From IMG/VR virus record IMGVR_UViG_3300042923_001178, positions 1 to 33,811 of that record: DNA of 33,811 bases; one strand, 5' to 3'. A model generated the notes under the pieces. The model did no database searches, was not told the DNA's origin, and was given only the letters and a program-made list of their open reading frames with translations. Numbering within the stretch: the first letter of the stretch is position 1; the number at the start of each line of letters is the position of its first letter. Below, piece after piece: positions 1 to 33,811 of this stretch. This DNA is from a virus. The position numbers and the translations under genes were made by a program.

Positions 1-34
1 CATTTTTTGTAAAACTAGCGAAAATAACTGTTAT

Positions 35-122
35 GGAGAGTTGGCAGAGTGGTAATGCAGCGGACTCGAAATCCGCCGACCCGGTTCATCCCGGCGCGCA
101 GGTTCAAATCCTGTACTCTCCT
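35..122 (+). tRNA. tRNA-Ser (anticodon CGA)
   Basis: The sequence folds as a class II tRNA. The 7-bp acceptor stem is GGAGAGT paired with ACTCTCC, the anticodon loop is CTCGAAA with anticodon CGA, there is a long variable arm, and the T loop is GTTCAAATC. The long variable arm and CGA anticodon identify serine. CCA is not encoded. The base after the acceptor stem reads T, whereas tRNA-Ser usually has G there. The last bases belong to the prophage attachment repeat, so integration keeps the tRNA intact. Confidence 0.93.
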
Positions 123-238
123 TATAAAGAAACCAGAAGAACCCCTGATTATATAAGGAATGCTTATATATCAAGGGTTCTTGTGTTTTTTAATATATAA
201 GAAAGTGGAAGAAAACTAGAGAAAATAAAATTATTTTG
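112..238. repeat. attL: 127-bp attachment-site direct repeat, left copy
   Basis: This stretch is identical to 33685-33811. It starts in the T arm/acceptor end of the tRNA-Ser gene and runs through the tRNA terminator to just before the integrase gene. Integration at a tRNA 3' end with the integrase beside attL is typical of tyrosine-recombinase prophages. The true crossover core could be shorter than the repeat. The right copy stops at the window edge, so the repeat could be longer there, but on the left the following bases are phage-like. Confidence 0.92.
137..191 (+). terminator. Rho-independent terminator of the tRNA-Ser gene
   Basis: A long hairpin (arms about 137-157 and 163-182, AAGAACCC paired with GGGTTCTT at the base) is followed by GTGTTTTTT. 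It lies just downstream of the tRNA and inside the attachment repeat, so the same terminator is present again at 33710-33764. Confidence 0.8.
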
Positions 239-251
239 CACCGATTTTGCA
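231..251. repeat. Candidate integrase arm-type site, left (two TTTTGCA units)
   Basis: Two TTTTGCA units, 11 bp apart, lie at 234-240 and 245-251. A 21-bp element matching at 19 positions occurs at 33611-33631, just inside the other prophage end. Short repeated motifs flanking the core fit arm-type binding sites for the integrase N-terminal domain. That role is inferred from position only. Confidence 0.45.
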
Positions 252-264
252 CGAGATTAGGGAT

Positions 265-1398
265 TCATGCAAATAGCTCACCCATTGTCGTGCTAACGAT
301 TTGAGATTCTTTTTGTTCCATTTCATCAAGAATATGCTGATAAATACCTAATGTCGTTTCAATTTTTTTATGGCCCAAACGTCTGGAAACGTATTTTAGA
401 TTAACACCTTGATATATAAGTATTGATGCATGTGTATGTCGAAGGCCATGAAAGTTTATAGGTTGATCTATTCCAATTTTCTTTTGATGTTTCTTCAACG
501 TTTTGTTTACTGCAGAGTTTGATATTAACTCCATATCGTCATTTAAAAAAACTAGATTTTTCTCATTCTTTAGTATTCTGCCAAAGTAATATTCACGTTG
601 ATGTTTCTTTAATTGTTTCAGAAGGTCAAGAGTGAAGTCGTCAACAGTAATAAGGCGCATTGATTGGTAATTCTTAGTATTTGAAAAGTCTTGTTTGTAT
701 ACATAGTCCCATGTCTTCTCAACCCTAACAGTTTTATCTTCAAAATCTATACAGTTCCAAGTCAATCCAAGTATTTCCGCATATCGCATTCCTGTAGCAA
801 TACCTAAAAGAATCATATATCTGGATACGTATGTTGGTTTGATGCCATCAATCAAAGAATTTGTGAGTTTTTTGGTTTCATTGTAGCTTAGGAATTTATC
901 TCTATCTGATTTATCTGAAATACCACCACGAGATGAAACCTTATAAGTAGGGTCCTTGAAAATAATTCCTTCCTGTAGTGCATCTTGGATCGCTGCTTTC
1001 ATATAGATGTGAATTTTTGAAACAGTGGAGGAACGTCTCGTTTTAGCGAATTCATTCAGCTTCTGTTGATAAATTTTCCTATTCAAATCTTTAAGTTTTA
1101 TTCCTTTGAAATTTGCTTCCGCAAATTTTATAGATTTTTCTATATCAGCATCATTTGCTTTAGAAAACTTTCCTTTTCTATAAACTTCATACCATTCTCG
1201 AAAATAAACAGGAAACTCCTGGTCAGCATCAGAAATTCTAAATCCTTCAGTTAGTTTCTTTTCAATAGCTGCAGCAGCTAAATGTGCTTCTTTTTTTGTT
1301 GCAAATTTTCCTTTTGTTTTTGTTTTATATTTACCATCAGTATCTTTGTAAGAGACACGATACTGCCATCCGTTATCTTTCTTTTGAATACTAGCCAT
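265..1398 (-). CDS. int: Tyrosine recombinase, phage integrase
   Basis: This 377-residue protein catalyses site-specific integration and, with a directionality factor, excision at the tRNA-Ser attachment site. Residues 1-50 look like the AP2-like arm-binding domain (KDNGWQYRVSYKDTDGKY), residues about 60-160 the SAM-like core-binding domain, and the rest the catalytic domain. The catalytic set is visible: R205 in ATGMRYAEILGL, K242, H317 and R320 in HGLRHTHAS, H343 in RLGH, and nucleophile Y353 in IYQHI. The ATG is preceded by AAGGAGTT at good spacing. Its stop lies 27 bp from attL, as expected for an integrase. No separate excisionase was recognised in the window. Confidence 0.96.
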   Translation of the reverse strand: MASIQKKDNGWQYRVSYKDTDGKYKTKTKGKFATKKEAHLAAAAIEKKLTEGFRISDADQEFPVYFREWYEVYRKGKFSKANDADIEKSIKFAEANFKGIKLKDLNRKIYQQKLNEFAKTRRSSTVSKIHIYMKAAIQDALQEGIIFKDPTYKVSSRGGISDKSDRDKFLSYNETKKLTNSLIDGIKPTYVSRYMILLGIATGMRYAEILGLTWNCIDFEDKTVRVEKTWDYVYKQDFSNTKNYQSMRLITVDDFTLDLLKQLKKHQREYYFGRILKNEKNLVFLNDDMELISNSAVNKTLKKHQKKIGIDQPINFHGLRHTHASILIYQGVNLKYVSRRLGHKKIETTLGIYQHILDEMEQKESQIVSTTMGELFA

Positions 1399-1465
1399 AT
1401 TGATTCAACTCCTTAGTTTTGCTACAATAGGCATGACTAAATAAGCCTTACGTTTATTTGTGTCC

Positions 1466-1500
1466 AGCACGTCCTCGACCGCCAAGAAGAGGGACGTGCT
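1466..1500 (+). terminator. Hairpin between integrase and lipoprotein genes
   Basis: AGCACGTCC (1466-1474) pairs with GGACGTGCT (1492-1500). On the plus strand it is followed by TTCTTATTATTT, a weak U-rich tail. On the minus strand, in the direction of the flanking genes, there is no U tract. It may act as a partial or bidirectional terminator separating the lipoprotein gene from the integrase gene. Confidence 0.4.
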
Positions 1501-1506
1501 TTCTTA

Positions 1507-2130
1507 TTATTTGAGACTAAAGAAAACTTTAGAATTAAAATCGGTGAAAGAAATTAAAGTATCATCACCTGTAGGAACTAATAATGCAACTTTACCTGAA
1601 AGTTCTCCACCTTCATAAAGTTCTTTGTATCCAAACTCACTACCTTCTGAAAATGTACCATAAGTATCTTGTGCAACCTCTTCACCGTTAGAGCTAATAG
1701 GTGTAAAAGAAGGCATTGCGTAGTATGGCTCATCTTGACTACCTTTATTCATCTTCATTTTAACATCAAATACTAACCATTCTTTTCCTTCTGGGGCAGC
1801 TTCATTGTACTCATTTTCAGAGAGTAAAAAATCGTAAGCTTCCTGACCACGCAAAGGATTGCTGATCGTCATTGAAATATTAGAATTTATTTCTGTTCCA
1901 TCTTCCGCATAGTAAGTGTTATCAAATGTTGCTGTACTTCCTAATGGAACAGGGTTAGAACGTTTGCCGACAGCACTTTCTTCAGCAGTACTAGAAGAAG
2001 CTGTTTCACTAGCAGTAACAGCTGTACTTGTTGAATTAGAAGATACCTTAACTTCTGAGTCTCCGCTGCTACAAGCCGCTAAAGTAATACCACATAAAGT
2101 AACTAGCCCTAAACTTAATAATTTTTTCAT
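1507..2130 (-). CDS. Prophage surface lipoprotein (candidate superinfection-exclusion or conversion protein)
   Basis: This 207-residue protein starts with a lipoprotein signal peptide: MKK, a hydrophobic stretch, then the lipobox LAAC with Cys at about residue 20. A low-complexity Ser/Thr/Ala/Glu linker runs to about residue 55 and should span the cell wall. The remainder is a beta-rich domain resembling DUF4352-like Ig-fold lipoproteins (GKEWLVFDVKMKMNKGS). It should be anchored outside the membrane. It sits between integrase and repressor on the lysogenic strand, where lactococcal and streptococcal prophages often carry lipoproteins, some of which block DNA entry of related phages. That role is inferred here. 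No enzymatic motif is seen. Confidence 0.8.
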   Translation of the reverse strand: MKKLLSLGLVTLCGITLAACSSGDSEVKVSSNSTSTAVTASETASSSTAEESAVGKRSNPVPLGSTATFDNTYYAEDGTEINSNISMTISNPLRGQEAYDFLLSENEYNEAAPEGKEWLVFDVKMKMNKGSQDEPYYAMPSFTPISSNGEEVAQDTYGTFSEGSEFGYKELYEGGELSGKVALLVPTGDDTLISFTDFNSKVFFSLK

Positions 2131-2186
2131 TTCAAATACTCATTCCTTTGTTATAATATATTTGTACATTCTTAGGAATGAACCCT

Positions 2187-2220
2187 GCTTTTAGAAGTTG
2201 CCGCTTCTAAAGGCTTTTTT
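2187..2220 (+). terminator. Terminator-type hairpin at the end of the ImmA-like gene
   Basis: GCTTTTAGAAG (2187-2197) pairs with CTTCTAAAGGC (2203-2213), followed on the plus strand by seven T residues that overlap the stop codon of the minus-strand gene. The U tract faces opposite to the neighbouring genes. It would stop plus-strand transcripts best, and the stem may still slow minus-strand transcription before the lipoprotein gene. Confidence 0.55.
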
Positions 2221-2696
2221 TATCCAAAAACTCTCAAAGGTTCGACTAATATAAACTCATTGTCGAACGTAAATTTGAAGTTGCGATGATAGTGAAATTT
2301 ACCGAATTTGTTAAAGTAATGGACTAAAGCATCTTCGAAAAAATCGGGAGTTACATCTAGGTATTCACTGCATTCGTAGATATTAGTGCAACCATTCAGT
2401 CCGCATTCTAAAAGATCATCAAGTGTGATTAAAATTTCAATTCCAAACCTTCTAGCTTTCCATTCCTCTTTCCAAGATCCAGAAGCTTTGTAGTCAATAA
2501 TGTTACCAACGGTCTTTTTATGATGACCATATTCTTCCGCTAAGACAACCTTCTTTTTTCTATTAGTTTTGGTTTTATCTAGGTAAATTCGGTTGCTTCT
2601 ATATAGACCGGTATAACCAGTATCTTCTTCAAGCGGTAATTCGATAACCGGAATTTCATTCATAACTTTATCCAAAAGATTTTCATAATCATCCAT
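2220..2696 (-). CDS. ImmA/IrrE-type metallopeptidase-like protein
   Basis: This 158-residue protein lies directly downstream of the repressor gene, the usual place for ImmA-type proteins that inactivate or modulate the repressor. The recognisable motif is VVLAEEYGHHKKTVG around residues 50-65. It corresponds to the metal-binding helix of IrrE/ImmA, but the first His of HExxH is replaced (AEEYGHH), as seen in some Gram-positive phage members. Catalysis is therefore uncertain. I place the start at the ATG at 2696, with AGGG six bases upstream; a TTG at 2702 would have no spacing. The 8-bp gap from the repressor gene suggests one transcript. Confidence 0.8.
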   Translation of the reverse strand: MDDYENLLDKVMNEIPVIELPLEEDTGYTGLYRSNRIYLDKTKTNRKKKVVLAEEYGHHKKTVGNIIDYKASGSWKEEWKARRFGIEILITLDDLLECGLNGCTNIYECSEYLDVTPDFFEDALVHYFNKFGKFHYHRNFKFTFDNEFILVEPLRVFG

Positions 2697-2704
2697 TTGC
2701 AACC

Positions 2705-3172
2705 CTACTTACCATCAAATTTTTTATCAGCTTCATCAAGATATCGATTAAGTTCGATAAATTCTTCTTGAGTAATCCTTTTGTTAGGATCGTCGGAGTG
2801 GGCAGCAATAGTGAAGTTTTCTTTATTCTGTTCGTGCATTTTGTATTTAGCAAAGTCGAGTACATCATCTTTTTTACTAGTATCTAGATTTTGGAAAATA
2901 TCCATTAATTCAATTTGTTTTGGATCTACTTCATTCGAAAAAGTAGATTCATGGATTTCTCTGGTCATTGGCGAGTCCATTCCCATGAGCCATGCTTCAT
3001 TTACTTCTAAAGCATTTGCCATAAGAAAGATGTTATCTTGTTTCGCTTCGTATTTCCCATTTATATAGTCGCTGATAGAGTTACGACCAATTCCAGTACG
3101 TCTAGCTAATTCAGCTTGAGATATATTTTTATTTTTTAAAGCTATTTTTAGCCGATCAGAAAAGTTGTTCAT
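2705..3172 (-). CDS. CI-type phage repressor (HTH_3 family)
   Basis: This 155-residue DNA-binding repressor should keep the lytic promoter shut. An N-terminal HTH of the Xre/Cro-C1 type spans about residues 5-60 (SQAELARRTGIGRNSISDYINGKYE). The C-terminal half is acidic and shows no clear LexA-like Ser/Lys protease motif, so release may depend on the adjacent ImmA-like protein rather than self-cleavage. That is inference. The ATG at 3172 has AAAGGGG 11 bases upstream; a GTG at 3184 would have no spacing. An operator copy covers this start codon, so the repressor can probably regulate itself. Confidence 0.9.
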   Translation of the reverse strand: MNNFSDRLKIALKNKNISQAELARRTGIGRNSISDYINGKYEAKQDNIFLMANALEVNEAWLMGMDSPMTREIHESTFSNEVDPKQIELMDIFQNLDTSKKDDVLDFAKYKMHEQNKENFTIAAHSDDPNKRITQEEFIELNRYLDEADKKFDGK

Positions 3173-3183
3173 TATTCTGTACA
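3166..3183. promoter_or_regulatory. Repressor operator copy 1, over the repressor start codon
   Basis: TGTTCAT-TATT-CTGTACA is an imperfect 18-bp dyad of two 7-bp half-sites and a 4-bp centre. It matches four other copies near the switch (general form TGTNCAG-N4-CTGAACA). It overlaps the repressor ATG at 3170-3172. Confidence 0.65.
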
Positions 3184-3196
3184 CCCCTTTACAATG

Positions 3197-3225
3197 ATTA
3201 TACTGTTAAGAATTCTGAATAGCAA
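3197..3225 (-). promoter_or_regulatory. Promoter for the repressor/lysogeny operon
   Basis: On the minus strand the -35 is TTGCTA (3220-3225) and the -10 is TATAAT (3197-3202), with a 17-bp spacer. The predicted start is near 3190, just upstream of the repressor ribosome binding site. Confidence 0.75.
3204..3221. promoter_or_regulatory. Repressor operator copy 2, inside the repressor promoter
   Basis: TGTTAAG-AATT-CTGAATA has the same 7-4-7 dyad layout. It fills the spacer between the -35 and -10 boxes of the minus-strand promoter, so binding here should block repressor transcription. Confidence 0.65.
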
Positions 3226-3231
3226 GCAAAA

Positions 3232-3249
3232 GATACAGAAAACTGAACA
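3232..3249. promoter_or_regulatory. Repressor operator copy 3, between the divergent promoters
   Basis: GATACAG-AAAA-CTGAACA is a member of the five-copy operator set. It ends 7 bp before the -35 of the early promoter and starts 6 bp beyond the -35 of the repressor promoter, so it could influence both. Confidence 0.65.
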
Positions 3250-3256
3250 AAATGTA

Positions 3257-3285
3257 TTGACATTCTTTTTTTTTTAAACTATGAT
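3257..3285 (+). promoter_or_regulatory. Early lytic promoter
   Basis: A consensus -35 TTGACA (3257-3262) and a -10 TATGAT (3280-3285) are separated by 17 bp with a T-rich spacer. It reads into the Cro-like gene and the early operon. Operator copies lie just before the -35 and just after the -10, as expected for a promoter shut by CI. Confidence 0.88.
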
Positions 3286-3290
3286 GGTTT

Positions 3291-3308
3291 TGTACAGAAA
3301 ACCGAACA
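3291..3308. promoter_or_regulatory. Repressor operator copy 4, at the early transcription start
   Basis: TGTACAG-AAAA-CCGAACA lies immediately downstream of the -10 box and should cover the early transcription start. Confidence 0.68.
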
Positions 3309-3325
3309 GTTTGGAGGGGAAAAGA

Positions 3326-3589
3326 ATGAAAAAAATAGACATCGTCTACGATTATGAATTGCTGAAGGATAAAATATCGGAAAAAGGACTTACTCAAGAA
3401 ACCTTAGCACCTAAACTAAATATGAGCAGAACCTCGCTGAATCTAAAATTGAATAGCAAGTCAAACTTCACGCAAACTGAGATAAAAGTTATGGCTGAAT
3501 TGCTAAATATTCCTTCAAAAGAACTGGGGAATTATTTTTTTAAAGGTTTTGTACAGAAAAATGTACAAAATGTCAAGGAGGTGATTTAA
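3326..3589 (+). CDS. Cro-like regulator, DUF739-type HTH protein
   Basis: This 87-residue protein is the first gene of the early operon, divergent from the repressor. The N-terminal half shows the DUF739-like HTH pattern (LLKDKISEKGLTQETLAPKL, then MSRTSLNLKLNSKSNFTQTEI). Proteins of this kind act as Cro, binding the shared operators to keep the lytic state. The ATG at 3326 follows GGAGGGG with 6-7 bp spacing; upstream in-frame codons lie inside operator 4. The 3' end of the gene carries a fifth operator copy. The stop overlaps the next start (TAATG), giving translational coupling. Confidence 0.82.
   Translation: MKKIDIVYDYELLKDKISEKGLTQETLAPKLNMSRTSLNLKLNSKSNFTQTEIKVMAELLNIPSKELGNYFFKGFVQKNVQNVKEVI
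3550..3567. promoter_or_regulatory. Repressor operator copy 5, inside the cro-like gene
   Basis: TGTACAG-AAAA-ATGTACA matches the other operators but lies about 240 bp downstream, within the last codons of the Cro-like gene. It could serve as a roadblock or a looping site. No promoter is evident beside it. Confidence 0.55.
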
Positions 3590-3915
3590 TGTCTCAAACT
3601 ATTGAAATCAATACCCCTATTCAAATCTTAATACCTTCACATTTAAAAGTTGTTGAGATTGAAGAATATGAATCGTTAAAGAAAAAAGATTTGATGGGTC
3701 AAACATGGACAATGGATGATCTTAAGGATCGGCTGCAAACTACTGACGAAGATTGGATAAAGGAAAAAATCCTTTATCCAAACAGAGAAATACTAGATGT
3801 CAGGAACGGCGGTTTTGTTCGTTACTCTAAAGGCAAAGGGAATCCTTGGAAATTCAATGCTTTAAAAATGGCGAAGTATTTGCAAGAAAACTGGGCAAAT
3901 ATCATGTCAGATTGA
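3589..3915 (+). CDS. DUF771 family phage protein
   Basis: This 108-residue protein has the pattern of DUF771 proteins, common second genes of early operons in Gram-positive siphophages (QTWTMDDLKDRL, then ILYPNREILDVRNGGFVRY). The family is thought to include a small winged or HTH-like fold, but its function is not established. Its start overlaps the preceding stop by one base, with AAGGAGGTG ahead of it. Confidence 0.8.
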   Translation: MSQTIEINTPIQILIPSHLKVVEIEEYESLKKKDLMGQTWTMDDLKDRLQTTDEDWIKEKILYPNREILDVRNGGFVRYSKGKGNPWKFNALKMAKYLQENWANIMSD

Positions 3916-3928
3916 AAGGAGGGATTTT

Positions 3929-4066
3929 GTGAATAAGAAATGGTTAGCCACACTCCATAACAATCCATTGTATAAAGCACGTCAATTACAAGGGATTGCT
4001 TATGCCAGCTTATTGTTAAACGGTATTTTGTTAGCTATTTGTTTCCTATTAATGATTGGAGGGTAA
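3929..4066 (+). CDS. Small membrane protein, 45 aa
   Basis: A GTG start preceded by AAAGGAGGG at 5-base spacing opens a 45-residue frame. Residues about 22-43 form one hydrophobic segment (GIAYASLLLNGILLAICFLL) after a basic N-terminus. It lies between DUF771 and the next early gene with tight spacing, and its stop precedes the next ATG by four bases. Function unknown. Confidence 0.65.
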   Translation: MNKKWLATLHNNPLYKARQLQGIAYASLLLNGILLAICFLLMIGG

Positions 4067-4070
4067 CTAG

Positions 4071-4325
4071 ATGTTCAAAGAAAGAGAAATTATTTTCACA
4101 ACTAATCGAATGTATGTTAAGCCATACACTCAAAAAATTAAGTCGATTATCTGGTATAAATTTGAATCGACATGCGAAGTAGAGGATCGTTCATTTGATA
4201 GCGATGAGACACCTACGATTGCTTTATATTTCGTTATTTCAGATGATCAGTTTCAAAAGTTACAAATGGCCATCCCTAAGTTGCTACCCGATTTAGTAAG
4301 TAAAGGAGGAATTCAATATGAATAA
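4071..4325 (+). CDS. Hypothetical early phage protein
   Basis: This 84-residue soluble protein is not recognised. The ATG follows GGAGGG with 7-base spacing. It begins with a basic, aromatic stretch and contains an acidic middle (about residues 35-50). Its end overlaps the next gene by 8 bases, so it is translated as part of the early operon. Confidence 0.65.
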   Translation: MFKEREIIFTTNRMYVKPYTQKIKSIIWYKFESTCEVEDRSFDSDETPTIALYFVISDDQFQKLQMAIPKLLPDLVSKGGIQYE

Positions 4326-4611
4326 TGACAAGTTAGCCTTAACGTTAGCCGATAAGTTGATGGCAAAAGTCAACAGTTTGCTAGATGCAGAAGTTCGAAC
4401 AATTACTAACGATTTACAGGACACACAAAAGGATATTGAAGCAAAACGTACGATCTCAATAAAGATTGGAATCAAAGTCACTAGTGATCATCGAGGAATT
4501 ACCATCGATGCAGAATCAAATCATGGTCTGCCGAAACGAGAATTGGAACCAGTTGTTTATCCAATTGATGTCAATAATTCTGGACAGATAAATTTGTTCG
4601 AAGATGAGTGA
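4318..4611 (+). CDS. Hypothetical early phage protein, 97 aa
   Basis: The start is well placed after AAAGGAGG. The first 45 residues are predicted helical, and the second half has a beta pattern (KRTISIKIGIKVTSDHRGIT) and an acidic C-terminus ending FEDE. Similar small proteins with an 'RTISIKI...ITID' strand pair recur in Lactobacillales phage early regions, without known function. Confidence 0.65.
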   Translation: MNNDKLALTLADKLMAKVNSLLDAEVRTITNDLQDTQKDIEAKRTISIKIGIKVTSDHRGITIDAESNHGLPKRELEPVVYPIDVNNSGQINLFEDE

Positions 4612-4629
4612 AAGCTGCAGGTGATGTAA

Positions 4630-4851
4630 ATGTTGTCGAAGGCGATCGATTACTTGGAAAAAATGCCTGCAATTGTGATGCAGGTTCGTATGAGGAAACG
4701 TGGAGAGAATTATGTATACAGTATTGAAGCGAAAACTGAGCGAGGCAGAGTAGAGACGTTTCAGCTACGTGGAAGGACTCTGTATCACCATATTTTTCAT
4801 CTGGGAAAACCAACCGAAGAAAAGGTTCTTTTCCAGTTTTCAGAACAATAA
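4630..4851 (+). CDS. Hypothetical small basic protein, 73 aa
   Basis: The frame runs to a TAA that abuts a hairpin at 4855. The protein is basic and beta-rich in its middle. The ribosome binding site is weak (GCAGGTG before the ATG). It is the last gene before the hairpin region and the replication initiator gene. No family recognised. Confidence 0.55.
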   Translation: MLSKAIDYLEKMPAIVMQVRMRKRGENYVYSIEAKTERGRVETFQLRGRTLYHHIFHLGKPTEEKVLFQFSEQ

Positions 4852-4854
4852 AAA

Positions 4855-4876
4855 AAGCCGCCAAAACTGGCGGCTT
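4855..4876 (-). terminator. Hairpin with U tract on the minus strand, upstream of rep
   Basis: AAGCCGCCA (4855-4863) and TGGCGGCTT (4868-4876) form a perfect 9-bp stem with loop AAAC. The seven A residues before it give a strong U tract only on the minus strand. There is no minus-strand gene here, so it could end an antisense transcript from the rep leader, act as a structural part of an origin, or be a weak bidirectional terminator. Confidence 0.55.
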
Positions 4877-4962
4877 CTGAGAATGGTATTTCTTATCTCC
4901 GACAAGATAAGTATACCATCCTCAGGCTATTTTTGCAAAAAACGCTGCTATTTCGGCGTTTT
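4877..4962. other. Candidate replication origin: consecutive hairpins ahead of the HUH initiator gene
   Basis: A long imperfect hairpin spans 4877-4925. CTGAG, ATGGTAT and CTTATCT pair with AGATAAG, ATACCAT and CTCAG, leaving loop CCGACA at 4899-4904. A third hairpin, AAAACGC/GCGTTTT, lies at 4939-4962. With the 4855-4876 stem, three stem-loops fill the 168-bp gap before the initiator gene. HUH initiators nick at or near hairpin loops beside their own gene, so this is the best origin candidate. Transcriptional attenuation of rep is the alternative. Confidence 0.45.
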
Positions 4963-5019
4963 ATCGTCCTTGTATTAGATACTAACTTAACGGACGTAGA
5001 AAATTCTGGGGTGTTTGTC

Positions 5020-5844
5020 ATGAAGAAATCATTTGTTAGAGAACGTAGAGTGGAAGCAGGACCATATAAAGAAATCCGACTTTACAGTAGGACGATCGAG
5101 CAGGAACGAAAATGCAGAGAACCCAGAGGTAGGAGGAAAAAAGTAACTGGCTTATCTCAAGCAAGATGGAATCAAGCCCAAAGTAAAAGAAAGGCTGCAT
5201 TGTTTCTATATGCAAATTTTGGAGAGAAAGATTACTATGCCACTTTCACTTATTCCAATCAGTTTCTCCCTGAAAAGCCTGCTGATGCAAAGCGTGATAA
5301 AGAAAACACTTTGAAAAAACTTAAAAGACTCTATGAGAAAGAAGGGTTCGAACTCAAGTACATGTGGTTTACCTCTTATCAATACGATGAGGAAGTAGGC
5401 TATATCACTCGAATCCATCACCATATCGTTTTAAACAATGGACCATCAAGGGATGCAATTGAGAATGTTTGGTCTAAAGGTCGAGGAAAGAAGAAGCAGC
5501 CTCTTGGTAGAAGGCAAGTGCAAAACATTCAATACGATTCAGATGGGATGCAAGGCTTGGTCAATTATTTAACTGGTCAAGAGAAATGGGAAAATCGCCA
5601 GTGGAAGAAAGGTCAAAAGCGATGGTCCAAGAGTCGAAACCTTAAAGAGCCACACGAAACAACGAACGATGATTATTGGTCATTTAGAAAACTAAATAAA
5701 TTAGGTATGTCCAATGATGATGGAGCAGAGGAAATTCTTAAGAGGTTTCCTCAATACCGAATTTTAGGAGACATATTAAAAATCTACGATGAGGATCGTG
5801 GATGGTATTTTAAAATCGAACTGTTCAGAAATGATGATGGATAG
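5020..5844 (+). CDS. HUH endonuclease, rolling-circle-type replication initiator
   Basis: This 274-residue protein resembles the ORF2/G2P group of replication initiators. Motif I is YYATFTYS (residues 72-79), motif II is RIHHHIVLN with the metal-binding HUH at His133-His135, and the probable nicking tyrosine is Tyr183 in LVNYLTGQ. The family signature SRNLKEP follows at 205-211. The usual Lys three residues after the Tyr is replaced by Gly. The protein should cleave one strand at the origin and stay bound to the 5' end. The ATG at 5020 follows GGGG with 8-base spacing; an in-frame TTG at 4933 would fall inside a hairpin and lacks a good site. It is the only candidate replication initiator in the window. 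Confidence 0.78.
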   Translation: MKKSFVRERRVEAGPYKEIRLYSRTIEQERKCREPRGRRKKVTGLSQARWNQAQSKRKAALFLYANFGEKDYYATFTYSNQFLPEKPADAKRDKENTLKKLKRLYEKEGFELKYMWFTSYQYDEEVGYITRIHHHIVLNNGPSRDAIENVWSKGRGKKKQPLGRRQVQNIQYDSDGMQGLVNYLTGQEKWENRQWKKGQKRWSKSRNLKEPHETTNDDYWSFRKLNKLGMSNDDGAEEILKRFPQYRILGDILKIYDEDRGWYFKIELFRNDDG

Positions 5845-5858
5845 AGAAAGAGGTAGAA

Positions 5859-6266
5859 ATGGAAAATAAACAGACGTATCTGGTCGCCTGCTTTGATAAA
5901 TCAGATTGTATCGACATGATGCAGGAAGTCTTTTTGATGTTAAACTTTGATGATCAAAACAAAGGGAAATTTTCTCCATGTATTAAAACATTGGAAATCA
6001 AATCAGAAGAAAAGGAAATCCGATTTCTTCAAAATCAGCAAATTTGCGATGCTGCATCAAACAAATTAAATGATCATTCAGCATATGCAGGAATAGTTAA
6101 GAGTGATCGCTATTCACAATTCGTATGCTTTGAAGATAAAGCACACTATGAGCGCATTTACCGAAGAACATTAGATACATTTGGGCAAAACGATAAAAAA
6201 GGATTTATTACTGAACTAATGAAGAAAGTAGGTAGAAACGATGTCTTCAAGAAATTACCAAAATAG
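5859..6266 (+). CDS. Hypothetical protein downstream of rep
   Basis: This 135-residue protein begins 14 bases after the initiator gene, behind GAGG. It looks soluble and mixed alpha/beta, with scattered cysteines. Its end overlaps the resolvase-like gene by 26 bases. Not recognised. The position between initiator and resolvase suggests a replication or recombination accessory role, which is only inference. Confidence 0.65.
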   Translation: MENKQTYLVACFDKSDCIDMMQEVFLMLNFDDQNKGKFSPCIKTLEIKSEEKEIRFLQNQQICDAASNKLNDHSAYAGIVKSDRYSQFVCFEDKAHYERIYRRTLDTFGQNDKKGFITELMKKVGRNDVFKKLPK

Positions 6267-6741
6267 AGTCAACAATGATTTAGGTGATATCTTTGAAAAA
6301 ATGATTGATCAAGGATGTTGGTACTACAGAACAAAAGAAATTGCTTTAATTGAAAAAACACCTGAACCATTTCGTGTGAAGCAGATACTCAGCGATGGTA
6401 GCATGATCGTTTATCCAATCGGGAAAGCTCAACCAGATTACAAAGGAACTCTATGGGATGGACGTGCCATTGTTTTTGAAGCAAAGATGACCACAACGGA
6501 TCGATTAAAAAAATCAGTGATCACAAAAAATCAGGCGGCGTTGTTGGATCTCCATCAAAAATTAGGAGCGATGGCAGGTGTTTGTTGCATAATCAAAAAG
6601 ACCGTTGGGTTTATCCCATGGAGTGATTGGCAGAACATGAAAGCAAAATATGGCCGTCAGTACATTATTGAAGAAGAGTTGGAAGAATATCAGGTTGCTA
6701 CGCCAGGCTACATCGATTTTCTGAAAAAAACGAATTGGTGA
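6241..6741 (+). CDS. RecU-like Holliday junction resolvase
   Basis: This 166-residue protein shows the RecU/PRFA nuclease core: QPDYKGTLWDGRAIVFEAK at residues 64-82, then KNQAALLDLH at about 96-105. Likely metal and catalytic residues are Asp66, Glu80, Lys82 and Gln98. RecU enzymes resolve four-way junctions and, in phages, process branched DNA before packaging. It starts inside the end of the previous gene with a modest AGG site. It is smaller than the host enzyme (about 200 residues), as is common for phage versions. Confidence 0.85.
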   Translation: MSSRNYQNRVNNDLGDIFEKMIDQGCWYYRTKEIALIEKTPEPFRVKQILSDGSMIVYPIGKAQPDYKGTLWDGRAIVFEAKMTTTDRLKKSVITKNQAALLDLHQKLGAMAGVCCIIKKTVGFIPWSDWQNMKAKYGRQYIIEEELEEYQVATPGYIDFLKKTNW

Positions 6742-6745
6742 TCCT

Positions 6746-7048
6746 ATGGATGAAAGAATAACCAGTTTCAAAGTAGCACGTGTCGAATTCACTATGTTTT
6801 GCGAGGTACGAGGATGGACGGTTGAGTATTTTTCTAACAATTCCAAGAATTACCGTCAATACTATGCAAGATGTTACGTTCCGGAAAAGGCAGATACCTA
6901 TCATTTTATTATTACACTTGCTGGGAAGTACTATCGCCTTCTCGGAAATAAGAAGTGGGAACCTTATGAATATGTGTATAAGCCAGCAGATGCAGGAGGT
7001 GATCAACATGAAACAGAACCAACAGGCGATGAAGCAGAAACAACATGA
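6746..7048 (+). CDS. Hypothetical early protein, 100 aa
   Basis: The start lies 4 bases after the resolvase stop, with GGTGATC ahead of it. The first 75 residues are rich in aromatic residues (YFSNNSKNYRQYYARCYVP). The last 25 are acidic and low-complexity, probably disordered. It overlaps the next gene by 41 bases in another frame. Not recognised. Confidence 0.6.
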   Translation: MDERITSFKVARVEFTMFCEVRGWTVEYFSNNSKNYRQYYARCYVPEKADTYHFIITLAGKYYRLLGNKKWEPYEYVYKPADAGGDQHETEPTGDEAETT

Positions 7049-7388
7049 AAAAAAGAAGCGTCACAGAGAACGTGCTTTTAAACTAAAACGATTGCTTTAT
7101 CTTTCTAACCTTGATGATCGAGAGATTGATGCAATAAGCGAGGAAGAGCGGGAAGCATTGCGTGTTGAACTCTGGAGAGGGGAGCAATCCCATTTGCGAA
7201 TTGTAGAGGTTCTTTATAAAGGCGAAGTGATTTTCACAGGCACTCGGAAAGACGTATGTCGGAAGTGCAAAAAAGCAAATCGAACGATGAGCGATTTATT
7301 ACGTTATGGTCATGAAGATAAACAAGGAAGGACATACCGCTATAAGGATTGGAGTGGGACCATTGACGAGGTGGTTGATTACGATTAA
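7008..7388 (+). CDS. Hypothetical basic protein with a Cys pair, 126 aa
   Basis: The start ATG is set by a near-perfect AGGAGGTGATC. Residues 1-35 are very basic and helical, likely nucleic-acid binding or disordered. The C-terminal half has the pattern Y-K-G-E...TGT...VCRKCKK...TMSDLLRYG, resembling the short beta-hairpin plus helix modules found in many Gram-positive phage proteins. The function is not known. Confidence 0.65.
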   Translation: MKQNQQAMKQKQHEKKKRHRERAFKLKRLLYLSNLDDREIDAISEEEREALRVELWRGEQSHLRIVEVLYKGEVIFTGTRKDVCRKCKKANRTMSDLLRYGHEDKQGRTYRYKDWSGTIDEVVDYD

Positions 7389-7411
7389 TCAAAATAATTG
7401 GAGGGAAATTC

Positions 7412-7714
7412 ATGAATGAGTTAGTTGAATTAGTAGAACAATGGTCAAAAGAAAAAGGATTGGATAAATCAGATTCTAGCAAACAAATGTTGAAAGTTGT
7501 CGAAGAAACTGGTGAAGTTGCAGCTGCATTAGCAAGAAACGATCGAGATGCTCTAAGAGATGGTATTGGTGATGTAGTAGTAACCTTGATCATCTTGGCA
7601 ATGCAAAATGATATGGACTTATACGAATGTTTGAATTTTGCTTATGACGAAATCAAAGGACGGACTGGAAAGATGGTCAATGGTGTTTTCGTTAAGTCCA
7701 GTGACCTGAAATAA
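7412..7714 (+). CDS. MazG-like nucleotide pyrophosphohydrolase
   Basis: This 100-residue all-alpha protein carries the MazG-type metal motif VVEETGEVAAAL (Glu31, Glu32, Glu35) followed by RDGIGDVVVTLIIL (Asp50, Asp54). Such enzymes hydrolyse NTPs or dNTPs to the monophosphate and pyrophosphate. In phages they may tune nucleotide pools or blunt (p)ppGpp-type stress signalling. Single-domain length is normal for phage members. GGAGGG precedes the ATG. Confidence 0.88.
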   Translation: MNELVELVEQWSKEKGLDKSDSSKQMLKVVEETGEVAAALARNDRDALRDGIGDVVVTLIILAMQNDMDLYECLNFAYDEIKGRTGKMVNGVFVKSSDLK

Positions 7715-7752
7715 TTCCAGAATCGGAAGAAATAAACAACTAGGAGGAAAGG

Positions 7753-7929
7753 ATGCTCAAGTTAATCACGTTAGAGAAAATTGGCTTTAACAACTCTATA
7801 AAACTAAATGATCATTTTGATCATGAAGAGAACTCGTGGATTGTACGAGCTATTTCTGGCAACCGCATTAAAGGTCGATATATTAATACTGGAGGTATTA
7901 AAGGATTTCAGCTGAAACAGAAATCATAA
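7753..7929 (+). CDS. Hypothetical small protein, 58 aa
   Basis: This short frame starts 4-5 bases after AGGAGGAAAGG, one of the strongest ribosome binding sites in the window, and ends with TAA 11 bases before the next start. It is a mixed-charge soluble peptide with a basic C-terminus. No family recognised. Confidence 0.6.
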   Translation: MLKLITLEKIGFNNSIKLNDHFDHEENSWIVRAISGNRIKGRYINTGGIKGFQLKQKS

Positions 7930-7940
7930 GCACAGCTAAA

Positions 7941-8180
7941 ATGGCTTCGATTAATTCTCTTTCGTCTCACGAAAAACGGCGCACTGTAAGGGTCGGCGAT
8001 GTGTGCGAATTGGGAGACAATGAATTTTATATCGCAAGAGAAGTAACAGAAATCAAGTACAGCTTTGTTGATGTAGTAACCAAGTTAAAAGGTTATAGCG
8101 TGACAGAATTAACACCGCTAGAAATTAAAAAACTTAAAAATCAAAGACGATTAAACGAATTGGGTTGGTCAGTCTGTTAG
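7941..8180 (+). CDS. Hypothetical protein, 79 aa
   Basis: This frame encodes a beta-rich N-terminus (RTVRVGDVCELGDNEFYIAR) and a basic helical C-terminus. There is no clear ribosome binding site before the ATG, so translation may be coupled to the preceding gene, which ends 11 bases upstream. Unknown function. Confidence 0.5.
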   Translation: MASINSLSSHEKRRTVRVGDVCELGDNEFYIAREVTEIKYSFVDVVTKLKGYSVTELTPLEIKKLKNQRRLNELGWSVC

Positions 8181-8212
8181 TGACAAAAATTACCATCTCG
8201 GAGGGATTAATA

Positions 8213-8455
8213 ATGAATGCAGAAATAATCTATGTAGCAGTCAAAGAAGATAATGGAATTGATGAAATTCGAGCGACTGAATCGAAGGAAACAGCTACTA
8301 AGTGGCTTGATGACTGGGTAAAATCTAAACGAACTGATGGTTTCGATGCAGAGGTCAAACATGAATATCTTGATTATGGACTAAAAGCGGTAGTGATGGA
8401 GGCGGAAAGTGAAGATGAAGATACTTTCTGTGTCTATAAATTAGGTGTTGAATAG
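8213..8455 (+). CDS. Hypothetical acidic protein, 80 aa
   Basis: The start ATG follows CGGAGGG at good spacing. The protein is acidic with an alpha/beta pattern (EIIYVAVKEDNGIDEIRATE) resembling small DUF-type phage accessory proteins. It is the last gene of the early operon before the reversed accessory block. Confidence 0.6.
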   Translation: MNAEIIYVAVKEDNGIDEIRATESKETATKWLDDWVKSKRTDGFDAEVKHEYLDYGLKAVVMEAESEDEDTFCVYKLGVE

Positions 8456-8487
8456 TCAGTAATCATCCAAGATAAACAAGGATTAAA

Positions 8488-8513
8488 GAAAAAAAGAAGC
8501 CATAAAGGCTTCT
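8488..8513 (-). terminator. Terminator for the minus-strand membrane-protein gene
   Basis: Read on the minus strand, AGAAGCC pairs with GGCTTCT and is followed by a run of T residues (A tract 8488-8495 on plus). It lies about 180 bp beyond the stop of the 8690-9640 gene. It also sits just after the early operon and may limit transcription both ways. Confidence 0.7.
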
Positions 8514-8584
8514 CAGGAGATTGCTGTACGATTCTTTGAAGAGATCAACAAGAATCTGATATATATATAAATACTTGTTACATT

Positions 8585-8656
8585 TTCAATCTTAATCACT
8601 GACTTACATCCATCCGACGAATTAGCAAACTAAGTTTCTTGATGTAGAAGATTGAA
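8585..8656. other. Inverted repeat in the gap before the minus-strand block
   Basis: TTCAATCTT (8585-8593) and AAGATTGAA (8648-8656) form a perfect 9-bp inverted repeat about 54 bp apart. CATC and GATG pairs lie inside. No open frame is seen here. Its role is unknown. Confidence 0.35.
8607..8627. repeat. Short direct repeat flanking the reversed accessory block, left copy
   Basis: This 21-bp element matches 10193-10213 at 19 positions and shares the core ATCCGACGAA. The two copies bracket both minus-strand genes, suggesting a recombination boundary or a site duplicated when the block entered. Confidence 0.45.
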
Positions 8657-8689
8657 CGTTTTGAAAGATGGCAGTGAATAATAATCAGA

Positions 8690-9640
8690 TTAATCTAATG
8701 GTTTTTCTTCATTTGAGTCATCATGAGAAATCGATTTTAGAGAGTCAATCAAGTTGTTTTGGTCTAAAAGTTTTTGTTCTTTTAACGTAGGGAAAGTTTT
8801 AGCTACTTCATTACTAGCAGAAATAGATGCCTCAAATCCAACGCCTTGATTTAATATTTTGTCAATATTTTCAGTAACTTTTGTCATTTGACTTATTATT
8901 TCTGCGGAAGATTCTAAATCATTTTCTTCAAGAAATTTAGTCGTTAGTTGTGTATAAACTGCTAAATTGGCATTTATTTGAGCTTCTCTAACCTGATTTC
9001 GGACTTCTTCGCTAATTTCAATGGATTCTAATTGTTTGTCAAGAGCTTTAATTTGTCTATTTCCTACTTGAGATCTTTGAACAATGCTAACCAGTTTTCC
9101 CATCAGAGAAACAGCTGCTGTTGAAATAAAAGATAAAACGATCCAATTTGTTCCTACGTCAAAATTTTCAATTGATATATCAGAGTTAAATTCTTTCAAT
9201 ACGTTCATCATTCGAAAAGTATCATACAAAGTTTCACTTATCTCTGAAAACTCCTGTAAAGAAAGTTTTCTTGAAGGAAGGCTAATAATTAAGGAGTTTT
9301 CAGCCTCTTCTTCAGAATGAAGATTAAGCTCAATAAGATCATTGACGGCGGTAGCTTTATACATCAATCTTTTTATAACTGATGAAAATTGATCAAATTT
9401 GGCTCTGTCAAAAGAAGTTTGTTCGGTAGATACATTAAAAAATAGATTATTTTTTTCAATAAATTCCTTTTCGTCTTCAAACAAACCCAATTGAAGTAAA
9501 TTTACTGCCGAGTTCCAGATTAAGTTATAGTTGGTTACTTTAAAGTGAGTGACTCCTGCACGTGTAAATTCTTCACTATTGATTTTCATTAATCCTGGTA
9601 GATTTGATTTTACAATTGATTGGATTTTTCTTAATCTCAT
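8690..9640 (-). CDS. Accessory prophage protein with central hydrophobic segment, 316 aa
   Basis: This gene is transcribed against its neighbours and has its own promoter and terminator, the layout of a moron expressed in the lysogen. The protein has a helical N-terminal part, one hydrophobic stretch at about residues 163-187 (IVLSFISTAAVSLMGKLVSI), and a long helical, probably coiled-coil C-terminal half rich in Glu, Gln and Asn. The N-terminus has no signal peptide. No enzymatic motif or family is recognised. A host-altering or phage-exclusion role is plausible from context only. AAAGGGG precedes the ATG at 7 bases. Confidence 0.75.
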   Translation of the reverse strand: MRLRKIQSIVKSNLPGLMKINSEEFTRAGVTHFKVTNYNLIWNSAVNLLQLGLFEDEKEFIEKNNLFFNVSTEQTSFDRAKFDQFSSVIKRLMYKATAVNDLIELNLHSEEEAENSLIISLPSRKLSLQEFSEISETLYDTFRMMNVLKEFNSDISIENFDVGTNWIVLSFISTAAVSLMGKLVSIVQRSQVGNRQIKALDKQLESIEISEEVRNQVREAQINANLAVYTQLTTKFLEENDLESSAEIISQMTKVTENIDKILNQGVGFEASISASNEVAKTFPTLKEQKLLDQNNLIDSLKSISHDDSNEEKPLD

Positions 9641-9661
9641 TTAAATACCCCTTTTTATTTA

Positions 9662-9690
9662 AATATACCATAGAAAGTTTGTGATGCCAC
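9662..9690 (-). promoter_or_regulatory. Probable promoter of the 316-aa gene
   Basis: On the minus strand an extended -10, TGG-TATATT (9662-9670), lies 17 bp from GTGGCA (9685-9690). The extended -10 can offset the weaker -35. It is 20 bp from the start codon. Confidence 0.45.
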
Positions 9691-9761
9691 CTCGTGACTT
9701 GTTAGAATAATTAAGATTTGTGACGCTATAAACAGCTTGGATGAGCTGCCTAAGAGATATC

Positions 9762-9787
9762 AAAAAAAGAATCCTATAAAGGATTCT
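9762..9787 (-). terminator. Terminator of the monooxygenase-like gene
   Basis: On the minus strand AGAATCC and GGATTCT arms are followed by seven T residues. The hairpin overlaps the last codons of the gene, so termination is immediate and separates it from the 316-aa gene. Confidence 0.75.
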
Positions 9788-10106
9788 CGGTTAGAAAAGG
9801 GTTTCTTGAACTTGTTATCTCTTGCAAAATAACTAATGGATCAGATATGAGCTCAAATTCTTCATCCTTTGGATATGTTACAGCGATTTCGGGCGTATAT
9901 CCTGCAAATTTTCTTATAGAGTTCATATCTTCCCAAATGGAGCATAGAAAAAAATGTGTGTATTGTCCTTGATCAACGACTTTTAAGTAGGTTTCGATAT
10001 TACCTGGTGTATTCTTGGTTTCTTCAACACCAGTTATCAGTTCATATTGATAGAATCCTTCTTTGTGTTTTAAAGGTACACAACCATGCCATGTTCTAGA
10101 AATCAT
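9774..10106 (-). CDS. Antibiotic biosynthesis monooxygenase (ABM)-like protein
   Basis: This 110-residue protein has the dimeric alpha/beta-barrel pattern of the ABM family: an N-terminal ISRTWHG strand, TKNTPGNIETYL, then THFFLCSIWEDMNSIRKFAG, and a C-terminal AVTYPKDEEFELI. Small members act as cofactor-free oxygenases or as ligand-binding proteins on small molecules. The substrate cannot be told from sequence. It is reversed relative to the lytic genes with its own promoter and terminator, so it is probably a lysogenic cargo gene of bacterial origin rather than a virion part. Confidence 0.72.
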   Translation of the reverse strand: MISRTWHGCVPLKHKEGFYQYELITGVEETKNTPGNIETYLKVVDQGQYTHFFLCSIWEDMNSIRKFAGYTPEIAVTYPKDEEFELISDPLVILQEITSSRNPFLTENPL

Positions 10107-10125
10107 AAAATCACTCCTTTAAAAA

Positions 10126-10154
10126 AGAATAGCATACATGGATTGATCAATGAA
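10126..10154 (-). promoter_or_regulatory. Probable promoter of the ABM-like gene
   Basis: On the minus strand an extended -10, TGC-TATTCT (10126-10134), is preceded at 17 bp by TTCATT (10149-10154). It lies 20 bp upstream of the start codon and its AAAGGAGTGA site. Confidence 0.4.
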
Positions 10155-10192
10155 TAATTTTTCGAAAGATTAATAAGTAGAATATAGAAAGT

Positions 10193-10213
10193 CATCTATC
10201 CGACGAAATAGCA
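10193..10213. repeat. Short direct repeat flanking the reversed accessory block, right copy
   Basis: This is the partner of 8607-8627 (19 of 21 positions identical). It lies directly upstream of the small membrane protein gene, where plus-strand gene order resumes. Confidence 0.45.
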
Positions 10214-10227
10214 GAAAGGATATGTTT

Positions 10228-10419
10228 ATGAAAAATAAATTTGTAATCTTTGCTTTCTTGGGATTAATCGCAGTATCATCTTGGCTTTCTGCATATGTGA
10301 TTTTGTCCCAATCAAAACAGATCGTGAAGCTACAAGAACAGTTGCAACATGAGCAGATGAAGTACAAGATTATTATCAATGATCCGCTGGTACGAGATGC
10401 GATGGAAAGTGGAGGATGA
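10228..10419 (+). CDS. Small membrane-anchored coiled-coil protein, 63 aa
   Basis: An N-terminal membrane segment (residues about 5-27) is followed by a Gln/Glu/Lys-rich helix likely to form a coiled coil. The ATG at 10228 has AAAGGA 7 bases upstream; an ATG at 10222 is too close. Small anchored proteins like this often sit near regulators in phages. Function unknown. Confidence 0.6.
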   Translation: MKNKFVIFAFLGLIAVSSWLSAYVILSQSKQIVKLQEQLQHEQMKYKIIINDPLVRDAMESGG

Positions 10420-10421
10420 TT

Positions 10422-10517
10422 ATGACAGTTGCAGTTTTAGGTTTCACAGGATTCGTAATGACAATGGTCGTTGCAGTAATTGTTGGAAAAAAGATGGACG
10501 AGAGGGAAGATAAATAA
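10422..10517 (+). CDS. Very small membrane peptide, 31 aa
   Basis: GGAGGATGATT precedes the ATG, two bases after the previous stop. About 22 hydrophobic residues (VAVLGFTGFVMTMVVAVIVG) are followed by a charged tail, KKMDEREDK. The tight spacing and strong site support real translation. Function unknown. Confidence 0.5.
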   Translation: MTVAVLGFTGFVMTMVVAVIVGKKMDEREDK

Positions 10518-10544
10518 AAAAAGCCACTTCCTTTTTGGAAAGTG
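10518..10544. terminator. Hairpin after the small membrane peptide genes
   Basis: CACTTCC (10525-10531) pairs with GGAAAGTG (10537-10544), with one bulge. An A tract sits on its left, so the U tract is on the minus strand. On the plus strand it would be a weak terminator before the late-regulator gene. Confidence 0.4.
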
Positions 10545-10584
10545 ACCAACGCAAGATTATTTTACCATAAAAGGAGTGGCGTTT

Positions 10585-11073
10585 GTGAGGTTTCTTTGGC
10601 TTAAAAATTATCAAGATTTAGAAGAGCAGATCCTCTTCATGAAATGGAATCTTAACAAAAGTAAGTTGGAATTAGAACGGTGGGTCAGTGGTGACTTAGC
10701 AAACGTCCGTCTTGAAAAAAACTCAAGGTCAGCTTCTTTAGAAGAGAATATTCAAGTAATTGAAAAAGAGATTGAATTACTAGAAGAACAACTAAATGAA
10801 ATGGTTCTATTGATAAAATCGTTTAAGGGATTAGACAATCAAATAATGTATTTGAAATACGTTGAGGGAATGACTTTAGAAAAAATTGCCGAAGATCTTA
10901 ACTACAGTACATCGCATATTCAAAAGAAACATACTGAATTAAGAAAAGCAATTGATTTTGTTGATGAGTATATTTTAAACAAAAATAAGTTGAAGATGAA
11001 GATATCATTGCAAGATCATCGAGAAAAGTTGCACAAAAGTTGCACTACTAATTCTAGTTTTAAACTTGATTAA
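10585..11073 (+). CDS. ArpU/DUF1492-like late transcription regulator
   Basis: This 162-residue protein has a helical N-terminus with a coiled coil (residues about 35-70) and then a sigma-70 region 4-like HTH (DNQIMYLKYVEGMTLEKIAE, followed by LNYSTSHIQKKHTELRKA). Proteins of this type switch on late genes in Gram-positive phages. It sits just before the packaging and structural genes, where such activators usually lie. The start is the GTG at 10585, 8 bases after AAGGAG; a GTG at 10576 overlaps that site. Confidence 0.78.
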   Translation: MRFLWLKNYQDLEEQILFMKWNLNKSKLELERWVSGDLANVRLEKNSRSASLEENIQVIEKEIELLEEQLNEMVLLIKSFKGLDNQIMYLKYVEGMTLEKIAEDLNYSTSHIQKKHTELRKAIDFVDEYILNKNKLKMKISLQDHREKLHKSCTTNSSFKLD

Positions 11074-11110
11074 TATGGAATATATTAATAGCGTAGAAGA
11101 AACGAGAGAT

Positions 11111-11140
11111 GGTTTATGGCTACTCACATAATCATAAACC
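11111..11140. other. Inverted repeat in the late control region
   Basis: GGTTTATG (11111-11118) and CATAAACC (11133-11140) form a perfect 8-bp dyad. It lies in the 210-bp gap after the ArpU-like gene, where no good sigma-A promoter is seen. It is a candidate activator or operator site for late transcription, by position only. Confidence 0.3.
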
Positions 11141-11187
11141 GAATGGAGGAAAGCTCCTTATCGCAAAACTTCTTTGAATAAATAGAA

Positions 11188-11254
11188 AGACAGCACATTA
11201 TTTTGAAACGAGGTGAATCACTTCAAATCAAAATTCGCTAGTGTTGTCTTTTTA
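11188..11254 (+). terminator. Large terminator hairpin before the late genes
   Basis: AGACAGCAC (11188-11196) pairs with GTGTTGTCT (11241-11249) with one mismatch, TTTTGA pairs with TCAAAA inside, and TTTTT follows. It would end early transcription before the metallopeptidase gene, so late transcription would need to start here or read through. Confidence 0.65.
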
Positions 11255-11283
11255 TATTTAATTAAATTAAAGGAGGAAATCAC

Positions 11284-11631
11284 ATGAAAGAGTTTAGCAA
11301 AGTGAATGTGTTAGGAACGCAGTATACAATTTACAAAGATACAACAGAACTCGATAAACCTTTCATTAGTGGAGCTGATGGGATCACTGACTTCACTACT
11401 AAAGAAATATTCATTGCTACCATTGATGATGGTGATCCTAATAACATGCAGGCTATGGAGCATTATGAAAAGAGAACCATAAGACATGAGCTTATTCATG
11501 CAATCTTATTTGAATCGGGTTTGGATCACAACAGCAAATGGGGAAGAGATGAAGAGTTAGTAGATTGGATTGCAATTCAATTCCCTAAGTTGTTAGCTGC
11601 ATTTAAAGCTTTAAACATTGAATCGTTTTAG
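11284..11631 (+). CDS. Phage zinc metallopeptidase-like protein
   Basis: This 115-residue protein carries HELIH (His68, Glu69, His72) in RTIRHELIHAILFESGL, and a later acidic EELVDW helix that may supply the third ligand. Small HExxH proteins are common just upstream of the packaging genes in Lactobacillales siphophages. Their substrate is unknown. AAAGGAGG precedes the ATG. Confidence 0.75.
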   Translation: MKEFSKVNVLGTQYTIYKDTTELDKPFISGADGITDFTTKEIFIATIDDGDPNNMQAMEHYEKRTIRHELIHAILFESGLDHNSKWGRDEELVDWIAIQFPKLLAAFKALNIESF

Positions 11632-11662
11632 TACCCATCTCCTAAAGAAAGGACCCTATACA

Positions 11663-11995
11663 ATGGTGTTAAGAGCAGACAGACAAGGACCCCATCGGGT
11701 AGCCTTTGAGAAGAACAAAAGGATATTGCTTAAAACTCACAACACGTGTGGCATTTGTGGTAAGCCTATTGATAAAACACTAAAGGCACCGCATCCTTTG
11801 AGTCCAGTAGTGGATCACATTGTACCAATCAATAAAGGTGGTCATCCATCAAGCATCGAAAACTTGCAACTGGCTCATTGGACATGCAACCGACAGAAGT
11901 CTGACAAGTTATATTCAATCAAAGATGAGGTACCGAAAGTTGTGGGGAACAGAAACCTTCCACAAAGCACTGATTGGGCTTCTTATGACGGTTGA
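11663..11995 (+). CDS. HNH endonuclease
   Basis: This 110-residue protein has an HNH fold: CGICGKPI and a later CN pair give the structural zinc site, and VVDHIVPINKGGHPSSIENL plus QLAHWTCNRQKSDK give the catalytic core. In cos-type phages, HNH enzymes next to the terminase genes help cut cos during packaging. The ATG at 11663 follows AAAGGA with 9-base spacing. A probable cos site lies directly downstream. Confidence 0.88.
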   Translation: MVLRADRQGPHRVAFEKNKRILLKTHNTCGICGKPIDKTLKAPHPLSPVVDHIVPINKGGHPSSIENLQLAHWTCNRQKSDKLYSIKDEVPKVVGNRNLPQSTDWASYDG

Positions 11996-12054
11996 ATAAT
12001 TTAGATACAATCATACCAAAAAGAAATTAAAAACTGATACGAGTGAAAAGAGAA

Positions 12055-12135
12055 GGGGGGATGGGTACCCCTCCGCCTTGGCGGACGAGCTTCACGCCGT
12101 CACTGTACATTTTTTCTCGCGCGACTTTTTGAAAG
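12055..12135. other. Probable cos site
   Basis: In a 150-bp gene-free gap, GC-rich DNA interrupts AT-rich surroundings: a G run, the palindrome GGGTACCC (12063-12070), the dyad CCGCC-TT-GGCGG (12073-12084), then CATTTTTTCTCGCGCGAC. Cos regions of HNH-type Gram-positive phages have this look and lie between the HNH gene and the first packaging gene. The exact nick positions cannot be given. Confidence 0.55.
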
Positions 12136-12145
12136 GAGTTAAATA

Positions 12146-13387
12146 ATGGAAATTTATGGCATTGAGTACCTAAGAAATAAGCTAGCTACTCATAAAATTC
12201 GTGTTGATTTAAGGTATAGACAATACGATATGAAGAAGAATGAATCAAGCTTCGGAATCACAATTCCACCTGAAATAAGAAAAAGATATCGATCAGTTTT
12301 AGGATGGTGTGCCAAAGGGGTGGATTCTTTGGCTGATCGTTTAGTTTTTCGTGAATTTGAACATGATGACTTTGAGGTAAATGAAATTTTTGAAGCTAAT
12401 AATCCGGATGTATTTTTTGATAGCTTGGTTTTGTCATCTTTGATTGCTTCTTGTTCTTTCGTTTATATTTCAAGGGGTGAAGGAGAAATACCTAGATTAC
12501 AAATAATTGAAGCGAGCAATGCAACAGGCATAATTGATCCAATTACTGGTTTGCTAACTGAGGGGTACGCAGTTCTCGAAAGAGATAAAGATGGAAAGCC
12601 ATCTATCGAAGCATATTTTCTGCCTGGTATAACTCATTACTATTATGCTGATGAAAATATACCGGATGAACCTATCGAACATAGTTTTGATTATCCATTA
12701 TTAGTGCCGGTAATTCATCGGCCAGATGCAGTTCGGCCATTTGGTCGTTCTCGTATTACACGATCAGGTATGTATTACCAATCATACGCAAAACGTACAC
12801 TAGAACGTGCAGATATCACCGCAGAATTTTACTCATTTCCGCAAAAATATGTTTTAGGAACAGATCAAGATTCAGAACCATTGGATACTTGGAAGGCAAC
12901 AATTTCGGCGATGCTTGAATTTACTAAAGGTGAAGACGGTGGCAGCCCTACAGTTGGTCAATTCACGACTTCTAGCATGACACCATTTACAGAGCAATTA
13001 AAAACTGCAGCGGCTGGGTTTGCTGGTGAGACAGGACTTACATTGGATGATTTGGGATTTGTTTCTGATAATCCGTCATCGGTTGAAGCGATTCGGGCTA
13101 GTCATGAAAATTTAAGGCTAGCTGGGCGTAAAGCACAACGATCGTTAGGTTCCGGAATATTGAATGTAGCATTTATTGCTGCTTGTTTACGTGATGATTA
13201 CCCCTATTTTAGATATCAATTTGCAAAAACAATTCCCAAATGGGAACCATTGTTTGAAGCTGATGCCAATACACTCACGTTGATTGGCGATGGTGCGATT
13301 AAATTGAATCAAGCAATTCCAGGTTATATCAATAGTGAAATAATTAGAGATTTAACTGGAATAAAAGGTGGCGATAGTAATGGATAA
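12146..13387 (+). CDS. Portal protein (SPP1 gp6-like)
   Basis: This 413-residue protein forms the dodecameric DNA channel at the capsid vertex. The family pattern is visible: RPFGRSRITRSGMYYQSYAK followed by RTLERADITAEFYSFPQKYVLG at about residues 190-235, and a C-terminal region with conserved NPSSVEAIRASHENL. It is shorter than SPP1 gp6 but similar to many siphophage portals. AAAGGAG precedes the ATG. It is unusual in coming before the large terminase gene. Confidence 0.88.
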   Translation: MEIYGIEYLRNKLATHKIRVDLRYRQYDMKKNESSFGITIPPEIRKRYRSVLGWCAKGVDSLADRLVFREFEHDDFEVNEIFEANNPDVFFDSLVLSSLIASCSFVYISRGEGEIPRLQIIEASNATGIIDPITGLLTEGYAVLERDKDGKPSIEAYFLPGITHYYYADENIPDEPIEHSFDYPLLVPVIHRPDAVRPFGRSRITRSGMYYQSYAKRTLERADITAEFYSFPQKYVLGTDQDSEPLDTWKATISAMLEFTKGEDGGSPTVGQFTTSSMTPFTEQLKTAAAGFAGETGLTLDDLGFVSDNPSSVEAIRASHENLRLAGRKAQRSLGSGILNVAFIAACLRDDYPYFRYQFAKTIPKWEPLFEADANTLTLIGDGAIKLNQAIPGYINSEIIRDLTGIKGGDSNG

Positions 13388-14141
13388 TGACATTGTTCCC
13401 GCATTACTTGAAAAAATCAAAAATGATTTTAGTGAGCAGACAATCAACAGTCAGAAGTTGAAGTCTGCTTTTTCTTTGCTCAAAAATCGTAAGGCCACAT
13501 ACAAAAATGTAAATGAGTTTGCTATTGAAATTGGAGAAATATTAGCAAATGTATTAGGCAGCAATATCAGCATTGACATCCTTCCTGACGGGAAAATGTA
13601 TTTTAATATTGCCGATCGGTTGCTTAATGAAACGCTGAAAAATAATTACGATTTGATTTCAAATTTTGCTATTGATGTTCAAGAGCAGTTAAACAAAGAA
13701 GCTGCAATTAAAATTAAAGGTCAGAAGCCTGATTTCAATCAAGATAGGGTAAATGGTCTTGTAAATAAAATATCTGCAGCGGAAGATTTCGATTCTGTTA
13801 AATGGGTATTAGGAGAACCAATTGTGAATTTTAGCCAAAGTGTTGTTGACGATGTTATTAAAGCAAATGTTGATTTTCATGCAAAGTCAGGTCTTAGACC
13901 AAGAATCAACAGAACCCTCGTTGGTCATGCATGTGACTGGTGTAGAAAACTAGCTGGATCATTTGATTATTACGATTTACCAGATGATATTTACAGAAGG
14001 CACGAAAGGTGTAAATGTATAGTCGAATACAAGCCAGGCGATGGGCGAAAACAAAATGTTTGGTCAAAAACATGGTCTGATCCACAAAGGGAACAAAAAA
14101 TTCAAAATAGGAAAAGTCTTAATTTGAGAAAGGATGCGTGA
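13380..14141 (+). CDS. Minor capsid/head morphogenesis protein (MuF/SPP1 gp7-like)
   Basis: This 253-residue protein overlaps the portal gene by 8 bases. The first 130 residues are helical. The C-terminal region carries the Cys/His pattern GHACDWCRKLAGSF, then RRHERCKCIVEYKPGDGRK, seen in MuF-type proteins that bind the portal and enter the procapsid. The ATG at 13380 has AAGGTGG 8 bases upstream; a GTG at 13368 overlaps that site. Confidence 0.78.
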   Translation: MDNDIVPALLEKIKNDFSEQTINSQKLKSAFSLLKNRKATYKNVNEFAIEIGEILANVLGSNISIDILPDGKMYFNIADRLLNETLKNNYDLISNFAIDVQEQLNKEAAIKIKGQKPDFNQDRVNGLVNKISAAEDFDSVKWVLGEPIVNFSQSVVDDVIKANVDFHAKSGLRPRINRTLVGHACDWCRKLAGSFDYYDLPDDIYRRHERCKCIVEYKPGDGRKQNVWSKTWSDPQREQKIQNRKSLNLRKDA

Positions 14142-14200
14142 TCCAATATCTCCCAGCGACAGGGTTATCATGCATGATCGAGATTGAAAGGGGATATTTT

Positions 14201-15610
14201 ATGACTACTAAAGTGAAATTTGGTAATCAACATCCTACTCAATCGGTAATTCTTCCATATGATAGATCTGTATCTCAAAGAGCGGTTGAAAGATACCAAA
14301 GAACTGGACGAAACTGTTACGATTGGCAAATTGATATGCTTGAACCTCTTTTGGCCATCGATAAAGATGATTTGTGGGTTCACCAAAAGTTTGGTTTCTC
14401 AATTCCACGGCGAAATGGTAAAACCGAAGTTATTTACATCGTTGAATTAGATGCGCTTGAAGAAGGATTAAGCATATTGCATACGGCTCACAGGATCAGT
14501 ACGTCTCACGCTTCGTATGAACAAGTAAAAAAACTGCTTGAAGATTCGGGATATATTGAGGGCGAAGACTTCAATTCAATCAAAGCCAAAGGCCAAGAAC
14601 GATTGGAGTTGTATGCGACTGGCGGCGTGATCCAATTTAGAACAAGAACATCTAGCGGTGGTCTTGGTGAAGGATTTGATCTGCTTGTAATCGATGAAGC
14701 CCAAGAATATACCACTGAACAAGAATCAGCGTTGAAGTATACCGTAACCGATAGCAAAAACCCAATGACGATCATGTGTGGTACACCACCTACCCCGGTA
14801 TCTAGTGGTACTGTTTTTACAAGTTATCGCGAAAAAACGCTGTTTGGTAAATCGAAGTATTCTGGTTGGTCCGAATGGTCAGTTGAGGATATGAAAGATA
14901 TCCATGATGTCGAGGCTTGGTACAATTCCAATCCTTCATTAGGTTATCATTTGACGGAAAGAAAGATTGAAGCGGAACTTGGTGATGACAAACTCGATCA
15001 CAACGTGCAGCGTTTAGGGTACTGGCCTAAGTACAATCAAAAATCTGCTATTTCTGCTAGTGATTGGTCAAGATTGAAAGTAGTAGCTTTGCCTGTATTG
15101 AAAGGACCTCTGTATGTTGGTATCAAGTATGGGAATGATGGTCAGAACGTTGCAATGAGTATTGCGGTTAAAACTTTATCCGGAAAAATATTCGTTGAAA
15201 CAATTGATTGTGTGTCTGTAAGAAATGGCAATCAATGGATCATTAATTTCTTGAGAAAAGCTAACGTAAATACAGTGGTTATTGACGGTGCCGGCGGTCA
15301 AAATATCCTAACCAAAGAAATGGCAGATTTTAAACTCAAGGATCCAGTACTTCCTAAAGTATCCGAAATCATTACCGCCAATTCGTTGTGGGAACAGGGA
15401 ATATTCCAACAAACCATTTGCCACAAAGATCAACCGTCACTAAGTTCGGTAGTTACGAACAGTGAGAAACGTAATATCGGAAGCAATGGTGGATTTGGTT
15501 ATAAATCGCAATTTGATGATAGAGATATCTGTTTAATGGATAGTGCGCTATTAGCGCATTGGGCATGCAGTATCAAGAAGCCCAAGAAAAAACAACAAAA
15601 AAGGTATTAG
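14201..15610 (+). CDS. terL: Terminase large subunit
   Basis: This 469-residue packaging motor has a Walker A variant PRRNGKTE (about residues 69-76), Walker B LLVIDEAQE (161-169, Asp165-Glu166), the coupling motif TIMCGTPP, and a C-terminal RNase H-like nuclease starting near YVGIKYGNDGQ. The first nuclease position reads GIKYGNDG rather than the classic Asp, as in some related terminases. The ATG at 14201 follows AAAGGGG at 7 bases; a GTG at 14138 is weaker. It lies after portal and MuF genes, and no small subunit was found. Confidence 0.93.
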   Translation: MTTKVKFGNQHPTQSVILPYDRSVSQRAVERYQRTGRNCYDWQIDMLEPLLAIDKDDLWVHQKFGFSIPRRNGKTEVIYIVELDALEEGLSILHTAHRISTSHASYEQVKKLLEDSGYIEGEDFNSIKAKGQERLELYATGGVIQFRTRTSSGGLGEGFDLLVIDEAQEYTTEQESALKYTVTDSKNPMTIMCGTPPTPVSSGTVFTSYREKTLFGKSKYSGWSEWSVEDMKDIHDVEAWYNSNPSLGYHLTERKIEAELGDDKLDHNVQRLGYWPKYNQKSAISASDWSRLKVVALPVLKGPLYVGIKYGNDGQNVAMSIAVKTLSGKIFVETIDCVSVRNGNQWIINFLRKANVNTVVIDGAGGQNILTKEMADFKLKDPVLPKVSEIITANSLWEQGIFQQTICHKDQPSLSSVVTNSEKRNIGSNGGFGYKSQFDDRDICLMDSALLAHWACSIKKPKKKQQKRY

Positions 15611-15638
15611 ACGACTATTTAACGGTAGTCGTTTTTTA
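15611..15638 (+). terminator. Rho-independent terminator after terL
   Basis: ACGACTA (15611-15617) pairs with TAGTCGT (15626-15632), followed by TTTTTT. It separates the packaging genes from the scaffold/capsid genes, perhaps lowering transcript levels between them. Confidence 0.7.
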
Positions 15639-15690
15639 ATACGCAAAATTACCGAACTGCCGGGCAAGCAGGAGAAAGGAAGTTTGTATT

Positions 15691-16152
15691 ATGACATTCA
15701 AAGCAATCGAAACACAAGAGGAACTGGACCGTATTATCCAGGAGAGATTGAATCGTGAAAAAGGAAAGTTTGCTGATTACGATGAAATCAAAGCACGTAA
15801 TACTGCATTAGAAACAGAAGTAGATTCGTTGAAATCAACAATCGAGGAGACAAGCACTGCCGCTGAGACTCATGAGCAAACAATAGCTGATCTAAATAAA
15901 CAAATTGCTGAGAAAGAAACAGTGAATTTGCGCACTAGAATTGCATTACAAAACGGATTGCCTATTGATTTGGCGGATCGTTTGATTGGTTCTGATGAGG
16001 AAAGTATCAAAGCAGATGCAGAACGGTTAGCAGGTTTCGTAAGCAAGAAACCAACGCCGCCACCTTTGAAAAATACTGAACCAGTAGTAGAAAAAGATGA
16101 AGATGCAGATTTAAAAGAAATGCTAAAAAAATTAAACGATAGAGGAGAATAA
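15691..16152 (+). CDS. Scaffold protein (DUF4355-like)
   Basis: This 153-residue acidic, helical protein has a long coiled coil (about residues 30-80), a linker KKPTPPPLK, and a charged C-terminal helix. It lies directly before the major capsid gene. Length, coiled coil and position match siphophage scaffolding proteins, which shape the procapsid and then leave. Confidence 0.85.
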   Translation: MTFKAIETQEELDRIIQERLNREKGKFADYDEIKARNTALETEVDSLKSTIEETSTAAETHEQTIADLNKQIAEKETVNLRTRIALQNGLPIDLADRLIGSDEESIKADAERLAGFVSKKPTPPPLKNTEPVVEKDEDADLKEMLKKLNDRGE

Positions 16153-16156
16153 CAAC

Positions 16157-17056
16157 ATGACTAATGTAATGAAAAGAGACGAATTATTTACACCAGAAAG
16201 AATTGCAGGAATGATCAACAAAGTAAAAGGACATAGTTCTTTAGCTTTGTTAACACAACAAGAACCAGTTGCTTTTAACGGTAACGAGATGTTTAGTTTT
16301 ACATTGGATAAAGATATTGATTTAGTAGATGAAGGTGGTGCGAAATCAGTAGGTGGGGCTACAATTCAAAAAGTTAAAATGATGCCTGTAAAAGTCGAAT
16401 ATAGTGCACGATTTTCCGATGAAATGTGGTTCTCGGGTGAAGAGGCCCAATTAAATATTTTGAAAGAATTCGCTGATGGATATTCGAAAAAACTAGCACG
16501 TGGTTTAGATTTAATGTCATTCCACGGCATTAATCCACGTACAAAATTGGTATCTGAACTAGTTAGTGGCAAAAGCTTTGACACAGTTGTTGATCAAACC
16601 GTTGAATATGATGCAGCGAAAGTTGATGACGTATTGGAAGATGCGATTTTCATGGTACAAAATTCAGAAGGAATCACAACAGGAATTGCTATGGCACCGG
16701 TCGTTGGTCGTGACTTGTCAAAAGTTGAAGTGAATGGAGTACGTCAATATCCAGAATTTCGTATGGGTGCTAAACCAGAAAATTTAGCAGGTATGAAAAT
16801 CGATATCAATGAAACTGTATCAGCAGTCGGTGATACTTCAATTTACGTTGGGGATTTCGCAAATTCTGTGAAATGGGGATATGCAAAAAATATTGGTTTG
16901 CAAGTCCATACTGCTGGTGACCCTGATAATAGCGGGCGTGACCTGGCTGGACACAACGAAATCTTGTTACGTTCCGAAACATATTTAGGGTGGGGGATCT
17001 TGGACAAAGCTAGTTTTGCCCGTGTGATCAAACCAGCTGCAGGAGGCGGACAATAA
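16157..17056 (+). CDS. Major capsid protein (HK97 fold)
   Basis: This 299-residue protein follows the scaffold gene by 4 bases, with GAGGAG before the ATG. It has the order expected of HK97-type capsid proteins: an N-arm, an E-loop region around residues 50-90, a P-domain helix (AQLNILKEFADGYSKKLARG), and a C-terminal A-domain ending with the RSETYLGWGILDKASFARV strand. There is no separate protease gene, so the scaffold or N-arm is probably not processed by a phage protease. Confidence 0.9.
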   Translation: MTNVMKRDELFTPERIAGMINKVKGHSSLALLTQQEPVAFNGNEMFSFTLDKDIDLVDEGGAKSVGGATIQKVKMMPVKVEYSARFSDEMWFSGEEAQLNILKEFADGYSKKLARGLDLMSFHGINPRTKLVSELVSGKSFDTVVDQTVEYDAAKVDDVLEDAIFMVQNSEGITTGIAMAPVVGRDLSKVEVNGVRQYPEFRMGAKPENLAGMKIDINETVSAVGDTSIYVGDFANSVKWGYAKNIGLQVHTAGDPDNSGRDLAGHNEILLRSETYLGWGILDKASFARVIKPAAGGGQ

Positions 17057-17382
17057 TGGAATATCACAATATCAAAACAGGGGTTACTTTTAGTAGCCCC
17101 TTTGTTATTTCTGGTGGCGATTGGGTCTTGTTGAAAGATGAGCCAAAACTTGATGAAGAACCAAAAGCACTGAATGAAGTAGAAATTGAAAATCCTGCCG
17201 ATGAAGCTGAAATACCAGCTGTTGCTCCAGAACAACAAGCCGATGAAAAAGATGAACAAGTGGCTGGATTAGAAGACATTACTAAAAAGCAAATCATGCA
17301 GGAATTAGATGCATTTGGCATCAAGTATAACCCTAGCTCTAAAAAGCAAGAATTGTATGATTTGATGATGCAAGGGAAGTGA
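17056..17382 (+). CDS. Capsid-associated protein with C-terminal HeH/LEM-like motif
   Basis: This 108-residue protein starts at the last base of the capsid gene. It has a beta-rich N-terminus, an acidic Pro/Ala/Glu linker (about residues 30-70), and a C-terminal helix-extended-loop-helix (EDITKKQIMQELDAFGI then SSKKQELYDLMM) like the HeH domains found in head-tail region proteins. Its precise role is unknown. Confidence 0.65.
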   Translation: MEYHNIKTGVTFSSPFVISGGDWVLLKDEPKLDEEPKALNEVEIENPADEAEIPAVAPEQQADEKDEQVAGLEDITKKQIMQELDAFGIKYNPSSKKQELYDLMMQGK

Positions 17383-17386
17383 GTTC

Positions 17387-17830
17387 ATGGCAGCCTTTGC
17401 AACTATTGATGATTTGTCAAACCTATGGCGTGCCCTTAAGCCAGAAGAAACTACACGTGCTACTGAATTACTTGATGTCGTTTCTGATTCTTTACGAATG
17501 GAAGCTGATAAGGTAGGTAAAGATTTGGACAATATGATTAATATGAAACCAGATTACTTTTTGAATGTTGTTAAATCGGTAACTGTTGATGTTGTAGCTA
17601 GAACATTAATGACATCAACTGATCAGGAGCCTATGACCCAGTATGCAGAAGGGGCATTGGGTTATTCCGTTTCTGGATCTTACCTTGTTCCCGGAGGCGG
17701 TTTATTTATTAAGAATAGTGAATTAAGCCGCCTTGGCTTAAGACGGCAGCGGATGGGAGTGATCGAACCTTATGGCACTTTTGAAAGGCATAACAATTCA
17801 ATTGGTGGGTTTGACCAAGACGGGAACTGA
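17387..17830 (+). CDS. Head-tail connector protein (Gp19/Gp15/Gp42-like)
   Basis: This 147-residue protein has the connector pattern: a helical N-terminus (FATIDDLSNLWRALKPEETT), a long helix with VKSVTVDVVARTLM, and a C-terminal glycine-rich turn before FIKNSELSRLGL. It occupies the first connector position after the capsid genes and would stack on the portal. It overlaps the next gene by 59 bases. Confidence 0.8.
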   Translation: MAAFATIDDLSNLWRALKPEETTRATELLDVVSDSLRMEADKVGKDLDNMINMKPDYFLNVVKSVTVDVVARTLMTSTDQEPMTQYAEGALGYSVSGSYLVPGGGLFIKNSELSRLGLRRQRMGVIEPYGTFERHNNSIGGFDQDGN

Positions 17831-18110
17831 TCCATTCGGGAATCCAATCTACGAAGAAACAGATATTGTTGTTGAAAATGTATTGGTCAGCCCTACTTCA
17901 ACTGATGATATTGTCAATCAACTTACTTTAACGGGCAAAAAAGCTGTATATACGTTGGCAATCCCTAAAGGAGATACTAATGATTGGGAAGACAAGGAAG
18001 TAAAATTCTTTGGCAAACGCTGGCGTACCTTTGGTTTTCCAATCGAGGGTATCGAAGATTTAATCCCACTTGATTGGAATAAGAAAGTGATGGTGGAGCG
18101 CTATGGCTAA
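17772..18110 (+). CDS. Head-closure/head-tail joining protein
   Basis: This 112-residue beta-rich protein has conserved turn residues (TDPFGNPIYEE, then GKKAVYTLAIPKG). It lies in the usual second joining position and probably plugs the connector. It begins inside the preceding gene in another frame and ends 8 bases into the next. A GGGAG lies upstream of the ATG at longer than ideal spacing. Confidence 0.72.
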   Translation: MALLKGITIQLVGLTKTGTDPFGNPIYEETDIVVENVLVSPTSTDDIVNQLTLTGKKAVYTLAIPKGDTNDWEDKEVKFFGKRWRTFGFPIEGIEDLIPLDWNKKVMVERYG

Positions 18111-18339
18111 TTTAAAATTTAAATTAAATCGTAGTGGTGTTGCTAGTTTGATGAAATCAGCTGCAATGCAAGCTGTTCTTGAAGAAAAGGCAACTTCTGT
18201 GCGTAATCGTGCAGGGGAAGGATATAAACAAGATACGTTTGTTGGAAAGACTAGGGCGAATGCGATGGTTTATGCTGATACATATCAAGCGAAAAAGGAC
18301 AACATGAAAAATAATACGTTGCTTAAGGCGGTGAGATAA
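18103..18339 (+). CDS. Minor structural protein (HK97 gp10-like)
   Basis: This 78-residue basic helical protein matches the usual length and pattern of gp10-type proteins (LNRSGVASLMKSAAMQAVLE, then ending NNTLLKAVR). Such proteins sit between head closure and tail terminator genes and take part in head-tail joining. Overlaps on both sides indicate coupled translation. Confidence 0.72.
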   Translation: MANLKFKLNRSGVASLMKSAAMQAVLEEKATSVRNRAGEGYKQDTFVGKTRANAMVYADTYQAKKDNMKNNTLLKAVR

Positions 18340-18675
18340 ATGATCGAGATTGTGATCAAGAACTTTCTTGATAGTCACTTGTCTGTGCCGTCTTTCTTAG
18401 AAAAGCAAGGAGAGATGCCAGAAAGCTACGTTCTTTTTGAAAAGACTGGTAGTGGAGAAAATAATCAAATTTCTTCTTCAACGTATGCATTTCAAAGCTA
18501 TGCACCAACATTATATAAAGCAGCTGTGTTGAATGCTGAATTGAAGGTAGTTTTAAAAGAATTGATCACACTTGATGAAATTAGCAGAATCAAGTTGAAC
18601 AGTGATTATAACTATACGGATACAACTACGAAAGAATACCGATATCAAGCTGTTTTTGATATCACTCATTATTAG
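18340..18675 (+). CDS. Tail terminator/tail completion protein
   Basis: This 111-residue alpha/beta protein begins with a helix ([18 protein letters not shown]) and has a [14 protein letters not shown] strand turn typical of tail-terminator proteins that cap the tail tube. It lies just before the major tail protein, the expected place. It starts directly after the previous stop. Confidence 0.72.
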
Positions 18676-18686
18676 GAGGTAATAAA

Positions 18687-19265
18687 ATGTCAGATGCAAA
18701 AAATGTATCAACAGCTAAACCCAAGGTAGGTGGAGCTATTTATTCGGCACCATTGGGAACAACAGTACCCAAGAATGCTAAAGAAGAATTGAATGCTGCT
18801 TTTAAACCTTTGGGTTACATTTCAGAAGACGGTATGACTAACTCAAATACTCCATCAAATGAAAATATTAAAGCTTGGGGAGGAGATACTGTTGCTTCGG
18901 TACAAACCGAAAAAGAAGACACTTTTACGTATACGTTGATTGAAGCAACAAACGTTGAGGTGCTTAAAGAAGTCTATGGATCAACAAACGTATCCGGTAC
19001 TTTAGCCACTGGAATTACGATCAAAGCTAATTCGAAAGAATTAGAAGAACATGCGATTGTTGTTGATATGATTCTAAAAGGCGGCAATCTAAAAAGAATC
19101 GTTATTCCTAATGCGAAAGTATCTGAAATTGGAGAAATTAATTATACAGATGCGGATGCAGTAGGGTATGAAACAACTATTACGGCTGTTCCGTCAGATG
19201 AAGAAGGTAATACTCACTTCGAGTATATCCAAAGTCCAACTACATCAGGAGGCGAGACAGTATGA
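18687..19265 (+). CDS. Major tail protein
   Basis: This 192-residue beta-rich protein forms the tail tube. The sequence has the phi13-type tail pattern: [32 protein letters not shown] and a central [21 protein letters not shown] strong TAGGAGGTAA precedes the ATG. No C-terminal Ig-like domain is present. Confidence 0.88.
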
Positions 19266-19525
19266 TTGAAGGCAAAACAGATTCTGGATTTGTATACTCT
19301 ATTGAAAAAAAGCGATTGGATAACTACGAACTTTTAGAAGTAATTACCGAAGTTGACGAAAATCCAACACTTATTCCCAAAGCCCTAAAACTTTTGCTTG
19401 GACAAGAGCAAGCTAGTGCATTAAAAGAGCATGTACGTGATGAAGATGGTATTGTTCCAGCTGAAAAGATGGTAGAAGAGTTGGGGAATATTTTTCAAAA
19501 CCAAGCACAAACAAAAAACTCTTAA
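19262..19525 (+). CDS. Tail assembly chaperone, short form (gpG-like)
   Basis: This 87-residue acidic helical protein starts 4 bases inside the end of the major tail gene (ATGA-type overlap). It lies before the tape measure gene, where tail chaperones lie. A slippery sequence near its end lets part of the ribosomes continue into the next frame, making a longer G-T type product. Confidence 0.8.
19513..19519 (+). other. Programmed -1 frameshift site A-AAA-AAC
   Basis: The heptamer is in the correct phase (codons ACA AAA AAC, then TCT TAA). After slipping back one base, translation continues CTC TTA ATC and runs in frame into the 19537-19917 frame, giving a predicted 218-residue fusion. A weak 6-bp stem (TTAGTG with CACTAG) lies about 21 bases downstream. 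Confidence 0.8.
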
Positions 19526-19536
19526 TCCTCGCTGGA

Positions 19537-19917
19537 ATGATTAGTGTAGATGAAGATGCACTAGTTTGTGATTTGGCTGAAACTTATCAAATTTATGATT
19601 ATAAACAGCTGCCAGCTTCTATGGTAGCTGTTTTTTCTTGCGGTTTGAGAGAAACGTCCAGAATAAAAATGAAACTAAGTGGACAAAAAATCCCTCTAGA
19701 CACTCTACTTTTGGCAGGGATTAGTGATAATTTAAGACTTTTGCTATGGACGAAAACTAAAGATGGACAAAAAAATGTAAATCGACCTGAGTCAATATTG
19801 CATAAATTATCCGAAAATAATCCGCGTGAGAAAGAAGAAATCATATTTGAATCTGGTGAGGATTTTGAAAAAATGAGACAGCAACTTTTAGGAAACACGG
19901 TCCATGGAGGTGAGTAA
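19537..19917 (+). CDS. Tail assembly chaperone, frameshift extension (gpT-like)
   Basis: This frame has no ribosome binding site before its first ATG and is open upstream to the slippery site, so it is best read as the C-terminal part of the gpG-T fusion. The sequence is DUF5361-like (EDALVCDLAETYQIYDYKQL, then SRIKMKLSGQKI). Gene product ratios set by frameshifting guide tail assembly around the tape measure. Confidence 0.78.
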   Translation: MISVDEDALVCDLAETYQIYDYKQLPASMVAVFSCGLRETSRIKMKLSGQKIPLDTLLLAGISDNLRLLLWTKTKDGQKNVNRPESILHKLSENNPREKEEIIFESGEDFEKMRQQLLGNTVHGGE

Positions 19918-22320
19918 ATGGCTATTGAGTTGGGAAGTGCGTACGTACAAATTATGCCTTCTGCCAAAGGGATTAGTGGGTCAATTCAAAAACAACTTGA
20001 TCCAGAAGCAGCTGCTGCAGGAGAAAGTGCTGGATTGAAGATTGGCACAGGAATTAAAGTAGCAGCAGCTGCGGCAGTTGCTGCAGCTGGTGTGGCATTA
20101 GGAAAAATAATATCATCTTCACTTTCAGAAGGTGCAAATTTACAACAATCATTAGGTGGTATAGAAACACTTTTTAAAGGTAGTGCAGATAAAGTTAAGA
20201 AGTATGCTGATGAGGCTTATAAGACTGCTGGGTTATCAGCAAATGATTATATGGAAAATGTCACAAGTTTCAGTGCGAGTTTATTGCAATCCATGGGTGG
20301 TGATACTGAAAAGGCAGCTGACAAAGCAAATATGGCAATGGTTGATATGTCTGATAATGCCAATAAGATGGGGACGAATATGGGCGATATTCAGAACGCC
20401 TATCAAGGTTTTGCCAAACAAAACTATACTATGTTGGATAACTTGAAACTCGGCTATGGCGGAACAAAAACGGAGATGGAACGACTTCTTGCCGATGCTA
20501 CTAAGTTAACAGGTGTTAAATACGATATCAACAATTTGAGTGATGTCTATAGTGCGATTCATGCAGTTCAAGAAGAACTAGGTATTACTGGAACGACAGC
20601 CAAAGAAGCAGCTGAAACATTTAGTGGATCGTTCACATCTATGAAATCTGCCTTTTCAAATGTGCTTGGTAATTTATCACTAGGAAGAGATATTGAACCT
20701 TCGCTGAAAGCTTTAGCACAGACTACGTCAACCTTTTTGTTTGATAATTTTATTCCAATGGTTGGAAACATTTTAAAAGGATTGCCAGTAGTGTTTTCTA
20801 CATTGTTTCAAAAAGCAGGTCCTAAATTCTTGGCAGGCGGTAAAGAATTGTTGAGTCAATTAGGAATCGGAGTGGGGAGCGGCATGTCCTCATTATTACC
20901 CAACATCCAAAAAACAATAAATCCTATAATCCAAGCATTCAGAACAGCTTTTGGTCAGCTGCCCCAGTTGTTTCAAACTGTTGTGTCAGCAATAACTCCG
21001 ATTATCAGTTCAATTGCTACGGCATTTACTAAACTTGATTTTAGTGGATTACAGGCTTTAATTTCTGCAATTATCCCAGCAATAACAAATGCTTTCAGTA
21101 CAATGATGAGCATTGTCAGTCCTGCAATAGATATGGTAGTAAATTCTTTTGTGAAAATGTGGAATGCAGCTCAACCGTTGATAGCAGTTCTTGCGGATGC
21201 ACTAATGCCAGTTTTACAAGTGGTTGGGGCATTTCTCGGAGGTGTATTTAAAGGAATTCTGATTGGAGTATCTGCCACATTTGATACTATAACTACTGCT
21301 ATAGGATTTTTGACACCAGTAATCTCATTTTTAGTAGATGCCTTTAAGGCATGTGTGCCGGCGTTGACCCAAGTTGCAGAATGGGTTGGAACAGTTATTG
21401 GCTACTTTGCAAATCTTGGGGGTGCAGGAACCTCTCTCAAGTCAATCTTGACTAGTTCTTGGAATAATATAAAAGCGATTATCTCGACTGTTGGGAAAAG
21501 TATAGGTTCTGTAATTACTTCAATAAGATCCTTCTTCACGAGTGCAGGGTCCTCTGGGAATGTTTTGAAAAGTATACTTAGCGCGGCATGGAATGGGATA
21601 AAAGCAGTAATTTCAGCTGTGGGAAATGTCATTGGAAGTGTGGTAAGTAGGATTCGTTCTTTTTTCAGTGGGATGAGTAGTGCTGGGAATGCGATGAAAT
21701 CTGGAGTATCAGGAGCTTGGAATGGTATGAGAAGCGCCATTTCTGGTGTAGCTTCAAGCATTAGTGGGATTGTAAATAACGTGAAAAATATATTTAACAG
21801 CCTTAAAAATATCAGTTTGAGTGGAGCAGGTAGGGCTATCATGAATGGTTTCCTAGGGGGATTGCAATCAGCATGGGGAGCAGTTAAAAACTTTGTAGGT
21901 GGTATTGCGGATTGGATCAAAAAAAATAAAGGCCCAATTAGTTACGATAAAAAATTATTAATACCTGCTGGTAAAGCAATAATGAGTGGGTTTAATAATA
22001 GCTTAAAAGAAAACTTCAAGAACGTGCAAAAAAACGTTTCAGGTATGGCTGGAAAAATTAGTAATGAGTTTAGTCCATCAGGTCAGATGGTTCTTGAAGC
22101 AAGCAGAATAAATAATTCAATAGCGGCAAGTCAATTAGCCAGTACAGCATATACACCTGAATTAGCAGGAAGTTCTTCTACAGATGGAAGCGTGTTTGAA
22201 ATACCTGTGACAGTTGAAATAGAAGGCAGAAAAATGGGGAAAGCTACAGCTAAATTCACTTGGGAAGAGATTCAGAAGATGCAACGTAGGCAAAAGAGAA
22301 ATCAGGAGGGGATTGTGTGA
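19918..22320 (+). CDS. Tail tape measure protein
   Basis: This 800-residue protein begins with an Ala/Gly-rich hydrophobic region, then a helical part with conserved [20 protein letters not shown], and long hydrophobic segments in the middle. At about residues 505-625 there are three roughly 37-residue repeats with core W-N-G-I-K-A-V-I-S. The C-terminal part includes [15 protein letters not shown]. By the rule of about 1.5 Angstrom per residue the tail would be near 120 nm. Unlike some relatives it shows no clear peptidoglycan-hydrolase domain. It overlaps the next gene by 4 bases. Confidence 0.93.
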
Positions 22321-24356
22321 TCAAAGTAATGTATGCAGGCTATGATATTACAGAAAATTTGATAGTGACTTCTCTTGATCGAGGTTTGTTACCAGAGATA
22401 GAATATAATACCAAAAAAGTTGGTCGATCTGATGGTGAAAAATATGTTGATAGAACCATAGGAAGACGAACAATTCCGATGGGATTTGCATTGGTAGGTA
22501 ATGTAAACAAAAAAAGACATATACTTGCAGAAATCATTGCTCAAAAAGAACCTCAGCCATTAATTTTTAGTGACGAACCAGATCAATTATGGTATGCAAT
22601 CCCAACTGGTGATGTCGGAATTGATGATATCGTTAGAGCTGGTAAGGGTACGATAAATTGGGTTGTACCAGATGGCGTTTCTTATGATGTTAATCCTCGG
22701 ATATTTTCTAATATCTCGATTGATAGTGCAGAGAATCAAGTTTTAGATCCGGAATTTCGAAAGAAAGATAAGTATTACAAGCAATGGACCGCTCGATTAA
22801 ATGAAACGAATGGTGCTCATAATATCTTGGGTGCTGATCTAAGTGATACAAACACTATTGCTGATAAAGGCGAAGTAAAATACAACGGCTTTTACATCAT
22901 GCAAAATAGTAACAGTACAGCACGGAATTTACCTGAGCTGAAACAAGGAGATAAGGTTTGGGGACGTGTAGCACTAAGAATAGATAAGGCATTGCAAGGA
23001 GATACAAACGGATCAAAAAGTGCGGTTGCGGTGATTCAAGAATTAGATTATGCAGGCGGTAAAGTTCTTGCTTCTCATGAAGCGAAACCCGCCGCCTTGA
23101 ATTTAGACAAATTCCAAAATCTAGATATTCAGTTTTCTATTTCAAATCCAAATACCAAAGCATTAAATCTGATCACATGTCTAGCTTTAGGAAGTGCAGT
23201 TTCTTATTCAAAGATGCAGTTTAACTTAGGGGAAAAGCTCGCAGATTATGCCGAACCAACCGCTCAATTGGCAGATTATGTTGCTGTGACGAATCACGGA
23301 ACATATAAATCTTGGCCAATTATTCGTGCAACGATGAACGGTGAAAATGGTCTTGTCGGTGTTGTCAATCAGAATGATGGAATATTGCAATTTGGGACCA
23401 GTGAGGATGTTGACATCGTAAAAGGAACTAGAACTGATAAAGTTTTGAGCGCCAATATGGAGCATAACGCTGATAAATTTGAGGTCAACAAAGGCGTACC
23501 AATCTATCCGTATTTTCTATATGATCCAGCAACCCCGAACATCATTGAGGGTGATATCGATTGGGATACTGATCCAAACGGAGCCCGCCCAATTTTTGGA
23601 CCAAACAAAAAAGAAGTTTGGGCTGGACCAACGTTATATACACCATTAGCTAAAAACAGTGCAAACAAAGCAAATGGCGATTTCTTGCTACGTGCTCGTT
23701 TAAACTTTGAAGCAACAGCTAAACAAAGAGGACGGATATCACTAACTTTGCAAAGTGGAGATCAAGCAAAGCTAGGCGTTGTCGTGCGTGATAGCTCAGG
23801 TGTTAAGTCAGAGCTGATAGTTGAATTTTGGCACAATCAAACGATGATTCATTCGAAAACATTGGACAAAAAGGTGTGGACGTGGTCCTTTTGGGAGGCG
23901 TCCATTCAAAAGGTTAATGGTACGGATATTACATTTAAATTTTCTAAATGGAAATCGTTTAGTGGGGAAGGGATTATATCTTCACAGGACTATATTTTTC
24001 CAATTACAATTCCAGAATTAGCCTCAACTGATATAACTGCGTTGAATGTGTGGTATCAAGCATGGGGCGGACAAGAACCAGCATTTATGGGATGTACGGA
24101 TATCAAGTTTTACTGGAACAACGAAACAACAATCACGAATATTCCGAATCTGTTTGATGATGGGGACTTGCTAGAAATTGATGTGAAGGAACGTAAGATA
24201 ATGCTTAATGGTGTTGAGAACCGCAAGCTGCATGCATTAGGAAACACTTGGGAACGGTTCGCAATTGAACCAGGAACCACAACTGTCATGCCAGCTGTGT
24301 CATCATGGGCAAACATGTGTGATTTTGAAGTAGAACTAAGGGGGGCATATATCTAA
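22317..24356 (+). CDS. Distal tail protein (Dit), enlarged form with inserted carbohydrate-binding-like domains
   Basis: This 679-residue protein starts at a GTG behind AGGAGGGG. Residues 1-130 match the Dit N-terminal domain ([31 protein letters not shown]). Two beta-rich stretches at about 135-320 and 430-590 resemble jelly-roll carbohydrate-binding modules. The end ([22 protein letters not shown], then [12 protein letters not shown]) matches the Dit C-terminal domain. Classic Dit proteins have about 250 residues, so this is an 'evolved Dit' that may bind the cell surface directly. It forms the hub between the tube and the tail-tip protein. Confidence 0.82.
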
Positions 24357-27300
24357 TGGATTTTTACTTCACTGATCGAAAATTCAATCTACTAGGGATC
24401 GCTTCTACAAGTACTGAAGCTCCAATAGCTATTTATAATGATCAAGATATTCTTAGTATAAGCGCTGCCTCTCGAACATTCGAAGGGACGCTTATTTTTT
24501 CGGCTAAAGAACGAGATCAAGTCAAATCTATGGCGAACTATGGAAACTACATTTTGTATAAAGATGAAAATGGCCAATCCAATTTTATGACGATCATGGA
24601 AATTGAACACGATCCGAAAGAGGGCGAACATTTCATTCGAGCCGAAGATGCAGGGATGGATCTGATCAATGGATTGGTGGATGCATATAGTGCAACCAAA
24701 GCGATGACATTTGCAGAGTATTTCAAACTTTTTGCCGGAGATACTGGCTTTGAAATAGGTATCAATGAAATCAGTAATCTCAGTCGCACGTTGAAATGGG
24801 AGAGTGAAAGCCAGACGATTCTAGCTCGTTTGCTTTCTTTGGCCACTCAATTTGATAATGCAGAACTGAGTTTTTCATTTGAAATCATTGGGACACAAGT
24901 TGTGAAACGATTTGTAGATGTTCGAAAGAAGCGTGGAGCGGATAATCGAGTTACCTTGTATATGGATAAAGATATCAATAATATTGTGACTAAAGCCAAT
25001 ATCTATGATTTATGTACAGCTATCGTGGCAACTGGTGGTACGCCAGATGGCAAGAATGAACCAATTAATCTAAAAGGGTATAACTACAAAGATCAAAATG
25101 GGCGTTTTGTTCTAAACAAGACAACTGGTGTCATGCAGGACATGGAGTCAGTGAAAATTTGGAGTCGATTACTATCAAACAATAATCCAAATCCAAATGC
25201 CGGACATATCCAACGTGTGAAAACCTACGAAACGACTGATCAAAAAACACTTTGCGACAATGTTATCCGGGAGCTTGAAAAAGCGAGTCAACCAGCGATC
25301 AATTATGAAACTGATATTGCAAATTTACCTGACAACGTAAAAATAGGCGATACGATTTATTTAGTTGATGAGGAAGAAGAACTTTTGTTGAGTGCCAGAG
25401 TATTAGAGTTAACACGTATCTACTCAACAAAGGAATATAAAGCTACTTTAGGGGACTATCTTATACAAGACGGTGGTATCAGTCAATCGCTCAAAGAGTT
25501 AGCTGATCAATTAAAGCAAGCAACTACCTATGTTTGGATCCGTTATGCCGATGATGAGGAAGGGAATGGAATCAGTGCTTTGCCAGCCGGAAAAACCTAT
25601 ATTGCGATTAAGCAAGTGCTAGGTGTCCCAACAGCAAGTGATGATCCCTCAGATTATCGGGGACTTTGGGTAAAATTTGTGGGGGAAGGTGTACCTGGTC
25701 CTCCCGGAGAAAATGGTCAACCGACTTACACATGGTTAAAATATGCGGATGATTACCAAGGAACCAATATGACTGATGATCCAACCGGAAAATATTATAT
25801 TGGACTGGCAACCAACAAATTGACCTCAATCGAATCAAATGATCCGGCAGATTACAAATGGCAGCTTGTCAAAGGCGAAGATGGGCAAGATGCACATATC
25901 TATCAAGCATACTCATGGAGTCCAGATGGTACCAATCGATTTACCATTCCGTATCCGAACGAAAATCTATTTCCGATCACCCGGTTTGAAAAAACTTCTG
26001 CACGTGAGTTTGTTAATGATGATCGATGGGATATGGCTCCGGTTTTTGAAGAGTTCGGAATAAAAAAGAAATATACAATTTCTTTTGATCTAAAGTCAGC
26101 AGTTGCTGGCCCGATTCAAATATATTCTCAAAATGGCAGTGGAACCAAATATAATATTGGTTCACAAAGTGTTCAAGCTACGAAAGAATATAAACGTTAT
26201 AGCATTACCGTATGGCCAGATATTCAAACAGGCAGCACCCAGACCAAAGCGTTACTAGCTTTTTATGGCACGTATGATTCTGGAAGAATACCTACGGTTA
26301 AAAATGTAAAAATTGAATTAGGTGAGAAAGTTACTATTGATACACCAAATCCATCTGAAAGTTTTGTTGATGCCTATCCATCTTACGTCGGCACTCTCAC
26401 AACCTTTGGTGATGTTCAATCAACAAATCCATCCGACTATATTTGGCAAAGAATTTTAGGTATGAATGGAGAAAATGGAAAAGATGGTATCGCAGGGAAA
26501 GATGGTGTTGGGGTTTCTGATACAAATATTACTTATGCTCAATCGACAAGTGGCACGTCAGCCCCAACTTCTGGATGGACTATACAAGTTCCGACATTAA
26601 TTAAGGGTCAGTATTTGTGGACTAAAACTACTTGGACTTACACAGATTCTTCAACAGAAACTGGCTATACTGTTTCATACAATGCAAAAGATGGTAACAA
26701 CGGAACTGACGGAATTGCGGGAAAAGATGGCGTAGGAATTTCAAGCACGAAAATTGAATATGTATCTTCAACTTCTGGGACTGTAAAACCAACTACTGGA
26801 TGGACTACATCAATACCTAATGTACCAGCTGGATCTTTTTTATGGACCAAAACCACTTGGACATATACAGATGGAACAAATGAATCAGGTTATTCTGCAG
26901 CAAAAATGGGTGAAAAAGGGGACCAAGGTATCCAAGGACCTAAAGGATCTGATGGTCAAACATATTATACTTGGTTAAAGTATGCAGACACTCCTACTAG
27001 TGGAATGTCGGATAGTCCAACAGGAAAGACCTATATCGGATTGGCTTATAACAAAACGACAGCTACCGAATCAACAAACTATGCTGATTACACTTGGTCA
27101 TTGATCAAAGGATCAGATGGTGCTCAAGGGCCGAAAGGAGATAATGGTCAAACGCTCTATACTTGGATTAAATATGCTACATCTTCTTCTGGCGCAGGAA
27201 TGTCGGATAGCCCAACAGGAAAGACTTATATAGGTCTAGCGTACAATAAAACAACTGCAACTGAAAGTACTAATCCAGCTGATTATTCTTGGTCATTAAT

Positions 27301-28285
27301 CAAGGGCGATAAAGGCGAAACGGGTGCAACTGGACCCCAAGGACCAACGGGACCAAAAGGTGATCGGGGTATTATGGGGGTTGCCTATATGCAACCTACT
27401 CAACCAGCCGATACCACAGAAGGAGCAACATGGTTTCAAACTGAATCAACCACGAGTGATAAAATTATTGCGGTATACACATACAAGAGTGGTTGGCAAA
27501 AAAAGAAATATGCTAGTGCAACTTTAGCAGTTGAATCTCTTGATGCACTAAGCGCTAACTTAGGTGAAATCACTGCCGGAATAATAAATGGAGTAGAAAT
27601 TCAGGGAGACGGTCTATATTCTGAATATGATTATCAAATTGTATCTGGTGGAACGACTTGGCGAAAAGGTAAGTTATCAATGGCAGGTGGGTATTTTAGA
27701 AACGATTTTCAAACATATCTGAAAAGTAATGGATCTGTTCAAAATAATGGTTTCTCGCAATTTAGTCATGAAGACATTCAGTTTGTTGTTTTTCAAGGAT
27801 CTCAAAGTACGAATGCAGATAGAACGTTATCAATTACCCCATATGCATTTACTATGACTGATAGCCGTGGTCTAGGTGGGAATCTAACTTTTCAAGATTT
27901 ATATAGTATAGGAAAGACAGGAATTCCAGCAGCAAGCGGTTGGGAACAATATAATCCAAGCCCAGGTGCTTCGAATTATCCATCAGCAGAGCGTATGGGG
28001 CGTGTTGTTCAATTAGCTGGAGCGTTTAAGAATCTAAATCAATTAGCAGCAGGCGTAGAAAATGTTGTCATGGGCACTTTACCTGTGGGGTTTAGACCAT
28101 CTACACCCGTTAACTTTATTGTCCAGGCATCTGGAACGAATATTTATCTATTAACGGTGCAGACAAATGGACAATTATTATTAGCACGTCACCGTGGATG
28201 GCAAGATGGCCAGTTCAAAGATAAAGCTGTTGGGGTTAATTCCTGGTTAAATATTGCATGTTGTTTTGCAGCAGCGGACGTATAA
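24356..28285 (+). CDS. Tail-associated tip/fibre protein (Tal-type) with repeat modules
   Basis: This 1309-residue protein is the likely receptor-binding tip. Residues 1-385 follow the prophage endopeptidase-tail pattern that builds the trimeric hub. The middle is modular: two 'W-[LI]-K/R-Y-A-D...PTGK.YIGLA' units, a carbohydrate-binding-like domain (about residues 520-680), two 'G-V-G-[VI]-S...LWTKTTWTYTD' units, and two more of the first type. Short collagen-like G-x-y runs (VPGPPGENG, then DKGETGATGPQGPTGPKGDRG) join them. The C-terminal 230 residues form a separate beta domain (RMGRVVQLAGAFKNLN). It starts on the last base of the Dit gene. Confidence 0.85.
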   Translation: MDFYFTDRKFNLLGIASTSTEAPIAIYNDQDILSISAASRTFEGTLIFSAKERDQVKSMANYGNYILYKDENGQSNFMTIMEIEHDPKEGEHFIRAEDAGMDLINGLVDAYSATKAMTFAEYFKLFAGDTGFEIGINEISNLSRTLKWESESQTILARLLSLATQFDNAELSFSFEIIGTQVVKRFVDVRKKRGADNRVTLYMDKDINNIVTKANIYDLCTAIVATGGTPDGKNEPINLKGYNYKDQNGRFVLNKTTGVMQDMESVKIWSRLLSNNNPNPNAGHIQRVKTYETTDQKTLCDNVIRELEKASQPAINYETDIANLPDNVKIGDTIYLVDEEEELLLSARVLELTRIYSTKEYKATLGDYLIQDGGISQSLKELADQLKQATTYVWIRYADDEEGNGISALPAGKTYIAIKQVLGVPTASDDPSDYRGLWVKFVGEGVPGPPGENGQPTYTWLKYADDYQGTNMTDDPTGKYYIGLATNKLTSIESNDPADYKWQLVKGEDGQDAHIYQAYSWSPDGTNRFTIPYPNENLFPITRFEKTSAREFVNDDRWDMAPVFEEFGIKKKYTISFDLKSAVAGPIQIYSQNGSGTKYNIGSQSVQATKEYKRYSITVWPDIQTGSTQTKALLAFYGTYDSGRIPTVKNVKIELGEKVTIDTPNPSESFVDAYPSYVGTLTTFGDVQSTNPSDYIWQRILGMNGENGKDGIAGKDGVGVSDTNITYAQSTSGTSAPTSGWTIQVPTLIKGQYLWTKTTWTYTDSSTETGYTVSYNAKDGNNGTDGIAGKDGVGISSTKIEYVSSTSGTVKPTTGWTTSIPNVPAGSFLWTKTTWTYTDGTNESGYSAAKMGEKGDQGIQGPKGSDGQTYYTWLKYADTPTSGMSDSPTGKTYIGLAYNKTTATESTNYADYTWSLIKGSDGAQGPKGDNGQTLYTWIKYATSSSGAGMSDSPTGKTYIGLAYNKTTATESTNPADYSWSLIKGDKGETGATGPQGPTGPKGDRGIMGVAYMQPTQPADTTEGATWFQTESTTSDKIIAVYTYKSGWQKKKYASATLAVESLDALSANLGEITAGIINGVEIQGDGLYSEYDYQIVSGGTTWRKGKLSMAGGYFRNDFQTYLKSNGSVQNNGFSQFSHEDIQFVVFQGSQSTNADRTLSITPYAFTMTDSRGLGGNLTFQDLYSIGKTGIPAASGWEQYNPSPGASNYPSAERMGRVVQLAGAFKNLNQLAAGVENVVMGTLPVGFRPSTPVNFIVQASGTNIYLLTVQTNGQLLLARHRGWQDGQFKDKAVGVNSWLNIACCFAAADV
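25529..27310 (+). repeat. Repeat modules inside the tail-tip gene
   Basis: Type A units begin near 25529, 25727, 26966 and 27158; the last two are very similar at DNA level. Type B units begin near 26504 and 26729. The order is A, A, inserted binding domain, B, B, A, A. Such repeats allow recombination that changes fibre length or specificity. Confidence 0.75.
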
Positions 28286-28303
28286 AAATAGGAGGAAAAA
28301 AAT

Positions 28304-28561
28304 ATGACTGATCAAGAAAAAATTGAAGAATTTAAAAGACTTTATACGGAGGAAATTTTGGTTAATGGTGGATCAATGAGTCCAGAACTTAGTCAATTAT
28401 TCGATGAGGTACTAAGAATTTTCGGTGATAATCCTGCAAAGATGGATGCATTAATTGAAGAAATTCGAAATGAATATTATGGTCCTGAAGTAACTTTAGA
28501 AGATCGTGTTGCTACTTTAGAAGAAAAAGTTGCAAATATTGAAAAGCATTTATTTGGGTAA
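28304..28561 (+). CDS. Small tail-region protein, 85 aa, paralogue 1
   Basis: AGGAGG precedes the ATG. The N-terminal 60 residues (LYTEEILVNGGSMSPELSQL, KMDALIEEI) are clearly related to the next gene product. The C-terminus is a short coiled coil (VATLEEKVANIEKHLFG). It lies between fibre and holin genes and may be a fibre or baseplate accessory. Function unknown. Confidence 0.7.
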   Translation: MTDQEKIEEFKRLYTEEILVNGGSMSPELSQLFDEVLRIFGDNPAKMDALIEEIRNEYYGPEVTLEDRVATLEEKVANIEKHLFG

Positions 28562-28565
28562 TTTT

Positions 28566-28850
28566 ATGGATGCTAAAGAAAGATATAAAGAACTCTACAT
28601 TCAACATGTTATCAAAGAAAAAGGACCTTCTACTCCTGAAATGAGTGAACTATTCAATGTAATTCTAGAGGAGTTTAACGATAGCGAAATAAAGATGGAT
28701 GCTTTTATTGAATCTATCATTGATGAAAATACTGTAATAGAACCTACAGAAATCGATAAACTACGGCAAGAAAATGAAGAGCTGAAACAACGACAAGAAA
28801 TGGCAGAAGAAGCGATACTGTCTTTGTCAGACATGTTGTTAAGTAGATAA
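28566..28850 (+). CDS. Small tail-region protein, 94 aa, paralogue 2
   Basis: It repeats the architecture of the preceding gene (ELYIQHVIKEKGPSTPEMSE, KMDAFIESI), followed by a longer coiled coil (EIDKLRQENEELKQRQEMAE). The ATG lies 4 bases after the previous stop with only a weak ribosome site, suggesting coupling. The pair looks like a tandem duplication that then diverged. Confidence 0.7.
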   Translation: MDAKERYKELYIQHVIKEKGPSTPEMSELFNVILEEFNDSEIKMDAFIESIIDENTVIEPTEIDKLRQENEELKQRQEMAEEAILSLSDMLLSR

Positions 28851-28862
28851 GGAGTGGTTAAC

Positions 28863-28991
28863 ATGCAGATTTTTATAGAAAAAATCCTAGCTCTTCCTAA
28901 TCTACGCTTGTTTTTTGATTACTGGTACATCTGGATTCCACTAATAGCTGTATTGGTGTATATCGAATCAAAACTAAGAAGGAGGCGATAA
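28863..28991 (+). CDS. Small membrane protein, 42 aa
   Basis: TAAGGAGTGG precedes the ATG. Residues about 16-34 are hydrophobic and aromatic (LFFDYWYIWIPLIAVLVYI), followed by a basic tail KLRRRR. The position just before the holin genes suggests a lysis accessory, but the function is unknown. Confidence 0.6.
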   Translation: MQIFIEKILALPNLRLFFDYWYIWIPLIAVLVYIESKLRRRR

Positions 28992-28992
28992 A

Positions 28993-29136
28993 ATGAAATA
29001 TTCAGCATTAGAAATGTTGTATGCGACTCATATCATTGAAGGCAAGCGTACAATTGAAAGTGTACCTTCATCAATTCGTGAAGATGTTGCAAAAATTGTT
29101 GATGAAGCAAAAAAGCCAGAAGGAACCAAAGAATAG
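28993..29136 (+). CDS. XkdX/CD1375-like small protein, 47 aa
   Basis: It begins directly after the previous stop with GGAGGCG ahead. The short motif GKRTIESVPSSIREDVAKIV matches the small proteins (XkdX or CD1375 type) found between fibre and holin genes in many Gram-positive phages. No function is established. Confidence 0.7.
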   Translation: MKYSALEMLYATHIIEGKRTIESVPSSIREDVAKIVDEAKKPEGTKE

Positions 29137-29153
29137 GATATGTAGCAGCAGGA

Positions 29154-29187
29154 GCAATCGGCTTATTAGTCGGTTGCTTTTATTTTA
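29154..29187 (+). terminator. Terminator-like hairpin before the holin genes
   Basis: GCAATCG (29154-29160) pairs with CGGTTGC (29171-29177), followed by TTTTATTTTA. It separates the tail genes from the lysis genes and may reduce lysis gene expression until late. Confidence 0.6.
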
Positions 29188-29203
29188 GGAAAGTAGGTGG
29201 CAT

Positions 29204-29497
29204 ATGTTAAACGTAGGAGAGTTAGCAACTTGGGCTGGTTGGATAATGACGATTGTTGGAATGCTGGCATTTGTAATCAAACCGGTAATGTCTAATTTCA
29301 CAAAAATTGCAGATAATCTGACTAAGCTTGCGCATAATCTTGATCTATTAACCAGAGATTTAGAAGCAAGTAAATCTGATCGTGTAGCAATTCATGATGA
29401 ATTAAAGCGACATGATGAGCGCTTGGATAAGCACAATGATCGATTGATTGAACATGGTGAACAATTAAAATCTTTATGGAAAGAAAGAGGGAAGTAA
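29204..29497 (+). CDS. XhlA-like holin-associated membrane protein
   Basis: This 97-residue protein has an N-terminal membrane segment (residues about 8-27) and a long charged coiled coil with heptads (DELKRHDERLDKHNDRLIEH). This matches hemolysin XhlA-type proteins that sit with the holin. It lies two bases before the holin gene. Confidence 0.75.
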   Translation: MLNVGELATWAGWIMTIVGMLAFVIKPVMSNFTKIADNLTKLAHNLDLLTRDLEASKSDRVAIHDELKRHDERLDKHNDRLIEHGEQLKSLWKERGK

Positions 29498-29498
29498 T

Positions 29499-29744
29499 AT
29501 GAAATTGACGAACAAGCAATATGATTTAGCAAAAAAAGTTTTAACCGTTGGGGTGCCAGGAATCACGGCATTTATCGTAACTTTAGGCGGTTTATATGGA
29601 TTCTCAACAGAAATCATTGTTGGAACGATCACGGCTGCTGCAACTTTAGCTGGTGTTTTCTTGAATATCGCTAGCAGCCAGTATCAAGATGTACAAAAAC
29701 CAGACTATGGTGATGGACAGGAGTTTACCGACAAGAAGGAGTAG
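29499..29744 (+). CDS. Holin (Dp-1-like)
   Basis: This 81-residue protein has two hydrophobic segments (about residues 15-33 and 38-57) and the signature KQYDLAKKVLTVGVPGITAF then GTITAAATLAGVFLNIASSQY, as in holins of the phage Dp-1 type. It should form pores that release the endolysins at lysis time. AGAGGGAAG precedes the ATG, and a terminator overlaps its end. Confidence 0.85.
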   Translation: MKLTNKQYDLAKKVLTVGVPGITAFIVTLGGLYGFSTEIIVGTITAAATLAGVFLNIASSQYQDVQKPDYGDGQEFTDKKE

Positions 29745-29766
29745 CTGTTAGCTACTCTTTTTAATT
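29739..29766 (+). terminator. Terminator between holin and first lysin
   Basis: GAGTAGC (29739-29745) pairs with GCTACTC (29751-29757), followed by TTTTTAATTT. It overlaps the holin stop codon. Some readthrough must occur for lysin expression, or another start lies downstream. Confidence 0.7.
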
Positions 29767-29782
29767 TGAAAGGATGATCAAC

Positions 29783-30565
29783 ATGAACATTGAACAAATG
29801 ATTAAATGGATGACTGATCGTGAAGGTAAAGTAACCTACTCCATGACAAGTCGCTTAGGACCTAAAAGCTACGACTGTTCTTCTGCAGTGTTCTTTTCCA
29901 TGATAGCGGGTGGATTCTTGCCTAGTGGATCAATGGGGAACACAGAAACATTGTTTGCAATGTCAGGTACTAAACTGAAAAAAATCAGCCGATCAGAAGT
30001 GAAACGTGGAGATATTTTTGTTGCTGGTACTCCTGGTCAATCCAACGGATCAGGAGGCCATACAGGTATTTTCCTAAACAATAAGAGTTTCATTCATTGC
30101 TCATATTATTGGAACGGAATCCATACTGATAGCCATGATTCACACATGAGTACCCGGTTAACGCATCATTTTTATCGAATTGTTGCAACTGGTGATGTTA
30201 AACCTACCGAAAACAATCCTCAGATGATTCAATTAGCAATCGATGGACAATTCGGCAATGCTACGGCGAGACGCTTGCAAGAATACTTTGATACTGCTGG
30301 TAAAGATGGCATTATAAGCCACCAATACAAGCAGAAATTTAATCAGAACGTTTATGCTGCTGAATTCGATAATTCTTTGATCGGATCAAATGTTGTTGTG
30401 GCATTGCAAAAGTATTTGGGTGTAACACAAGATGGTCTAATGGGCCAAGCGACTATCAAAGCATTCCAAAAACGATTGGGTACTATGCCAGACGGTATTA
30501 TTAGTCCTGTTTCGAGCATGGTTTCTGCATTACAGAAAGCATTGAACAACAACAAATTACCTTAA
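29783..30565 (+). CDS. Endolysin 1: NlpC/P60-like (Amidase_5) hydrolase with peptidoglycan-binding domain
   Basis: This 260-residue protein has an N-terminal cysteine peptidase domain: SYDCSSAVFFSM (Cys32) and GGHTGIFLNN (His93), of the Amidase_5 type used by phage lysins. It cleaves amide bonds in peptidoglycan peptides. The C-terminal 110 residues carry two PGBD-like units (AIDGQFGNATARRLQEY, QDGLMGQATIKAFQKRL). There is no signal peptide, so it needs the holin. The ATG at 29783 has AAAGGA 8 bases upstream. It is one of three wall hydrolases here. Confidence 0.88.
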   Translation: MNIEQMIKWMTDREGKVTYSMTSRLGPKSYDCSSAVFFSMIAGGFLPSGSMGNTETLFAMSGTKLKKISRSEVKRGDIFVAGTPGQSNGSGGHTGIFLNNKSFIHCSYYWNGIHTDSHDSHMSTRLTHHFYRIVATGDVKPTENNPQMIQLAIDGQFGNATARRLQEYFDTAGKDGIISHQYKQKFNQNVYAAEFDNSLIGSNVVVALQKYLGVTQDGLMGQATIKAFQKRLGTMPDGIISPVSSMVSALQKALNNNKLP

Positions 30566-30610
30566 ACCAATTTCGCAAATAATTGCAAACCATTGATAGG
30601 AGTTGTCAAC

Positions 30611-30991
30611 ATGACTAATGAAACCAGGGCACATATTCGCAGCATACTATGGCAATATAAAAAGATCGAAAAAACATTTAAAGAGTTCTCAGATATTATT
30701 GCAACAGATAGAAATCCTTATATGGAATACCCATTAGGTGAAGAAAATCCAAGCTGGACAATGAATCAAATTTTATTTTACAAATCATTTTTAAGAGTGG
30801 TCAATGGGGTTCTAGAAGATTCAACACTTGATGTTAGAGATATATTTTATGTGAAGTACTACAATGGTCATTCGAAAAAATGTATAGCGGTTGTATCTGC
30901 GGAAACTTTTCTAAGCGAGTCTACTATAAAGAGAAGAGATGCAGAATTTATTAATGAAATCGCAAAAAGATTAGGTTGGTTATCGGTTTGA
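30611..30991 (+). CDS. RinA/ArpU-like phage transcription regulator inside the lysis cassette
   Basis: This 126-residue protein has a helical N-terminus and a C-terminal sigma-region-4-like HTH (VRDIFYVKYYNGHSKKCIAV, then LSESTIKRRDAEFINEIAKR). This resembles late activators such as RinA or ArpU. AGGAG lies 8 bases upstream of the ATG. Its position between two lysin genes is unusual, and it is the second protein of this type in the prophage (the first is at 10585). It may have arrived with one of the lysins from another phage. Confidence 0.7.
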   Translation: MTNETRAHIRSILWQYKKIEKTFKEFSDIIATDRNPYMEYPLGEENPSWTMNQILFYKSFLRVVNGVLEDSTLDVRDIFYVKYYNGHSKKCIAVVSAETFLSESTIKRRDAEFINEIAKRLGWLSV

Positions 30992-31027
30992 CCTCTTTTG
31001 ATTCATACTTCGATTTATACTGTAAGT

Positions 31028-31076
31028 GGAAATAGGGAACATGTTTCGAACTCGTGGACGCACGAAATATATTTCC
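31028..31076 (+). other. Folded leader directly ahead of lysin 2
   Basis: GGAAATA (31028-31034) pairs with TATTTCC (31070-31076), enclosing TTTCG/CGAAA and CGTG/CACG pairs. The stem ends exactly before the AAAGGAGG ribosome site of lysin 2. It could tune translation or protect the RNA. No known riboswitch is recognised. Confidence 0.4.
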
Positions 31077-31092
31077 AAAGGAGGCTTTAAAT

Positions 31093-31749
31093 TTGGGTAG
31101 TATAAATAATATGATTCAATGGTTTAAAGACCGAGAAGGTAAAGTAAACTACAGCCAAGATGGACGTTTGGGACCTAATAGTTATGACTGTAGTTCCGCA
31201 GTGTATTTCGCTTTGATTGCTGGTGGATTTATCCCAGTGGGAAGTATGGGGTGGACCGGATCGTTACACGATACAACTTTACCGCCTATCGCAAAAAAAA
31301 TTTCACGAGCGGAATGTCGCAGAGGTGACATTTTCCTATCAAAGTATTGGGCAAATGATGGGCATACGGGAGTCTTTTTAGATAACGGCACAATCATTCA
31401 TTGTAATGCATATGATGATAACATTCGAACAACTGTAGCAGATGGACGAATGGGCCCAGCACCAACTGAATATTATAGATTGAATAATGCAGATGATGAA
31501 AATATGCCAGATACAGAAAGTGAGGAAATGTTAATGTGGGTATTTTACCAAGCAAACAAAAATGTACCAGTTCGTTGGTTCAATGGAGAGCATGCATATG
31601 CTATCGGTCACGCTGATGAGATGAAAGCAATTCAGCAAATTTATAAAGCGAACACAGGTAAAGATGTTCCATTTTTGACAAATTGGACTGATGCAACTCC
31701 TTATCATAATCGTTTGGCCAATGTCTTGAATCGAACACCTGATTTCTAA
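31093..31749 (+). CDS. Endolysin 2: NlpC/P60-like (Amidase_5) hydrolase with C-terminal wall-binding domain
   Basis: This 218-residue protein has a catalytic domain closely related to endolysin 1 (Cys in NSYDCSSAVYF, His in DGHTGVFLDN). Its C-terminal 71 residues differ from lysin 1 but match the following lysozyme (LMWVFYQANKNVPVRWFNGE to LANVLNR). The start is a TTG with AAAGGAGG at an ideal 8 bases. Inside the gene, GAGG lies 8 bases before an in-frame ATG at 31534, so the binding domain could also be made alone. Confidence 0.85.
   Translation: MGSINNMIQWFKDREGKVNYSQDGRLGPNSYDCSSAVYFALIAGGFIPVGSMGWTGSLHDTTLPPIAKKISRAECRRGDIFLSKYWANDGHTGVFLDNGTIIHCNAYDDNIRTTVADGRMGPAPTEYYRLNNADDENMPDTESEEMLMWVFYQANKNVPVRWFNGEHAYAIGHADEMKAIQQIYKANTGKDVPFLTNWTDATPYHNRLANVLNRTPDF
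31522..31536 (+). promoter_or_regulatory. Internal ribosome site and start for a free wall-binding domain (lysin 2)
   Basis: GAGG at 31522-31525 is followed 8 bases later by ATG at 31534, in frame, predicting a separate 71-residue domain (31534-31749). The same layout occurs in the lysozyme gene. In enterococcal lysin Lys170, internal starts give binding-domain copies that assemble with the full enzyme. Confidence 0.5.
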
Positions 31750-31772
31750 AATTATCAGGAGGAGGAGAAAGA

Positions 31773-32468
31773 ATGGCTAATGAAAATATGAAACTATCTC
31801 AGAATGGTTTTGAGTTGATCAAAGGCTTTGAAGGTTTAAGTTTGACCGCCTACCTAGATGCTGTCGGCGTTTGGACAATAGGGTATGGTCATACACAAGG
31901 TGTATATGCTGGAATGACTATTACTTTAGAACAAGCAAACAACTTTCTGAAGCAGGATATAGAAAACCATTTACCCGGTATTTATAAATACGTTACGGTA
32001 GAATTGAACCAAAACCAGTTTGATGCCCTAGCAAGTTTTCACTTTAATTTGGGTGTAAATATTTTACAGGGTTCTACACTGTTAACTTATATCAATTCAA
32101 AAAATTGGCAAGCAGCAGCTAACGAAATGAAAAAATATGTAAATGGAAATGGCTCTGTGATACCGGGGCTTGTGACACGAAGACAACTTGAAACAGATTT
32201 GTTTTTAACACCAGTAAATGACAATACAGTAAATGAAAGTGAGGAAATATTGATGTGGGTATTTTATCAAGCAAATAAAAATTCGCCTGTGCGTTGGTTT
32301 AATGGTCAGCATGCATATGCTATTGGACACGAAGATGAAATGAGAGCAATTCGACAAGTGTATCATGCGAATACAGGAAAAGAAGTCCCATTCTTAACAA
32401 ACTGGACAGACGCTGCGCCTTATTATAATCGTCTTGCGAATGTTTTGAATCGTAAGCCGGATTATTAA
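31773..32468 (+). CDS. Endolysin 3: GH24 phage lysozyme (muramidase) with the same wall-binding domain
   Basis: This 231-residue protein has a GH24 domain: KGFEGLSLTAYLDAVGVWTI plus GYGHT gives the catalytic set Glu20, Asp29, Thr35, with the usual spacing. It cleaves the MurNAc-GlcNAc bond. The C-terminal 71 residues are a close copy of the domain in lysin 2. GGAGGAG precedes the ATG. There is no signal-arrest-release helix at the N-terminus, so it depends on the holin. It targets a different bond from lysins 1 and 2. Confidence 0.92.
   Translation: MANENMKLSQNGFELIKGFEGLSLTAYLDAVGVWTIGYGHTQGVYAGMTITLEQANNFLKQDIENHLPGIYKYVTVELNQNQFDALASFHFNLGVNILQGSTLLTYINSKNWQAAANEMKKYVNGNGSVIPGLVTRRQLETDLFLTPVNDNTVNESEEILMWVFYQANKNSPVRWFNGQHAYAIGHEDEMRAIRQVYHANTGKEVPFLTNWTDAAPYYNRLANVLNRKPDY
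32241..32255 (+). promoter_or_regulatory. Internal ribosome site and start for a free wall-binding domain (lysozyme)
   Basis: GAGG at 32241-32244 lies 8 bases before the in-frame ATG at 32253, as in lysin 2, predicting a 71-residue product (32253-32468). The GAGG-8-ATG spacing is kept although nearby codons differ. Confidence 0.5.
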
Positions 32469-32490
32469 TAACTGATTCGTTACAGATAAA

Positions 32491-32530
32491 AAGCTCCTTA
32501 CTCAAATTAGAGTAGGGAGCTTATTTATTA
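32491..32530 (+). terminator. Terminator of the lysis operon
   Basis: AAGCTCCTTACTC (32491-32503) pairs with GAGTAGGGAGCTT (32510-32522), followed by ATTTATTATTTT. It lies 22 bases after the lysozyme stop. A near copy of the stem recurs at 32778. Confidence 0.85.
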
Positions 32531-32603
32531 TTTTGAAAGTAATTTAGCTTGTATTAAATTGAATTATACCTTAGACTTTATCGTGCAACATGCATTAATC
32601 TAA

Positions 32604-32675
32604 GAAGAGTACTGGCACAGGAAACTTGGGGAAGTTTTTCTGGACTGCGAACAGTACTCTTCGTATTTATTTTAT
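32604..32675 (+). ncRNA. Structured element, candidate small RNA or terminator
   Basis: GAAGAGTACTG (32604-32614) and CAGTACTCTTC (32652-32662) form a perfect 11-bp stem. Inside, CAG and AAACTT pair with AAGTTT and CTG around loop GGGG (32618-32642). A T-rich tail follows (GTATTTATTTTATC). The 317-bp gap 32469-32785 holds no convincing gene. No promoter was found that is strong enough to be sure this is an independent RNA; it may be a second terminator. Confidence 0.4.
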
Positions 32676-32691
32676 CATGGTTATTATTTAA

Positions 32692-32712
32692 TAGATATTC
32701 TTGTTTAGAATA
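32692..32712. other. Short palindrome in the gap after the lysis genes
   Basis: GATATTCT and AGAATATC form a perfect 8-bp dyad around TGTTT. It lies in AT-rich DNA with a TATAAT-like box some 35 bp downstream. It might be a protein-binding site. Nothing else in the surrounding 100 bp is interpretable. Confidence 0.25.
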
Positions 32713-32777
32713 TCGTCTAAAATACTTTTATGTTTTTCAGCATATTATAATTGTAAATTCATGACACAATAGAGAAA

Positions 32778-32809
32778 CTCCTTACTCAATTAGAGTAGGG
32801 GGCTTTTTT
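32778..32809 (+). terminator. Convergent terminator between lysis genes and the SOS-linked operon
   Basis: CTCCTTACTC pairs with GAGTAGGGGG, followed on the plus strand by TTTTTT. It overlaps the last codons and stop (32786) of the minus-strand gene, so it probably works in both directions. The stem is nearly the same as that at 32491. Confidence 0.7.
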
Positions 32810-33055
32810 CATTGCTTCGAATTCAATCATAATCTTCGTTTTGCCAATCACCGTATACTTTGTCACAACAAATTGTTTCCTACTATTATACTCACCAGCA
32901 ACCACAATTTGCATTCCTTCATCTACATCTGCCAAGAAGTTCAAACTATGCGCTGCAATCAAGCAATTCTCATTATCCAAAGAGAACCGCACCAAAGGGG
33001 TCTTGCTCATCTTCAACACACGTATCTTCGATACATAGCCTTTCATCGTTTTCAT
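32786..33055 (-). CDS. Hypothetical OB-fold-like protein, third gene of the SOS-box operon
   Basis: This 89-residue protein has alternating strands (GYVSKIRVLKMSKTPLVRFSL, then EGMQIVVAGEYNSRKQFVVT) reminiscent of small OB-fold nucleic-acid-binding proteins. That is a pattern impression only. The ATG at 33055 follows ATGGAGGCG at good spacing, inside the end of the preceding gene (83-base overlap in another frame). The last gene before the convergent terminator. Confidence 0.6.
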   Translation of the reverse strand: MKTMKGYVSKIRVLKMSKTPLVRFSLDNENCLIAAHSLNFLADVDEGMQIVVAGEYNSRKQFVVTKYTVIGKTKIMIEFEAMKKAPYSN

Positions 33056-33242
33056 AACAATCGCCTCCATAATATTGTACATGATAGCGACAATACGTTT
33101 TACCTAATGCGATAGCAACATAAAACTCGACACATTTTGCGCCGTATAAAGCTTCCTGAGATTCAGAAATCGAATTCGGAAATTCATTTATAAACTCAGA
33201 AAGAGATAGGTAACCTTGCTCGTACATGGTTATTAAATTCAT
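32973..33242 (-). CDS. Hypothetical acidic protein, second gene of the SOS-box operon
   Basis: This 89-residue protein begins one base after the preceding stop (TAAG-ATG). It has an N-terminal helical region (YLSLSEFINEFPNSISESQE) and a Cys-rich acidic C-terminal part (GDCYENDERLCIEDTCVEDE) that could bind metal. An upstream in-frame ATG at 33272 would overlap the previous gene and has a poorer site. No family recognised. Confidence 0.55.
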   Translation of the reverse strand: MNLITMYEQGYLSLSEFINEFPNSISESQEALYGAKCVEFYVAIALGKTYCRYHVQYYGGDCYENDERLCIEDTCVEDEQDPFGAVLFG

Positions 33243-33243
33243 C

Positions 33244-33534
33244 TTAGTTACCGCCAGGTCTATATTTTTCATTAGGATCGTACTTCCTAAGTATTTTATC
33301 TTGTGTTCTGACATGATCAAATAAATAATTTTCGCAATCGATCTTAAATACAAACGCCAGTTCTTCCGAATATCCGCTATAACTGCTGGGGACGGTAAAG
33401 TACGGCTTACCAAAATTTTGCATAGTCTTAGCAAACTGTTCATATAGCAGGTGCGCTGGACCCATTCTTTCTATAAATTCGTAGTAATATCTTTCCAATG
33501 CGTAGGTTCTTTGATGCGCTAACGGTATTTGCAT
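33244..33534 (-). CDS. Hypothetical protein, first gene of the SOS-box operon
   Basis: This 96-residue protein starts at an ATG with AAGGAG 8 bases upstream. It is rich in aromatic residues (RTYALERYYYEFIERMGPAH) and soluble. It is the promoter-proximal gene of a three-gene unit transcribed away from attR. Function unknown. The promoter has a LexA-type box, so it is probably DNA-damage induced. Confidence 0.62.
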   Translation of the reverse strand: MQIPLAHQRTYALERYYYEFIERMGPAHLLYEQFAKTMQNFGKPYFTVPSSYSGYSEELAFVFKIDCENYLFDHVRTQDKILRKYDPNEKYRPGGN

Positions 33535-33554
33535 ATCAAGCACTCCTTGCAAGA

Positions 33555-33583
33555 ATTATACGAACGTTTGTTCTATTTGTAAA
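33555..33583 (-). promoter_or_regulatory. Promoter with LexA (SOS) box
   Basis: On the minus strand TTTACA (33578-33583) and TATAAT (33555-33560) are 17 bp apart. In the spacer at 33562-33573 lies GAAC-N4-GTTC, the core of the Gram-positive LexA box (full site CGAACGTTTGTTCT on the plus strand). LexA bound there should block the polymerase, and DNA damage should release it. Confidence 0.75.
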
Positions 33584-33610
33584 GTGAGACAAACAATAAA
33601 GTGAAAAAAA

Positions 33611-33631
33611 TTATTTTGCACTAATTTTGCA
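33611..33631. repeat. Candidate integrase arm-type site, right (two TTTTGCA units)
   Basis: TTTTGCA units at 33614-33620 and 33625-33631 mirror the pair at 231-251 with the same 11-bp period, 53 bp inside attR. The 150 bp between the SOS-linked operon and attR hold no gene; this repeat and the promoter are the only features seen. Confidence 0.45.
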
Positions 33632-33684
33632 TTAACCTTGAAAATAAGCTTCTAAATCAATGACATTAATGGGGGTTTTAGGCT

Positions 33685-33811
33685 TGTACTCTCCTTATAA
33701 AGAAACCAGAAGAACCCCTGATTATATAAGGAATGCTTATATATCAAGGGTTCTTGTGTTTTTTAATATATAAGAAAGTGGAAGAAAACTAGAGAAAATA
33801 AAATTATTTTG
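33685..33811. repeat. attR: 127-bp attachment-site direct repeat, right copy
   Basis: It is identical to 112-238 and includes the same terminator hairpin (33710-33764, facing plus). The bases before it (AGGCT) do not match the tRNA, so only the short tRNA 3' end is duplicated. The window stops at its last base. Confidence 0.92.

Follow-up and report, generated by a model that had tools for sequence, protein, structure and literature searches.

The locus analysed here raises the question of how, and at which base, a tailed phage that carries an HUH-type initiator starts its replication. The window, i.e., the whole stretch of 33,811 nucleotides that was analysed (IMG/VR record IMGVR_UViG_3300042923_001178), holds an Enterococcus prophage that adjoins tRNA-Ser and carries a tyrosine integrase; among named genomes, that of Enterococcus innesii is closest to it. 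A preliminary description of the sequence had proposed that the gene at 5020–5844 encodes such an initiator, that a cluster of hairpins directly upstream serves as its origin, and that the nick falls in or near a hairpin, perhaps in a loop at 4899–4904. The gene product is the natural starting point.

5020–5844, plus strand: predicted HUH endonuclease replication initiator (Rep), 274 aa (profiles, alignment, AlphaFold2, Foldseek)

The complete motif set on which the initial assignment was based is present in the translated gene: YYATFTYS at residues 72–79, HHH at 133–135, Tyr183 and SRNLKEP at 205–211. The protein matches the Pfam family REP_ORF2-G2P (PF23343) with 30.9 bits against a curated cut-off of 27.8, and PHROG 3584 (replication initiation protein) with an E-value of 6.7e-56. 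In an alignment of 129 distinct homologues, whose loci were picked up via either the Rep sequence or the origin motif described below, Tyr183, N66, F67, W151 and S205 are common to all 129 proteins, and the metal-binding histidines of the HUH motif are nearly so (H133 in 125/129, H135 in 128/129). The AlphaFold2 model (pLDDT 85.6, pTM 0.82) places the catalytic Tyr183 in a helix (residues 178–185) that follows the HUH strand. When compared with BFVD by Foldseek, this model best matches phage replication-associated proteins, themselves predicted models (E 2.1e-19, TM 0.74), and microvirus initiators appear lower in the list. Fold matches in the PDB are weak (best E 0.044), and the best of them include the HUH enzymes AAV OBD, pMV158 RepB, wheat dwarf virus Rep and porcine circovirus Rep; a sequence profile search of the PDB gave no match. 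By its sequence and modelled structure, Rep is an HUH-type initiator with the HUH fold and a single catalytic tyrosine, and the proposal that a tailed phage encodes such an enzyme is borne out by both Pfam and PHROG families, the alignment and the predicted structure.

The active site is nevertheless non-canonical, as had been suspected, because the lysine expected after the tyrosine is truly missing. Of the 129 homologues, 103 have Lys and 8 have Arg at position 186, three residues after Tyr183 (Lys or Arg in 111/129), while Arg, Asn or Gln occupies it in 16 others of the family, so that Lys appears to be usual but not strictly required. Within the alignment, Gly186 occurs only in the Rep of this Enterococcus lineage. 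Since Gly is found in the window and its close kin whereas Ser (L202, 56 % identity) or Asn (L203, 54 %) takes its place in the two nearest relatives outside this lineage, the loss of Lys looks like a trait of the sub-clade. The activity of Rep could therefore be altered by the Gly that replaces it. A comparison of the rep gene with that of locus L013 gives 82 synonymous and 12 non-synonymous codon differences, and such strong purifying selection argues for a working protein. The notion that HUH initiators are unusual in Gram-positive siphophages does not hold, since sequence comparison reveals a large clade of these phages that carries them; in the family of the host, the Enterococcaceae, a relative of Rep is present in 10/105 genomes.

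If Rep is an initiator, where would it act? The region in front of its gene contains the following elements.

4853–4878 (fold 4855–4876), minus strand: hairpin 1, GCCGCC..GGCGGC followed by a minus-strand T run, predicted intrinsic terminator of a leftward unit (terminator scan)
4877–4925, no strand assigned: hairpin 2, long and imperfect, with loop 4899–4904 (fold)
4939–4962, no strand assigned: hairpin 3, AAAACGC..GCGTTTT, whose 3' end lies 6 nt before the motif core (fold)
4965–4996, plus strand: candidate origin motif CGTC-CTTGTATTAGATACTAAC-TTAACGGACG, core 4969–4986, putative nick 4972/4973 (cross-locus conservation)

The three hairpins had been noticed before, and folding confirms them: as DNA, the 175-nt region reaches -34.9 kcal/mol compared with -14.8 ± 2.7 for its shuffles (z -7.55). 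An Rfam search matched only a tRNA. Hairpins also tend to be conserved where the gene is: most relatives have them ahead of the motif. On this 5' side of the motif the median z is -2.9, with 29/42 loci below -2 against 10 % of controls and only 5/42 on the 3' side. Close relatives preserve the stems and show three compensatory pairs, two in hairpin 1 and one in hairpin 2. Throughout the Enterococcaceae, the three-hairpin order is mostly kept, the sequences of hairpin 1 differ, and the hairpin 3 stem AACGYTG/CRRCGTT is retained with changes in both arms. Stems of at least 7 occur at the place of hairpin 3 in 24 % of 119 loci, about ninefold more than in shuffles (2.8 %), and their 3' end lies a median of 6 nt before CTTG. 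Some HUH enzymes read a hairpin 5' of the nick, and the placement of hairpin 3 resembles these cases; judging from its conservation, it is probably the recognition hairpin of the initiator.

A nick within the hairpins themselves fits the comparative data poorly. Hairpin 2 is strong in the fold and its minus strand reads CTTATCTTG, a pC194-like sequence kept in the 14 closest relatives. However, the loop at 4899–4904, in which the preliminary description had placed the cut, differs in both sequence and length in L007, L012 and L013, whereas the 31-nt block CGTCCTTGTATTAGATACTAACTTAACGGAC, located 3' of the hairpins, is identical in 14/14 close Enterococcus relatives and recurs in remote phages. 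In addition, CTTATCTTG is lost in L202 and L203; being confined to the closest kin, it was rejected as a candidate site. We give a nick in the loop of hairpin 2 next to no chance.

The conserved motif lies 3' of the hairpins, about 70 bases to the right of the site first proposed. It was originally spotted in phages of Latilactobacillus and Terrisporobacter, which have CTTGTATT..TATTAnC a short way 5' of rep, the copy in the window being 4969–4986. The preliminary description had anticipated an origin next to rep, which is supported, but it had missed this motif as well as a promoter and a terminator that the hairpins contain on their minus strand. The consensus was fixed from the Latilactobacillus and Terrisporobacter loci and then scored on 38 other distinct Rep loci, where matches of at least 13/15 were found in 27/38 sense strands, 0/38 antisense strands and 0/760 shuffles. 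Using only Rep as the criterion, 13 additional Enterococcaceae loci were identified; all of them contain the motif at 11/15 or better, and 12 at 13/15 or better. A scan of IMG/VR with the exact 18-bp consensus returned 90 stretches, of which 83 are followed at a short distance by a Rep homologue encoded on the same strand; as these 83 loci were chosen by the exact core pattern, conservation of the core in that set holds by construction. The flanks lie outside the search pattern and are conserved as well (C-4 86/108, G-3 98/108, C+25 82/108, A+27 87/108), giving the extended consensus CGNG-CTTGTAATRGGTATTAWC-nnnnCnnCNA. These flanks are mostly missing in motif matches without Rep. Among the seven stretches of the exact scan that lack Rep, two end at most 70 nt from the motif and one at most 483 nt from it.

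The reversed control pattern yielded a single match in IMG/VR, and the exact consensus none in 299 genomes of the phylum, which implies a very low chromosomal background for the motif. A more degenerate pattern for the variant of the window gave 40 matches, 23 of them with Rep; the others look like chance because the conserved flanks are mostly absent. No copy of the motif was detected close to Rep in the remote homologues L021, L049 and L059, and only a partial one in L040 and L050–L052. Two individual matches may be recorded here. Positions 3341–3358 of L076, just before an HNH gene on a 5-kb contig, are the only Rep-less match with the full flanked motif. The sole match of the reversed pattern, L160, is a 4.3-kb contig, possibly of a microvirus, with a weak Rep-like ORF (E 1.2e-4).

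At the putative nick site the window reads CTTGTAT, not the CTTGATA heptamer of pC194/phiX174-type double-strand origins, and most relatives read CTTGTA. The exact plasmid/phiX heptamer CTTGATA does occur in Butyrivibrio phage Arawn (L020, 3942–3978), where CTTGATAAAAGTATTAACTTACCGAC, otherwise a motif of the phage type, stands 44 nt before Rep. A flanking stem CGTCC..GGACG (4965–4969 with 4992–4996), which would present the nick motif in a loop, can be drawn in the window and some relatives, but it was discarded as it does not exceed permutation (p 0.05 overall, 0.14 in Enterococcaceae).

Conservation in front of a gene could also reflect regulation. The motif might regulate rep, as an operator or in some other way, or be a site of Rep autoregulation, the nick being elsewhere: it lies upstream of rep in nearly all cases, and initiators of the pC194 family act from the origin to silence the promoter of their own gene (PMC5703833). 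However, it lies at distances from rep that differ by hundreds of nt, it has no operator symmetry, and the gap between its two AT-rich halves is too short for a -35/-10 pair. Moreover, it starts with the CTTG of known HUH nick sites, CTTGATA being the conserved dso nick site of Rep_1 initiators (PMC10378824). We regard a regulatory site with the nick elsewhere as unlikely and keep to the motif as the probable place of the nick.

Hairpins 1 and 2 also contain a predicted leftward transcription unit that ends in the terminator of hairpin 1.

4910–4938, minus strand: predicted leftward promoter, -35 TTGCAA at 4938–4933, 17 nt, extended -10 TGG-TATACT at 4915–4910 (conserved spacing to the motif)

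The -10 and the spacer are held in the right arm of hairpin 2, and the expected minus-sense RNA would be roughly 50 nt long. Taken alone, the promoter of the window is not above chance, and it is the comparison across loci that carries the claim. Minus-strand terminators are predicted in 34/54 related loci, against 4/54 for the plus strand and 3 % of controls. An extended -10 promoter on the minus strand with its far edge 55–65 nt 5' of CTTG is found in 33/101 non-redundant loci, mostly at 59–63 nt, whereas the next best 11-nt bin holds 7 loci; the distance of 59–63 nt recurs in many unrelated phages. The spacer is 17 nt long in 28 of 35 promoters and TG is present in 30 of them, and in 15 Enterococcaceae the CAA of the -35 and most of the -10 are invariant.

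As to the role of the leftward RNA, we infer either antisense control or a single-strand origin. A free antisense RNA limiting rep expression, similar to plasmid ctRNAs or lambda OOP, would account for an extended -10 promoter close to the consensus with an intrinsic terminator behind it, a combination far above expectation on the minus strand, and Rep of RCR plasmids is known to be controlled by antisense RNAs (PMC5703833). However, the predicted RNA spans only the leader well upstream of rep, hairpin 3 is unconvincing as a plus-strand attenuator, and the fixed distance to the nick motif is left unexplained unless Rep touches the promoter. We put this reading somewhat below an even chance.

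The position of the promoter within a fold brings to mind Frpo of F and the sso of Gram-positive plasmids, in which case host RNA polymerase would read the promoter on the folded displaced plus strand and prime the complementary strand. The fold of an sso is indeed recognised by RNA polymerase as a promoter (PMC4595007), and the strand of the unit and its side of the nick are as required. When the plus strand folds, the promoter spacer takes part in base pairing, with the highest values in Enterococcaceae (up to 0.90 in L206, L207 and L211). Averaged over 59 loci, however, this pairing is little above the segment mean (0.64 vs 0.54). Priming needs neither an intrinsic terminator nor a good double-strand promoter, and in plasmid ssos a fixed distance from the nick is not required. 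Moreover, the CS-6 box of ssoA-type origins (TAGCGA/T) is absent from both strands of 4845–5019. To a single-strand origin we assign a probability only slightly lower than that of the antisense RNA.

Combining these elements, we consider it very probable, from sequence comparison and the structural model, that the locus is the rolling-circle replication module of a temperate siphophage and that Rep nicks in the motif at 4969–4986. Rep would bind the origin upstream of its own gene, probably via hairpin 3, and Tyr183 would nick the plus strand within the motif, by analogy most likely at CTTG^TATT, between 4972 and 4973. Rep would then remain on the 5' end while host helicase and polymerase extend the 3' end, presumably rightwards, and displace the plus strand. 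The leftward unit in hairpins 1 and 2 would be part of the origin and make the minus-sense RNA, which may serve as an antisense RNA that sets the Rep level or stem from a single-strand-origin promoter that primes the displaced strand. More generally, and somewhat short of an even chance, a large clade of Gram-positive tailed phages may have in common a compact rolling-circle origin that includes, as an integral component, a leftward promoter at a fixed distance of about 60 nt from the nick site. The activity of this promoter, be it on double- or single-stranded DNA, would be coupled to Rep action. Upstream negative supercoiling that opens the nick site, a contact between Rep and RNA polymerase, and priming of the displaced strand are examples of such coupling.

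The remaining gene content of the early region is in keeping with such a scheme. Searches with Pfam and PHROGs, which may miss replication genes of high divergence, recognised no helicase, primase, helicase loader, SSB or other initiator among the early and middle genes, and the phage presumably uses host replication proteins instead. Only one other replication or recombination gene was recognised near rep.

6241–6741, plus strand: RecU-like Holliday junction resolvase (Pfam RecU E 2.5e-14, PHROG 843 E 7.3e-39)

Several other features of the genome deserve mention. Two genes upstream of rep, 4318–4611 encodes a 97-aa protein that weakly resembles PHROG 997 (replication terminator, E 5.5e-4). 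A 316-aa ORF at 8690–9640, possibly an accessory gene, lies on the minus strand amid rightward genes and matches no Pfam or PHROGs family. The packaging genes at 11618–15610 follow an unusual order, i.e., HNH endonuclease, portal, minor head protein and large terminase. In the 1309-aa tail protein (24356–28285), several collagen-like Gly-X-Y stretches lie between repeated modules of the LWTKTTWTYTD type. Finally, two successive lysin-like proteins (31054–31749 and 31773–32468) differ in their N-terminal halves and share a near-identical C-terminal stretch, EE.LMWVFYQANKN.PVRWFNG.HAYAIGH.DEM..I.

The Rep family itself is already annotated. In the literature covered, which was incomplete, we found neither the origin motif nor its hairpin nor the promoter spacing described, and the paper on the Latilactobacillus phages does not mention rolling circle. 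Our comparisons across more than 100 related phage loci point to a shared and apparently undescribed start site, which combines a nick motif and hairpins with a leftward promoter at a fixed distance. Many tailed phages had a replication gene with only a generic label, and this result provides them with an origin that can be tested at single-base resolution; it also suggests that the CTTG nick signature of plasmids and ssDNA phages marks dsDNA siphophage origins too. That the leftward promoter keeps a fixed distance from the nick motif was not expected, and it suggests that transcription and nicking are linked. The active site without Lys provides a natural case for testing the role of this residue in HUH enzymes.

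How does this module compare with known systems? The closest are the siphophage initiators of PHROG 3584/PF23343, exemplified by the Latilactobacillus TMW phages, Terrisporobacter TPDSL_ph2, Butyrivibrio Arawn and siphovirus models in BFVD, which belong to the same family over nearly the full length, occupy the same gene position and, in most cases, have the same upstream motif. The Rep of the window departs from them in that the Lys three residues after the catalytic Tyr is replaced by Gly, followed by an insertion. The origin of phiX174, CTTG^ATATTAATAAC, is cleaved after CTTG. Like the motif described here, it is about 30 nt long, with CTTG at the cleavage site and then an AT-rich stretch, and the CTTG^TA of the window resembles CTTG^ATA in the phiX174 and pC194 nick sites. 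However, the sequence after the cut differs, the gene A protein has two Tyr where one is conserved here, and phiX174 is an ssDNA phage rather than a dsDNA tailed phage. P2 gpA is likewise an HUH-type initiator of a tailed phage, but works with two Tyr; Rep does not match the Pfam family Phage_GPA (phiX174 A, P2 gpA) and has only one conserved Tyr in motif III. With the pC194-type Rep_1 plasmids (dso nick CTTGATA, PMC10378824) the module has in common a single Tyr, a CTTG nick, an origin upstream of rep and Gram-positive hosts, whereas Rep has no Rep_1 match in Pfam, has T rather than A after the G of its putative site and is without the acidic residue four positions before the Tyr (Glu210 in pC194). 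Lastly, Frpo of F and the sso of RCR plasmids have, as here, a promoter in a folded strand beside the leading-strand origin, but the leftward unit differs from them in being without a CS-6 box, in being followed by an intrinsic terminator and in keeping a fixed distance to the nick motif.
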